DNA of 64,000 bases, from assembly GCF_035920365.1 (NCBI RefSeq), contig NZ_CP109150.1, positions 3,534,001-3,598,000 on the forward strand, written 5' to 3'. The DNA is from Micromonospora sp. NBC_01740. GTDB taxonomy: Bacteria; Actinomycetota; Actinomycetes; Mycobacteriales; Micromonosporaceae. The notes under the pieces are model-generated. The model was not told the origin of the DNA and made no database searches. It saw only the letters and a list, made by a program, of their open reading frames with translations. The position numbers were made by a program, and so were the translations under genes. Positions 1 to 64,000 of the stretch are shown here, piece after piece; position 1 is the first letter of the stretch, and the number at the start of each line of letters is the position of its first letter.

Positions 1-1
1 A

Positions 2-253
2 CTGGCGGCGACGCCCCGTACCGCGCCGGCCTACCGCAGCGCACAGTTGCCCTACCTGACGGCACCCCGCCACGACGTGGCCGCGGCTGTCCTGCTGCGG
101 AGCACCGACCCGACCGTCCCGACCGTCGACCGGACGCCGGCGGGCCTGCCGGCTCCGGTGGAGTTCGGCAGCCTCAACGAACTCGTACGGCTCTGTACCG
201 GCGCCAGCCGGCGGGTACCGGCCGCGACGCCACCAGCAACGAAGGAGAACTGA
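2..253 (+). CDS. C-terminal fragment of an unidentified protein (5' end outside window)
   Basis: An open frame runs in from the left edge and stops with TGA at 251-253, three bases before the thioesterase start. About 83 residues are visible. They are rich in Ala, Pro and Arg and contain a hydrophobic segment (DVAAAVLLRS) followed by VEFGSLNELVRLC. I see no diagnostic motif. The near-contiguous spacing with the thioesterase, SDR and NRPS genes downstream suggests it is the end of a biosynthetic or tailoring enzyme in the same operon, but the family cannot be named from this fragment. There is a TTG at 47 in frame, but the frame is open to the window edge, so this is probably not the true start. 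Confidence 0.6.
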   Translation: MAATPRTAPAYRSAQLPYLTAPRHDVAAAVLLRSTDPTVPTVDRTPAGLPAPVEFGSLNELVRLCTGASRRVPAATPPATKEN

Positions 254-256
254 GAC

Positions 257-982
257 ATGACCGGCATCCCCCTGCTCTGCCTGCCGTTCGCCGGAGCGGG
301 TGCGAGCTACTACTCGCCATGGCGCGACCGCGACGAGCGGGTCCAGGTGCGTCCGTTGCAGCTCCCAGGCCGGGAGAACCGGCTCGAGGAGGAGCCGTGC
401 ACCGAGGTGCGGGCCGCGGTCGACGACCTGGTGCGCAACCTCCCGCCAGCGGTGACCGGTGGAACGGCGGTGGCGGTGTTCGGGCACAGCCTGGGCGCGG
501 TACTCGCCTTCGAACTGGTCCGCCGCCTGGAGACGGCCACCGGTGTCGTGGTCCGGCACCTGTTCGTCTCCGGTTCCCCCGGGCCGTGGTCGGTGCGGGA
601 GAACGGGGCCAGCGGCCTCACCGACGAGGCGTTCCTGCGCCGGGTCCGGGAGTTCGCCGGGTACGAGCACCCGGCGCTGGCCGACGAGGAACTGCGCGAC
701 CTGATCCTGCCCGCGATGCGTGCCGACGTGCAGATGCACGAGAGCTATCGGGCGGCGCCCGACGCGCGGGTGGCGGCGCCGGTGACGGTGCTGCGGGGTG
801 CCGAGGACGCGCTCGTCGCCGAGGACGAGGCCGCGCAGTGGCGGGCGGCCACCCTCGGCGACTTCCGGCTGATGAACCTCCCCGGTGGGCACATGTACCT
901 GACCGACCAGGTCGACGCGATCCTGGGCCTGGCGGGGGAGACGCTGGCCGAGGCGGCCCCGGTATCCGGCGGAGCGCGATGA
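257..982 (+). CDS. Type II thioesterase (alpha/beta hydrolase, GrsT-like)
   Basis: A 241-residue stand-alone thioesterase of the kind that removes aberrant acyl groups from carrier proteins of NRPS/PKS lines. The nucleophile elbow GHSLGA is present with Ser78, the N-terminal LPFAGAGASYY and LPGRENR segments are typical of the family, and a C-terminal GGHMYLTDQ (about residue 210) supplies the catalytic His. The length matches GrsT/RifR-type enzymes (about 240-260). It starts 3 bases after the preceding stop with GAAGGAGA upstream, and its stop overlaps the SDR start (ATGA). Its neighbour at 1858 is an NRPS that lacks its own TE domain, so this is likely the editing enzyme of that line. Cytoplasmic. 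Confidence 0.92.
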   Translation: MTGIPLLCLPFAGAGASYYSPWRDRDERVQVRPLQLPGRENRLEEEPCTEVRAAVDDLVRNLPPAVTGGTAVAVFGHSLGAVLAFELVRRLETATGVVVRHLFVSGSPGPWSVRENGASGLTDEAFLRRVREFAGYEHPALADEELRDLILPAMRADVQMHESYRAAPDARVAAPVTVLRGAEDALVAEDEAAQWRAATLGDFRLMNLPGGHMYLTDQVDAILGLAGETLAEAAPVSGGAR

Positions 983-1803
983 GGCTCGACGGGAAGGTCG
1001 CCGTCGTCACCGGCGCCGCCCGGGGTCTCGGCCGGGCCTGCGCCGTCGCGTACGCCGACGAGGGAGCCGCCCTGGTCCTGACCGACGTCGCAGCGGACAT
1101 CGACGGCGTGCCGTACCCGCTGGGCTCACTGAGCCAGCTGGAACACACCGCGGAACTCTGCCGGGACCGAGGTGCCCCGGTGCTGGTACGCACGGCGGAC
1201 CTGCGGTCCACGGCGCAGGTGCAGCAGGTGGTAAGCGACACAATGGACCGGTTCGGTCGGGCCGACGTGCTGGTCAACTGCGCGGGTATCGCCGCACCGT
1301 CGGGGCAGTCGACCCAGGAGATCACCGAGGCCCAGTGGCTGCTCATGATCGATGTCGACCTCAACGGCGCGTGGCGCATGATCAGGGCGACGGCCCCGGG
1401 GATGCTCGCGCAACGCGCGGGCAGCATCATCAACGTCTCCTCCACCGCCGGACTGGTCGGCTACCGCAACTTCGCGGCCTACGTCGCGGCCAAGCACGGC
1501 CTGATCGGCCTGACGCGGGCGGCCGCCCTGGACTTCGCGCCGCTGAAGGTACGCGTCAACGCGTTGTGCCCGGGTTCGGTGCGGGACAGCGAGCCCTTCG
1601 AGGGGCGGATGCTCTCGGAGATCGCCCGATCCCTGGACGTCGCGGTGGCCGACCACGAAGAGACCTTCCTGCAGGGGCAGCCGATGAACTCGCTGGTCGA
1701 ACCGGAGGACGTCGCCTCCGCGGCGCTCTGGTTGGCGTCCGACGAGTCCCAGCGGGTCACCGGGAGCGTCGTCACGGTGGACGGTGGGTTCACCAGCCGA
1801 TGA
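979..1803 (+). CDS. SDR family oxidoreductase resembling the mycofactocin-coupled subgroup
   Basis: A 274-residue short-chain dehydrogenase. TGAARGLG (residues 11-18) is the nucleotide-binding glycine motif, NVSS gives the catalytic Ser, and YVAAK supplies Tyr168 and Lys172. After strand 2 there is an insertion containing VPYPLGSLSQLEHTAEL. Such an insertion is characteristic of the mycofactocin-dependent SDR subgroup, whose members hold NAD(H) tightly. No mycofactocin genes lie in this window. The start overlaps the thioesterase stop by four bases, so translation is probably coupled. In this context it may oxidise or reduce a carrier-bound or free intermediate of the adjacent NRPS pathway; the substrate is unknown. 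Confidence 0.88.
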   Translation: MRLDGKVAVVTGAARGLGRACAVAYADEGAALVLTDVAADIDGVPYPLGSLSQLEHTAELCRDRGAPVLVRTADLRSTAQVQQVVSDTMDRFGRADVLVNCAGIAAPSGQSTQEITEAQWLLMIDVDLNGAWRMIRATAPGMLAQRAGSIINVSSTAGLVGYRNFAAYVAAKHGLIGLTRAAALDFAPLKVRVNALCPGSVRDSEPFEGRMLSEIARSLDVAVADHEETFLQGQPMNSLVEPEDVASAALWLASDESQRVTGSVVTVDGGFTSR

Positions 1804-1857
1804 CCGCGCCGCCACGTCGCTTGTCGCGGGGCCGGAGCGGTGGAGTTGGAGGTACGG

Positions 1858-4830
1858 ATGAGCAACGAACTGCCGACCCGGCCGGTCGACCCGGCCGTGG
1901 ACCCGACGCCGACGCGCCGCACCGGCGCTGACCTGCCGGCGCGTGGCTGGTCGCCGACGGACACGCACGCTGTTGCGGTGCCCCTGCCGGCCGAGGTGAC
2001 GGTGACCGATGTCGAGGAGCGGATCCGCGCCCTGCCCGCCGCCCTCCCCCCGGCGCAGGGGCAGCCGGCCGGTTCCGGTCGACGGCCCGGGCCGGATTCG
2101 TACCGCCTCTGGCGGGAACACCTGCGCTCGCCGCGGGACGGAGCAGCGGCGCGGGCCTGGCGGAGCCGGGAGCTGGCCCGCCCCGTCGACCGGCGACGAG
2201 GCCCGCTGCTGCGGGCGGTGCTCGTCGAGTACGCCGACGGGCGGGACCTCGTCCTGGCCGTACACCGTTCGTTGCTGGACGGTCCAGCGCTGCGCGCCGC
2301 CGCGCTGTCGATCTGCGCGGGCGGCATCCCCGCCGAGCCGGCCGGTGCGGCCCACGAGGAGCCCGACGCCGCGCTCGAGGCCGAGGTGTGCCGCTCCTAC
2401 CAGCCGTTGGGCCTCGACTCCGGGCCGGAGCGTTCGGCCGCGACGTACCGCTTGGTGCTGGACACCGCCCCGCCGGCCGACGCGGCCCGGACGCGGCTCG
2501 CCGTCGTCACGGCCGTGGCGTTGACCCTGTCCCGGCACAGCGGCGCCGAGTCGTTCGTGCTCGGCGTGGCCGTGCCGGCGGAGCGGGATCCGGCCGGCGC
2601 CGTGGCGGGGATGTCACTGGTCCCGTTGCGGATCGACGGCACCGCCACGGTCACGGAGCTGACCGCCGCCGTCGCCTCGGCCCTGACCCGCTTCCGTCCC
2701 TGCCTGCACCGGCCGGAGCTGCACCGGCAGCTGATGTCCTCAGCCGACCGGCTGGACACCGCCGCGCTGGTCTTCGACCTGTCGCCCCACGCCCCGTCGG
2801 TACGGTATGAGGCCGGCGAACTGGCGGCCTTCCCACTGACCTTCCTGGTCACCCTGGGTGACGGCGGAGACCTGCGGCTCACGGTCCGCTCGGCCGACGG
2901 CCGCGTCGACGGCACCGGGCTGGCGGAGTTCTGCCGTCGCCTCGATCACGTGTACCGGCAGCTGCGCCACGGGCCGGACAGCACGGTGGTCGCCGGGGTG
3001 GCCCTGCTCCCGGCGGACGAGCAGCGCGCGGTGCTGTCCCTCGGCGCGGGCGGGCCGTGCCCGCCGGCGCCCTGGCCCACCATCGTCGCGGCCGTGGCGG
3101 CGCAGGCCGCCCGCAGGCCGGACGCGCCGGCACTCGTCGAGCCGGGGACGACGACCGTGACCTACGGGGAACTCGATCGGCGCAGCGCCACCCTCGGTCG
3201 GGCACTGGCCGCGATGGGCGTGGGACCGGGCACCCGGGTGGGCGTCTGTCTGCCTCGGTCCGCGGAGCTGGTGGTGGCGTTGCTCGCCGTGCTGCGCACC
3301 GGCGCTGCCTACGTGCCGATGGATCCGGCCTATCCGCAGGAGCGGTTGCGGTTCACGGCCGCCGATGCGGACCTCACCCTGGTGATCGGGGACCAGTCGT
3401 TCCCGGCGGACTCCTCGCTGCCGGTCCGCTCCCTGGCGGACCTGACCGCGTCCGCCGTGTCGGCCGCACCCGCCGGTCCGGCACCGGGACCCGACGACCC
3501 GGCGTACGTCATCTACACCTCCGGTTCGACCGGACGGCCCAAGGGCGTGGTCGTCCCGCACCGCAACGTGGTGAACCTGCTCGCCGCCACCCGCGACGAA
3601 TACGGGTTCGGTCCGGCGGACACCTGGACGTTCTTCCACTCGGTCGCCTTCGACTTCTCGGTCTGGGAGATCTGGGGCGCGCTGATGACCGGGGGACGCC
3701 TGGTGGTGGTCTCCTACCCGCTCGCCCGGTCGCCGGAGGACTTCCACGAACTGCTCAGGGCCGAGTCGGTGACCGTGCTCAACCAGACCCCGTCGGCGTT
3801 CGCCCAGCTGGCTGCCGTGCCGGCCGGTCCGGCCCGGCTGGCGCTGCGGCTGGTCGTCTTCGGCGGCGAACCGTTGGACGCGGGCATGCTCGCCCGCTGG
3901 TTCGACCGACGTCCGGAAGGCTCGTGCCGGATGGTGAACATGTACGGGATCACCGAGACGACGGTCCACGTGACCGCCGAGACGATGCGTCGTCGCCACG
4001 CTCTGGAGGGCTCCCGCGTGGTCGGCCGGGCGTTGCCCGGTTGGTCGGTCTCCGTCCGTGACCCGCGGGGAGCGGTGCTGCCTCCCGGCGTACCCGGGGA
4101 GATCTGGGTCGGCGGGGCCGGGCTGGCACTGGGCTACCTCAACCGCCCCGAGCTGACCGCGGAGCGTTTCGTCACCGACCCGCTCACCGGCGAGCGCGCG
4201 TACCGCAGCGGTGACCTCGGGCGGCTGCTGCCCGACGGGCGGCTGGAGCACCTGGGAAGGATCGACCGGCAGGTCAAGATTCGCGGGCACCGCATCGAGC
4301 TCGACGAGATTCGCGAGGTCCTGCTGGAGGATGCCTGCGTGCGGGCCGCCGCCGTGGTGGTCCGCGCCCATCAGGGCGACCAGGCGGACCTGCGGCTGCG
4401 GGCGTACGTGGTCGCGGCTTCCGGCGCGTCACCGCTCGGCGTGCGTCGCCGGGCGGCCCGCCTGCTGCCCGACTACATGGTCCCGGCGACGGTCACCTTC
4501 GTGGACAGCCTGCCGTTGACCGTCAACGGCAAGCTCGACGTCGACGCGTTGCCCGAACCGGGCCCGGCACGGACCGCGACGACCGACGCCGCGGAACTCT
4601 CTTCCGACACACCCGTCGGGATCTGCAGGGTCTGGGAGCGGCTCTTCGGGGCGCCCGTCAACCCGGAGGACGACTTCTTCGAACTGGGCGGGAACTCCCT
4701 GCTGGCCCTCAGGATGTCGGCGCAGTTGCAGGAGGCGGGACTACCACCGGTGCCGGTCCGCCAGTTGTACCGGCAGCCCACGCCCCGAGGGATCGCGGCC
4801 TACTACGACAGTTTGTCGAGTGCCTCATGA
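1858..4830 (+). CDS. Nonribosomal peptide synthetase module C*-A-PCP, predicted Thr-specific
   Basis: 990 residues. The ATG at 1858 is preferred over the in-frame GTG at 1840 because GGAGG lies 5-9 bases upstream of it. Residues about 20-400 are condensation-like, but the expected HHxxxDG is HRSLLDG, lacking the second catalytic His. The adenylation domain (about 420-860) has YTSGSTGRPKG, FDFSVWE, MYGITETTVH and an A10 lysine in LPLTVNGKLD. Hand alignment to GrsA gives the pocket D-F-W-N-V-G-M-V-H-K, essentially the threonine code. A PCP follows with GGNSLL (Ser near 947). There is no thioesterase, epimerase or second module. It probably loads Thr for a partner protein encoded to the left of the window. 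Confidence 0.93.
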   Translation: MSNELPTRPVDPAVDPTPTRRTGADLPARGWSPTDTHAVAVPLPAEVTVTDVEERIRALPAALPPAQGQPAGSGRRPGPDSYRLWREHLRSPRDGAAARAWRSRELARPVDRRRGPLLRAVLVEYADGRDLVLAVHRSLLDGPALRAAALSICAGGIPAEPAGAAHEEPDAALEAEVCRSYQPLGLDSGPERSAATYRLVLDTAPPADAARTRLAVVTAVALTLSRHSGAESFVLGVAVPAERDPAGAVAGMSLVPLRIDGTATVTELTAAVASALTRFRPCLHRPELHRQLMSSADRLDTAALVFDLSPHAPSVRYEAGELAAFPLTFLVTLGDGGDLRLTVRSADGRVDGTGLAEFCRRLDHVYRQLRHGPDSTVVAGVALLPADEQRAVLSLGAGGPCPPAPWPTIVAAVAAQAARRPDAPALVEPGTTTVTYGELDRRSATLGRALAAMGVGPGTRVGVCLPRSAELVVALLAVLRTGAAYVPMDPAYPQERLRFTAADADLTLVIGDQSFPADSSLPVRSLADLTASAVSAAPAGPAPGPDDPAYVIYTSGSTGRPKGVVVPHRNVVNLLAATRDEYGFGPADTWTFFHSVAFDFSVWEIWGALMTGGRLVVVSYPLARSPEDFHELLRAESVTVLNQTPSAFAQLAAVPAGPARLALRLVVFGGEPLDAGMLARWFDRRPEGSCRMVNMYGITETTVHVTAETMRRRHALEGSRVVGRALPGWSVSVRDPRGAVLPPGVPGEIWVGGAGLALGYLNRPELTAERFVTDPLTGERAYRSGDLGRLLPDGRLEHLGRIDRQVKIRGHRIELDEIREVLLEDACVRAAAVVVRAHQGDQADLRLRAYVVAASGASPLGVRRRAARLLPDYMVPATVTFVDSLPLTVNGKLDVDALPEPGPARTATTDAAELSSDTPVGICRVWERLFGAPVNPEDDFFELGGNSLLALRMSAQLQEAGLPPVPVRQLYRQPTPRGIAAYYDSLSSAS

Positions 4831-4873
4831 CCGGTCAGGATGCCGGCTACGGTCACCCGACCGGCGGACAGTC

Positions 4874-5691
4874 ATGACCGGTGGCGAAGATCTCTCCCCC
4901 GTCGGGGCCGGTCGATTGGTGTGGACCGGCGCACGGACCTTCGTGCCGCTGCCGTCCAGGGCGTGCGACATCGACGTCGCCGATTCCTGGTTGGTGGACG
5001 GCGGCCGCTGCCGAGGGCTCGAGCTGCACCGCCAACGCTTCGCCGGCTCGTGTCGGCGGCACGACGTGGCACCGGGCATCGTCGACGCGTTCCTCGAGGA
5101 CGTCATCGACGTCCTGCCCCGCGGCGGGCGATGGTTCCCCAGGGTCGAGTACCACGCCGGCGAGTTCCGGTTCTGGTTACGCCCGGCGCCCAGGCTCTCC
5201 GCCAGCGTCGTGCTCTGGGTGCCGGGCGTGGGCGATTCGCGGACCGAACCGTCGGTCAAGGGGCCGGACCTGGCGGCACTGGAGGCGTTGCGCGACGAGG
5301 CGGGCAGGGCGGGAGCGGGCGAGGCGTTGCTGCTCTCCCCGCAGGGCGAGGTGCGGGAGGGGGCGCTCAGCGGCCTGATGTGGTGGCGCGGCGACGGCCT
5401 GTGCGCTCCGCCCGACGGCCGTACGTACTGCCGAGCGTCACCCGGAGGCTGATACTCCGCCTGGCGGCAGAGCGTGGCCAGGCGGTCCGGTTCGAGTCCT
5501 GCCGCCTGGCCGACCTCGACGGGCTGGAGGTCTGGTCGATCAGCGCCCTGCACGGCATCCGGTCGGTTTCGGGCTGGCAGGGCGCCGCCCTGGTGCCCGG
5601 AGAGGGTCGGCACGCCGCCGACTGGCAACGGCAGCTGCTCTCGCTGGCCGTTCCGCTGCCGGAGCCGCGAGTCGCTCCGACTGCGTCGTGA
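4874..5691 (+). pseudogene. Class IV aminotransferase / aminodeoxychorismate lyase-like gene, frameshifted as read
   Basis: From ATG 4874 the frame encodes a fold-type IV PLP enzyme: VKGPDL carries the probable Schiff-base Lys and GEVREGALSG carries the Glu facing the PLP nitrogen. This frame hits a stop at 5450-5452, but family homology continues in the +1-related frame from about 5428 (LPSVTRRLILRLAAERGQ, then EVWSISALHGIRSV) to a stop at 5691. Joined, the product would be about 272 residues, the normal ADC-lyase length. The break falls at a short GTACGTAC repeat (5421-5428). One extra base, or a third GTAC unit, would restore the frame. It could be a real mutation, a sequencing error or a recoding site. 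It follows the NRPS and probably belonged to that cluster, supplying an aminated or PABA-type building block. Confidence 0.72.
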
Positions 5692-5824
5692 AGCTCCCGT
5701 CAGGGCTGCACTGCGCGTACGGGTCGAACCCGTCTGCGCTGGCGAGGGCGCGCGCACTCTCCTGGGCGTGGAACAGCGCCGCTCCCTCGTAGGCTGAGCC
5801 GCACAGTTCGGGGAGGAGGCTGAG

Positions 5825-6499
5825 GTGACGGAGACGACCGTGGCCGAGGTGATGGCCGAGTTGGCCGCGCTCGAGGACCCGAAGGCGCGCGAGGTGAACA
5901 GGAGACACGGTGACGACCACGGTGTGCACCTCGGCAAGCTGCGCGCGCTCGCGAAGCGGCTCAGGACGCAACAGGAACTCGCGTGCCAGCTCTGGGCGAC
6001 GGACGACACCGCGGCGCGGCTGCTGGCGATCCTGATCTGCCGCCCGAAGGCGTTCGGGCGTGACGAGCTGGACGTCATGTTGCGCGGGGCGCGCACACCC
6101 AAGGTGCACGACTGGCTCGTGAACTACGTGGTGAAGAAGAACCCGCACTCCGAAGAGCTGCGCCTGGCGTGGTCCGCCGATCCCGATCCAGTGGTGGCGA
6201 GTGCCGGCTGGGCCCTGACCGCCGAACGCGTGACGAAGAGGCCCGAAGGCCTCGACCTCGAAGGACTGCTCGACGTCATCGAGGCGGAGATGAGAGACGC
6301 GCCGGATCGCCTGCAGTGGGCGATGAACGAGTGCCTGGCTCGGATCGGGATCGAGCACGCCGGGCACCGCGCCCGTGCGATCGAGATCGGTGAGCGCCTG
6401 GGGGTGCTCAAGGACTACCCGACCTCCCCGGGCTGCACGTCTCCGTTCGCGCCCGTCTGGATCACCGAGATGGTGCGCCGGCAGCAGGGCAGCTCGTGA
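5825..6499 (+). CDS. AlkD-like DNA alkylation repair protein
   Basis: 224 residues, almost entirely helical, with the HEAT-like repeat pattern of AlkD/DUF1061-type DNA glycosylases. Supporting stretches are HLGKLRALAKRL near residue 35, LWATDDTAARLLAILICRP, VHDWLVNYVVKKNP and DPDPVVASAGWAL. The GTG start at 5825 has GGAGG 7 bases upstream. Members excise positively charged alkylated bases such as 3-methyladenine or 7-methylguanine; some homologues in clusters act as self-resistance glycosylases. It lies 133 bases after the frameshifted aminotransferase and is probably transcribed separately. A strong hairpin follows at 6591-6613. Confidence 0.82.
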   Translation: MTETTVAEVMAELAALEDPKAREVNRRHGDDHGVHLGKLRALAKRLRTQQELACQLWATDDTAARLLAILICRPKAFGRDELDVMLRGARTPKVHDWLVNYVVKKNPHSEELRLAWSADPDPVVASAGWALTAERVTKRPEGLDLEGLLDVIEAEMRDAPDRLQWAMNECLARIGIEHAGHRARAIEIGERLGVLKDYPTSPGCTSPFAPVWITEMVRRQQGSS

Positions 6500-8161
<1,662 letters not shown>

Positions 8162-8292
8162 GGGCGGCAGGCACGTCGAAGGTGGACAACGGCGATCGCC
8201 GTACGGGGATAGGGTTCTCGCGACCGGCCCTCACGATCGGACACTCGGATGACGTTCTCCAGGACGACGGCCACGCCGCGGTGCGACCGCCG

Positions 8293-9219
8293 ATGATCGA
8301 CCCGCGACAGGCCCACGACGTGGCCCACGCGATCGCCACGGCGGCCCTGGGCCGGGACCCCGGCCCCATGATCGTCGGCGACAGCCTCTCGCACCACGTC
8401 TACCTGGGGGCGGACGTCGTCGTGAAGGTCATCGAGGCCGACCGCCACTCGCGGCTGGACCGGGAGATCGCCCTCGCGCCCCACCTGCCCGCCGGCATCA
8501 CGGCGCCGCTGCTCGACAGCGGGCGCTACGAGCTGGAGACCCGCGAGGTCCGCTACGCCTGCTACGCCCGCGCGCCCGGGGCGACGCCCGGCATGGACAT
8601 GCCCGGCGTGGACGAGGTGACCGCGCGCCTGCTGGCGGCGGAGGCGGTGCAGCGGCTGCACGCACTGCACCGCTGGACGCCTGCGGCCCCCGCCCGGCAG
8701 ACGCTGGCAGAGACGCTCGACCACGGCGGGTTCGTCAGCAAGGCCGCGCTCTTCGCCGAGGTGGAGAGCCTCGGCGCCCTGAACCGGGACGGGATCATCC
8801 CTCGCCGGGTGCTCGACGGTCTGGCGGCGATAGCGGAGGGCGCGCCGGCGCAGGCGAGCGTGGCCGTCCCGGTCCACGCGGACTGCCACTGGGGAAACTG
8901 GCTCGCTCGCGACCGCAGTGTGACGGCGCTGCTGGACTTCGAGTGGGCGCGCTTCGGCGAACCGATGGATGACTGGTTCTTCCTGGTCCGGTTCAGCGGC
9001 CCGCACATGGAGGCCGTCCTCGACGTCGTCGCCGACGAGACGGGGACGTCCCCGGCCACCCTGCGCCGGGAGTGCGAGGTGCGCGAGGCGAGCTACCTCG
9101 CCGCGGACCTCCGCGTCTCGCTCCAACGCCCGGACATCCCCGCGCAGACGGTTGCCGAGAACGTCCGTGACCTCGAGGAACTTGTTCTCGAAAACCCCTG
9201 GTGGCGCCACGCCCCGTGA
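8293..9219 (+). CDS. Aminoglycoside phosphotransferase-family kinase
   Basis: 308 residues with an APH/choline-kinase fold. VHADCHWGNWL (about residue 200) is the catalytic HxDxxxxN motif and LLDFEWARFGEP gives the metal-binding DFE. VVVKVIEADRHSRLDREIAL near residue 45 contains the ATP-site lysine. The ATG at 8293 is chosen; an in-frame GTG at 8281 would add four residues, and no ribosome site clearly decides between them. The substrate is unknown: the family covers aminoglycosides, macrolides, sugars and homoserine. It lies 131 bases after rox in the same direction and might share resistance functions, but no regulatory link is visible. Confidence 0.8.
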   Translation: MIDPRQAHDVAHAIATAALGRDPGPMIVGDSLSHHVYLGADVVVKVIEADRHSRLDREIALAPHLPAGITAPLLDSGRYELETREVRYACYARAPGATPGMDMPGVDEVTARLLAAEAVQRLHALHRWTPAAPARQTLAETLDHGGFVSKAALFAEVESLGALNRDGIIPRRVLDGLAAIAEGAPAQASVAVPVHADCHWGNWLARDRSVTALLDFEWARFGEPMDDWFFLVRFSGPHMEAVLDVVADETGTSPATLRRECEVREASYLAADLRVSLQRPDIPAQTVAENVRDLEELVLENPWWRHAP

Positions 9220-9414
9220 CGCCGGCTGCGGCGTGAGCGGGTGTCGGCGCGCCCTGCGGTAGACGGCGCGTGCGCGTTCCGCGCCGCCGGGCGGGCCGCG
9301 TCCCCGTGCCAACCGCCGGGGTCGGCCTCGCGCGAGGTTTGCGGCGTCGACGGCCGGGGCACGTGGCGCATGCGCGGCCGTCGATCGATGGCCGGGATGC
9401 GAACGGGGGACGGA

Positions 9415-10578
9415 ATGGACAGACTGGTCAGGGTCGGTATGGCGGCGACGCTCGCCGTGGCGGCCGGGGTGGCGGCGCCGGCGCGCGCTGGGGCGGCGGG
9501 CGCAGGGGCCTTCGCGCCCGCGCGGTACCTCCCGACGGGGTCGACCGGGACCAACGCGGTCGCGGTCGCCGACGTCACCGGCGACGGGCGGCGTGACATC
9601 GTCGTCGGGGTGGACGCCGCCACCGGCACGCAGACGAGTTCGGTGCTGGTCTTCGCCCAGCAGGCCGACCACGGGTACGGCGCTCCCACGAGGATCCCCG
9701 CGCACGGCGGCTACAACAGCGACGTACGGCTGGCGGTCGCCGACATCGACGGCGACGGGCGTACGGACGTGGCGATGTCCTCGTCCGCCGGCGTCGACGT
9801 GTTGTTCCAGCGGGGCGGGCGGCTCGCCGCGCCGGTGCTGGTGGCCGGTGGCGCCGAGGACGTCGCGATCGCGGACGTGACCGGTGACGGGCGCCCGGAC
9901 CTGGTCGTCGGTGCGAAGCAGGGCGAGGTGAGGATTCACGCGCAGAGCGCGACGCACACGTTCCCGACGCACACGACGGTCACCGGGCCGTTCACGGCCG
10001 GTGCGCCGGCGAACCAGGTCTTCGTGGCCGACCTCGACGGGGATGCCCGGGTCGACCTCGCGCAGTTCTACGGCCACGGCACGTGGGTGCGGCTGCGCCG
10101 CGCGGACGGTTCCTACGGGCCGGCGACGACCTACCGGACGCCGGCGGACGGTAACGGCCACCGCCGGGTCAGCCTCGGCGCGGCGGTCGGTGACGTGACC
10201 GGCGACGGCCGGGCCGACCTGGTGACCAGCGTCCAGGGCAACACCCCGGACGCCGCCGTCCAGGTGTTCGCGCAGGGCGTCGGTGGGCTCGCCGCGACGC
10301 CGACCAGGTATCCCGCCTACGACTGCGCCGCCGGTCTCGTGATCGGCGACCTGACCGGCGACAACCGGAACGACCTGGTCGTCGCACACGCCAACTGGTT
10401 GGCGGTGAGCGTCCATCTGCAGGTACCGACCGGAACCCTCGGCGGGTACGCGACGAACAGCGTCGACGGGGTCGGGTCCCAGGAGGACGCCCTGGCCGTC
10501 GGCGACGTCACCGGGGACGGGAAGCCGGACGTGGTCGCCGTCGCGTACGACAAGGTGGCCATCCTGCGGCAGCTCTGA
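9415..10578 (+). CDS. Secreted FG-GAP/VCBS repeat protein (predicted seven-bladed beta-propeller)
   Basis: 387 residues. The ATG at 9415 (GGGGGA upstream) gives a signal peptide: Arg-containing N-terminus, then MAATLAVAAGVAAPARA, cleaved near residue 27. The mature part has seven calcium-binding-type repeats: VADVTGDGRRDIVVG, VADIDGDGRTDVAMS, IADVTGDGRPDLVVG, VADLDGDARVDLAQF, VGDVTGDGRADLVTS, IGDLTGDNRNDLVVA and VGDVTGDGKPDVVAV. Seven blades fits an integrin-alpha-like propeller. No catalytic domain is attached. It probably acts outside the cell in binding or structure; the ligand is unknown. Confidence 0.88.
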   Translation: MDRLVRVGMAATLAVAAGVAAPARAGAAGAGAFAPARYLPTGSTGTNAVAVADVTGDGRRDIVVGVDAATGTQTSSVLVFAQQADHGYGAPTRIPAHGGYNSDVRLAVADIDGDGRTDVAMSSSAGVDVLFQRGGRLAAPVLVAGGAEDVAIADVTGDGRPDLVVGAKQGEVRIHAQSATHTFPTHTTVTGPFTAGAPANQVFVADLDGDARVDLAQFYGHGTWVRLRRADGSYGPATTYRTPADGNGHRRVSLGAAVGDVTGDGRADLVTSVQGNTPDAAVQVFAQGVGGLAATPTRYPAYDCAAGLVIGDLTGDNRNDLVVAHANWLAVSVHLQVPTGTLGGYATNSVDGVGSQEDALAVGDVTGDGKPDVVAVAYDKVAILRQL

Positions 10579-10679
10579 CGCCCCGGCGGCGTGTCGCCCA
10601 CGGGGCGGTGTTCGGGCGGCCGTGTGCGATCATGATCCACAACGGAAGACAGTCGACTGTGGATTGGGCCTTGGTGACC

Positions 10680-11120
10680 ATGAAGAGAGTGTTCTCGACC
10701 CTGATGGCACTGGTGACCGTCGCGTCGGTCATGACGGTCGGCGCACCCGCCGCCCAGGCGGCCGGCTCCTGCTCGGGCACGATCATCTACAGCCAGGTGC
10801 AGTCCTCGGGCTACGGCGAACTGGTGATCTACTACAACAGCAGCAACGGGGGCACCAACAGCGCGTGCTTCTACCACCGGGGCGCGGCCTACGGGAAGTC
10901 GGCACCCACCTTCGTGCAGATCTACCGCTGCGCCGAGCGTTCCGGTGAGGGCGCGCACTGCACCCGCTCGGGTAGCGCGGACACCGACTCCGGTGACTTC
11001 AGCTACCACGCCGGCCCGGTCGGCGTCACCGGCACGGCATCCTACTGCGTAGAGGCGGTCGGCTACATCGGCTGGGCGGGCGCGCGCCACCAGATCTACA
11101 GCCGCCGGCAGGGCTGCTGA
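10680..11120 (+). CDS. Small secreted six-cysteine protein, spore-associated protein A-like
   Basis: 146 residues. MKRVFSTLMALVTVASVMTV...AAQAA is a clear signal peptide, leaving about 118 residues with six cysteines (likely three disulfides). GELVIYYNSSNGGTNSACF, then SYHAGPVGVTGTASYCVE and a C-terminal Cys, recall the spore-associated protein A family of Streptomyces (YxTYN..G..C, then GxCV, then terminal C). This assignment is from remembered patterns and is tentative. A GTG at 10674 is an alternative start. An AT-rich stretch with GATCATGATC lies just upstream, and a bidirectional terminator follows at 11172-11200. Confidence 0.72.
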   Translation: MKRVFSTLMALVTVASVMTVGAPAAQAAGSCSGTIIYSQVQSSGYGELVIYYNSSNGGTNSACFYHRGAAYGKSAPTFVQIYRCAERSGEGAHCTRSGSADTDSGDFSYHAGPVGVTGTASYCVEAVGYIGWAGARHQIYSRRQGC

Positions 11121-11171
11121 CGCATCGCCCCGGCCCGGCTGGCCCGCGGACCGCGTGCCGGCTACGGCCCA

Positions 11172-11203
11172 GGGGGCACTCCCGAGACCGGGGTGCCCCC
11201 TTT
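11172..11203. terminator. Bidirectional hairpin between convergent genes
   Basis: GGGGGCACTCC (11172-11182) pairs with GGGGTGCCCCC (11190-11200) with one G-U pair. The stem is followed by TTT on the plus strand and preceded by CCC on the same strand. It lies between the SapA-like gene (+) and the hypothetical gene at 11229 (-). Confidence 0.7.
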
Positions 11204-11228
11204 CGCCGTTCCCGGCAGCCTCGCGTGG

Positions 11229-11975
11229 CTAGCCGCGCCTGTCCCACCGGTCGGCGTCGGGGAGGGCCAGCAGTTGTACGAGGTCGCGCAGCTCGGCGGA
11301 CGCGTCGTGTTCCCGCAGCGCGGCCGGCGCGTGCCGCAGCACCCACATCGACAGCGCGAGGCACGCCGTGTCCTCCTCGTCCCGCCAGCTCGACCAGGGC
11401 AGGCGGTCGACGACCAGGTCGTACGACCACTCGTCCGCCGCCGCGACCAGTCGTCGCCGAGCCGTCGGGTCGGCCAGTAGCCGCGCCCAGCTGTACAGCC
11501 ACGGGGCGAGCTGTCCGCTGACCTCAGCGACGAAGGCCAGGGCCTCGTGGGCGGGGACCTTCGCCCCGGGATCCACCAGCGTGTGCTGCCACCAGGCCGC
11601 CAGGAACTCCCGTACCGCGTCGCGTTGCGCGGCGGGCCAGTCCTGCCAGCGGCCCTTGACGAACAGGCGGGCCAGGGGGTCCATTCCGGAGACGGACTCC
11701 ACCTCACCCGCCGCGAGGCGTCGGGTCACCGGGGGCAGGATCCGGCGCAGCAGCGGCCCGGGGTAGTGCCAGTCCGTGGTCCAGTACGTGCGGCGGAGCA
11801 GCTCCTCGTCGAGCGGCGCGTCCGGGGTCTTGAGCAGTGCCAGCTCCTCGGCGCTGCCCCAGTGACACTCGCAGTTGGACTCCCGCCGGTGGGCGGTCAT
11901 GCCTCGGAAGGCGGCGGCCACGCCCGCCAGCGCCGCGTCCAGGCGGCGGTTCACGTCGGTCAGGTCAGGGGTCAC
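11229..11975 (-). CDS. Hypothetical protein, 248 aa, with a CxC-containing motif
   Basis: I do not recognise the family. The product is soluble and helix-rich, with RRESNCECHWGSAEEL at about residues 31-46, many Trp (AAWWQHTL, YSWARLL, LPWSSWRDEEDTACLALSMWVL) and no signal peptide or membrane segment. The CECH segment could bind a metal, but there is no second ligand cluster. The gene is divergent from tetR at 12111, with the operator-like palindrome 12081-12110 between them, so it might be part of that regulon. Codon use is normal for the window. Confidence 0.65.
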   Translation of the reverse strand: MTPDLTDVNRRLDAALAGVAAAFRGMTAHRRESNCECHWGSAEELALLKTPDAPLDEELLRRTYWTTDWHYPGPLLRRILPPVTRRLAAGEVESVSGMDPLARLFVKGRWQDWPAAQRDAVREFLAAWWQHTLVDPGAKVPAHEALAFVAEVSGQLAPWLYSWARLLADPTARRRLVAAADEWSYDLVVDRLPWSSWRDEEDTACLALSMWVLRHAPAALREHDASAELRDLVQLLALPDADRWDRRG

Positions 11976-12080
11976 GGCGGGACCGCCTTCGAGGACTCCG
12001 GGGGCGTACGCCTGCCGAAGAGGGGGAGCCTAGACCGCGTCGCGGGCGGGTCGTACGCCAGCCTGGCAGGCCCCTTGCCG

Positions 12081-12110
12081 GCAAGGATTGAATGGTGGTT
12101 CAATCCTTGC
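12081..12110. promoter_or_regulatory. Perfect 12-bp inverted repeat abutting the tetR start: probable TetR operator
   Basis: GCAAGGATTGAA (12081-12092), a TGGTGG spacer, then the exact reverse complement to 12110. The GTG start of tetR begins at the next base (12111). This size and symmetry fit a TetR dimer site. Its position would block transcription of tetR and the acyl-CoA dehydrogenase, and possibly the divergent gene at 11229-11975. Confidence 0.8.
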
Positions 12111-12710
12111 GTGGTCTACCGGAGCACCGAACGCGTGAAGGCCCGGCTCAGCGCGTCCCGGGAGCGGATCATCGTCGCCGCGCTGGAGATCATGGCCGAG
12201 CACGGGTACGCCGGCTGCTCGGTCGCCGCCGTCGCCGAGCGGGCCGGGATGGCGACCGGCAGCGTCTACCGGCACTTCCCGACCAAGGCCGACCTGGTCG
12301 CCGAGGTGTTCCGCACCGCCTCGCAGCGCGAGGTGGACGCGGTGGCGCGCGCGGCGGCGCTGGAGGGCACCGTCGCCGAGCGGGTCACCGCCGTCATCGA
12401 GACGTTCTCCGGCCGGGCGCTGCGGTCGCCACGGTTGGCGTACGCGCTGCTCGCCGAGCCGGCCGACCCGGCGGTCGACGCCGAGCGGCTCGTCTTCCGC
12501 CGCGCGTACGCCGAGCTGATCGCCGGTCACGTCGCCCAGGGGGTGGCGAGCGGCGAACTTCCCCCGCAGGATCCCGAGCTGACCGCCACCGCGCTGGTCG
12601 GCGCCCTGGCCGAGGCGATGGTCGGCCCCCTGGCCGCCGGGGTCGCCGGGCCGCGCACCATCGAGCACCTGACCGCCTTCCTCCACCGCGCGCTGGGAGT
12701 GTCGCCGTGA
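12111..12710 (+). CDS. TetR family transcriptional regulator
   Basis: 199 residues. The N-terminal helix-turn-helix is typical: ARLSASRERIIVAALEIMAEHGYAGCSVAAVAERAGMATGSVYRHFPTKADLVAEVF, residues about 11-66. The C-terminal ligand domain is variable and ends LTAFLHRALG. The GTG at 12111 is the only start giving a normal 12-residue lead-in, and there is no Shine-Dalgarno between the palindrome and the start, so the transcript may be leaderless. Its stop overlaps the next gene (GTGA), so repressor and acyl-CoA dehydrogenase are coupled. The likely role is autorepression through the palindrome at 12081-12110, with an acyl-CoA or alkylation-related ligand unknown. Confidence 0.9.
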   Translation: MVYRSTERVKARLSASRERIIVAALEIMAEHGYAGCSVAAVAERAGMATGSVYRHFPTKADLVAEVFRTASQREVDAVARAAALEGTVAERVTAVIETFSGRALRSPRLAYALLAEPADPAVDAERLVFRRAYAELIAGHVAQGVASGELPPQDPELTATALVGALAEAMVGPLAAGVAGPRTIEHLTAFLHRALGVSP

Positions 12711-14335
12711 CGACGCACGAGGTCCTCAACCAGGTTCCACCGCTGGTCGGTCACGACACGGCCGACGACGCGGCGCTGCTCGACGGGCTCGAACGCGAGG
12801 GCGCCGGCTGGGCCGCCGCCGAGCTGCACGAGCTGGGCCGCCTCGGCGGTGGCGAGCAGGCGATCGAGCACGGGCGGCTGGCGAACGAGCACCCGCCGGT
12901 CCTGCGCACCCACGACCGGCACGGCCACCGCGTCGACGAGGTGGAGTTCCACCCGGCCTGGCACGAGTTGATGCGTACCGCGGTCACGCACGGCCTGCAC
13001 GCCGCGCCGTGGGCGGACGACCGGCCGGGCGCGCACGTGGCCCGCGCGGCCAAGTTCTACACCTGGCGTCCCGACGCCGGCCACGGCTGCCCGATCTCGA
13101 TGACCTACGCCGCCGTGCCGGCGCTGCGGCACGCCCCGGAGCTGGCCGCGCGCTACGAGCCGCTGCTCACCACCACGTCGTACGACTTCGGGCTGCGCCC
13201 GCCGCTGGCCAAGCGGGGACTGCTGGCCGGCATGTCGATGACGGAGAAGCAGGGCGGCTCGGACGTACGCGCCAACACCACCACCGCCCACCCCGAGCCG
13301 GACGGCACCTACCGCCTGCTCGGGCACAAGTGGTTCACGTCGGCGCCGATGTGCGACGTCTTCCTCACCCTCGCCCGGGCGCCGGGCGGGCTCACCTGCT
13401 TCCTCGTGCCGCGCGTCCTGCCCGACGGCACGCGCAACCCGATGCGGCTGATGCGCCTCAAGGACAAGCTCGGCAACCGCTCCAACGCCTCCGCAGAGGT
13501 CGAGTACGAGCACGCGGTCGCCTGGCGGGTCGGCGACGAGGGCCGTGGCGTGCGCACCATCATCGACATGGTCAACCTGACCCGCCTCGACTGCGTCATC
13601 GGCGCGGCGGCCGGCATGCGCCAGGGCGTGACCACGGCCGCCCACCACGCCACCCACCGGCAGGCCTTCGGCCGGTACCTCGTCGAGGCGCCCCTGATGC
13701 GCAACGTGCTCGCCGACCTCGCGGTCGAGTCCGAGGCCGCCACCGTCCTGATGATGCGCCTCGCCGGGGCCACCGACCGGTCCGCGCGCGGCGACGCCGG
13801 CGAGACCGCGTTCAAGCGGCTCGCCCTCGCCGTCGGCAAGTACTGGGTCTGCAAGCGCTGGCCGGCGCACGCGGCCGAGGCCCTCGAATGCCTGGGCGGC
13901 AACGGCTACGTCGAGGAGTCGGGCATGCCGAGGCTCTTCCGCGAGTCCCCGCTGAACTCGATCTGGGAGGGCTCCGGCAACGTCGCCGCGCTGGACGTGC
14001 TGCGCGCCCTCACCAGGGAACCCGAGGTCATGGCGGCGTTCGAGGCCGAGGTCACCGCCGCGGCCGGCGCCGACGCCCGGCTCGACGCCGCCGTACGCCG
14101 CGTGCAGGCCGAGCTGTCCGACCACGACGACGTCGAGCTGCGGGCCCGCCGGGTCGTCGAGCGGCTCGCCCTGGTCCTGCAGGGCTCGCTGCTGGTGCGG
14201 CACGGCCACCCCGCCGTCGCCGACGCCTTCTGCGCCTCCCGGCTCGGCGGCGACCACGGCCAGGCGTACGGCACGCTGCCCCGCGGCGTCGACTTCGCCG
14301 CGATCATCTCCCGCGCCGTACCCAAGGTGGGCTGA
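12707..14335 (+). CDS. aidB: AidB-like acyl-CoA dehydrogenase family protein
   Basis: 542 residues, the AidB length. Typical segments are QVPPLVGHD at the N-terminus, GMSMTEKQGGSDVRANTT and HKWFTSAPMCDVFLTLARA in the FAD domain, and RLFRESPLNSIWEGSGNV near residue 420. The gene is GTGA-overlapped with tetR. E. coli AidB is a flavoprotein of the adaptive alkylation response that binds DNA and shows weak isovaleryl-CoA dehydrogenase activity; actinobacterial homologues may be metabolic. An AlkD-like gene lies 6 kb to the left but no operon connects them. Cytoplasmic, FAD-binding. The symbol is assigned by family resemblance only. Confidence 0.85.
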   Translation: MTTHEVLNQVPPLVGHDTADDAALLDGLEREGAGWAAAELHELGRLGGGEQAIEHGRLANEHPPVLRTHDRHGHRVDEVEFHPAWHELMRTAVTHGLHAAPWADDRPGAHVARAAKFYTWRPDAGHGCPISMTYAAVPALRHAPELAARYEPLLTTTSYDFGLRPPLAKRGLLAGMSMTEKQGGSDVRANTTTAHPEPDGTYRLLGHKWFTSAPMCDVFLTLARAPGGLTCFLVPRVLPDGTRNPMRLMRLKDKLGNRSNASAEVEYEHAVAWRVGDEGRGVRTIIDMVNLTRLDCVIGAAAGMRQGVTTAAHHATHRQAFGRYLVEAPLMRNVLADLAVESEAATVLMMRLAGATDRSARGDAGETAFKRLALAVGKYWVCKRWPAHAAEALECLGGNGYVEESGMPRLFRESPLNSIWEGSGNVAALDVLRALTREPEVMAAFEAEVTAAAGADARLDAAVRRVQAELSDHDDVELRARRVVERLALVLQGSLLVRHGHPAVADAFCASRLGGDHGQAYGTLPRGVDFAAIISRAVPKVG

Positions 14336-14550
14336 CCGCCGGCGGCGGGGCCGACCGGGCCCCGACTTCGCGCGCGAGCGCCCCTTGCGGCGGTCGACCC
14401 GCCCGCCGACGTGGCGTCGCCCACTCTCCGGCGGTCGGAAATCGTACGCCGATCGTCGGTGCCGCTCGTTAGTCTGCCTGCGGACAGTGTCAGTACGTGA
14501 CAGGTCGAGGCACGGCTCGCGCCGGCCACCACGGGGACCCAGGAGATTTA

Positions 14551-16134
14551 GTGACACAGCAATCCATCGCGACCTCGGACAAACTCGACGCCTCGGTGCT
14601 CAAGGTCGCCGGGGTCGTCGTCCTCGGCGCGATCATGTCGATCCTCGACGTGACGGTAGTGACCGTCGCCCTGCCGACCTTCCAGCGCGAGTTCAACGCG
14701 TCGTACGCCGAGGTCGCCTGGACCATGACGGCCTACACGCTCGCGCTGGCCACGGTGATCCCGCTCAGCGGCTGGGCCGCCGACCGGTTCGGCACCAAGC
14801 GGCTCTACATGATCGCCATCGCGCTGTTCACGATCGGGTCCGGGCTGTGCGCCAACGCCGACACGATCGGGCAGCTCATCGGCTACCGCGTGCTCCAGGG
14901 CCTCGGCGGCGGCATGCTCCTGCCGCTGGGCATGACGATCATGACCAGGGCGGCCGGGCCGCACCGGATCGGCCGGCTGATGGCCGTCCTGGGCATCCCG
15001 ATGCTGCTCGGTCCCATCGGAGGCCCGATCCTCGGCGGCTGGCTGATCGACGTCGCGAGCTGGCACTGGATCTTCCTGATCAACCTGCCGATCGGCGCCC
15101 TGGCACTCGTCTACGCCGCACTGGCGCTGCCGAAGGACAACCCCGAGCCGTCCGAGTCGTTCGACTTCCTCGGCATGCTGATGCTCTCGCCGGGGCTCGC
15201 CCTCTTCCTCTACGGCGTCTCCTCGCTGCCCGAGACCGGCACGTTCGCCGACACCGGGGTGTGGGCGCCCATGGTGGTCGGCGGCGCGCTCCTCGTCGCC
15301 TTCGTCCTCTACTCCTTCAGGACCCGGCACCCCCTGCTCGACCTGCGGCTGTTCGCCAACCGCAACCTCACCGTCGCGGCGGTGACCATGTTCGTGTTCA
15401 TCATCGCGTTCATGGGCGCCGGCCTGCTGTTCCCGAGCTACTTCCTGCAGATCCGCGGCGAGACGACGCTGGCCGCCGGCCTGCTGATGGCGCCGCAGGG
15501 CATCGGCGCGATGGTGACCATGCCGGTGGCCGGGATGCTGGCCGACCGGGTCCCCGTCGGCCGCACCGTGCCGTTCGCGCTGGCACTCATCGCCCTCGGG
15601 TTCTTCACCTTCACCCAGGTCGACCCGCAGACCTCGTACGTCCTGCTCTGCGGGTCGCTGTTCGTCATGGGCCTGGGCATGGGCGGCACCATGATGCCGA
15701 TCATGACCTCGGCGCTGAAGACCCTCAAGGCGCACGACGTGGCCCGCGGCTCCACCCTGGTCAACATCCTCCAGCAGATCGGCGGGTCCGTGGGCGCCGC
15801 CATGATGTCGGTGATCCTCACCAGCGAGCTGAACGGCTCCCGGCCGATCCCGGGGGCGACCGACCCGAGCGGGGAGCCGTTGACGGAGGCCGGCCTCGCC
15901 ATCGCCGTCCAGCAGCAGCCGGAGCTGGCCGAGCAGTTCCCGGTGGACCCCTCGCTCATCCAGCGTGGCCTCGACTTCGCCGCCAGCTCCTTCGCCACCA
16001 CGTTCTGGGTCGCGTTCGCGCTGGTGCTGCTCACGTTCGTCCCGGTGGCGTTCCTGCCGCGCCGGCGCGAGCCGTCGCACCTGCTCGACGGCCAGCAGGA
16101 GGGGCAGCCGAAGGCTCCCGTCATCATCCACTGA
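14551..16134 (+). CDS. DHA2-family MFS drug:proton antiporter (EmrB/QacA-like, 14 TM)
   Basis: 527 residues. The GTG start at 14551 has AGGAGA 5 bases upstream. The first membrane helix VLKVAGVVVLGAIMSILDVTVVTVALPTF carries the LDxTVVNVALP signature of DHA2 pumps, followed by GWAADRFGTKRLYM (loop 2-3 motif A) and RVLQGLGGGMLLPLGMTIM (motif with conserved Gly and Arg). Fourteen hydrophobic segments are evident. It would export hydrophobic drugs or metabolites across the inner membrane using the proton gradient. It lies 215 bases after the aidB-like gene and is convergent with the ABC exporter, with a terminator between. Confidence 0.9.
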   Translation: MTQQSIATSDKLDASVLKVAGVVVLGAIMSILDVTVVTVALPTFQREFNASYAEVAWTMTAYTLALATVIPLSGWAADRFGTKRLYMIAIALFTIGSGLCANADTIGQLIGYRVLQGLGGGMLLPLGMTIMTRAAGPHRIGRLMAVLGIPMLLGPIGGPILGGWLIDVASWHWIFLINLPIGALALVYAALALPKDNPEPSESFDFLGMLMLSPGLALFLYGVSSLPETGTFADTGVWAPMVVGGALLVAFVLYSFRTRHPLLDLRLFANRNLTVAAVTMFVFIIAFMGAGLLFPSYFLQIRGETTLAAGLLMAPQGIGAMVTMPVAGMLADRVPVGRTVPFALALIALGFFTFTQVDPQTSYVLLCGSLFVMGLGMGGTMMPIMTSALKTLKAHDVARGSTLVNILQQIGGSVGAAMMSVILTSELNGSRPIPGATDPSGEPLTEAGLAIAVQQQPELAEQFPVDPSLIQRGLDFAASSFATTFWVAFALVLLTFVPVAFLPRRREPSHLLDGQQEGQPKAPVIIH

Positions 16135-16143
16135 CGCGACGCG

Positions 16144-16172
16144 CCGGCCCCCGGGACGCCCCCGGGGGCCGG
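16144..16172. terminator. Bidirectional 12-bp GC hairpin
   Basis: CCGGCCCCCGGG (16144-16155) and CCCGGGGGCCGG (16161-16172) are perfect complements around a 5-nt loop, between the convergent DHA2 pump and ABC exporter genes. Confidence 0.75.
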
Positions 16173-16184
16173 AGCGCCCGTCGG

Positions 16185-18155
16185 TCAGCGCTGCCGTGGC
16201 GCGGGGGCGTGCTCGTCGTGGGCGCCGTGGTAGCCGGCGGCCTGGAGGGCGAACAGTTCGGCGTACCGGCCGCCGGCGGCGACGAGTTCGGCGTGACTGC
16301 CGGCCTCGACCAGCGCGCCGTCGTGCAGGACGAAGATCCGGTCGGCGTGCCGGACGTTGGCCAGCCGGTGGGTGATGAGGATGGTGGTCGCCCGACCCTG
16401 CCGGTCCCGGATGGCCTGGAACAGGGCGTCCTCGGCGCGCGGGTCGAGGGCGGAGGACGGCTCGTCCATGACGAGCAGCTCGGCGTCGCGGAGGAAGCCG
16501 CGGGCCGCCGTGATGCGCTGCCACTGGCCGCCGGAGAGGTCCTGGCCCCTGGCGAACGTCCGGTCGAGCAGCGTCTCGTACCCGTCGGGGAGTTCCTGGA
16601 TCATGTCGTGTGCGACGGCGCGGGCGGCGGCGGCCTCGATCCGGTCCTGCCGTGCCTCGCTCTCGACGTCGCCGACGGCGATGTTCGTCGCGGCCGTGAA
16701 CGGCCACTTGTGGTATTCCTGCGTGACCACCGCGATGCGGGCCCGCAACCGGTCGAGGTCCCACTCGGGCAGGGGTCGCCCGTTCCAGCAGATGACGCCC
16801 TCGGTGGGCGCGCGCAGGGTGGCGATCATCGCGGCGAGGGTGGTCTTGCCCGAGCCGTTCTCGCCCACGAACGCCACCGTCTGCCCCGCCGTGATCGTCA
16901 GCGTCACGCGGTCCACGGCGGGGACGTCCCGGTCGGGGTAGCGCAGGCTGACCTCCCGCACGGCCAGCTCACGCAGCGGGCCGGGATCCGTGCCCGCGGC
17001 GCCCGGCGCCGGGTCGTGCAGGTAGTCGGCGGCGCGGGTCATGAACCCGGTGTAGTCGCCGAAGTGCTGGCCCTCGGTGTAGACGCGGTCGACCTGGAAG
17101 GTGGTGACGGCCAGCGAACGCTGCGCGGCCTGCACCGCGACCACGCAGGTCGCCGCCGCCGCGAGCGGGATCTGACCGTCGACGAGCAGCAGCCCGAGCA
17201 GGAGGTAGACCACGGCGGTGGCGATTCCGCCGATCACCGCCCCGACCGTGGTGGTCGTGGTGACCCGGCGGGCGAGGGCCAGCTCGATGTCGGTCTCGAC
17301 CTCCATCACCCGGTCGTACTGGTCCAGCAGGAAGCGGCGCAGCCCGTAGGAGCGCAGCTCCGGCGCCGAGTCCCGCTCGGCCATCAGCCGGTGCAGCAGC
17401 CACAGCCGCCGTCGCCGCACCGAGCCGGCCGTGTAGGTCCGGTAGCGCAGGTGCCCGGCCCGCAGCGACGCCCAGGCCTTGGGCAGCGTCGCGACCAGCA
17501 GCGCCAGCAGCAGCAGCGGGTGGATGACGACGACGGCGACTGCCACGGCGAGCAGGCCGGCCAGCCCGGCGAGCAGGTTCATCGACGACTCCACCAGGTC
17601 GACCGTCGACTCGGTGCCCCGGGAGGCGCGCTCCATGTCGTCGGCGAACGCGTCGGCGTCGAACGCCTCCAGCCGTACCGCCGTGGACATCTCGAACAGG
17701 CCGCGTTCCACCTCCCGGCTCACCCGCGGGGTGAGCCCGTTCTGCGCGTACCCGGTGGCGATGCCCATGCCGGCGCGCAGCGCGGTCGCCCCCGCCAGCA
17801 CGGCGAGCGCGGGCGTCGCGGCGACCACCTTCTCCGTGGTCGGGCCCCCGGCGAACAGCTCGACGAGCACCCGCTGGGTGGCCAGCAGCCCGAAGGCGGC
17901 CATCGCCCCGCCGCCGACCGTGGCGGCGGCCACCACCGAGGTCCGGAGCCGGTCGGCCCGCCAGCTGGTCCGGACCGCCGTCCAGACCAGCCGGGGCAGT
18001 TCGGCGAAGACGGTGAACAGGCCGGCTTCGGACCGCGCCTGCATCCCGGTCTCCCAGTACATCGTCCGCAGCTCCGGCAGGACCGACTGCGCCCCTGCCG
18101 GAGCCGACTGTTCCGACGTGGTGCCCCGTTCGGTGCGGGTGGCGGCTCCGGTCAC
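16185..18155 (-). CDS. ABC exporter half-transporter (fused membrane and ATPase domains)
   Basis: 656 residues from GTG 18155, which has GAGGAGA 8 bases upstream; the longer frame reaching 18263 lacks this signal. Five to six membrane helices (about residues 60-340) precede an ATPase domain with Walker A GENGSGKTTL, signature LSGGQWQR, Walker B LLVMDEP and H-loop ITHRLANVRHAD. The signature follows DLSGGQ and the exporter topology is TM-NBD on one chain, so it should homodimerise. GYAQNGLTPRVSREVERGLFE is typical of multidrug/peptide exporters. The substrate is unknown. No peptidase domain is present. Confidence 0.88.
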   Translation of the reverse strand: MTGAATRTERGTTSEQSAPAGAQSVLPELRTMYWETGMQARSEAGLFTVFAELPRLVWTAVRTSWRADRLRTSVVAAATVGGGAMAAFGLLATQRVLVELFAGGPTTEKVVAATPALAVLAGATALRAGMGIATGYAQNGLTPRVSREVERGLFEMSTAVRLEAFDADAFADDMERASRGTESTVDLVESSMNLLAGLAGLLAVAVAVVVIHPLLLLALLVATLPKAWASLRAGHLRYRTYTAGSVRRRRLWLLHRLMAERDSAPELRSYGLRRFLLDQYDRVMEVETDIELALARRVTTTTTVGAVIGGIATAVVYLLLGLLLVDGQIPLAAAATCVVAVQAAQRSLAVTTFQVDRVYTEGQHFGDYTGFMTRAADYLHDPAPGAAGTDPGPLRELAVREVSLRYPDRDVPAVDRVTLTITAGQTVAFVGENGSGKTTLAAMIATLRAPTEGVICWNGRPLPEWDLDRLRARIAVVTQEYHKWPFTAATNIAVGDVESEARQDRIEAAAARAVAHDMIQELPDGYETLLDRTFARGQDLSGGQWQRITAARGFLRDAELLVMDEPSSALDPRAEDALFQAIRDRQGRATTILITHRLANVRHADRIFVLHDGALVEAGSHAELVAAGGRYAELFALQAAGYHGAHDEHAPAPRQR

Positions 18156-18322
18156 GGGCGTGTCTCCTCGCTGCGCGGTGACGTGGTCGTCGGTCGCGGG
18201 TCGGGTGGCGGTGGGGGAGCGAGCTATCCGACCCACAGTATTTGCACAGCTACCAATGGTCACTGTCGACGACGCGCTGGTCCAGACCCCACGGCAGGGA
18301 AGATGGAGCGGATCCGGACGGG

Positions 18323-18805
18323 TCAGCTCACCCGGAAGCCGTCCTCCAGGTAGCGGGTGACGCCGTCGTCGCGCGCGGCGAGTGCCTCCGCGACCCGTCG
18401 GGCGAGCAGCGGGACCAGCCGCCCGTCGGCCTCCCGCCGGTCACACCACGACCAACTCCGCAGTTCGGCGGGCGGCAACACGATCCGGGCGGCCTGCGAC
18501 GGGGTCAGCCGGCCCCCGTCGTAGACGAACATGACCCCCTCGGTCCTGGGGTGCCGCGGGGGGACCCAGTCCACGACGAGCAGCCGCCCAGGCTCGATGG
18601 CGAGCCCGAGCTCCTCACGGCACTCGCGGGCCGCCGTCCGGTGCGGAGACTCGTCCGCCTCGACGCACCCGCCGGGAATCTCCCACGACGTCTTGTACGC
18701 CGGCTCGACGAGGAGGACCCGGCCGGCGGGATCGGTCACGAGCAGGCCGGCGCCCATGCGCTTGCGGGGCAGCCCGGCCGTGAAGTCGGAACCCTCAGGC
18801 GGCAT
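18323..18805 (-). CDS. NUDIX hydrolase
   Basis: 160 residues with a Nudix box GGCVEADESPHRTAARECREELGL (residues about 46-69, GX5EX7REUXEEXGU with Cys and Glu as expected). The preceding strand GAGLLVTDPAGRVLLVEPAYKTSWEIPG is standard. It hydrolyses a nucleoside diphosphate linked to a variable group, possibly an oxidised nucleotide or ADP-ribose derivative; the substrate cannot be inferred. It lies alone between the ABC exporter and the BASS transporter, both on the same strand but with separate spacing. Confidence 0.88.
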   Translation of the reverse strand: MPPEGSDFTAGLPRKRMGAGLLVTDPAGRVLLVEPAYKTSWEIPGGCVEADESPHRTAARECREELGLAIEPGRLLVVDWVPPRHPRTEGVMFVYDGGRLTPSQAARIVLPPAELRSWSWCDRREADGRLVPLLARRVAEALAARDDGVTRYLEDGFRVS

Positions 18806-18889
18806 GACCGGACCCTAGGCGAAATCCGGTGCCGCGCGCGAGCGGCGGTACGGCACGCCGCCGCTCGCGCGGTGTGGCTCAGTGCCCGC

Positions 18890-19789
18890 TCACGCCGTCG
18901 GGGTGGGCAGGCGGGTCGGATCGTCCGCGGCCCGGGAGCGGCGGGCGGCGACGAAGCCGAAGGCGGTGGCGGTGAAGAACATCAGGATGCCGTAGATCGC
19001 CGGTGGCATACCGATGTCGGTGTTGTTGAGCAGGGCCGGGCTGAGTGCGATCGTGATGGCCAGGGTGGCGTTGTGGACGCCGATCTCGAACGACGACGCG
19101 ACGGAATCCCGGTGCCCGACGCGCAGCAGGCGCGGCGCCGCGTACCCGATGGCCAGGCTGAGCAGGTTGAACAGCAGCGCGATGAGGCCGACCGCGCCGA
19201 TGGTGGCGGCGAGTTCGTCCTTGACGCCGAGGACCGCGCCGACGATCACGACCATGAGGACCACGATGGAGAGGATCTTCACCGGTCGCTGCATGCGCTC
19301 GGCGAACGCGGGACGCCGCTGCCGGACGACCATGCCGATCGCGATCGGGATGAGCACCAGGGCGAACACCTGGAGCACCTTGTCGAACTGGAGGCCGAGC
19401 GAGCTGTCCGAGCCCATGAACGCGGCGACGGAGAGGTTGACGATCACCGGCAGCGTGAACAGGGCGAGTACCGAGTTGATGGCGGTCAGGGTGACGTTCA
19501 GCGCGACGTTGCCCTGGAACAGGTGGCTGAAGAGGCTGGCGGTGCTGCCGCCGGGGGAGGCGGCGAGCAGCATCATTCCGACGGCCAGCTCCGGGCGCAG
19601 GTCGGCGGCGAGCACCAGGCCCAGGCAGACGGCCGGCAGGACCAGCATCTGGCAGACCAGGGAGATGACCACGGCCCGGGGATAGGCGACGACGCGACGG
19701 AAGTCGGCGATGGTCAGGGTGAGGCCGAGGCCGAGCATGACGATGCCCAGCGCGATGGGGAAGAGCACGAGCGACAGACCGGTATTCAC
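18890..19789 (-). CDS. Bile acid:sodium symporter (BASS) family transporter
   Basis: 299 residues, nine to ten membrane helices. Family hallmarks include the N-terminal MLGLGLTLTIADFRRV, the helix-4 break AASPGGSTASLFSHLF (a sodium-site region) and EIGVHNATLAITIALSPALL near residue 240, the crossover motif of helix 9. The GTG start at 19789 has AGGAGG nine bases upstream. Bacterial members move organic anions such as pantoate or keto acids with sodium; the substrate here is unknown. Confidence 0.88.
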   Translation of the reverse strand: MNTGLSLVLFPIALGIVMLGLGLTLTIADFRRVVAYPRAVVISLVCQMLVLPAVCLGLVLAADLRPELAVGMMLLAASPGGSTASLFSHLFQGNVALNVTLTAINSVLALFTLPVIVNLSVAAFMGSDSSLGLQFDKVLQVFALVLIPIAIGMVVRQRRPAFAERMQRPVKILSIVVLMVVIVGAVLGVKDELAATIGAVGLIALLFNLLSLAIGYAAPRLLRVGHRDSVASSFEIGVHNATLAITIALSPALLNNTDIGMPPAIYGILMFFTATAFGFVAARRSRAADDPTRLPTPTA

Positions 19790-19953
19790 AGTGCTGGGCC
19801 TCCTGATCGCGGTACGCCAGGGATCACCGGAGCTTCACACCACGACGGGTGCGCCCGCATCTTGCAACGTGCGGAGACGACCGTCAATGGGCGTCGTCCA
19901 CCGGCCGTGCCCCGGCGCCGGCCCCGGGCGACGGGGCCGACGCCACGACGCGG

Positions 19954-21480
19954 TCAGAAGGGCCACCGGTCGCGGGACCCCGCCTCGATGAGCGGAATCA
20001 TCGCGAACGCGGCGTCGGAGAGGCCGCCGAACGTGTGCCGGTTGCCGGTCGCCGGCGCGTGCCCGACCCGGTATCCGGCCAGGTTCCAGGTGTACACCGG
20101 TATCCGCGCCGGCACGACGGCCGTGACGTCTGCCGCGCCGTGCCAGTGCGCCTGCTCGTCGGTGAGGATGACCACCCGGTCGTGCCGGTCGTAGTGGTCG
20201 CGCACCGCCTTCTCGGTCTGGGTCCCGGCGCCGTAGAAGTAGCCACCCTCCTTGAACCGGCGCACCGCCGCCAGCACCGACTCACCGGCGACGGCCGGGA
20301 ACACCGTGCTGGCGTTGGAGAACGACACCACCGTGGCGTCCCGCGCGCGGGCGGCCAGCGCGAGGCCGAACACGGTGGCCGCGTCCCAGCAGCGCAGCGT
20401 GCCGTCCTTGCTGAACGCGCTGTTCATCGACCCCGACGTGTCGATCAGAACCAGGGTCCGCCCGTCCAGGGCGGGCACGTGCGCCAGCGCCTGCTGCAAC
20501 GCCCGCTCCAACGGGTACGCCCACCGCAGGCTCGGTGCCGCGTTGTACGCCGACAGGTACCGCATCGGCAGCACGCGCGACCGGGCGACCTCGCCCGGGT
20601 CGGCCAGCCTCGCCGCCACGGCCTCGGCGACGGTGTCGCTGACGCCGGCCCGGTCGAAGTTGCGCAGGTTGCGCAGCAGCGCCAGGTAGCCCATGGTCGG
20701 GATGATCGCCTCCCACGCTGCGGCGTCCATCGCGGTCTGCCGCCAGCCCGCGAGGGCCTCCCAGGTCATGCCGGCCGCGCCCAGCACCGCCGGGTCGGTG
20801 ATCTCCACGCGCCGCTCGACCGGCAACGCCATGAGCTCGGCCCGCGCCGCCAGCATCGTGAGGGACCCGGGCAGCGGGTTGTCGCGCTTGTGCCGGCGGT
20901 CCAAGGCGTGCCGGAAGAGGTCGCCCTGCCGCGCGTCCCTCGCTGTCGGGTGGGTCAGGTCGATGACGTCGCCGAACCGCACCGGGCTGCCGTCGGCGTC
21001 GTACTTGAGCAGGCTCCGCTCGTGGTACAGCCGCGTCACCGCGTCGGCGATGCCCCGCTTGACCGGCTTGGGCATCGCCCGGCCGTGGCGACCCAGCCAG
21101 TACGCGAGGGCCTCGCCCGGCTCGTCGGCCCGCTGCAACGCGGAGTCCACCACCGCCCGGGAACCGGGGATGCCGGCGGCGACCTGCGCGCGGGCGCCCT
21201 CCAGGGCGGCCACGACGGATGCGGACCGCAGCATCGCGCCGGTACGCAGCCACCGCACGAAGCGCCCGAACCAGTCGGGGTCGGCGACGGCCACGGCGGC
21301 GACCAGCTCGCGGAACCGGGAGTCCCGGTCGGCGGCGCCCTCGTAGAAGGTGTCCTCGCCGACCATGTTCGACACGCCCAGCAGGAACAGCTCGGCCCGT
21401 GGCTCGCGGACGAAGCCGGTCGCGCCCTCGGCGGTGACGGGCAGCTTGGCGCGCCGCAGCTTGAGGTTGAACTTGGCCAT
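19954..21480 (-). CDS. rsr: Ro60 homologue (TROVE domain plus vWA domain) RNA-binding protein
   Basis: 508 residues. The N-terminal TROVE HEAT ring runs to about residue 330 (RAELFLLGVSNMVGEDTFYEG, RDSRFRELVAAVAVADPDWFGRFVRWLRT, MPKPVKRGIADAVTRLYHERSLLKYD, GYLALLRNLRNFDRAGV). The C-terminal von Willebrand A domain carries a MIDAS site TLVLIDTSGSMNSAFS (about residues 340-355), plus TVVSFSNAS and VVILTDEQ. ATG 21480 is preferred; an earlier in-frame ATG at 21525 lies inside the adjacent RNA gene. Bacterial Ro60 (Rsr) binds Y RNAs and works with exoribonucleases in rRNA maturation and RNA quality control under stress. Four Y-RNA-like genes lie just upstream on the same strand, which strongly supports this role. 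Confidence 0.95.
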   Translation of the reverse strand: MAKFNLKLRRAKLPVTAEGATGFVREPRAELFLLGVSNMVGEDTFYEGAADRDSRFRELVAAVAVADPDWFGRFVRWLRTGAMLRSASVVAALEGARAQVAAGIPGSRAVVDSALQRADEPGEALAYWLGRHGRAMPKPVKRGIADAVTRLYHERSLLKYDADGSPVRFGDVIDLTHPTARDARQGDLFRHALDRRHKRDNPLPGSLTMLAARAELMALPVERRVEITDPAVLGAAGMTWEALAGWRQTAMDAAAWEAIIPTMGYLALLRNLRNFDRAGVSDTVAEAVAARLADPGEVARSRVLPMRYLSAYNAAPSLRWAYPLERALQQALAHVPALDGRTLVLIDTSGSMNSAFSKDGTLRCWDAATVFGLALAARARDATVVSFSNASTVFPAVAGESVLAAVRRFKEGGYFYGAGTQTEKAVRDHYDRHDRVVILTDEQAHWHGAADVTAVVPARIPVYTWNLAGYRVGHAPATGNRHTFGGLSDAAFAMIPLIEAGSRDRWPF

Positions 21481-21513
21481 CGCGTACCCCGTGTGGGTGG
21501 AGCGGAAGGCGCG

Positions 21514-21666
21514 ACCGCACCGCACACCCGAGACCAGAAGTCGGCGACGGACCTGTCCGCCGCTCTGCCGCTTGAGCCAGCCGCCCGAAGGCGGCGGAGG
21601 ACTCGAACCTCCAACCTGCGGATCCCTGAAGTAACCGTCACCTGCGCACCGGGCGTGCGGCGTGGT
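21514..21666 (-). ncRNA. Y RNA-like RNA D (YrlA type, tRNA-mimic), nearest rsr
   Basis: Read on the minus strand, the ends pair over 11-17 bp (21650-21666 with 21514-21530, G-U pairs and one mismatch). An inner helix GGTGACGG pairs with CCGTCGCC. The linker GGTGCGCAG is shared by all four copies and resembles the Ro60-binding strand of animal Y RNAs (GGUCCGAAGG). The loop is a permuted tRNA mimic: T-arm GGAGGTTCGAGTCCTCC (21596-21612), acceptor-like hairpin GCCGCC-TTCG-GGCGGC (21580-21595), then a D-arm-like TGGCTCAAGCGGCAGAGC. It ends 34 nt before the rsr ATG. It has no anticodon arm, so it is not a tRNA. Confidence 0.82.
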
Positions 21667-21667
21667 C

Positions 21668-21763
21668 GCGCCTCCCGAGATCGGAGCCGGCGACGGACGG
21701 CCTCTTCAACGGGGTGCGGGCACCCCTCCAAGATGTAACCGTCGCCTTCGCACCGGGAGGTGC
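21668..21763 (-). ncRNA. Y RNA-like RNA C (short form without tRNA mimic)
   Basis: About 96 nt. Outer stem CCTCCCG pairs with CGGGAGG (21754-21760 with 21671-21677) and extends with mismatches. Inner helix GGCGACGG pairs perfectly with CCGTCGCC. The linker GGTGCGAAGG is the closest of the four to the animal Y RNA sequence GGUCCGAAGG. Instead of a tRNA-like loop it has TTACATCTTGGA and a small GGGGTGCCCGCACCCC hairpin. A promoter (21771-21800) ends 7-8 bases before its 5' end. It abuts RNA D, so C-D are probably one transcript. Confidence 0.75.
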
Positions 21764-21770
21764 GGGCACG

Positions 21771-21800
21771 ACCGTAGCGGTGGCGCCGCCTCGGGGGCAA
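21771..21800 (-). promoter_or_regulatory. Promoter P2 for Y RNA pair C-D
   Basis: On the minus strand: -35 TTGCCC (21800-21795), an 18-bp spacer, -10 TACGGT (21776-21771, TANNNT), then 7 bases to the 5' end of RNA C. The -35 sequence and spacer length are identical to promoter P1, while the spacer sequences differ, which argues for selection. Confidence 0.7.
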
Positions 21801-21842
21801 CGAGGTTTGCCGCCCGGTGACCGGGGCCGGAAATGACGGCCA

Positions 21843-21985
21843 CGCCGCGCACCCGAGACCAGAAGGTCGACGGCGGAAGGGCTATCGCTCTGCCAGCTGA
21901 GCTACCAGCCCCGGAAGGCTGGAGGGGACTCGAACCCCCGACCCATAGATGAAGTATCCGCTGTCTACGCACCGGGTACGCGGCG
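21843..21985 (-). ncRNA. Y RNA-like RNA B (YrlA type, tRNA-mimic)
   Basis: Outer stem of 13 bp (21973-21985 with 21843-21855, one G-U). The inner helix GACAGCGG/CCGCCGTC has one mismatch. Shared linker GGTGCGTAG. The loop contains the best tRNA mimic: T-arm GGGGTTCGAGTCCCC (21924-21938), acceptor-like CCAGCC-TTCCGG-GGCTGG hairpin (21905-21922), and a D-arm TAGCTCAGCTGGCAGAGC nearly identical to a genuine tRNA D-arm. The order T-arm, closed acceptor, D-arm is a circular permutation of tRNA, the arrangement of YrlA RNAs. It starts only 3 nt after RNA A ends. Confidence 0.82.
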
Positions 21986-21988
21986 CGC

Positions 21989-22144
21989 GCACCTCCCGAG
22001 ATCGAAGCGGCAACGGAGACTGGCCCTCGCGGGCCAAGGTGACCTGGGCTGCTGGTCGACACCGCATTTCGGCGGCGGCGGGATTCGCACCCGCGTCTCC
22101 CCGTTGGAAGCGGAAGTAGCCGTTGCCTGCGCACCGGGAGGTGC
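21989..22144 (-). ncRNA. Y RNA-like RNA A (T-arm plus GNRA hairpin variant)
   Basis: Outer stem GCACCTCCCG (22135-22144) pairs perfectly with CGGGAGGTGC (21989-21998). Inner helix GGCAACGG/CCGTTGCC is perfect. Shared linker GGTGCGCAG. The loop has a T-arm GCGGGTGCGAATCCCGC (22078-22094), but its D-arm region has diverged and it adds a strong TGGCCC-GCGA-GGGCCA hairpin (22021-22036). It is therefore a variant effector module. The first RNA of the array, preceded by promoter P1 and about 43 nt after the stop of the gene at 22187. Confidence 0.78.
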
Positions 22145-22150
22145 CGGCCG

Positions 22151-22180
22151 AAGGTAGGCGACCGGTGCGGAAGTGGGCAA
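22151..22180 (-). promoter_or_regulatory. Promoter P1 for Y RNA pair A-B
   Basis: On the minus strand: -35 TTGCCC (22180-22175), an 18-bp spacer, -10 TACCTT (22156-22151), then 6 bases to the predicted 5' G of RNA A at 22144. It matches P2 in -35 sequence and spacing. Confidence 0.7.
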
Positions 22181-22186
22181 GCCAGT

Positions 22187-22642
22187 TCACTGCCGCAGCC
22201 CCAGCGTGTCCTCCTGGGTGGCCCCCGGCAACCACCGGGCCAGCTCGCGGCGTAGCACACCCGGGCCTGGCGTCATGCCGGTGAGCGGCACCACGATCTC
22301 GTACGGGCGGCTCTGCCCGTACCCGGCCCACTGCCATCGCCTCGACCAGTCGATCGCCAGGGTCGTGTCGCCGGGGCCCGACACCTCCAGTCGCTGGTCG
22401 TCGAGCCGCACCGGCAGGCGTGTCCGCTGGCTGCCTCTCGGTGGGGTTGGTAGCGGCGAGAAGTGGAAGACCGCGAGGTACGGCAGCAGCACCCACAGCC
22501 CGTCCCACCACAGCCGACCCCGCGCCAGGCTGACGAGGACCCCGATCGCTGCGGCGGCGAGCAGCCCCAGGGTCGTCCTCCGGACCAGCCGGAGGGCCGA
22601 CCGTCTGAACTCGACGGTGTGGGGTTCATCGGTGCGAGTCAC
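22187..22642 (-). CDS. Hypothetical membrane protein, 151 aa
   Basis: Unrecognised. GTG start at 22642 with AAAGGGG about 6 bases upstream; longer in-frame starts lack such a site. Two adjacent membrane helices (TLGLLAAAAIGVLVSLA and WDGLWVLLPYLAVFHF, residues about 22-62) precede a soluble beta-rich C-terminal part (RLPVRLDDQRLEVSGPGDTTLAIDW...YEIVVPLTG). This layout recalls YcxB/PH-like small membrane proteins, but I cannot confirm it. It lies immediately upstream of the Y RNA array on the same strand, yet the array has its own promoter. Confidence 0.65.
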   Translation of the reverse strand: MTRTDEPHTVEFRRSALRLVRRTTLGLLAAAAIGVLVSLARGRLWWDGLWVLLPYLAVFHFSPLPTPPRGSQRTRLPVRLDDQRLEVSGPGDTTLAIDWSRRWQWAGYGQSRPYEIVVPLTGMTPGPGVLRRELARWLPGATQEDTLGLRQ

Positions 22643-22814
22643 TGTGGCCCCTTTGCCCGGCCCGACGGGGTGAAAAACCGCAGAGGGCCGCGACCGGTCG
22701 GTCCTATCCAGCGGGCGGGGCGGGTGCCGCCACGCCGCGGAGCAGCGGTCGCTGCGTACGTCGGCACGTAGCTTCGGTCGGTTTGATGTCCTACCGTCCT
22801 GATGGACTGTTCGG

Positions 22815-23756
22815 ATGCGGATCGAAGAACTCGAGGGCATCGCGGCGGCACTGGGCAGCAGGGTGGTGACGACATCCGTGTTGGCGGGCGGCTTCTCTCA
22901 CGAGACGTGTCTGCTCACGCTTGCTGACGGCCAGGTCGTTGCCCGGTTCGGAGGAACGGACCCGGCGATCGAGGCCGGGGTCATGGCCGCCGCCCGTCGG
23001 CATGTGCCAGTTCCGGACGTCCTGTTGGTCACGCCCGGTGAGGACGAGAGCGTGCGGCCGGCGATGGTCATCGAGTATGTGGACGGCGATGCTCTGAGCG
23101 GGGTGCTCGCCAAGGGTGATCTTGGTCAGGTGGAAGCGGGTGAGCTGGGGGCTGAGGTCGGAAGGGTCGTCGCGGAGGTCGCTGTGGTGGCGTTCGACCG
23201 ACGAGGCTTCTTCGTCGACGCGGACCTCACCGTCAAGGAGGAAGACCCGTGGTCGCAGCAACTGGTTGAGGTCGTCGAGGCTTGTATGGCCGCGGTTCCC
23301 GAGGGCCGGCTCGACGGCGAGACGCGTCGTGCCTGGGCGGAGTTGTGCGCGGCTCACTCGTCGGCGCTGGAAGGCGTTGACGGTCACACCCGGCTGGTGC
23401 ATGCCGACATCAACCCGAAGAACATCCTGGTCTCTCGCGTGGGCGGCGGTTGGCGGGTGGATGCGCTGCTCGACTGGGAGTTCAGCTACTCCGGTTGCCC
23501 GTATGGCGACGCCGCGAACATGGCCCGGTTCGGCGCCGACTATCCCGCCGGCTTCCTGGACGGCTTCCGCGCGGGATTCGCTGAGCAGCAGCCTGCGGAC
23601 CTGCCCCTGGTCGAGGACTGGGCCTACGTGGGGCGGGTCCTGGACATGTTCGCGTTGAGTGACCTGGTGACTCGCCCGGTGGGGCACGCCGTTGCTGACC
23701 AGGCGGCCGAGCAGGTCCGGCGTTGGGTTGGGTGTGGCGTGCCGGACAGGGTGTGA
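22815..23756 (+). CDS. Phosphotransferase (APH) family protein
   Basis: 313 residues. LVHADINPKNILV (about residue 195) is the Brenner-type HxDxxxxN motif and VDALLDWEFSYSGCPYGDAANM provides the metal ligand (DWE). GGFSHETCLLTLADGQVVARFGG near the N-terminus is the glycine loop and nucleotide-binding strand. Substrate unknown. It resembles the 8293 kinase only at family level. Divergent from the membrane protein at 22187; convergent with the GH16 gene. Confidence 0.8.
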   Translation: MRIEELEGIAAALGSRVVTTSVLAGGFSHETCLLTLADGQVVARFGGTDPAIEAGVMAAARRHVPVPDVLLVTPGEDESVRPAMVIEYVDGDALSGVLAKGDLGQVEAGELGAEVGRVVAEVAVVAFDRRGFFVDADLTVKEEDPWSQQLVEVVEACMAAVPEGRLDGETRRAWAELCAAHSSALEGVDGHTRLVHADINPKNILVSRVGGGWRVDALLDWEFSYSGCPYGDAANMARFGADYPAGFLDGFRAGFAEQQPADLPLVEDWAYVGRVLDMFALSDLVTRPVGHAVADQAAEQVRRWVGCGVPDRV

Positions 23757-23826
23757 CGTGTGCCTGGTCGTACACCAGGCGGTCGAACGGGGACAGCAGC
23801 GCGGTACGGCCGCTGAGGGGGCGCGA

Positions 23827-23873
23827 GCCGGCAGGGCCGGTCGAGGCGGTGTGCCCCGGCCGACCCTGCCGGC
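23827..23873. terminator. Hairpin between convergent genes
   Basis: GCCGGCAGGG (23827-23836) and CCCTGCCGGC (23864-23873) are perfect complements, with partial extension into the loop. They lie between the kinase (+) and the GH16 gene (-). Confidence 0.6.
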
Positions 23874-23889
23874 GTCCGCGTCGAGGGGA

Positions 23890-25152
23890 TCAGACGCGGG
23901 ACCACTTCTGGTTGGCGTCGCCCGTGCAGTCCCACAGTTGGAGCTTGCCCCCGTTGCTGGGGTTGCGGTCCCGTACGTCGAGGCAGCGGTTGGCGCTGAG
24001 GTTGACCAGGTCACCGGCGGCGTTGAGCGTGAAGCGTTGCGCCGGGTTGCCGTTGCAGGTGACGAGGTTGACCTCGGTGCCGTTCGCCGTGCCGGCCCAG
24101 GCCGGGTCCATGCACTTGCCCATCGCCCGGATCGTGCCGTCGGAGGCGAACGTCCAGGCCTGCGCGGCGGTGCCGTTGCAGTCCCAGATCTGGAGCTTGG
24201 CCCCGTCGACCGGGTTGGCGCTCGGGATGTCGATGCACCGACCGCTCAGCGCGCCCCGGATGGCGTTGGTGCCGGTCGGCGGGTTGCCGCCCGAGGTGTA
24301 GCCCGAGACGCGTACGTAGTCCACGAGCATCTGCTGCGGGAACTGCGTGGAGGCGTCGGGGTAGCCCGGCCAGTTCCCGCCCACCGCCACGTTGAGGATC
24401 ATGAAGAACGGGTGGTCGAACACCCAGCGGTTGCCGCCCAGCCGACCCGGATCGACCCGGTGGAACTCGACGCCGTCGAGGTACCAGATGATGGAGTTCG
24501 GTTCCCAGTCCACCCGGTAGGTGTGGAAGGTGTCGGCGAGTGGCTGGCCGATGGTGCGGCTGCCGGTGATGCCGCCGCCACCCGAGTAGCCCGGGCCGTG
24601 GATGGTGCCGTAGACGGTGTTCGGCTCCCGGCCGATGTTCTCCATGATGTCGATCTCGCCCGCGTTCGGCCAGCCCACGCCGCCCATGTCGTTGCCGAGC
24701 ATCCAGAACGCCGGCCAGATGCCCTGACCGCGCGGGATCTTGATGCGGGCCTCGAAGCGGCCGTACGCCTGGGTGAACGTGGCCGCCGTCAGCAGCCGGG
24801 CAGAGGTGTACTCGCACCGGCCGTAGTGGCACTGGTAGTTGGCGGGGTTCTCGCGGCGGGCGGTGATCACCAGGTTGCCCTGGCCGTCGTGCACGGCGTT
24901 GCTCGTGCTGTTGGTGTAGTACTGCCGCTCGTTGTTGCCCCAGCCGCCGCCGCCGATGTCGAAGCGCCACTTGCTCTGGTCGACGGGCGTGCCGGCGGAG
25001 GCGTTGAACTCGTCCTGCCAGGTGATCCCCCCGATGGCGGCCTGCGCCGGTTCGGGGTGGACCGGCACGGAGAGGGCTGTGGTGGCGGCGATGATCGCGG
25101 TCGCGGCGAGGGCGAGCGCCCACGGCCGGCGGCGGGTACGGACTCTGAACAT
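23890..25152 (-). CDS. Secreted family 16 glycoside hydrolase (beta-1,3-glucanase-like) with C-terminal ricin-type lectin domain
   Basis: 420 residues. ATG 25152 has AAGGAGG 6 bases upstream. A signal peptide (RTRRRPWALALAATAIIAATTALS...AQA) is followed by the GH16 domain (about 40-285): WQDEFNAS, KWRFDIGGGGWGNNERQYYT and the catalytic GEIDIMENIG (Glu about 166 nucleophile, Glu about 171 acid/base). After a GGNPPTGTN linker comes a ricin B/CBM13 lectin (about 297-420) with three repeats each ending in a QxW-type motif (AQAWTF, AQRFTL, NQKWSR). Likely hydrolyses laminarin-like or fungal-wall beta-1,3-glucan outside the cell. It follows the S1 protease gene by 86 bases and is probably cotranscribed with it. 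Confidence 0.93.
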   Translation of the reverse strand: MFRVRTRRRPWALALAATAIIAATTALSVPVHPEPAQAAIGGITWQDEFNASAGTPVDQSKWRFDIGGGGWGNNERQYYTNSTSNAVHDGQGNLVITARRENPANYQCHYGRCEYTSARLLTAATFTQAYGRFEARIKIPRGQGIWPAFWMLGNDMGGVGWPNAGEIDIMENIGREPNTVYGTIHGPGYSGGGGITGSRTIGQPLADTFHTYRVDWEPNSIIWYLDGVEFHRVDPGRLGGNRWVFDHPFFMILNVAVGGNWPGYPDASTQFPQQMLVDYVRVSGYTSGGNPPTGTNAIRGALSGRCIDIPSANPVDGAKLQIWDCNGTAAQAWTFASDGTIRAMGKCMDPAWAGTANGTEVNLVTCNGNPAQRFTLNAAGDLVNLSANRCLDVRDRNPSNGGKLQLWDCTGDANQKWSRV

Positions 25153-25238
25153 GTGGGACCTCCTTGGAGGATGCCGGCGCGATGTCTCGCGCGGACGATC
25201 GGCCGTTCGGCGTGGGCGCGACGGCGGACGGGTGCCGG

Positions 25239-26792
25239 TCAGCCGCGACGCCACTTCTGGTTGGCGGCGCCGAGGCAGTCCCACAGGTGCAGGCGGGCGC
25301 CGTCGGAGTTGTTCCACTCCTTGATGTCGACGCACTTGTTGGCCTGCGGGTTGACCAGGTCACCGGCGGCCGAGAGGACGAACTGCTGGGCCGGGTTGCC
25401 GCTGCAGTTGGCGATCTGGATGACCGCGCCGTTGGCGGTGGACCCCCACGCCACGTCCATGCACTTGTTGTTCTGGGTGCGCAGCGTGCCGCCGGTGAAG
25501 GTCCACGACTGCGCGCCGGTGCCGTTGCAGGTCCAGGTCTGCAGGGGCACGCCGTCGGAGAAGTTGGAGTTCGGCACGTCGATGCAGCGGTTGTTCCAGT
25601 TGCTGATCAGCCGGCTTCCGCCGCCGCCACCGGTGGTCACCAGGGACAGCCCGTAGACGCCGAGGATCTCGTTGACCGGCTGGAACCAGGTCGTGCCGCC
25701 CGTGGAGCAGTTGCCGGAACCGCCGGAGGTGACGCCCTGGGCCTGGTTGCCGGAGATCCAGGCCCCGCCGGAGTCGCCGCCCTCGGCGCAGGCGTTGCTG
25801 CGGGTCAGGCCCGACACCGCACCCTGCGGGTAGTTGACCGTCTCGTTGCGACCCAGGATGGTCCCGCAGCGCCAGCCGGTCGTACGCCCGGAGCGGCAGA
25901 CCGAACTGCCGATCGCCGCGTCCTGCGAGCCGGCGACCGTCACGTTGCCTCCGGCGTAGTTGTTCACCCAGGGCTGCGGCGTCCAGGAGCCGTTGGTGCG
26001 TACCCACCCGTAGTCGTTGCCGGGGAACGACGACCCCGCGAACGTGCCCTGGGAGACGTTGTTGAAGCCGAGGGTCGGGCTGCCGACGCCCCCGCAGTGG
26101 CCTGCGGTGACGAAGCCGCCGACGACCGCGAAGCCGACCGAGCAGAGGGTGTTGCCGTTGATCACGTACTGGTCGCCGCCGCGGATGTCGTAGAGCGGGC
26201 GGGGCGCGTCGGTCGCGGTGACGACCCGGATCGCGTCCGCGGGCACGCCGCTGGCCTTGGCGTACGCGATGGCCTTGTCGGCGGCGCCCGGCCGGACCGT
26301 CACGACCACGCTGTTGCGGGCGACGTCGACGTGCCAGCCGCGGACGTCGCGCGGGTCGGCGGCGGCGGTGCGCCGGTCGAGGGCGCGCTTGACCGCGTCG
26401 AGGGTGCGCTCGCTGCGGGCGACGACCGTGACGTCGGCGCCCTCGGCGCGGACGTCCGTGGCGAGGGCCGCATCCGTGACGGCGACGGTGAGGCGCTGCC
26501 CGCCGGGCGGGATCCACGCGCCGGCGAACGCCGGGCCGAGCTTTGCCCGCAGGCGCCGCTCGACCACCGGCGCCGCGGCCTCGGTGCGCAGTCGTTCGTC
26601 GACCTGGGTGGGGGTGAGGCCGAGGTCGCGGCGCATCGCCTCGACCAGGGCGGGGCTGGGCCCGGCAGTGGCCGCCTCGGCGCGGTCCGGGGCGGCGGGG
26701 GACGTGTCGCTGGCGTGGCCCGCCGCCGGGGTCAGGCCGAGGAGCAGCAGGCCGGCGGCGGCGGGGACGAGCATGCGCAGTCTTCGAGACAA
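25239..26792 (-). CDS. Secreted S1 serine protease (streptogrisin/alpha-lytic type) with ricin-type lectin domain
   Basis: 517 residues from TTG 26792, chosen for GGGAGGA 6-8 bases upstream; the ATG at 26774 is an alternative. Signal peptide (MLVPAAAGLLLLGLTPAAGHA), alpha-lytic-protease propeptide (about 95-200), then the protease: His in VTAGHCGG (about 232), Asp in GNDYGW (about 260), Ser in GGDSGGAW (about 339). The lectin domain (about 390-517) has three QxW-type repeats (AQSWTF, AQQFVL, NQKWRR), very like the one in the GH16 enzyme. Secreted and self-processed. A LacI-type palindrome lies upstream at 26833. Confidence 0.93.
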   Translation of the reverse strand: MSRRLRMLVPAAAGLLLLGLTPAAGHASDTSPAAPDRAEAATAGPSPALVEAMRRDLGLTPTQVDERLRTEAAAPVVERRLRAKLGPAFAGAWIPPGGQRLTVAVTDAALATDVRAEGADVTVVARSERTLDAVKRALDRRTAAADPRDVRGWHVDVARNSVVVTVRPGAADKAIAYAKASGVPADAIRVVTATDAPRPLYDIRGGDQYVINGNTLCSVGFAVVGGFVTAGHCGGVGSPTLGFNNVSQGTFAGSSFPGNDYGWVRTNGSWTPQPWVNNYAGGNVTVAGSQDAAIGSSVCRSGRTTGWRCGTILGRNETVNYPQGAVSGLTRSNACAEGGDSGGAWISGNQAQGVTSGGSGNCSTGGTTWFQPVNEILGVYGLSLVTTGGGGGSRLISNWNNRCIDVPNSNFSDGVPLQTWTCNGTGAQSWTFTGGTLRTQNNKCMDVAWGSTANGAVIQIANCSGNPAQQFVLSAAGDLVNPQANKCVDIKEWNNSDGARLHLWDCLGAANQKWRRG

Positions 26793-26832
26793 GAGGGTTC
26801 CTCCCGGTGCGGCGGGGGTGGCAGACGGATCA

Positions 26833-26846
26833 AGAGAGCGCTCTCT
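26833..26846. promoter_or_regulatory. Perfect 14-bp palindrome AGAGAGCGCTCTCT, LacI-family-type operator
   Basis: A perfect palindrome with the central GAGCGCTC typical of LacI-family sugar regulators in actinobacteria (the CebR site is TGGGAGCGCTCCCA). It sits 41 bases before the protease TTG. A consensus -35 TTGACA is found at 26882-26877 (minus strand) with a weak -10 CAGACT 18 bases on, which would put the palindrome at the transcription start. Likely controls the protease-GH16 pair in response to a saccharide. Confidence 0.7.
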
Positions 26847-26984
26847 GAAAGAAGTCTGTCGATATCTCGACACATCTGTCAAGAAGGTTGCCAGTTGTGG
26901 CCCGCACGTCGCCCTCGGCGACGGCCGGTGCGCGCCCGCGCCGGGCCCGGCGGTGGGCGGCGGGGGCGTCGAAGCGGCGTCGGA

Positions 26985-27761
26985 TCAGGCGGGGGAGAGC
27001 AGGCCGCGCGCCGCCTGGACCTGGTCGACGGCCCGGCGGAGCGCGGCCACGATCCGGTCCTCGCCGGCGGCGCCCAGCCGGGCCACCGGCACCGACAGGC
27101 TGATCGCGTCGGTGGCCGGCGCCGCCAGGGGTACGGCCGTCGCGAAGCAGACGATGCCTTCGGTGTTCTCCTCGCGGTCCACCGCGTAGCCGTGCTCCCG
27201 GACGGCGGCCAGCTCGGCGCGCAGCGCGTCGGGGTCGGTGACGGTGTGCGGGGTGAGCGCGGGCAGCGGCCAGGTCAGCAGCCCGTCGAGCGCGTCGTCC
27301 GGGCGCTCGGCGAGCAGCGCCTTGCCCAGGGCGGTGGCGTGGGCCGGCAGTTGCCGGCCGATCGCGCTGTAGAGCCGCAGCGGGTGCACCGACTCGCGCT
27401 TGGCGAGGTAGACGATGTGCGCGCCGTCCAGGCGTCCCAGGTGGACGGTCTCGCCGAACTGCCGCGACAGGTCGTCGAGCACCCCGCCGAGCAGGCCCAC
27501 GGTGTCGTCGCTGGTGAGGTACGCGGCACCGACCTGGAGCGCGCGTACCCCGAGCCCGAAGCGGGTGCCGGTCGGGTCGCTCTCGACCCAGCCGCGCTGG
27601 GCCATGGTGCGCAGGATGCCGTGCAGGCTGCTCTTCGGGATGTCCAGCGCGCGGGCCAGGTCGACCAGCGAGCGCCGCTGCGGCGAGGCGGCCAGCGCCT
27701 CCAGCACCTCCAGCGTCCGGGTGGAGGACTTCACGGGCTGGAACCCGCCGGGCAGCGTCAT
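26985..27761 (-). CDS. IclR family transcriptional regulator (KdgR-like by context)
   Basis: 258 residues from ATG 27761 (an in-frame GTG at 27770 is possible). N-terminal winged helix: VKSSTRTLEVLEALAASPQRRSLVDLARALDIPKSSLHGILRTMAQRGWV. The effector domain follows: LGRLDGAHIVYLAKRES, LPAHATALGKALLAE, GYAVDREENTEGIVCFATAVP, which is the standard IclR ligand fold. Divergent from the KDPG aldolase/KDG kinase operon. IclR-type KdgR regulators of keto-deoxygluconate metabolism are known in enterobacteria, and context suggests the same effector class here. The palindrome at 27807-27820 is its probable site. Confidence 0.88.
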   Translation of the reverse strand: MTLPGGFQPVKSSTRTLEVLEALAASPQRRSLVDLARALDIPKSSLHGILRTMAQRGWVESDPTGTRFGLGVRALQVGAAYLTSDDTVGLLGGVLDDLSRQFGETVHLGRLDGAHIVYLAKRESVHPLRLYSAIGRQLPAHATALGKALLAERPDDALDGLLTWPLPALTPHTVTDPDALRAELAAVREHGYAVDREENTEGIVCFATAVPLAAPATDAISLSVPVARLGAAGEDRIVAALRRAVDQVQAARGLLSPA

Positions 27762-27780
27762 GGGCGCCACTCTAGCGGGG

Positions 27781-27820
27781 TTGACAGGCCGGGCGGCAGC
27801 GCTAGGGTCACATATGTGAC
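27781..27820 (+). promoter_or_regulatory. Promoter with overlapping 14-bp palindrome; probably leaderless start of eda
   Basis: -35 TTGACA (27781-27786), 16-bp spacer, -10 TAGGGT (27803-27808), then 7 bases to the GTG start at 27816. GTCACATATGTGAC (27807-27820) is a perfect palindrome covering the -10 end, the start point and the initiation codon, so a bound dimer would block transcription. Confidence 0.75.
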
Positions 27821-28481
27821 TGGCGTACAGAATGATGAACAGAGACCTGCGGTCGTGGCGACCGTCGGCGCGGCCCGGATCCTGCCGGTCGTCGTGCTCG
27901 ACGACGCCCGCGACGCCGCCCCGTTGGCCGAGGCGCTGGTGCGCGGCGGGCTGCCCTGCGCCGAGGTGACCTTCCGCACCGACGCCGCGGCCGAGTCGAT
28001 CCGCGTCATGTCCGAGCGGGGCGACCTGCTCGTCGGCGCCGGCACCGTGCTGACCCCGGCCCAGGTCGACCGGGCCGTCGAGGCGGGCGCCCGGTTCGTC
28101 GTGACCCCCGGGTTCTCCCCGGCGGTCGTCCGGCGCTGCCAGGAGGCGGGCGTGCCCGTCTTCCCCGGCGTCGCCACCGGCACCGAGATCCAGATGGCCC
28201 TCGACGCCGGGCTCGACACGGTCAAGTTCTTCCCCGCCGAGCAGCTCGGCGGCGTCGCGATGATCAAGGCGCTCGCCGCGCCGTACCGCTCGGTGCGGTT
28301 CGTCCCGACCGGCGGGGTCAACACCGCCAACCTCGCCGACTACCTGGCCCTGCCCGCCGTCCTGGCCGTCGGCGGCACCTGGATGGTCGCCCCCGACCTG
28401 ATCGCCGCCGGGCGTTGGGACGAGGTCGCCGCCCGCACCGCCGCGGCCGTCGAGGCCGCCCGATCGACCGTGGAGGCCTGA
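27816..28481 (+). CDS. eda: Bifunctional-type KDPG/KHG aldolase
   Basis: 221 residues. Catalyses cleavage of 2-keto-3-deoxy-6-phosphogluconate to pyruvate and glyceraldehyde-3-phosphate. Hallmarks: ILPVVVLDD, GLPCAEVTFRTDAA (catalytic Glu near 49), VGAGTVLTPAQVDRAVEAGARFVVTPGF, and the Schiff-base Lys in DTVKFFPAEQLGG (about 137), then FVPTGGVN for phosphate binding. The GTG start at 27816 fits a leaderless transcript. The stop is 3 bases before the KDG kinase start, so the two enzymes form an operon that converts 2-keto-3-deoxygluconate (from uronates or alginate-like sugars) to central intermediates. Regulated probably by the divergent IclR protein. Confidence 0.93.
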   Translation: MTGVQNDEQRPAVVATVGAARILPVVVLDDARDAAPLAEALVRGGLPCAEVTFRTDAAAESIRVMSERGDLLVGAGTVLTPAQVDRAVEAGARFVVTPGFSPAVVRRCQEAGVPVFPGVATGTEIQMALDAGLDTVKFFPAEQLGGVAMIKALAAPYRSVRFVPTGGVNTANLADYLALPAVLAVGGTWMVAPDLIAAGRWDEVAARTAAAVEAARSTVEA

Positions 28482-28484
28482 GCC

Positions 28485-29579
28485 GTGCTGTCCATCCGTC
28501 CGGCCGGCGAGTGCCGGTACGACCTGGTCTCCCTCGGCGAGATCATGCTGCGGCTCGACCCGGGCGAGGGCCGGGTCCGCACGGCCCGCACCTTCCGGGC
28601 CTGGGAGGGCGGCGGCGAGTACAACGTGGCACGCGGCCTGCGCCGCTGCTTCGGGCTGCGGACCGCCGTGGTCACCGCGTTCGCCGACAACGAGGTGGGC
28701 CGGCTGCTGGAGGACCTCGTGCTCCAGGGCGGGGTGGACACCTCACTGGTGACCTGGCTGCCCTACGACGGGGTCGGCCGCGCCGTGCGCAACGGGCTCA
28801 ACTTCACCGAGCGCGGCTTCGGCGTCCGGGGCGCCGTCGGCACCTCCGACCGTGGCCACAGCGCCGCCAGCCAGCTCCGGCCCGACCAGGTGGACTGGGA
28901 CCACCTGTTCGGCACGCTGGGGGTGCGGTGGCTGCACACCGGCGGCATCTACGCCGCCCTCTCCGAGACCACCCCGGAGACGATGGAGGCGGCGATGGCC
29001 GCCGCGGCCCGGCACGGCACCGTCGTGTCGTACGACCTGAACTACCGGCCCAGCCTCTGGAAGGCGGTCGGCGGGCAGGCCCGCGCGCAGGAGGTCAACC
29101 GCCGGCTGGCCCGGTACGTCGACGTGATGATCGGCAACGAGGAGGACTTCACCGCCTCGTTGGGCTTCGAGGTGCCCGACACGGACGCGTCGCTGTCGGA
29201 GCTGGAGGTGGCCAACTTCCAGCGGATGATCGAGGCGGCCACCAAGGAGTACGACAACTTCAAGGTCGTCGCCACCACCCTGCGTACGGTGCGCACCGCC
29301 ACCGTCAACGACTGGGGCGCGATCGCCTGGGCCGACGGGCGGTTCGTCGAGGCGACCCACCGGCCCGGCCTGGAGATCATGGACCGCGTCGGCGGGGGCG
29401 ACAGCTTCGCCTCCGGCCTCATCTACGGGCTGCTGGAGAAGGGTGACCTGGCCACGGCCGTCGAGTACGGTGCGGCGCACGGCGCGCTGGCGATGACCAC
29501 GCCCGGCGACACCTCGATGGCCAGCCTCCGGGAGGTCGAGGCGCTCGTCCGGGGCGCCGGCGCGCGCGTGCAGCGCTGA
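28485..29579 (+). CDS. kdgK: PfkB-family sugar kinase, probable 2-keto-3-deoxygluconate kinase
   Basis: 364 residues, somewhat long for the family. N-terminal YDLVSLGEIMLRLDPGEGR and GGGEYNVARGL are the ribokinase-fold substrate motif. C-terminal IMDRVGGGDSFASGLIYGLLE is PfkB signature 2 with the catalytic Asp (GGGDSF). GGAGG lies 8-12 bases before the GTG. It phosphorylates 2-keto-3-deoxygluconate, giving KDPG for the aldolase encoded just before it. The specificity is inferred from operon context; the insertion around RGAVGTSDRGHSAASQL is common in actinobacterial KDG kinases. Confidence 0.88.
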   Translation: MLSIRPAGECRYDLVSLGEIMLRLDPGEGRVRTARTFRAWEGGGEYNVARGLRRCFGLRTAVVTAFADNEVGRLLEDLVLQGGVDTSLVTWLPYDGVGRAVRNGLNFTERGFGVRGAVGTSDRGHSAASQLRPDQVDWDHLFGTLGVRWLHTGGIYAALSETTPETMEAAMAAAARHGTVVSYDLNYRPSLWKAVGGQARAQEVNRRLARYVDVMIGNEEDFTASLGFEVPDTDASLSELEVANFQRMIEAATKEYDNFKVVATTLRTVRTATVNDWGAIAWADGRFVEATHRPGLEIMDRVGGGDSFASGLIYGLLEKGDLATAVEYGAAHGALAMTTPGDTSMASLREVEALVRGAGARVQR

Positions 29580-29596
29580 CCCGCCGACGGCCGACC

Positions 29597-29624
29597 GGCC
29601 CGGGAGCGGCGCGGCTCCCGGGCC
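29597..29624. terminator. 11-bp GC hairpin after kdgK
   Basis: GGCCCGGGAGC (29597-29607), loop GGCGCG, GCTCCCGGGCC (29614-29624). It separates kdgK (+) from the convergent enoyl-CoA hydratase gene. Confidence 0.72.
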
Positions 29625-29705
29625 CCGGCGGCGGTCCGCAGTGCACGACGCGGCCGGCCGGCGGCCAGCACCCACGGCGGGGCCGTCACCGGCTGCCCGT
29701 CCCGC

Positions 29706-30506
29706 TCACTCCCCGGTGAAGTGCGGTTCGCGCCGGTCGAGGAAGGCCCGGACCGCCTCGTCGTGGTCCCGGGTCTGGTGCGCCAGCGCCTGCATGGCGG
29801 CGGAGAGCTCCAGCAGGCTGTCGAGGCTCTGGTGCTGGGCCTCGCGCAGCAGCTTCTTGGCCATCCGTACGGCGTGCGGAGGGTTCGCGGCCACCCGGTC
29901 GGCCAGCCGGCGCGCCTCGGTGAGCAGTTCCTCGTGCGGCACGACCCGGGAGACCAGCCCCCACTCCAGGGCGGTGGCGGCGTCGACCCGGTCCCCGGTC
30001 AGCGTCATCTCGGCGGCCCGGGCGGCACCGACGGCACGGGGCAGCAGCCAGGCGCCGCCGTCGCCGGGGATGATGCCGAGCTTGACGAAGCTCTCCGCGA
30101 AGAACGCCCGCTCCGAGGCGATCCGCAGGTCGCACATGAGCGCCAGGTCGCAGCCGGCGCCGACGGCCGCTCCGTTCACCGCAGCGATCAGCGGCACGTC
30201 GCACGCGTACATCGCCCGGGGGATCCGCTGGATGCCGCGACGGTAGCCGTCGCGCAGCTCGTGCGGGGCGCCGCCGAAGAGGCCGACCCGGTCCGCCATG
30301 TCCTTGACGTTGCCGCCGGCGGAGAAGGCGCTGCCGGCGCCGGTGAGGATGACCGCCCGGACCGCCCGGTCGGCGTTGACCGCGTCGACCCGGGCCACCA
30401 ACGCGTCGATCACGTCGTCGCCGGAGATGGGGTTGCGGGCCTCCGGCAGGTTGATCGTCCACGTCTCCACGGGACCGTCCCGCTCGACGAGAACCGGGTC
30501 GTCCAC
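29706..30506 (-). CDS. Enoyl-CoA hydratase/isomerase (crotonase) family protein
   Basis: 266 residues from GTG 30506, with GAGGAGA upstream. Crotonase hallmarks: TINLPEARNPISGDDVIDAL, oxyanion-hole GAGSAFSAGGNVKDM, and AAVNGAAVGAGCDLALMCDLRIASERAFFAESFVKLGIIPGDGGAWLLPR (the second backbone Gly and active-site loop). The usual catalytic Glu in the PGxGG segment region appears as the PGDGG variant seen in many actinobacterial paralogues. Likely acts on an acyl-CoA ester; specific reaction unknown. It stands alone. Confidence 0.87.
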   Translation of the reverse strand: MDDPVLVERDGPVETWTINLPEARNPISGDDVIDALVARVDAVNADRAVRAVILTGAGSAFSAGGNVKDMADRVGLFGGAPHELRDGYRRGIQRIPRAMYACDVPLIAAVNGAAVGAGCDLALMCDLRIASERAFFAESFVKLGIIPGDGGAWLLPRAVGAARAAEMTLTGDRVDAATALEWGLVSRVVPHEELLTEARRLADRVAANPPHAVRMAKKLLREAQHQSLDSLLELSAAMQALAHQTRDHDEAVRAFLDRREPHFTGE

Positions 30507-30727
30507 GCGTGTCTCCTCGGTGTGCCGCTGATCTGGTCTGCCCCGAAACCAACCACACGCCGGCCCGGCCGGCAAGGCGGGGTGCCCCGAACGGCTCTGC
30601 GCCACGGCGGGCGGACAGCCGCCGTCGGCGATGCGGGCGCCGGTCCTTCGACGTATTGAGATGCCCGTACCCGCAATGGCATGATCCTCGCTCCATACAC
30701 GATCATGAGCGGGGCGGATCTCGACAG

Positions 30728-31980
30728 GTGCCAGCAACGGAGGAACCTTCCGCACGTCCGCTCCGTCTCGTCATCGCCGCGCACGCCGTGTCCACGTACG
30801 GCAGCTTCCTGAACATGGTGGCGCTGGGGCTGTTCACCCTGGAGATCACGGGCTCCGCCGTGTCCACCGGGATCTTCATGGCGGTCCGCCTGTGCGCCGG
30901 CGTCCTGATGGGGCTGGTCGCCGGCACGCTGGTCAGCCGGTACGCGCGGGCCAGGCTCATGATCGGCGGCGACCTGCTGTCGGCCGGTGCGCTGGTGCTG
31001 CTGGTCGCGATGCCGTCCGCCGCGCAACCGACCATGCTGCACGCGCTGGCCGTGCTCCTCGGCGGAAGTCAGACGCTGTGGGTGGTCGCGCTGCGCAGCG
31101 GGTTGCCCGCGCTGGTCGGCCCGGACGACCTGGCCCGGGCCAACGCGAACCTGGTGGCGGCCCGCTCGGTGGCCATGCTGCTGGGCTTCGGCAGCGCGGG
31201 GATCCTCGTGACCCTGTTCGGCTACCACGCCGCGTTCCTGCTCGACGCCACCTCGTTCGTGGTGTCCGCACTGCTGCTCTCCGCGGTCCGCGCCTGGCGC
31301 GTGGTGGGCCGCCCCGCCGGGCCGCCCACCAAGGGCCCCCGCCGCGGGGCGGGGCTCCGGCGCCTCCTGCCCTCGGTCGCCCCCGTGATCCTGGCCATGA
31401 TCGCGGTGCGGTCCGTCGACGCGTTCGGGTCCGCCTCCCACAACGTGGGCCTGCCGGTGTACGCGAACCTGGCCTGGCCCGACGCCCCCGCCGCGTTCGC
31501 CGCCCTGTTCACCACGCCCTGGGCGGTCGGCAGTCTCGTCGCCGGCCGGTGGTACGCCCGGCGGGCCGCCGGCACCTCCCGCCCGGGATCGCCGAGGGCC
31601 TTCGGCGTCGCCACCTGCGCAATGTCGCTGCTGTTCGTGCTCGCCTTCGCGGGGCCCCCGATCTGGCTGGTGGCCGTCCTGGCGCTGGCCGCCGGCATGG
31701 CGGACGGCTACGCCGAGATCAGCTACACCACCCGGTTGCAGACCGTCGAGCCCTCCCGTCTGCCGCAACTCATGGGCCTGGCCAGCACCGCGCAGAACGC
31801 GGGGTTCGGCATCGGCATGATCGTCAGTGCCTTCGCGCTCGACCGCCTGACGCCCCTGTCGGTGGTCGCGCTGGCGCACGGCCTGGCGCTCGCCGCCGCC
31901 GGTGCCTTCCTCATCTCCCACGCCCGCACGCCGGCGCACCGTCCGCACCGACAGAGAACGCAAGAAGTCGAGGTAGCACC

Positions 31981-31984
<4 letters not shown>
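30728..31984 (+). CDS. MFS transporter, probable exporter of the adjacent PKS-NRPS product
   Basis: 418 residues, about 12 helices, DHA3/enterobactin-exporter-like: AAHAVSTYGSFLNMVALGLFTLEITGSA, a loop with SRYARARLMIGGDLLSAG, and late helices GLASTAQNAGFGIGMIVSAFALDR. GTG 30728 gives a short N-terminus before helix 1; no strong ribosome site is visible. Its stop overlaps the GTG of the megasynthase (GTGA at 31981-31984), so exporter and synthetase are translated together. It likely secretes the product. Confidence 0.85.
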
Positions 31985-43007
<11,023 letters not shown>

Positions 43008-43011
<4 letters not shown>

Positions 43012-44039
43012 CCTCGGGCACCGGCAACTCCGACGACTGGACCACGCCCGGAACGTTCGAGGTCGCCCCCGGCGTCCACCGCGTGCCGCTGCCGCTGCCG
43101 AACGACGGCCTGCGCGCGGTGAACGTGTACGTCCTGCGCGACGACGACGGTCTCGTGCTCGTCGACTCCGGGTGGGCGATCGCCGAGGCGCGCTCCGCGC
43201 TCGACGCGGCACTCAAGGAGCTGGACTGCTCGCTGGGGGACGTGCGCCGGTTCCTCGTCACGCACGTGCACCGGGACCACTACACGCAGGCCGTGCACCT
43301 GCGCCGCGAGTACGGCATGCGGGTGAGCCTCGGCGCCGGGGAACGCGAGAGCCTCGCGGCGTCCATGACGCCGCACCGGAACCCGCTCGCCGAGCAGCTC
43401 GGCCACCTGCGGCTGCTGGGCGCCGGCGAGCTGGCCGACACCCTGGCGGGGTTGACCGGGTCGCGGCTGAGCACCGAGGACTGGGAACTGCCGGACGACT
43501 GGTTCCACGACGGTCAGCAGATCAGGCACGGCGAGCGCACCCTGCACGTCGTCGAGACGCCGGGCCACACGCGCGGGCACGTCGTCTTCCACGACACCGG
43601 CTCGCACCTGTTGTTCGCCGGTGACCACGTGCTGCCCACCATCACGCCCTCGATCGGCTTCGAGGCCGCACTCTCGGCGAACCCGCTCGGCGACTTCCTG
43701 GCATCGCTCGCGCTGGTGCGCCGGCGACCGGACGCGCGGCTGCTCCCGGCGCACGGGCCGGTGACCCCCAGCGTGCACGCGCGGGTCGACGAACTCGTCG
43801 CGCACCACGGCGCGCGGCTCGACGAGACGGAGGCCGCCGTGGCCCGGGGGGCGAGTTCGGCGTACGAGGTCGCTGCGCGGCTGCGCTGGACCCGGCGGGA
43901 GCACAGGCTGGCCGACCTCGACGTGTTCAACGCGATGCTCGCCGTCACCGAGACCGCGGCGCACCTGGAACTCCTGGTCGCCCAGGGCCGCCTGACCCGG
44001 TCCGACGTCGACGGGCTGCGCCGCTACGCCACCGCCTGA
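43008..44039 (+). CDS. MBL-fold metallohydrolase, translationally coupled to the megasynthase
   Basis: 343 residues. Metal motif THVHRDHYTQ (HxHxDH, about residue 86), TPGHTRGHVVF, LLFAGDHVLP and the C-terminal HGP histidine site are all present, with a long helical C-terminal part (WTRREHRLADLDVFNAMLAVTETAAHLELL) typical of a large actinobacterial group. The ATG overlaps the synthase stop (ATGA at 43008-43011), implying a shared pathway. Metallo-beta-lactamase-fold thioesterases release some PKS products, so it may serve as the missing release enzyme; this is inference. It could instead be a generic glyoxalase-II-like hydrolase. Confidence 0.88.
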
Positions 44040-44130
44040 CCCGCCTGACACGCCGGGCCCCGCTCGCGCCGGACGCGTCGCGTGCGGCCGGGTCAGCGCG
44101 GGGCACCGGGGTGCCCCTACGATGCGGCGT

Positions 44131-44763
44131 ATGGCGCTGTTGCACCGGGCGGAGATGCGCCCCACGAAGTTCGCACTCCTGGCGGCGTGGCTGCCCGGCC
44201 GACCCTGGTTCCAGGGGCCGGCCGGCGCCGACGTCGAGCGCGTGGCGGCCTACCGGTTCGACGACCCGGCCGGCGACGTCGGCGTCGAGACGCTGCTCGT
44301 CAGGGCCGGCGACGGGCCGATCCACCAGGTCCCGCTGACCTACCGCGGCGCGCCCCTCGACGGCGCCGACGACTGGCTCGTCGGCACCACCGAGCACTCC
44401 GTGCTCGGCCGCCGCTGGGTGTACGACGCGTGCGCCGATCCCGTCTACGCCGCGACGCTGGCGGCGGCCGTCCTCGCCGACGCAGGGCAGGCGCAGGAGT
44501 ACTTCGAGGCCGACGGCCAGCGGGAGTACCGCGAGCTGTCGATGACCATCGCCGGCAGCGGCACCCGGGGCGCCGAGGTCCCGCCCGTCGGCGCCGTGCG
44601 CCGCGTGGTCGAGGACGACCTCACCGTCATCGTCACCGACTCCGTGGAGTTGGCCGTCGTGCGCCGCCCCGACGGCGGCACCGCGTCGGAGGGCGCCGTG
44701 CTGACCGGCACGTGGAGCGGCCAGGCGAGCCCTCTGCCGCTGGCGTACGCCCGCCGGCGCTGA
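44131..44763 (+). CDS. Maltokinase N-terminal cap-like domain protein (CG0192-like)
   Basis: 210 residues from ATG 44131 (an ATG at 44122 is possible). MALLHRAEMRPTKFALLAAWLPGRPWF, then VAAYRFDDPAGDVGVETLLVRAGDGPIHQVPLTYRGAPL and HSVLGRRWVYDACADPVYAATL, match the stand-alone proteins that resemble the N-terminal cap of maltokinases. The kinase part is absent. Role unknown; such proteins are widespread in actinobacteria. It is not obviously tied to the biosynthetic locus on its left or the sulfur genes on its right. Confidence 0.75.
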   Translation: MALLHRAEMRPTKFALLAAWLPGRPWFQGPAGADVERVAAYRFDDPAGDVGVETLLVRAGDGPIHQVPLTYRGAPLDGADDWLVGTTEHSVLGRRWVYDACADPVYAATLAAAVLADAGQAQEYFEADGQREYRELSMTIAGSGTRGAEVPPVGAVRRVVEDDLTVIVTDSVELAVVRRPDGGTASEGAVLTGTWSGQASPLPLAYARRR

Positions 44764-44833
44764 CGGCCCGTACCGCCGGCTCGGGGCAGCGCGCCGACCC
44801 CCTTCGGCCCACCGGCGGGCGAAGGGACTTGTA

Positions 44834-44854
44834 TTCCTACTGATCCAGTAGGAA
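44834..44854. promoter_or_regulatory. Perfect 9-bp inverted repeat, candidate sulfur-regulon operator 1
   Basis: TTCCTACTG, ATC spacer, CAGTAGGAA (44834-44854). It ends 9 bases before the leader peptide ATG at 44864. Its core CCTACTGATCCAGTAGG shares 13 of 17 positions with CCTACTAACCCGATAGG at 48501-48517, next to ssuA and ssuD. Confidence 0.7.
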
Positions 44855-44863
44855 AATGGGGTC

Positions 44864-44956
44864 ATGCCGCGCGTACCGCTGCTCACCTCCCGCCGGGTCG
44901 TCGACCTGATGCGGGTCGCCTCGCAGCTCTGTCCCGGTTCGCGCCCGGTGGCCTGA
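44864..44956 (+). CDS. Putative leader peptide, 30 aa, of the actinobacterial sulfur-metabolism type
   Basis: MPRVPLLTSRRVVDLMRVAS, then QLCPGSRPVA. The pattern LLTSRRxVDLxRVAS...C matches the short 'putative leader peptides' that precede sulfur-assimilation genes in actinomycetes, where a cysteine codon near the end is thought to sense cysteinyl-tRNA or cysteine supply through attenuation. Cys23 is present. The ORF lies 267 bases upstream of the flavin reductase; the intervening region (44957-45223) shows no other gene and would hold the attenuator. An operator-like repeat lies just upstream. Confidence 0.7.
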   Translation: MPRVPLLTSRRVVDLMRVASQLCPGSRPVA

Positions 44957-45223
44957 CCGCCGATCGCGTCGCGCCCGACGGCCGCACCGGTCGGTTCCCC
45001 GGCTTCGTCGCCGCTCGGTGATCGCCACCTGCCCCCTCGACGCGGCCAGCGCGGCCATCGTCGCGGTCGTCGACGACCCGCGGGGGCGGTTCCTGGTCCC
45101 GGCGCTTCCCGACTCCAGGATGCCGCCGTGGACCGAGGTCCGCGTGCCGTCGCTGCGTGCGGCCGGGGCTGGCGTCGCCGCTCTGTCACGATTCTCTGCC
45201 TGACTCCCCTCCGGAAGGTCCCG

Positions 45224-45790
45224 ATGGTCATCGCGCGGTACGACACCGACCCCCTCGTCCGACAGTGGCAGGACGGCCCGGAGGGCGGGTGGACGGCCGA
45301 CGCCGACGCCCGCGGGCTGCGCACGGTGCTGCGCCACCAGGCCAGCACCGTCACCGTGGTCACCGCGCCCGGCGCGCCGCCGGTCGGCTTCACCGCCACG
45401 TCGTTCACCTCGGTGTCGCTGGCGCCGCCGGTCGTGTCGTTCTGCGTGAACCTCGGATCGTCCAGCTGGCCGACCCTGGCCGGCGCCCGCCACGTGGCGG
45501 TGCACCTGCTCGCGGAAGACCAGCGGGAACTGGCCCGTACCTTCGCCACCAGCGGCATCGACCGGTTCGCCACCCCCACCCGGTGGCGTACCGGACCGGA
45601 GGGGGCGCCGATCCTCGGGGGCGTCCTGGCCTGGCTGCTCTGCCGGGTGGTCGACCGGGTGCCCGTCGGCGACCACGCCGTCGTGCTGGCCGAGCCGGAA
45701 CTGATCCGGCACGCCGACGGCGGCTCGCCGCTGCTGCACCACCAGGGCCGCTACACCGGGGTCGACGGGGCGGGCCGGGAGGCAGCGTGA
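45224..45790 (+). CDS. Flavin reductase (FMN-binding split-barrel), probable partner of SsuD
   Basis: 188 residues from ATG 45224 (GGAAGG upstream). LRTVLRHQASTVTVVTAPGAPPVGFTATSFTSVSLAPPVVSFCVNLGSSSW is the standard flavin-reductase-like domain, with a SFxSxSLxPPxV FMN motif. VHLLAEDQRELARTFATSGIDRF is also typical. It would reduce FMN with NAD(P)H and supply FMNH2 to the desulfonating monooxygenase SsuD. It is convergent with ssuB, with a very strong terminator between, and carries the leader peptide upstream. Confidence 0.88.
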   Translation: MVIARYDTDPLVRQWQDGPEGGWTADADARGLRTVLRHQASTVTVVTAPGAPPVGFTATSFTSVSLAPPVVSFCVNLGSSSWPTLAGARHVAVHLLAEDQRELARTFATSGIDRFATPTRWRTGPEGAPILGGVLAWLLCRVVDRVPVGDHAVVLAEPELIRHADGGSPLLHHQGRYTGVDGAGREAA

Positions 45791-45826
45791 CCCGGCTTCC
45801 CGCCGGTCGACCCGGATCGGCGCGAG

Positions 45827-45869
45827 CGGCCCCGGCCCCACCCGGATCTGCCGGGTGGGGCCGGGGCCG
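45827..45869. terminator. 19-bp perfect GC hairpin
   Basis: CGGCCCCGGCCCCACCCGG (45827-45845) and its exact complement (45851-45869) around a 5-nt ATCTG loop, between the convergent flavin reductase and ssuB. The strongest hairpin in the window. Confidence 0.85.
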
Positions 45870-45919
45870 TTGACGGATCTCCGTGGCGAGGACCGGCCGG
45901 TGCGGGGCCGGCGGCGCGG

Positions 45920-46651
45920 TCAGGCGGCCGGCACGCCGAGGCGGTCGAGCAGGTGGCGGCGCAGCGCGCCGAAGGCCGGCTCGTCCGGCGTACGCACCGA
46001 CCCCAGGTCGACCGGGAGTTCCTCGGCGATGACGCCCCCTTCCAGCAGCAGGATCCGGTCGGCGAGCAGCAGGGCCTCGTCCACGTCGTGGGTGACCAGC
46101 AGGGCGGCGAAGCCGTGCTCGGCGCGCAGCCGGCGTAGCAGCCCCTGCATCCGCAGCCGGGTGAGCGCGTCGAGGGCGCCGAACGGCTCGTCGAGCAGCA
46201 GCAGGTCGGGTTCGCGGACCAGCGCCCGGGCGACGGCGACCCGCTGAGCCTGGCCGCCGGACAGCTCGGCCGGCCAGGCGCGGCGCCGGTCGGCGAGCCC
46301 GACCTCGGCCAGGGCCCGGTCGATCCGCCGGTCGGTGTCGGCGCCGGACAGGCCGAGCCCGACGTTCTCGGCCACCCGTTTCCAGGGCAGCAGCCGGTGC
46401 TCCTGGAACACCACGGCGGCCGTGCCGTGCACGGTGGTCCCGCCGGTGGCATCGCCGTCGAGGCCGGCGAGGATGCGCAGCAGGGTGCTCTTGCCGGAGC
46501 CGCTGCCGCCCAGCAGGGCCACCACCTCCCCCCGGGAGATCGCCAGGTCGACGCCGGCCAGCACGACCGAGGGGCCGAACGCCCGGCGTACGGCGTGGGC
46601 GGTCAGCACCGGCCCCGCGGCCGTCAGGTCGCCCGCAGTCCGCGACGCCAT
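45920..46651 (-). CDS. ssuB: Aliphatic sulfonate ABC transporter ATP-binding protein
   Basis: 243 residues. Walker A LLGGSGSGKSTLLRIL, Q-loop VFQEHRLLPWKRV, signature LSGGQAQRVAVARAL, Walker B LLLLDEPFGALDALTR, H-loop LLVTHDVDEAL. The QEHRLLPW stretch is characteristic of the nitrate/sulfonate/taurine group. The start at 46651 overlaps ssuC by 28 bases. Energises uptake of alkanesulfonates with SsuA and SsuC. Confidence 0.92.
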   Translation of the reverse strand: MASRTAGDLTAAGPVLTAHAVRRAFGPSVVLAGVDLAISRGEVVALLGGSGSGKSTLLRILAGLDGDATGGTTVHGTAAVVFQEHRLLPWKRVAENVGLGLSGADTDRRIDRALAEVGLADRRRAWPAELSGGQAQRVAVARALVREPDLLLLDEPFGALDALTRLRMQGLLRRLRAEHGFAALLVTHDVDEALLLADRILLLEGGVIAEELPVDLGSVRTPDEPAFGALRRHLLDRLGVPAA

Positions 46652-47460
46652 GTCAGCGTCCTCCTCTCCGCGACACGCAGCGCCAGGTCGGACGCCAGGC
46701 CGAGCAGCGCGTAGATCAGCAGGCCGAGCACGACCACGTCGGTCTGGCTGAACTCGCGCGCCTCCATCATCAGAAAGCCGATCCCGGTCTGGGCGTTGAC
46801 CTGCTCGCCGACGACCAGACTGAGCCAGGCCGCCCCGATCGCCAGGCGTAGGCCGAGGAAGAGGGCGGGCAGCGCGCCGGGCAGCACCACGTGGCGCAGC
46901 CGGGCGGCCTGCCCCAGCCCGCACGTCCGGGCCGCCTCGACGAGGCGTTCGTCGATGTCCCGGATGCCGGCGTAGGTGTTGAAGTAGATCGGGAAGAACG
47001 CACCGAGGGCCACCAGGCTGATCTTGAGCGACTCGCCGATGCCGACCCAGATGATCAGGAGCGGCACCAGTCCCAGGTGGGGGAGCATCCGGGCCATCTG
47101 CACCGGGGGGTCGACGAGGTCGTCGCCGAGCCGGAGCAACCCCGCCACGGTGCCGAGCAGCAGGGCGAGACCCCCGCCGATCAGCAGGCCGACGCCGGCG
47201 CGCGTGAGCGAGTCGAACAGGTGGGTGGCGAGGATGCCGTCGCGGGACAGCCGCCACCCGGTGGCCAGCACGTCGCTCGGCGCCGGCAGCTTCTCGGGCG
47301 CCAGCAGCCCGATCCGGGCGGCCAGCTCCCAGGAGAGCACCAGCAGCACCGGGCTGGCGAGCCGGCGCCACCGCCGGGCCGGCCGCGCGCGCCGCTCAGG
47401 CCGCGTCGGTGCGGTCGCCGTGGCCGGGGCCGGGGCGTCGGCCAGCGTCGTACGGCTCAC
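46624..47460 (-). CDS. ssuC: Aliphatic sulfonate ABC transporter permease
   Basis: 278 residues, six predicted helices. ATHLFDSLTRAGVGLLIGGGLALLLGTVAGLL and the EAA loop VEAARTCGLGQAARLRHVVLPGALPALFLGLRLAIGAAWLSLVVGE are typical of SsuC/TauC permeases. The GTG at 47460 overlaps the ssuA stop (GTGA). Forms the channel of the sulfonate importer. Confidence 0.92.
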   Translation of the reverse strand: MSRTTLADAPAPATATAPTRPERRARPARRWRRLASPVLLVLSWELAARIGLLAPEKLPAPSDVLATGWRLSRDGILATHLFDSLTRAGVGLLIGGGLALLLGTVAGLLRLGDDLVDPPVQMARMLPHLGLVPLLIIWVGIGESLKISLVALGAFFPIYFNTYAGIRDIDERLVEAARTCGLGQAARLRHVVLPGALPALFLGLRLAIGAAWLSLVVGEQVNAQTGIGFLMMEAREFSQTDVVVLGLLIYALLGLASDLALRVAERRTLTWRRGLRAT

Positions 47461-48437
47461 TGGAAGACCTCGTTGAACCGGCCGTCGACGCGGCCCCGGA
47501 TGTCGACCGGCCCCGGGACGAGCTTCAGCGCGACGAAGCCGTCCGCGATCGCCTGGAGTTCGTCGCCGACGGCCGGGGTGACCGGGGACAGGGGCTTGGC
47601 GCTGCGGAGCAGGGCGCGTTCGGTGACGTCCTGCGCGATCTTCAACTCGGGCGCGAGGGTGCGGGCCCGCTCGTCGGGGTTGGCGATGCCCCAGTCCGTC
47701 ACCGTCCGGTACGTCCGCAGGAACGCCCGGATGTCGTCCGACCGGTTCTGTACGGCGTCCGGGGCGGCCAGGACGTACTCCCGGTTGCTGGCGAGGCCGG
47801 TGGCGTCGGCGAGCACCCGGACCCCGGGCTGCTCGGCCAGGGCGAAGTACGGGTCCCAGATGATCCAGGCGTCGACCTGCCCGTTGTCGAACGCGGGCCG
47901 TCCCTCGGCGGGCTTGAGGTACTTGACGTTGATGTCGTCCAACGTCATCTTGTGCGCCGCCAGCAGGCGCACGAGCAGCCAGTGCACGTTGGAGCCCTTG
48001 TTCAGGGCCACCGTCCTGCCGCGCAGGTCGGCGAAGGTGCGGTAGCCGCTGTCGTCCTTGACCAGCACCGCCTCGCCCTGCGGGACGGGCGCGGAGGTGC
48101 CGATGACGGAGAACGGGATCTTGGCCGCCGCGGCGAAGACGGGCGGCGCCTCGCCGACCTGCCCGATGTCGATCGAGCCGGCCTTGAGCGCCTCGGTGAG
48201 CGCCGGGCCGCTCTCGAACAACGACCACTCCACGTCGGGGGCGGCGTTGCGGGCCTTGACCAGGCTCAGTCCTCCGAAGCGCTGATAGCCGATCCGAAGT
48301 GGGCCCTTGTCGCCGCCGGCCGCCGCGGACCCGTCGCCGCAGGCGCTGACGCCGCCGACCGCGACCAGTGCCACGGCGGTGAGCAGTGCCGTCACCAGGC
48401 GGTGCCGACGGGTGAGGGCCGTTCTGGGGGTTCGCAT
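47457..48437 (-). CDS. ssuA: Aliphatic sulfonate-binding lipoprotein
   Basis: 326 residues. Signal peptide with lipobox GVSAC (Cys33) indicates a membrane-anchored lipoprotein. IGYQRFGGLSLVKARN, GSIDIGQVGEAPPVFAAAAKIPF, RGRTVALNKGSNVHWLLVRLL and VDAWIIWDPYFALAE are the SsuA/ThiY-type periplasmic-binding segments. First gene of the ssuA-ssuC-ssuB operon, divergent from ssuD with the palindrome at 48501 between them. Confidence 0.93.
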   Translation of the reverse strand: MRTPRTALTRRHRLVTALLTAVALVAVGGVSACGDGSAAAGGDKGPLRIGYQRFGGLSLVKARNAAPDVEWSLFESGPALTEALKAGSIDIGQVGEAPPVFAAAAKIPFSVIGTSAPVPQGEAVLVKDDSGYRTFADLRGRTVALNKGSNVHWLLVRLLAAHKMTLDDINVKYLKPAEGRPAFDNGQVDAWIIWDPYFALAEQPGVRVLADATGLASNREYVLAAPDAVQNRSDDIRAFLRTYRTVTDWGIANPDERARTLAPELKIAQDVTERALLRSAKPLSPVTPAVGDELQAIADGFVALKLVPGPVDIRGRVDGRFNEVFQ

Positions 48438-48500
48438 GACAGCTCCTACGGAGATGGACCTGGGGGTGCGACGGCACTGACAGCCGCCTGTCGCACTAAG

Positions 48501-48517
48501 CCTACTAACCCGATAGG
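48501..48517. promoter_or_regulatory. Candidate sulfur-regulon operator 2 between ssuA and ssuD
   Basis: CCTACTAACCCGATAGG is an imperfect inverted repeat (CCTA/TAGG arms, flanked by AAG and TTT). It is placed symmetrically between the divergent ssuA and ssuD starts and matches 13 of 17 bases of the repeat at 44836-44852. Confidence 0.65.
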
Positions 48518-48627
48518 TTTTATGGGTAGACTGTCACCGGGATCGTCCCACCCCTCAGGAGCACCCGGCCGCCGGCCGCCTGCCCCGCCGCACCTCTTCT
48601 CGCCACCGCACTGGAGGAAAGATCCGG

Positions 48628-49791
48628 ATGGCCCTCACCTTCCACTGGTTCCTGCCCACCTACGGCGACAGCCGGGACATCGTCGGCGGGGGCCACGGCG
48701 TGCCGGTCGGCACGGCCGGCGGCGCCCGCCCGGCGACCGTCGCCTACCTGGGCCAGATCGCGCGGACCGCCGAGCAGCTCGGCTTCGTCGGCGCGCTCAC
48801 CCCGACCGGCGCCTGGTGCGAGGACGCCTGGCTGAGCACCGCCATGCTCACCGAGGTGACCGAGCGGCTGAAGTTCCTGGTCGCCTTCCGCCCCGGCCTG
48901 CTCACGCCCGCGCTGGCGGCGCAGATGGCCTCGACGTTCCAACGGCTCTCCGGCGGCCGGCTGATGGTCAACATCGTCACCGGCGGCGAGTCGCACGAGC
49001 AGCGCGCCTACGGCGACTTCCTGGACAAGGACGCCCGGTACGCGCGCACCGACGAGTTCCTGCACATCGTGCGGGCGCTGTGGCGCGGCGAGACCGTGGA
49101 CCACGCCGGCGAGCATCTGCGGATCGCGCAGGGCCGGCTCAACCGGCTACCGGACCCGGTCCCGCCGATCTACTTCGGCGGCTCCTCCGCCGCCGCGCTG
49201 CCGGTGGCGGTGCGGCACAGCGACGTCTACCTCACCTGGGGCGAGCCGCCGGCCCAGGTGGCCGGCAAGCTCGACGGGGTCCGCGCGCTGGCCGCCGAGG
49301 CCGGCCGCGAACTGCGCTTCGGCATCCGGCTGCACGTCATCACCCGGGACACCGCCGAGGAGGCCTGGGCGCAGGCCCGCCGCCTGCTCGACGGCATCGC
49401 CGAGTCCGACCTGCGGGCGGCTCAGGCGGGGCTGCGCGGCAGCGAGTCCGAGGGGCAGCGCCGGATGCTCGACCTGCACGGGGGCTCCCGCGACGGACTG
49501 GAGGTCGCCCCCAACCTCTGGGCCGGCTTCGGCCTGGTCCGGGGCGGCGCCGGCACGGCCCTCGTGGGCAGCCACACGGAGGTGGCGGACCGGATCGCCG
49601 AGTACCACGCGCTCGGCCTGGACGAGTTCATCCTCTCCGGCCACCCGCACCTGGAGGAGGCGTACTGGTTCGGCGAAGGCGTGCTGCCGATCCTGCGCGC
49701 GCGGGGGCTGTGGCGGCACCCGGCCGGCGAGGCCCAGCCGGTGGAGCCGAGGAGCCTGCCGTTCGTCCCGGAACCCGCCGGCGCGCGGTGA
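48628..49791 (+). CDS. ssuD: FMNH2-dependent alkanesulfonate monooxygenase
   Basis: 387 residues, the usual SsuD length. HWFLPTYGDSRDIVGGG, FVGALTPTGAWCEDAWLSTAML, LKFLVAFRPGLLTPALAAQMASTFQRLSGGRLMVNIVTGGE and YFGGSSAAALPVAVRHSDVYLTWGEPP are near-diagnostic for the luciferase-like SsuD group. GGAGGAAA precedes the ATG. Cleaves alkanesulfonates to aldehyde and sulfite with FMNH2 and O2 to recover sulfur. The reductant comes from the flavin reductase at 45224, and uptake from SsuABC. Confidence 0.94.
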   Translation: MALTFHWFLPTYGDSRDIVGGGHGVPVGTAGGARPATVAYLGQIARTAEQLGFVGALTPTGAWCEDAWLSTAMLTEVTERLKFLVAFRPGLLTPALAAQMASTFQRLSGGRLMVNIVTGGESHEQRAYGDFLDKDARYARTDEFLHIVRALWRGETVDHAGEHLRIAQGRLNRLPDPVPPIYFGGSSAAALPVAVRHSDVYLTWGEPPAQVAGKLDGVRALAAEAGRELRFGIRLHVITRDTAEEAWAQARRLLDGIAESDLRAAQAGLRGSESEGQRRMLDLHGGSRDGLEVAPNLWAGFGLVRGGAGTALVGSHTEVADRIAEYHALGLDEFILSGHPHLEEAYWFGEGVLPILRARGLWRHPAGEAQPVEPRSLPFVPEPAGAR

Positions 49792-49866
49792 CGAACCCGC
49801 CCCCCGGCGGGCCGGGCCGGCTGGCCCACCGGCCTGCCCGGTCCGTCCGGGGCACGGGCGGACGGA

Positions 49867-50364
49867 TCAGGCGCGGGCGCGGCGCGTGGAACGACGGGAC
49901 AGGGAACTCGGCGCGTTGACGCCGGCGTTGTCGCTGACCCCGATGCCCAGCCGCTCGACCAGCTCGCCGCCGAGCCAGGCCGTCATCCCGGACAGGAGGA
50001 TGCCCGCGAAGCTGCAGATCAGGGCCAGGGCGTTCGGCTCCCAGTTCGTCGCGGAGGCCCGCGCCAACCAGCTCACCGCGAACAGCAGCACGACGACGAC
50101 GTTGCCGATGCCGTGGATCGCGCCCACCCGCTTGGCGCGGGTGCCGGACGGGATGGCCCGCCAGTCCGTGAAGCCGAAGACCGCCGCGAGCAGGCCGCCG
50201 ATGACGCCGGCACCGATCGTGTACGCGGCGGAGATCTGGAATCCGGCGCGGTCCGTGATCAGGTACAGGATGTCGAAGATCACCGCCGTGGCGAGCAGTC
50301 CCAGCGGAAAGACGATCATCATGGGATGGATCCCGTGACCCAACGCCTTGGCTCGACTCTCCAC
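49867..50364 (-). CDS. DUF2231 family membrane protein
   Basis: 165 residues, four membrane helices (PMMIVFPLGLLATAVIFDILYL, YTIGAGVIGGLLAAVFGFTDW, IHGIGNVVVVLLFAVSWLA, ALICSFAGILLSGMTAWLGGELV). HGIHPMMIVFPLGLL and FGFTDW match the DUF2231 pattern. The C-terminal tail is basic. No known reaction. A sigma-B-type promoter GTGT-N15-GGGTAT lies upstream, so it is probably stress induced. Confidence 0.85.
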   Translation of the reverse strand: MESRAKALGHGIHPMMIVFPLGLLATAVIFDILYLITDRAGFQISAAYTIGAGVIGGLLAAVFGFTDWRAIPSGTRAKRVGAIHGIGNVVVVLLFAVSWLARASATNWEPNALALICSFAGILLSGMTAWLGGELVERLGIGVSDNAGVNAPSSLSRRSTRRARA

Positions 50365-50400
50365 GGTGACCTCCCGACAGACGGATGCTGGCCGCGCGGG

Positions 50401-50425
50401 ATACCCCGCTCGGGCGCGGGTACAC
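50401..50425 (-). promoter_or_regulatory. Sigma-B-like promoter of the DUF2231 gene
   Basis: On the minus strand: GTGT (50425-50422), 15-bp spacer, GGGTAT (50406-50401). Matches the GNNT-N14-16-GGGTAY form used by stress sigma factors of actinomycetes. Confidence 0.6.
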
Positions 50426-50585
50426 CTACCAGTACCTACCTTGTCGGTGGCCCAGGCTGCGGCGTCCCGTACGGCGAAGGCGGAACGCCCCGTGCGGCGG
50501 ATCCCACGGGCTAGGGCCGACTACCGCCCGCCGGTCGGCCGGTCCCCCGTCGGGGGACCGGCCGCGACACGCCGGTGGGGCGAGG

Positions 50586-51779
50586 TCAGCCCCAGATGGC
50601 GGTCGCCCACTCCGGGTGGTCGACGAACGGGTTCCGGTTGCCCTGCCAGCGCTCGTAGATCCGCTGGTTGCGGCGCTTCTCGAAGGTGTCCGGCGGGTCG
50701 GCCTGGTTCCACTGGAGCAGCACCGCCATCTTGCCGTGGTACGGCGCGCTGCCGTTGTTGACCGACTGGTTCAGCTCCAGGTTGGGCCAGCCGTCGGTGC
50801 CCTCGTACCGGATCGCCATGTACATCAGCATGCGTGCCACGTCGCCCTTGACCGCGTTGCGCGGCTCCCACGAGTCGGCGTCGGTGTAGCAGCCCGGCGC
50901 CTCGGCGACGGGGCTGCCGCCGGTGTCGAAGTCCTTGTTGCCGCGCGTCGAGTTGACCGAGACGTCCTCCGGCCGGAGGTGGTGGACGTCCGTGCCCGGG
51001 CCGGTCGCGGTGCCGAAGTCGCCGTGCGACTTGGCCCAGACGTGCTCACGGTTCCAGTCGTTCACGCCGCCGCCGTTGCTGCTCTTGCTCTGGGACCGCC
51101 CGGTGTTGAGCAGGATGACGTTGTTGGTGTTGGCCGGGTCCTGGTCGGTGTCCTTCAGCGCCTCCCAGACCTGGTCGTAGGAGAGCTTCGTCTGCACCTT
51201 GATGATCGAGTGCAGCGAGCTGCGCAGCGCCGTGCCGGACTTGCCGATCGCGTTGGCGTAGTAGGTGGAGTCGTAGTCGCCGCCGGGCGCCGGGGTGGTC
51301 GTCGGGACCGGAGTCGGGGACTGGCTCGGCGATGGCGTGGTGCCGCCGAGGGTCATCGCCGTCGGGTTCTTCAGGCCGCCGTGGCTGAAGTAGGCGGTGA
51401 GCGCGCCGGTGGCGGTGATCCGCTGGCCCCGCAGGCCCGGGTTGGTGAGCAGCCCGAACGTGCTCCGGTAGGCGGCGGTGACCTGGACGTAGAGCATCCT
51501 GCTCGCGCCGGTCTCGGCGGCCGTGTCGGCGATCGCGATCGCGGTGTCGGCGGTGAAGCCGGACCTGAGCACCGTCGTGGTGCTGGTCGGCTGGCCGATG
51601 ACGTAGCCGGTCACGGCGGCCGTCCGGCCGTCCTGCGCGGCAAGCGCCTGGGCCACGGTAAGGGGGCCGGCGGCCGACGCCGCCGCCGTCACCGCCACGG
51701 GCGCCACCAGGACGACGGCCAGCGCGAACGCCATCGCCAGCCTTCTGGGGCCCGAGCGGGTACTGCTCCTCGTATTCAT
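50586..51779 (-). CDS. Secreted endonuclease I family nuclease with N-terminal OB-like domain
   Basis: 397 residues. Signal peptide (RRLAMAFALAVVLVAPVAVTAAASA), then an OB-fold-like domain (LTVAQALAAQDGRTAAVTGYVIGQ..., residues about 40-155), a Pro/Ser/Thr linker and an endonuclease I domain (about 185-397). The beta-beta-alpha metal site is GGVNDWNREHVWAKSHGDFG and TDVHHLRPEDVSVNSTRGN. Likely a non-specific secreted DNase for nutrient or biofilm DNA. ATG 51779 lacks a strong ribosome site but immediately precedes the signal peptide; longer in-frame starts do not improve it. Confidence 0.88.
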   Translation of the reverse strand: MNTRSSTRSGPRRLAMAFALAVVLVAPVAVTAAASAAGPLTVAQALAAQDGRTAAVTGYVIGQPTSTTTVLRSGFTADTAIAIADTAAETGASRMLYVQVTAAYRSTFGLLTNPGLRGQRITATGALTAYFSHGGLKNPTAMTLGGTTPSPSQSPTPVPTTTPAPGGDYDSTYYANAIGKSGTALRSSLHSIIKVQTKLSYDQVWEALKDTDQDPANTNNVILLNTGRSQSKSSNGGGVNDWNREHVWAKSHGDFGTATGPGTDVHHLRPEDVSVNSTRGNKDFDTGGSPVAEAPGCYTDADSWEPRNAVKGDVARMLMYMAIRYEGTDGWPNLELNQSVNNGSAPYHGKMAVLLQWNQADPPDTFEKRRNQRIYERWQGNRNPFVDHPEWATAIWG

Positions 51780-51905
51780 GAGCAGCGATGCTAGCGGGGC
51801 GCGGGTGAACGGCGGGAGATCGGGACCGCAACTTTTCGGCGGGGCGGCCGCGCCTGCCCGGCGGACGGCCGCGCCGGAGGCGGCCACCGGTCGCGCCGGA
51901 GCCGG

Positions 51906-52565
51906 CTACCGGGGCGACGGGCCCGCGCGCAGGTAGGTGAGGGCCGCCAGCACCCGGCGGTTGGTGTCGTCGCTGGGCGGCAGGCCGAGCTTCGCCAGGA
52001 CGTTGCCGATGTGCTTGCCGATGGCCGCCTCGGTGACGTGCAGCCGCGCGGCGATCGCCGCGTTGGAGTGCCCCTCGGCGAGCAGCGTCAGCACCTCGCG
52101 CTCCCGGGCGGACAGGGCCGCGAGCGGGTCGCGTGGGCGGTGCAGCAGCCGCCGCACCACGTCGGGGTCGACGACCGTGCCGCCGCCGGCGACCGTGCGA
52201 AGCTGCCCGGCAAACTCGGCGACCTCGGCGATCCGGTCCTTGAGCAGGTAGCCGACGCCCCGTCCGTCACCGCTGGCGAGCAGGGCGGAGGCGTACTCGG
52301 CCTGCACGTGCTGGCTCAGCACCATGACGGCGAGCCGCGACCGTTCGGCGCGTAGGTCGACGGCGGCCCGCAGCCCGTCGTCGTGCGGGCCGGGCGGCAT
52401 CCGGATGTCGGTCACCACCAGGTCCGGCTCGTGCGCCCGGACCGCGTCCCGCAACTGCGGTGCCGTGCCGACGGCGGCGACCACCTCGAAGTCGAACCGG
52501 GCCAGCAGGCCGGCGAGGCCCTCGCGCAGGAGGACCTCGTCCTCGGCGAGCACGACGCGCGTCAT
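51906..52565 (-). CDS. NarL/LuxR-type response regulator
   Basis: 219 residues. Receiver: VLAEDEVLLREGLAGLL with acidic pocket, phospho-acceptor Asp53 in VVTDIRMPP, and the switch Lys in YLLKDR. C-terminal helix-turn-helix: LSAREREVLTLLAEGHSNAAIAARLHVTEAAIGKHIGNVLAKLGL. Overlaps the kinase stop by four bases (ATGA), so the pair is a two-component system. The targets are unknown. Confidence 0.92.
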   Translation of the reverse strand: MTRVVLAEDEVLLREGLAGLLARFDFEVVAAVGTAPQLRDAVRAHEPDLVVTDIRMPPGPHDDGLRAAVDLRAERSRLAVMVLSQHVQAEYASALLASGDGRGVGYLLKDRIAEVAEFAGQLRTVAGGGTVVDPDVVRRLLHRPRDPLAALSAREREVLTLLAEGHSNAAIAARLHVTEAAIGKHIGNVLAKLGLPPSDDTNRRVLAALTYLRAGPSPR

Positions 52566-53851
52566 CGGTGGCACGGCAACTCCACCCGGACGAGCGTGGG
52601 GCCGCCGGGCGGGCTGGCGAGCAGCAGCCGCCCGTCGGCCGCGGCGACCCGATCGGCGAGGCCGGTCAGGCCGGTGCCCCGCGCCGGGTCGGCCCCGCCG
52701 TGGCCGTCGTCGGAGATCTCCACGACGAGTTCGCCGTCGGCCTGGACGAGCCGGACCTCGGCCCGGGTCGCCCCGGCGTGCCGGACGACGTTGCCCAACG
52801 CCTCCGACACCACGAAGTACGCGGTGCTCTCGACGAGTTCGGGCAGCGGCTGCCCGAGGTCGGCGTGGACGGTGACCGGGACGGTGGCCTCGCCGGCCAG
52901 TTCCCGTACCGCGCCGGCCAGGCCCAGGTCGGTGAGGCTCTGCGGGCGGATGCCCTGCACGATCTGCCGTAGCTCGACCATCAGGTTCTTGGCCTGGTCG
53001 TGCGCCACGGCTAGCGGGGCGGCGGCGGGGGAGTCCTCGGGCACGTCCAGCCGGGCCAGACCCAGGTGGAGGGTGAGGCTGGTCAGCCGGGGCTGCGCGC
53101 CGTCGTGCATGTCGCGCTCGATGCGGCGGCGTTCGGTCTCGTACGCGTCGACCAGCCGGGCCCGCGAGCGGCTGACCTCCCGCAGGGCCGCCCCGTCGGC
53201 GGGCCGGCCGAGCAGCCACCGCGCCACCGCGCCCTGGGCCGCGGCGAGCACGCCGAGCCCGTACCAGAGCACCGGGAGGAGCAGGACCCCGAGGACGGCG
53301 TACGGGACGGCCTTGCCGGCCGTGTCGACGGTGGTCCAGACCACGATGACCTCGTCGGCGTCGCCGACCAGCCAGGGGCTGGCGACCAGCGTGAGGTCGA
53401 GCAGCACGAGCAGGGTGGACACGGCGTAGCCGAGCGGCACGACGCCGCCCAGCCAGAAGGTGTAAGCGACCTCCCGCCACGCGTCGGCGTCGGTGTAGCG
53501 CGCGGCCAGGCCCCGCCACCGGTACGCCGGCAACGGCCGCCCGTCCACGAGGCCGAGCCGCTGCCGTTCCACGGCGGTCACCGCGATGCTCACGACCGGG
53601 GCCGACGCCAGCACCGTCAGGGCACCGACGGCCAGGAACAGCACGAGGGGCAGCTCGACCGGGCGGTCCTGCCGGGCGGCGTTGACCGCGGCCAGCAGGG
53701 GTGCCCCGACGACGAGCAGCCCGACGGCGAGCACCCCGGCGACGGGGACGGTGGTGAACAGGTAGGCCAGCGCGCGCCACGGCCACGGGGAGAACAGGTA
53801 TCCGGGCCGGCGCAGCGCCTCGGCCAGGCACAGGGGACGAGCTGTCGTCAT
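52562..53851 (-). CDS. Sensor histidine kinase of the NarL-partner type
   Basis: 429 residues from ATG 53851. Several N-terminal membrane helices (about residues 25-230) with a DUF1707/Sensor-like layout, then the HisKA_3 phospho-acceptor ERRRIERDMHDGAQPRLTSL (His about 249), and an HATPase domain (VVSEALGNVVRHAGATRAEV, ISDDGHGGADPARGTGLTGL). Signal unknown; the large membrane part suggests a membrane or cell-envelope cue. Forms an operon with the response regulator. Confidence 0.9.
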   Translation of the reverse strand: MTTARPLCLAEALRRPGYLFSPWPWRALAYLFTTVPVAGVLAVGLLVVGAPLLAAVNAARQDRPVELPLVLFLAVGALTVLASAPVVSIAVTAVERQRLGLVDGRPLPAYRWRGLAARYTDADAWREVAYTFWLGGVVPLGYAVSTLLVLLDLTLVASPWLVGDADEVIVVWTTVDTAGKAVPYAVLGVLLLPVLWYGLGVLAAAQGAVARWLLGRPADGAALREVSRSRARLVDAYETERRRIERDMHDGAQPRLTSLTLHLGLARLDVPEDSPAAAPLAVAHDQAKNLMVELRQIVQGIRPQSLTDLGLAGAVRELAGEATVPVTVHADLGQPLPELVESTAYFVVSEALGNVVRHAGATRAEVRLVQADGELVVEISDDGHGGADPARGTGLTGLADRVAAADGRLLLASPPGGPTLVRVELPCHR

Positions 53852-54013
53852 GCCGCTGACGCTAACCGTGGGTGACGCGCCGACCCAGCCGTCTGGAGGT
53901 AGTTCCCGGGTAGGGCCAGCACTACCCGGTGGCCGGCCGACCCCGGCGGGCACCGCGCCATGCCAGGGGCGGACGCGACGGCGCGGCGCCCCGCCGGGGG
54001 TAGGCTGACCTGC

Positions 54014-55096
54014 GTGGATCACGAAGACCGCATCGCCCTCTTCCTCGACTACGAGAACCTCGCGTTGGGGGCCCGCGACCACCTCGGCGGCGTGGCCTTC
54101 GACTTCCGTCCCATCGCCGACGCCCTCGCCGAGCGCGGCCGGGTGGTGGTGCGCCGGGCGTACGCGGACTGGTCGTACTTCGACGAGGACCGGCGGATGC
54201 TCACGCGGTCGCACGTCGAGCTGATCGAGATTCCCCAGCGGATGGGGGCCTCGCGCAAGAACGCCGCCGACATCAAGATGGCCGTGGACGCGGTGGAGCT
54301 GGCCTTCGAGCGCGGGTACATCTCGACCTTCGTGATCTGCACCGGCGACAGCGACTTCACCCCGTTGGTCCACAAGCTCCGCGAGCTGAACAAGCGCGTC
54401 ATCGGGGTGGGCGTGGAGAATTCGACCTCGGCGCTGCTGCCGCCCGCGTGCGACGAGTTCCTCTACTACGACCGGTTGGAGGGCGTCGACATCCCTCCCG
54501 CCCGGGTCCGGCGGGGCCGCCCGGCCCGCCTGCCCAGCCCCGACGTGCCGCGGGTGGAGCAGGAGCCGGAGCCCGAGCCGCAGCCGGCGGCCGAGGAGGC
54601 CGGGCGGGACGTCGACACGCTCGCCGTGTTCGTGGCGCAGACCGTCGCCGGCCTCCAGGGCAGTTCGAGCGGCGAGGTGACGGCCTCGACGTTGAAGCGC
54701 ACCCTGCTGCGCAAGGACCCGACGTTCAGCGAGTCCGACTACGGGTTCCGCACCTTCGGGGAGCTCATGCGGCACCTCGCCCAGCACAACGTGGTCGAGC
54801 TGGCGGAGGGACCCGCCAAGGGCGACCCCGAGGTCTCCCTGCCCGAGCACGGCGACCGGGAGGTGGCGTTCGCGCTGCTCGGCTCGGTGGTGTCGGACCT
54901 CGCCGGAGACGAGGGCGCGGTGGCCCTCTCCGGGCTGAAGAACCAGCTGCGCCGGGCGCGGCCCGACTTCAGCGAGAAGAAGCTGGGTTACCGCAGCTTC
55001 CTCCAGTTCTGCAAGGCGGCCGCCACCAGCGGCGTCGTCGACCTGCGGTGGAGCCCCGAGGCCGACGACTACCTGCTCACCCCCCGGGCCGCCTGA
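54014..55096 (+). CDS. NYN-domain (LabA/DUF88) protein with two OST-HTH/LOTUS domains
   Basis: 360 residues from GTG 54014. The NYN PIN-like RNase domain (about 5-165) has acidic sites FLDYEN (Asp12) and CTGDSDFTPLV (about 110-117). An acidic Pro/Glu linker follows, then two LOTUS domains with FSESDYGFRTFGELMRHLAQHN (about 240-262) and FSEKKLGYRSFLQFCKAAATSG (about 315-337), predicted RNA (G-quadruplex/dsRNA) binders. This resembles MARF1-like architectures. A -10 TAGGCT (54001-54006) is 7 bases before the GTG, so the transcript may be leaderless. Likely an RNA-processing nuclease; targets unknown. Confidence 0.9.
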   Translation: MDHEDRIALFLDYENLALGARDHLGGVAFDFRPIADALAERGRVVVRRAYADWSYFDEDRRMLTRSHVELIEIPQRMGASRKNAADIKMAVDAVELAFERGYISTFVICTGDSDFTPLVHKLRELNKRVIGVGVENSTSALLPPACDEFLYYDRLEGVDIPPARVRRGRPARLPSPDVPRVEQEPEPEPQPAAEEAGRDVDTLAVFVAQTVAGLQGSSSGEVTASTLKRTLLRKDPTFSESDYGFRTFGELMRHLAQHNVVELAEGPAKGDPEVSLPEHGDREVAFALLGSVVSDLAGDEGAVALSGLKNQLRRARPDFSEKKLGYRSFLQFCKAAATSGVVDLRWSPEADDYLLTPRAA

Positions 55097-55171
55097 CCGG
55101 TTCCGGTCGGTGCCGGAGGGCGTCACCTCGTCGTGGGCGTCGCGACCACCGGCCGCGAGGGCTGACCCCGC

Positions 55172-55208
55172 CGTGCCCGGCCCGTCGCGCGGGGTCGGGC
55201 CGGGCACG
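55172..55208. terminator. 13-bp GC hairpin between convergent genes
   Basis: CGTGCCCGGCCCG (55172-55184) with its exact complement (55196-55208), between the NYN-LOTUS gene (+) and the S1 protease gene (-). Confidence 0.75.
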
Positions 55209-55219
55209 CGGGTGGTCGG

Positions 55220-56065
55220 TCAGGGGACGGTCACGCCGTACGCGGCCAGGATCTCCATGATCGGCTGGTAGTAGGTGGTGCCACCGCTGGTGCAGTTGCC
55301 GCTGCCACCGGAGAGGATGCCGAGGACGGTGCCGGTGCCGGCGGCGTAGAGCGGCCCGCCGCTGTCACCCGGCTCAGCGCAGATGTTGGTGCGGATCAGG
55401 CCGGAGACGCTGCCCTCGGCGTAGTTGACGGTCGCGTTGAGCCCGGTGACCGTGCCGCAGCGCACCCCCGTCGTGGAGCCGCTGCGACAGACCGCCTGGC
55501 CGATGTAGGCGTTGCCGGCGCCGTTGATGGTGAGCAGGCCGGGGTACGTGTAGACGGCGCTGGGGTGGGCGACCAGGCTCGTGTAGCGGACCAGCCCGTA
55601 GTCGTTGCCGGGGAAGCTGCTGCCCGCCCGGCTGCCGAGGACGGTGGTCTGCGCGCTGTTGGCGTACCAGGTCGCGCCGACGGAGGTGCAGTGGCCGGCG
55701 GTGACGAAGTAGTAGGCGGTGCCGCTGCGGACGTTGGCGCCGAGGGAGCACCGCCCGCCGCTGTAGATCGCCTGCCCGCCGGCGATGAGGACGCGCAGCT
55801 CGCCCGGCTCGTGCCGGAGCACCGCACCGGCCCGGGCGGCGGTCGCCCGCAGCGCGGCGACGTCCTGGGCGGAGACGGTGTCGTCGACGGTCAGGGTCAT
55901 CCGGCCGGTGGCAGGGTCGAGCCCCCAGGCGGTGCCGGCGGTACGGACCTGCGCGAGCGCGGCCGCGGCGCGGCCGGTGTCGTGGTCGGGGGCGGCGTGG
56001 GCGGGCGTCGGCAGGCCGAGCAGCAGCGCGGCGAGCAGGAGCAGGGCGGGCGGGAGACGACGCAT
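55220..56065 (-). CDS. Secreted S1 serine protease, streptogrisin-like
   Basis: 281 residues; GGAGG just before ATG 56065. Signal peptide ([23 protein letters not shown]), a short pro-region with [30 protein letters not shown], then the protease: His in VTAGHCTS, Asp in GNDYGLVRY, Ser in PGDSGGPLY, and paired cysteines. No lectin domain, unlike the 25239 protease, to which its catalytic part is clearly related. Secreted. Confidence 0.92.
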
Positions 56066-56166
56066 CGAACCTCCATGGATTCGTTTCTGTCGATTCCCTA
56101 CAGGATCCACCCCCGGCGTGACACGGACAAGCGGCTCGTCGTGCCGGCGACCCGTTCGCGGTCCGG

Positions 56167-56682
56167 CTACGGCAATGGCTGGGAGATGCCCCGGGCGTGG
56201 TCGGTGAGGGCCGCGCCGACCACGGTCGCCTCCAGCGGCAGCATCTCCAGGCAGCGGCGCACGGCGGCGGCCATCAGGGCGTTCGGCACCCGCATCGACA
56301 GCGTGCAGTGCGGCACCCAACGCCCCGGCCGGTAGTGCTCGACCAGCCCGATCCCCGCCTCGGCCAGCCGGTCGTGCACCCGTGTGTGGTGCGCGAGCAG
56401 CTCGGCGGTGGGGGTCGGGCCCAGCCACAGCACCCGGCCGACGAACTGCCCTGCGTGCTCGAAGCTCAGCCGCAGCGGCGCGGCCACCACCGTTCCGCGC
56501 AACGCCGCCGCGACCCGCTCCGGATCGAAGCGGGTCGCGACGGCGAGTGAGACGTGTGGCCGGTGACGCTGCTCCAGCAGCGACCGCATGCTCTGCACGC
56601 CCTCGGACTCCAGCGCGTCCCAGAGCACCCGGATCCGTCGGGTGGCGTCGGTGTCCAGGTAGAGCTCCAGCGCCGCGACCAC
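56167..56682 (-). CDS. 2'-5' RNA ligase family protein (2H phosphoesterase)
   Basis: 171 residues. Two HxS/T motifs, RPHVSLAVA (His43, Ser45) and VPHCTLSMR (His125, Thr127), define the 2H phosphoesterase superfamily (LigT/YjcG-like). The GTG at 56682 is preceded by AGGA; no better start is in frame. Activity is probably cyclic-phosphodiester hydrolysis or RNA end modification; substrate unknown. Adjacent genes give no clue. Confidence 0.85.
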
Positions 56683-56706
56683 ATGATCATCCTAGGGCCG
56701 CGGTGG

Positions 56707-57753
56707 TCACGGCACGACGACCGCCCGGCCCTCCAGCGTGCCGTCGCGCATCTTCCGGTACGCGACGACCGCCTCGTCCAGCGAGAAGGTGCTGGCCTTC
56801 GGCTTCACCAGGCCCCGGGCGCCCAGTTCGAGCACCTCGATGAGTTCCGGCCGGCTGCCCCAGTACGTGCTCTGGATGCTCACCTCGTACGGCACCGAGA
56901 AGAAGCCCACCGGCAGGGTGCCGCCGCCGATGCCGACGATGGTGAGGTCGCCGACGGTGCGGGCGGCGGCGGCGCCGAGCGCGAGGGTCGCATCGGCGCC
57001 GACGAAGTCCAGGACCACGTCGGCGCCCCGGCCGCCGGTGGCCTGGCGGATCTCCTGGGCGGTGTCCGCGCCGGAGAGCATGGTGAGGTCGGCGCCGCAC
57101 TCCGCGCCGAGCTTCAGCGCCTCCTCGCGGGTGTCCACCGCGATCACCCGGGCCGCGGTGGTCGCCTTGAGGATCTGCACCCCGACGTGCCCGAGCCCGC
57201 CCACGCCGATCACCACGGCGGTGCTGGTCGGACCGAGCTTCGCCCAGGACCGGCGGATCGCGTGGTACGGGGTGAGCCCGGCGTCGGTCAGCGGCGCCGC
57301 CAACACCGGGTCGAGCCCGTCGGGCAGCGGCACGACGAGCCGGGCGTGCGGCACCAGCATGTACTCGGCCATGCCGCCGTCCAGGCCGAGGCCACCGCCC
57401 CCGCCGGGCACCGGCGCCTCGGCGACGTTCTCGCAGTACGACTCGACGCCCACCCGGCAGCGTTCGCAGGTGCCGCAGCCCCACGGCCCGTACACGGCCA
57501 CCGGCTGCCCCACCGTCAGCCCGCTCACCCCGTCGCCGAGCGCGTGCACCCAGCCGGCGTTCTCGTGGCCGAGGATGAACGGCGGGTTCCAGGGCACCGC
57601 GCCGGCCTCGAAGTCGTGCATCAGGTGCAGGTCGGAGTGGCAGGCACCGGCACCGCCGATCTTCACGACCACCTGATCCGGGCCCGGGGTCGGCTCGTCG
57701 ACCTCGACCAGTTCGGGCTCCGACTTCCAGTTGGGCAATCGCAGCGCGCGCAT
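56707..57753 (-). CDS. Zinc-dependent alcohol dehydrogenase (MDR superfamily)
   Basis: 348 residues; AGGAGG precedes ATG 57753. Catalytic zinc ligands in GACHSDLH (Cys38) and GHENAG (His/Glu), structural zinc in CGTCERCRVGVESYC, and the coenzyme fold VVIGVGGLGHVGVQILKA with Asp in AVDTREE (NAD preference). Oxidises a primary or aromatic alcohol or reduces the aldehyde. Stand-alone gene. Confidence 0.92.
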   Translation of the reverse strand: MRALRLPNWKSEPELVEVDEPTPGPDQVVVKIGGAGACHSDLHLMHDFEAGAVPWNPPFILGHENAGWVHALGDGVSGLTVGQPVAVYGPWGCGTCERCRVGVESYCENVAEAPVPGGGGGLGLDGGMAEYMLVPHARLVVPLPDGLDPVLAAPLTDAGLTPYHAIRRSWAKLGPTSTAVVIGVGGLGHVGVQILKATTAARVIAVDTREEALKLGAECGADLTMLSGADTAQEIRQATGGRGADVVLDFVGADATLALGAAAARTVGDLTIVGIGGGTLPVGFFSVPYEVSIQSTYWGSRPELIEVLELGARGLVKPKASTFSLDEAVVAYRKMRDGTLEGRAVVVP

Positions 57754-57871
57754 GACGCCTCCTGTTCTCCCGCTTCCGGTCCGCCTGCCGGCTGCCCGTT
57801 CCGCGACAGCCCAAACGGCCCGCCGCGACGCTCCGGTCACCCGTACCGGTGAGCCGCCGCAGGCGTGGACC

Positions 57872-58633
57872 TCAGGGCAGGGCCGTCGCGTCGGGCCGGG
57901 CGGCGTCCGGGGCCGTGGCCGGGCCGGTCTGACCCCCTGGCGTGAAGGGGGCGTCGGGGGCCATGGAGGGGGCGTCCGGGCTGGTCGCGGGGGCGGCCTG
58001 CGCCACGGCACGGCGGCCCAGGCCCCGGTCGACGGCGACGAAGAGCAGGCCCAGCAGCCAGAACGCGGCGGCGAAGAAGACCGCGCTGACGGCCACCCCC
58101 GCGTAGCCCAGCTCGCCTGCGTCGATGAACGGGTACGGGTACCGGTCCACCACCAGCCCTCTCAGCAGCGCGAAGCCGAGGTATCCGAGGGGGAACGCCA
58201 GCCACCAGGCCGCGTAGCGCGGGCGGAGCCGGCCCCGGCGGTCGAACAGCGCCCAGTCCGCCACGGCCAGCAGGGGCACGACGGTGTGCAGGAACTGGTT
58301 GCCCAGCGCCTCGCCGAGCGTACGGTCGGCCGGGGGCATCGCGAACGGGCTGGCCGGGTTGGCCAACACCAGGTGGTAGACCACGCCGGTGATGGTGATG
58401 TAGAGCGTGACCGCGCCCTTGAGCGCCGAGGGCGGCTCGGGCCGGTCCTGGCGGGCCAGCCAGGCGGCGTATCCGGCGAAGAGCCCGACGGCGAGGTTGC
58501 TCTGGATGGTGAAGTAGGGCAGGAGGCCGGTGAGCGTGGCGGAACCGAGCGCGGTGAGCACGATCCCGGCCAGCACGCTGATCACGATCGCCAGGCGGAA
58601 GACCACCGCCACGCGTCGACGCCGCAGACTCAT
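57872..58633 (-). CDS. Pr6Pr family membrane protein
   Basis: 253 residues, six membrane helices in about residues 10-215 (RLAIVISVLAGIVLTALG, LLPYFTIQSNLAVGLFAGYAAWL, TLYITITGVVYHLVLANP, LHTVVPLLAVADWALFDRRGR, YAAWWLAFPLGYLGFALLRG, VAVSAVFFAAAFWLLGLLFVAVDRG). YFTIQSNL and HTVVP with the GYLGFALLRG stretch match the Pr6Pr/FAR-17a-like group. The C-terminal 35 residues are a low-complexity Ala/Pro/Asp tail. Function unknown. Confidence 0.85.
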   Translation of the reverse strand: MSLRRRRVAVVFRLAIVISVLAGIVLTALGSATLTGLLPYFTIQSNLAVGLFAGYAAWLARQDRPEPPSALKGAVTLYITITGVVYHLVLANPASPFAMPPADRTLGEALGNQFLHTVVPLLAVADWALFDRRGRLRPRYAAWWLAFPLGYLGFALLRGLVVDRYPYPFIDAGELGYAGVAVSAVFFAAAFWLLGLLFVAVDRGLGRRAVAQAAPATSPDAPSMAPDAPFTPGGQTGPATAPDAARPDATALP

Positions 58634-58710
58634 CGGGGCAAGCTACCAGCCGCCCGGAGCCGAGGTCACCGGCCGACGGCACGCGGGCCACGCCGCCGGG
58701 GGAGGGCGCG

Positions 58711-58734
58711 CGGGCAGGGGCGCGCCCCTGCCCG
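58711..58734. terminator. 24-bp perfect GC palindrome downstream of the 58747 gene
   Basis: CGGGCAGGGGCG followed directly by its reverse complement, folding to a 10-bp stem with a GCGC loop. It lies 13 bases beyond the stop of the minus-strand gene. Confidence 0.6.
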
Positions 58735-58746
58735 TCGGCCGCCCGG

Positions 58747-59721
58747 TCAGCCCGCCTCGCCGCCGCTCGGCGGGGCGGTGTGGCGCCCCTGCTCCGGCGG
58801 GAGGTGGGCGGGGCCGGGCCCGGCCGGTTGCGCGGCCGTGGCCGACGGCGACGCCGTGGGCAGCGGCCCGGTCCGCCGGCTCGGGTCGGCTCCGGGCCGA
58901 CCGGTCGGGTCCACCCCGGGACGGCCGGTCGGGTCGGCTCCGGGGCGGCCGGTCGGGTCGGCTCCCGGTCGGCCGGTCGGGTCGGCTCCCGGTCGGCCGG
59001 TCGGCTCCGCTCCCGGATGGCCCGTCGGGTCGGCTCCGGGTTGGCCCGTCGGGTCGGCTCCGGGATCGCCGGTCGGCGTGACCGTCGGCCCGCCGGACGG
59101 GCTGCCGTTCGGGGCGGGGCCCTTCGGCTCGTCGGTCAGCACCCGGTCGCAGTAGCCGGCGACCTTTCCAGGGCCACCGGCGGCGCGGATCAGGTCATCG
59201 AAGGTGGCCTCGTCCGGGAGACCGCCGTCGCCGACGTCCGCCCGGTACGCCCGGCACGACTCCCGTACCGCCGCGTCGTGCTCCGGCCGACCGTCCACCC
59301 CGCCCGTCGGGGCGGACGGCGGACGGTGGGCCTTCGTGGGTGCGGCGCCCGTGGTGGGGGCGGGCCCGGGAGCGGCGGTGGTGGGTGCCGGACCGCGCAG
59401 CGGGTCGGGCAGCGCGCCCCCGGTGGCGGCGAGGGCCACCCCGCCCGTGAGGGCGAGGGCGGCACAGGCCAGCGCGGCGCGGACGCCGAACCCCGCGAGG
59501 GCGGGACGGCGGCGCGGCTCCGGCTGGCCGGGCGGGTTGCCGGCCCGAGCCAGCCGGTAGGCCCGTACGGCCGCCTCCTCGCCGGCCAGTTCGTCGGCGT
59601 GGGGCGTGGCGCGCACCGCCGTCAACAGCGACGTGAGGGACTGCGGGCCGTCCTGCGGGTCGAGGACAGGACCGTCGAGCAGCCGCTCGACGGTTTCCTG
59701 GTCCATCCGGTGTGCGTTCAT
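58747..59721 (-). CDS. Single-pass membrane protein with a long ADPTGRP-repeat C-terminal region
   Basis: 324 residues from ATG 59721 (GAGGGA upstream); the longer frame to 59904 lacks support. Residues 1-65 are cytoplasmic and start MNAHRMDQETVERLLDGPVL, resembling the N-terminus of anti-sigma or sigma-linked membrane proteins. One membrane helix (AALACAALALTGGVALAATGG) follows, then a Pro/Thr linker, a small helical part with two Cys (ESCRAYRADVG, AGYCDRVLTDE) and eight GxDPTGRP-type repeats. No sigma factor gene adjoins. Probably surface-exposed and cell-wall spanning. Family not recognised. Confidence 0.75.
   Translation of the reverse strand: MNAHRMDQETVERLLDGPVLDPQDGPQSLTSLLTAVRATPHADELAGEEAAVRAYRLARAGNPPGQPEPRRRPALAGFGVRAALACAALALTGGVALAATGGALPDPLRGPAPTTAAPGPAPTTGAAPTKAHRPPSAPTGGVDGRPEHDAAVRESCRAYRADVGDGGLPDEATFDDLIRAAGGPGKVAGYCDRVLTDEPKGPAPNGSPSGGPTVTPTGDPGADPTGQPGADPTGHPGAEPTGRPGADPTGRPGADPTGRPGADPTGRPGVDPTGRPGADPSRRTGPLPTASPSATAAQPAGPGPAHLPPEQGRHTAPPSGGEAG
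58883..59070 (-). repeat. 24-bp tandem repeats (about eight units) encoding GADPTGRP
   Basis: The repeats lie inside the 58747 gene. The units differ by single bases (ADPTGRP, VDPTGRP, AEPTGRP, ADPTGHP, ADPTGQP) and keep the reading frame. Confidence 0.85.
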
Positions 59722-59912
59722 CTCGTGTCCCTCAGCGCCACGGGCCGTCGGGCCGTCACACGGGTCGGGTGTGACGTCCGACAAGTGCCGGGCCGGGACC
59801 GACCGGTCCGCCCATGGTCCTGGCACGCCGCGACCGCCTCGCGCAGGATGCCCGGACGCCGGGTTTCCGCCAGCGGTTGCCGATTCGTCCGGTGCGCGGT
59901 GCACTGAATCAC

Positions 59913-60824
59913 ATGGGTGTGATCAAGGTGGGCACGTCGTCCTGGGCGGACCAGATGCTGCTGCGCTCGGGCTGGTACCCCCGCGCGGCCAACACCCCGG
60001 CCGGTCGGCTCGACTTCTACGCCGGGCGCTTCCCGCTGGTCGAGGTGGACACCTCCTACTACGCGGTGCCCGTGCCGGAGACGACACGAGGCTGGGTGGA
60101 CGCCACGCCCGAGGGCTTCACCTTCGACGTCAAGGCGTTCAGCCTCTTCACCGGGCACCCGACACCGGTGGCGGCGCTGCCCCGCGACCTGCGCCCGGCC
60201 GGTGGCCCGAGCCGGATCCGGCGCCGGGACCTCCCCGCGGCCGCGTACGACGAGCTGTGGGACCGGTTCCGGGCGGCGCTGGACCCGATCGCGGCGGCCG
60301 ACCGGCTCGGCGCGGTCCTGCTCCAGTTTCCGCCGTGGCTGGCCCGTGGGGCCGCCGCCGAACGGCGCATCGCCGAGCTGGCGGAGCGGTGCCAGCCGTG
60401 GCGGGTCGCCGTCGAGCTGCGCCACGCGTCCTGGTTCGACGGCACCGCCGCGCTGGACACGCTCGGGTTCCTGCGGGAGCGCGGGCTGTCGTTCGTCTGC
60501 GTCGACATGCCGCAGGGGCACGCCTCGTCGGTGCCGCCCATCCTGTTCGCCACGGCGGAGCTGGCGGTCGTCCGGTTCCACGGCCACAGCACCGCCTGGG
60601 AGACCGGGGACAAGCAGGAGAAGTTCCGCTACGCGTACGGCGACGAGGAACTACGCCGCTGGTCGGAACTCCTGGTCGAGCTGGCCGGGCAGGCGGGGGA
60701 GCTGCACGCGCTGTTCAACAACTGCTGCGGCGACCAGGCCCAGCGTGACGCGGCCCGGCTCGCGGAACTGCTCGGGGTCCGCCCGGCGGGACGCGACCGG
60801 GCGGGAGCCGGTTCGCCCTCCTGA
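59913..60824 (+). CDS. DUF72 family protein
   Basis: 303 residues from ATG 59913. VGTSSWADQMLLRSGWYP, FPLVEVDTSYYAVPVPETTRGWVDATPEGFTFDVKAFSLFTGHPT and AVELRHASWFDG are the DUF72 (TIM-barrel, YecE-like) hallmarks. Function unestablished; soluble. The C-terminal NNCCGDQAQRDAARLAELLG is typical. Divergent from the ADPTGRP protein gene. Confidence 0.9.
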   Translation: MGVIKVGTSSWADQMLLRSGWYPRAANTPAGRLDFYAGRFPLVEVDTSYYAVPVPETTRGWVDATPEGFTFDVKAFSLFTGHPTPVAALPRDLRPAGGPSRIRRRDLPAAAYDELWDRFRAALDPIAAADRLGAVLLQFPPWLARGAAAERRIAELAERCQPWRVAVELRHASWFDGTAALDTLGFLRERGLSFVCVDMPQGHASSVPPILFATAELAVVRFHGHSTAWETGDKQEKFRYAYGDEELRRWSELLVELAGQAGELHALFNNCCGDQAQRDAARLAELLGVRPAGRDRAGAGSPS

Positions 60825-60865
60825 GCACGCGCCGGCCCCACCCGGGATCGTCGGCGCGGCGCCAG

Positions 60866-60890
60866 GTTTCCCCGCCGGCCGCCCGGGTAC
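60866..60890 (+). promoter_or_regulatory. Sigma-B-like promoter of the 60926 small gene
   Basis: GTTT (60866-60869), 15-bp spacer, GGGTAC (60885-60890). Fits GNNT-N14-16-GGGTAY closely, 36 bases before the ATG. Confidence 0.68.
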
Positions 60891-60925
60891 CGGCGGGGGC
60901 GTGAGCGACGGAAGGGGACGCGGTG

Positions 60926-61117
60926 ATGGGTGAGCAGCGGCAGGAGCACCCCGGGGAGGCGACGCCCGGCGTACCGGGGGACGCGGCGGCGCGCGAGACC
61001 CGGGAGGCGCAGGAGGCGCACGGCGGCAGCATGGCGCCCGCTCTGGTGGACGACACCGGTCACCCGGTGGCGGCGGACCCCGCCGAGGTCGCCGAAGAGG
61101 ACACCGCCGGCGGCTGA
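60926..61117 (+). CDS. Small acidic hydrophilic protein, 63 aa
   Basis: MGEQRQEHPGEATPGVPGDAAARE, then HGGSMAPALVDDTGHPVAADPAEVAEEDTAGG. There is no membrane segment, and acidic and Gly/Ala residues dominate, consistent with a disordered stress protein. AAGGGG lies 9 bases before the ATG; a GTG at 60923 is an alternative. The sigma-B-like promoter upstream supports stress induction. No family recognised. Confidence 0.65.
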   Translation: MGEQRQEHPGEATPGVPGDAAARETREAQEAHGGSMAPALVDDTGHPVAADPAEVAEEDTAGG

Positions 61118-61177
61118 CCCCGTGGTGGGAGGTCCAATTCCGTGGACCGGGCCGGTGCCCTCGGGCATGATCGCCGG

Positions 61178-61705
61178 ATGGCGGCAACCTCCCGTGCGCT
61201 CCTGCGCTGGCAGTTCGACCTGACGTGGTCGCTGTTCGAGTACCACCTCGAGCGCCTCGACGCGGCGGACTTCCTCTGGGAACCGGCCGAGGTCTGCTGG
61301 ACGGTGCGTCGCGACCCCGCCGGCGGCTGGACACCCGACTGGGCCGACACCGAACCCGACCCCGTGCCGGTCCCGACCATCGGCTGGCTGTCCTGGCACA
61401 TCGGCTGGTGGTGGACGGTGACCATGGACCATCTCGGGGGACGGCCACCACGGCAGCGCACCGACGTGCGATGGCCGGGCGCGGGCGAGCCGACGGTCGC
61501 CTGGCTGCGGGGCCTGCGCGCCGAGTGGCTGGGGCACCTCGACCGGCTCACCGACGCCGACCTCGACGGCACCGCGCCGTTCCCGTGGCAGGACGACCCG
61601 GGCCACACGGTGGCGCACATGCTCGGCTGGGTCAACGCCGAGCTGATGAAGAACGCGGCCGAGATCGGTCAGCTCCGGCTGCTGCGGGCGGCGGGGCGCG
61701 CCTGA
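61178..61705 (+). CDS. DinB-like (DUF664) four-helix protein
   Basis: 175 residues from ATG 61178. LLRWQFDLTWSLFEYHLERLDAADFLWEP, IGWLSWHIGWWWTVTMDH (first His site) and HTVAHMLGWVNAELMKNAAEIGQLRLL (second His site) fit DinB/YfiT-type metal-binding enzymes, some of which act as thiol transferases with mycothiol. The three histidines expected for the metal are H (in SWHIGW), H and H (in HTVAHMLGW). No substrate evident. Confidence 0.8.
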   Translation: MAATSRALLRWQFDLTWSLFEYHLERLDAADFLWEPAEVCWTVRRDPAGGWTPDWADTEPDPVPVPTIGWLSWHIGWWWTVTMDHLGGRPPRQRTDVRWPGAGEPTVAWLRGLRAEWLGHLDRLTDADLDGTAPFPWQDDPGHTVAHMLGWVNAELMKNAAEIGQLRLLRAAGRA

Positions 61706-61801
61706 CCGCCGGGCTCTTCGGCGGGGGCGGTCCCGTCCGCGCAGCTCGGCGTCCAGGTCGAGGAACCACGCCTCGTGCAGCCCCGTGCCGGGGCGTGCCG
61801 G

Positions 61802-62167
61802 TCAGGAACGTCGGCCCCTGGTCCGCAGCGCGTCCTCCGTCCGCTCCTCGACGTCGGCGGCGTCGGGGAAGGACCGTCGGGCCGGCGCCGGGTCGGGCGG
61901 CGCGCCGGGGCCCGCCGGCCGCGTGGGTGTCGGTTCGATCGGGCCGAAGCCGTGCCGGCCGGCGGGGCCGGACGGTCCCGCCGGCTCGTCGGCCCGCCGC
62001 TCCCCGCGCCGCCCCTCCGGCACGGCGGTCTCCTCGCTGCCCTCGTTCATGGGGTCGTGCTCAGCGACGCCCCACGGCGCCTCCACGTCCATGCCGTCCC
62101 TGGTCACCCAGGGCGTGGTCGCCTCCGGTGCGCGTCGGCCCCCGCCGCGTCCCTCTCCTGCCGTCAT
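61802..62167 (-). CDS. Low-complexity hypothetical protein, 121 aa
   Basis: From ATG 62167, with GAGG 8 bases upstream. The protein is hydrophilic, Arg/Gly/Pro/Glu-rich and probably disordered; TPWVTRDGMDVEAPWGVAEHDPMNEG is the most ordered-looking part. Coding is supported by GC bias and by a ribosome site, but the product is not recognised. Confidence 0.5.
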   Translation of the reverse strand: MTAGEGRGGGRRAPEATTPWVTRDGMDVEAPWGVAEHDPMNEGSEETAVPEGRRGERRADEPAGPSGPAGRHGFGPIEPTPTRPAGPGAPPDPAPARRSFPDAADVEERTEDALRTRGRRS

Positions 62168-62330
62168 GACCACCTCGCTGCTCGGTCCGCCGGTACCGGC
62201 CCCGAATGCCCGTCACCGGGGCGGTCATGCCTCGCCGGCGCCCCGGGGCCGCGGTGCCGGCGGGTGGGGACGCGCGCAGCGGCGCCCCGCCGCCGAGGAG
62301 TCGGCGGGACGCCGTCCGGCGGCACGTCGG

Positions 62331-62966
62331 TCAGCAGCGGCCGGACTTCGCCATCCGCTTCTGCCTGGCCCCGCCCATCGCCATGAGCGCGCCCATCCCC
62401 TTCGGGGCGTTCCGCATGCCGCCGACGCGCCCGAACATCCCCCGGAACACCTCGCCGGGCTTCTGCTGCTCGCCCATGTACGCGGTCATCACGATGAGCG
62501 CCCCGGTCATCGCCGGGACAGCCCACTGGAGCATCCGCATCTGCCGCTGGCACGACGCCACGTTCGACGGCGTGTGCGAGTTCGGCTCGGTGACCCCCTC
62601 GACCGCCGGGCCGCCCGCCTTCTCCAGCTTCATGCCGAGCAGTCGGCTGTAGCCGGTCACCGCCAGCGCGCCGACCGTCAACGCCGTCTTCAGCGTGCTG
62701 GCCCGGGCCACCCCCGACTGGGCGGCCACCCGGGGGCTCTCCGTCACCAGTTCCCCGACGGCCCCCGCCAGGTGGGCGCCGATCGCCGCGGCGTTCACCG
62801 GGGTCCACCGGGCCCAGCCGGCCGAGGCCATCGGCAACCGCTGGGTCGAGTCGTTCATCTGTGCCGCCGCGCCGTTGACGCCGAACGCTCCCATCAGGGA
62901 GCCCCCGAACCAGGCCGCCAGGCCCAGGTCGTGCATCGAGCGCAGTGCGGTGTGCCGTTCGGACAT
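62331..62966 (-). CDS. Hypothetical membrane-associated protein, 211 aa
   Basis: From ATG 62966, with GGAAGGGGA upstream. Several weak hydrophobic segments (GLAAWFGGSLMGAFGV, AAAIGAHLAGAVGEL, LKTALTVGALAVTGYSRLLG, MLQWAVPAMTGALIVMTAYMG) suggest 3-4 membrane helices. The C-terminal tail is basic and ends QKRMAKSGRC. A sigma-B-type promoter lies upstream. I do not recognise the family. Confidence 0.7.
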   Translation of the reverse strand: MSERHTALRSMHDLGLAAWFGGSLMGAFGVNGAAAQMNDSTQRLPMASAGWARWTPVNAAAIGAHLAGAVGELVTESPRVAAQSGVARASTLKTALTVGALAVTGYSRLLGMKLEKAGGPAVEGVTEPNSHTPSNVASCQRQMRMLQWAVPAMTGALIVMTAYMGEQQKPGEVFRGMFGRVGGMRNAPKGMGALMAMGGARQKRMAKSGRC

Positions 62967-62999
62967 CTGATCCCCTTCCACCGTGTCGGGCGGTGCGGC

Positions 63000-63024
63000 A
63001 TACCCGCCGCCCGGCCGGCTAATC
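63000..63024 (-). promoter_or_regulatory. Sigma-B-like promoter of the 62331-62966 gene
   Basis: On the minus strand: GATT (63024-63021), 15-bp spacer, GGGTAT (63005-63000). Same form and spacing as the promoters at 50401 and 60866. Confidence 0.65.
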
Positions 63025-63159
63025 CCGCCCGTGACCTGCCGATATGCCGCGGCGGCACAGATACCGGACCCGGGGCGTCGTCGCCGGGGACGGGCCGGGA
63101 GGAGTCGTCGGGGCCGGCGCGGGTAGTTCGTCGGACGACCCGAGCGAGAGGGGAAGCGG

Positions 63160-63330
63160 ATGTCGCAGCCCGAGGAGAGCCGGGAGAAGACCGCGTCGAC
63201 CGACGCGGTGCTGATGCACCCGGACAACGATCCGCGCAGGACCACGGCGCAGGTGCCGCCGCCCGGCGAGCGCGGCGAGACCCGCGTGGAGCGGGACGGC
63301 GAGATGGTGCCCGTCGACACCGACGAGTGA
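63160..63330 (+). CDS. Small acidic hydrophilic protein, 56 aa
   Basis: Starts at ATG 63160 with AGGGGAA upstream: MSQPEESREKTASTDAVLMH, then a short ARG/GLU-rich segment ending RDGEMVPVDTDE. No hydrophobic core, probably disordered. Divergent from the membrane protein at 62966. GAGT-N15-GGGTAG (63102-63126) is a possible, weaker sigma-B-like promoter. No family recognised. Confidence 0.6.
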   Translation: MSQPEESREKTASTDAVLMHPDNDPRRTTAQVPPPGERGETRVERDGEMVPVDTDE

Positions 63331-63457
63331 GCGTCTCCGTCCCGGGCGGTGGTCGCGCCGCCCGGGACGCGTGCCGCAGCAGCCCGGCGCCGGTGTCACG
63401 TGACCGGGGGAGCGGCCCCGACGGGTCGCCCCGCTCGGTGCCGCGTCCCGCCCCGGG

Positions 63458-64000
63458 TCAGCGGGCCGGCAGGTCGGCGGCGAAGCGGGCCACCCGGGCC
63501 GCCAGCGGGGCGCTCGCGCGTACCCAGGTGAAGTGGTCCATCGGGGCGCCGGCCTGCGCCGGCGTGTAGCGCTCGCGCGCGACGGGCGCCGCAGCCAGCT
63601 TCGCGCACAGGTGGTCGACGGTCTCGTGCGGGGTGTACTGGTCGTCGTCGATGCTGACCGCGAGGACGGGGGTCCGCAGCGCCCGCACGGCCGCCTCGGC
63701 GTCCACCCCGTCCAGCTGCGGGAAGCGCCCGGTCCGTGCGGTGTACGCCCAGTCCCGGATGACCCCGCGCGCCTGCCGGCCGCCGAAGCCCCAGCCCGGC
63801 CAGACGCCGAGCAGCCGGGCGGTCGCCGCGATCCCCTGGGTGTACGGCAGGACGCCGTACCCGCGCAGGCCCGGGTAGCTGCGCCACCACGGTACGCCGA
63901 CGGCGACCAGCGCCAGCCCGTCGACGTCGTGCTCGCCGTGCAGGGCGAGGTGCAGCAGCGCCGCCTGCCCGCCGAGGGAGTGCCCGAGCAGCAGCGTCCT
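63458..64000 (-). CDS. Alpha/beta hydrolase, 5' end cut by the window edge
   Basis: The 180 visible residues comprise the C-terminal half. The nucleophile motif LLLGHSLGGQAALLHLALHG appears near the visible start, GVPWWRSYPGLRGYGVLPYTQG and the cap region follow, and an Asp and His that may complete the triad appear in DDQYTPHETVDHL and DHFTWVRAS. This layout matches serine aminopeptidase/lysophospholipase-like hydrolases. The frame is open to position 64000, so the start lies outside. Substrate unknown. Confidence 0.85.
   Translation of the reverse strand, partial: RTLLLGHSLGGQAALLHLALHGEHDVDGLALVAVGVPWWRSYPGLRGYGVLPYTQGIAATARLLGVWPGWGFGGRQARGVIRDWAYTARTGRFPQLDGVDAEAAVRALRTPVLAVSIDDDQYTPHETVDHLCAKLAAAPVARERYTPAQAGAPMDHFTWVRASAPLAARVARFAADLPAR

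Follow-up and report, generated by a model that had tools for sequence, protein, structure and literature searches.

The closest described relatives of the RNAs analysed here are the YrlA RNAs (Rfam RF02553; Salmonella), which resemble the D, T and acceptor arms of tRNA and are substrates of DusA and TruB (PMC8394870). Like the units described below, YrlA has a basal stem formed by its two ends, is encoded beside Ro60/Rsr, and presents a T arm, a capped acceptor stem and a D arm in that order. Unlike them, it has no hairpin before the T arm in its Rfam consensus structure, whereas the heads studied here add an anticodon arm and a variable loop. A second Y RNA also lies beside Ro60 in the rsr-yrlBA-rtcBA operon (PMC7790460), but here there are up to five units per locus, and RtcB is found in 1 of 110 stretches. 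Fragments of Salmonella YrlA were undetected when an anticodon nuclease acted, and competitive inhibition was suggested (PMC7790460).

The permuted tRNA genes of red algae and archaea share with our heads a 3' half that precedes the 5' half and arms of canonical size in permuted order. Their junctions in C. merolae are at 20/21, 37/38, 50/51 and 59/60, and none of the junctions listed in the available part of the source is at 26/27 (PMC3978253), which is about where the heads studied here are opened; moreover, these heads have a capped acceptor and, as far as their sequences tell, no sign of re-ligation. Permuted two-piece tmRNA is likewise a bacterial permuted tRNA-like RNA (PMC3978253), but the scaffold and the Ro60 linkage found here are of the Y RNA type. 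The role of mycobacterial TROVE proteins is left open in the available text of PMC8628891. Judged from its sequence, the array described in this work consists of Y RNAs linked to Ro60 in which the tRNA likeness of the head takes in the anticodon arm as well. What appears to be new is the reading of the heads as permuted tRNA bodies that include this arm. No report of an anticodon arm in Y RNAs was found in the passages of the literature that the search covered.

The window locus

In the window, that is the whole stretch of 64,000 nucleotides analysed, four units, A to D, occupy 21521-22144 of the minus strand and immediately precede a Ro60 gene. Four Y-RNA-like units had been claimed there by the original prediction, and all four were placed in this interval by R1, a covariance model trained on 45 sequences that all come from outside the window (one of the 45, L052, is an orthologue of unit A). 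The R1 E-values are 2.4e-23 for A, 2.3e-24 for B, 1.6e-10 for C and 2.6e-22 for D; the next match within the 64 kb has E = 0.66, so the units lie far beyond chance. The features are as follows.

19957..21480, minus strand: Ro60 (TROVE + vWA) protein, 508 aa, ATG start
21521..21659, minus strand: unit D, Y RNA with YrlA-like head (R1 92.9 bits; Rfam YrlA 45.2 bits; MFE z -2.44)
21668..21763, minus strand: unit C, minimal Y RNA (R1 47.4 bits; MFE z -3.41; no Rfam YrlA match)
21771..21800, minus strand: promoter-like TTGCCC-N18-TACGGT before unit C (promoter motif scan)
21846..21982, minus strand: unit B, Y RNA with YrlA-like head, D arm GCTCAGCTGGCAGAGC (R1 100.8 bits; Rfam YrlA 45.2 bits)
21989..22144, minus strand: unit A, Y RNA whose head reads as a circularly permuted tRNA body (R1 96.9 bits; MFE z -0.60)
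22078..22094, minus strand: T arm of unit A, GCGGG UGCGAAU CCCGC (read from the sequence and orthologue comparison)
22099..22115, minus strand: anticodon arm of unit A, UUCCG CUUCCAA CGGGG (read from the sequence, 5/5 pairs)
22151..22180, minus strand: promoter-like TTGCCC-N18-TACCTT before unit A (promoter motif scan)

The units share a scaffold made of a long basal stem, a conserved internal loop (GGUGCGNAG / CUUGAUCUCGG) and an inner stem, which presumably binds Ro60. The inner helices predicted for units A (GGCAACGG/CCGTTGCC), C (GGCGACGG/CCGTCGCC) and D (GGTGACGG/CCGTCGCC, with a G-U pair) are present in the sequence, and that of unit B (GACAGCGG/CCGCCGTC) has one A-C mismatch. The recurring conserved block noticed at 21628, 21732, 21951 and 22113 is a 36-nt repeat family with exactly four copies, at these very positions. 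The basal stem of unit D can be extended to 28 bp (86% complementary; 21503-21677) by taking up the 3' arm of unit C, so that the C and D stems compete.

The heads differ. Those of A, B and D have tRNA-like D, T and acceptor arms, which are absent from C, a scaffold with a small hairpin and neither T nor D arm. The head of D consists of a T arm, a UUCG-capped acceptor hairpin and a D arm, without anticodon arm. Within the window, the anticodon arm is present in unit A only (5 bp, 7-nt loop, UCC at the anticodon position), in a head that also includes an extra GCGA hairpin. The T loop of unit A starts with UGC, at a place where the 13 other orthologues have UUC. The original interpretation, an array with three effector modules (a tRNA mimic, a GNRA variant and a minimal one), is supported in part. 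Unit A has a tRNA-body head, C is minimal, and B and D are YrlA-like.

The comparison with YrlA and the folding of each unit had both been proposed with the original prediction. With the Rfam YrlA model, D and B both score 45.2 bits (E 1.1e-8) and A scores 24.8 bits; none of them reaches the gathering score of 69, and C has no match. At gathering, YrlA had no match in the 11 relative loci scanned (11/110), and no Rfam family matched anywhere in the window, in which ARAGORN called no tRNA and no tmRNA gene was called. The MFE z-scores are low for B (-2.76), C (-3.41) and D (-2.44), but that of A (-0.60) means that this unit is not unusual by folding energy alone; its MFE fold draws a shifted pairing at the anticodon arm (22099..22115).

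The four units form two doublets, A-B and C-D, with TTGCCC-N18-TANNNT only at the leading unit of each. Both boxes of the two promoters originally proposed are present with a spacing of 18 (22180-22151 and 21800-21771). A strict sigma-70 scan of 21400-22400 reported no promoter and no terminator. Elsewhere in the window, a 4039-aa open frame (30892-43011) looks by eye like a hybrid natural-product synthase.

The Ro60 protein matches Pfam TROVE at 53.9 bits (cut-off 23), with its best stretch at residues 239-314, and a predicted model gives it the Ro60 fold with a vWA domain. Pfam PF25045 (vWA_Ro60) has no match to it at E<=0.001 and matches two distant Ro60 proteins; by this absence the window protein appears to represent a divergent branch. 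A second, classical-type branch (vWA_Ro60) occurs in the same bacterial family (L255:7727-9334 and L256:7045-8642). The L255 protein is 31% identical to that of the window over 245 columns, and the L256 copy is split over two frames; both adjoin the same kind of permuted-tRNA unit, but on a different scaffold.

Scaffold, promoter motif and Ro60 linkage in relatives

The scaffold was searched by script with one set of thresholds at 110 Ro60 loci, the window genome and near-duplicates included. It was found upstream of Ro60 in 106 of them, with 236 units in total: one unit at 31 loci, two at 37, three at 22, four at 15, five at one and none at 4. R1 detects a unit in two of the four unit-less loci (L068 and L110); only 202 bases upstream are covered at L033, and L088 stays without one. 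Both T and D arms were detected in 131 of the 236 units, a T arm only in 31 (among them window unit A, whose D arm missed the pattern) and neither in 74; when identical heads are collapsed, 215 remain.

The paired helices are conserved in relatives, as the original prediction required. In an alignment of 45 sequences with 39 pairs, 93.0% of cells are paired and 28 pairs show two-sided change; none of 500 shuffles scored as high, and slid controls gave 36-49%. In the basal stem the outer and inner helices have 90.4% and 89.4% of cells paired, with two-sided change in 14 of 18 pairs. This covariation, together with the R1 E-values, rules out chance pairing of the stems.

Among 101 genomes of the family, a strong R1 match (E below 1e-15) is present in 31 of the 35 with a Ro60 match, versus 1 of the 66 others. 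R1 was trained partly on these 101 genomes, so the positives are not independent, but the rarity elsewhere is. The four Ro60 genomes lacking a strong match are G010, G035, G046 and G071. In the one exception of the other kind, G070, a divergent TROVE protein lies beside the R1 match, and in G050, which matches R1 at a laxer cut-off, a divergent TROVE protein in two frames adjoins it. The covariance model led to two Ro60 loci overlooked by the protein search. For four strong R1 matches (G033:C3, G006:C18, G095:C22 and G083:C1), tblastn with two Ro60 queries detected no Ro60 within some 4 kb, which argues against strict linkage; the genomes of these orphan Y-type units (L257, L258, L259 and L260) carry Ro60 elsewhere.

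The promoter motif, defined as TTG(A/C)CN-N16-19-TANNNT ending 0-12 nt before the basal stem, precedes 39 of the 144 leading units, where shuffles predict 0.1, and none of the 92 following units, where 0.2 are expected, window units included; 105 of the 144 leading units are without it. In 54 of the 61 loci whose match begins at residue 1, a gap of 18-69 nt separates the last detected unit from the Ro60 start. The restriction of the motif to leading units and the short gap before Ro60 suggest that the window locus would give one A-B transcript and one C-D-Ro60 transcript.

The tRNA-like heads

Sequence comparison shows that many actinobacterial heads are whole tRNA bodies in permuted order. 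They present an anticodon arm, a variable loop, a T arm, a capped acceptor stem and a D arm, in that order. The body is open where D arm and anticodon arm would normally meet, at about tRNA positions 26/27; the Y stem enters at this point, and the acceptor end is closed by a short loop. Among 74 distinct heads with T and D arms and a T offset of 21 or 22, 68 fit a register of 5 bp and 7 nt for the anticodon arm, including 10/10 from Micromonospora-type loci. A rival helix pairing this region with the 3' linker was discarded, as its best 5-bp register accounts for 24/73 heads versus 68/74. Outside Micromonospora, 70 of 94 distinct T+D heads have at least 4/5 pairs in a stem counted from the UUC of UACUUC around a 7-nt loop; loop lengths of 3-6 and 8-11 give 6-19, and shuffles about 15%. 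A selection that is free of the stem, all 45 distinct heads with a T arm starting 22 nt after UUC, gave at least 4/5 pairs around a 7-nt loop in 40/45, and in 0-5/45 with other loop lengths. The anticodon loop of these 45 heads has C32 (in 32 heads), U33 (38), A38 (42) and A or G at 37 (41), and their variable loop is AGGUC, AGGUU, UGGUU or UGGUC in 30/45.

Taken alone, the anticodon helix has 85.8% of cells paired, against 28-56% when slid, and 23 two-sided cells, against 10.8 when shuffled; percentage paired, two-sided cells and score were each reached by 0/500 shuffles. The 7 further pair types are weaker evidence (reached by 13/500), and the number of pairs with two-sided change, 2, is not significant (170/500). 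The fourth pair switches between C-G (21) and G-C (19). The RNAalifold consensus left this helix unpaired.

Viral contigs were used as a hold-out: 66 of 80 loci had units, providing 130 heads absent from the host set, 84 of them with a T arm. With a T offset of 21 or 22, 31/40 fit a stem of 5 or 6 bp and a 7-nt loop with at most one mismatch. Loops of 3, 4, 6, 8, 10 and 11 fit 3-10 of 40; the 25 fits found for a loop of 5, and likewise for one of 9, result from the overlap between the 5- and 6-bp definitions. In a plain 5-bp test the 7-nt loop fits 14/21 heads at offset 21, 12/19 at offset 22 and 2/5 at offset 23, and the 9-nt loop 14/21 and 10/19 at offsets 21 and 22; at offset 20, 0/11 hold-out heads fit a 7-nt loop. 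In minimal and T-only heads the anticodon arm is not significant. Running ARAGORN on rotated heads was abandoned as proof of a tRNA body, since heads with a shuffled anticodon arm pass almost as frequently (278/415) as real ones (68/83), and 37/122 unrotated units also pass.

Other tRNA rules are followed. Among 70 heads with the arm, G37 accompanies G36 in 11/15, and A37 accompanies U36 in 28/31 and C36 in 13/15, as would be expected at m1G and t6A sites. The 7-bp acceptor stem lies 2 nt before the D arm, with at least 6 pairs in 87/122 T+D heads versus 0-14 when slid, and position 8 is U in 70/70 heads with a clear acceptor stem. The acceptor caps measure 3-8 nt in 59/70 heads, and NCCA follows the acceptor strand in 7/70. 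Anticodons differ between relatives, with 31 different triplets in 83 units (some probably off register), and U33 and A38 are largely kept.

The layout of unit A is common to 14 Micromonospora-type loci, window included (L003 and L037 read the same). Its loop is CUUCCAA in 6, CUCAUAA in 5 (among which L040 is printed one base shifted), CUCCGAA in 1, CUCUCAA in 1 and about CAUCCAAU in 1, and the D stem GACC...GGUC stays while this loop varies. The D arm of unit A resembles that of the genome's own tRNA-Glu (GTCGTCTAGCGGCCCAGGAC). Across 53 heads the anticodon agrees weakly with the nearest tRNA, whether this is judged by the acceptor (p = 0.004), the D arm (p = 0.069) or the variable/T part (p = 0.125), and identity of whole heads with particular tRNAs was set aside.

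tRNA arrays, phages and possible functions of the heads

Ro60 and its units were seen beside (at the 3' end), inside or about 2 kb after tRNA arrays covering many amino acids, in stretches hand-picked from R1 or context matches rather than surveyed: L098 (26 tRNAs), L249-L252 (22-32, leaving out calls inside Y units or Ro60), L255 (24) and L256 (28). Such arrays also occur without Ro60 nearby (L253, L254). Among 80 named loci, 7 have an ARAGORN call outside the scored units, 3 of which are units missed by the script (L076, L092, L103). In L249 all six R1 matches to positions 30-108 span a junction of neighbouring tRNA genes. Phages carry the system as well: 89 phage records match, and in five of the nine phage regions read, Ro60 lies inside a tRNA cluster (GiJojo, BRock, pSt2308, Alone3, Atuin). 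JustBecause and Neville have tRNA genes within 2.5 kb, and in VanLee and Frankenweenie a Y unit is the sole annotated tRNA. Among GiJojo, Alone3, VanLee and Frankenweenie, Y units carry the annotations tRNA-Arg(cct), -Ser(gct), -Arg(tct) and -Pro(tgg) (deposited tRNA genes at L240:2269-2343, L248:2274-2347, L244:2126-2197 and L247:2173-2263). Gene finders and annotators thus mistake some Y RNAs for tRNAs, and deposited phage tRNA lists contain Y RNAs. In JustBecause an annotated RNA ligase (L246:1729-2481) lies between the R1 matches (1325-1455 and 1487-1650, the first overlapping an annotated tRNA-Cys) and the phage Ro60. In Atuin the best R1 matches (L243:4397-4833) are downstream of Ro60, not upstream. 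RtcB is directly upstream of Ro60 in L025; with one RtcB query and stored flanks of up to 1.5 or 5 kb, it adjoins Ro60 in 1/110 loci. As 90/101 family genomes have RtcB, its co-occurrence is uninformative and was dropped as a signal.

We consider it probable that the window holds a Ro60 ribonucleoprotein locus in which a shared scaffold bears exchangeable heads, the head serving as a tRNA bait. The units would be cut out of, or protected within, the A-B and C-D-Ro60 transcripts as separate RNAs, and the basal stem would dock on the Ro60 ring. The head, which in its present form would not be chargeable, would act as a tRNA look-alike that binds tRNA-acting enzymes (modification, cleavage, repair, decay) and either recruits them to Ro60-bound RNA or draws them away from it; anticodon-arm heads would extend this bait to enzymes that read the anticodon loop. 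The heads might instead be a classic tether only, linking Ro60 to PNPase for the decay of structured RNA, with the anticodon arm a neutral by-product of head borrowing. This is quite possible, though we doubt it: the Rsr-Y RNA-PNPase function is known in Deinococcus (PMC8394870, PMC7790460), and heads without detected T or D arm are common (74/236 units), but a neutral arm would be expected to erode. Instead, compensating changes preserve the stem, and U33 and A38 stay frequent while 34-36 vary. Leader control, in which Ro60 would regulate its own synthesis through unit D as part of the 5' leader of its mRNA, is improbable. The 18-69 nt that separate the last unit from Ro60 and the lack of the promoter motif before following units fit this idea, which is not exclusive of the bait but explains neither the tRNA heads nor the several units per array.

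That the units are permuted tRNA genes, whose Y stem is spliced out and acceptor cap cut to give functional tRNAs, is very improbable indeed. The permuted order with canonical arm lengths and the widespread RtcB ligase would suit it, but the caps are short, NCCA is rare, the anticodon position differs among unit A orthologues (UCC, CAU, CCG, CUC) and the T loop of window unit A lacks UUC. A decoy or sensor for anticodon nucleases, with arm-bearing heads cut or bound so as to spare real tRNAs or signal damage, is a doubtful explanation that nonetheless draws on several observations: the complete anticodon loops with many triplets, the position of Ro60 arrays in or next to tRNA arrays and in phage tRNA clusters, the ligases of JustBecause and L025, and the competitive inhibition by the YrlA tRNA-like domain proposed in PMC7790460. 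Against it, no nuclease was found linked to the locus (the search was not systematic), RtcB gives no signal, and Salmonella YrlA was not cut by the anticodon nuclease in the available account (PMC7790460). A wider version, unlikely in our view, is that Ro60 of actinobacteria and phages is equipped with a variable set of uncharged, permuted tRNA decoys, with their anticodon arms, that shield from, or sense, anticodon-loop damage, in a system that travels with tRNA resupply arrays. Its heads would arise from neighbouring tRNA gene junctions, at which the 3' part and the 5' part stand in the permuted order.

For the bait reading that we prefer, the whole-tRNA head, in which 33 and 38 are largely kept, 37 follows 36 and the anticodon is free, points to enzymes of the anticodon loop as partners of Ro60 RNAs, a proposal that can now be tested.
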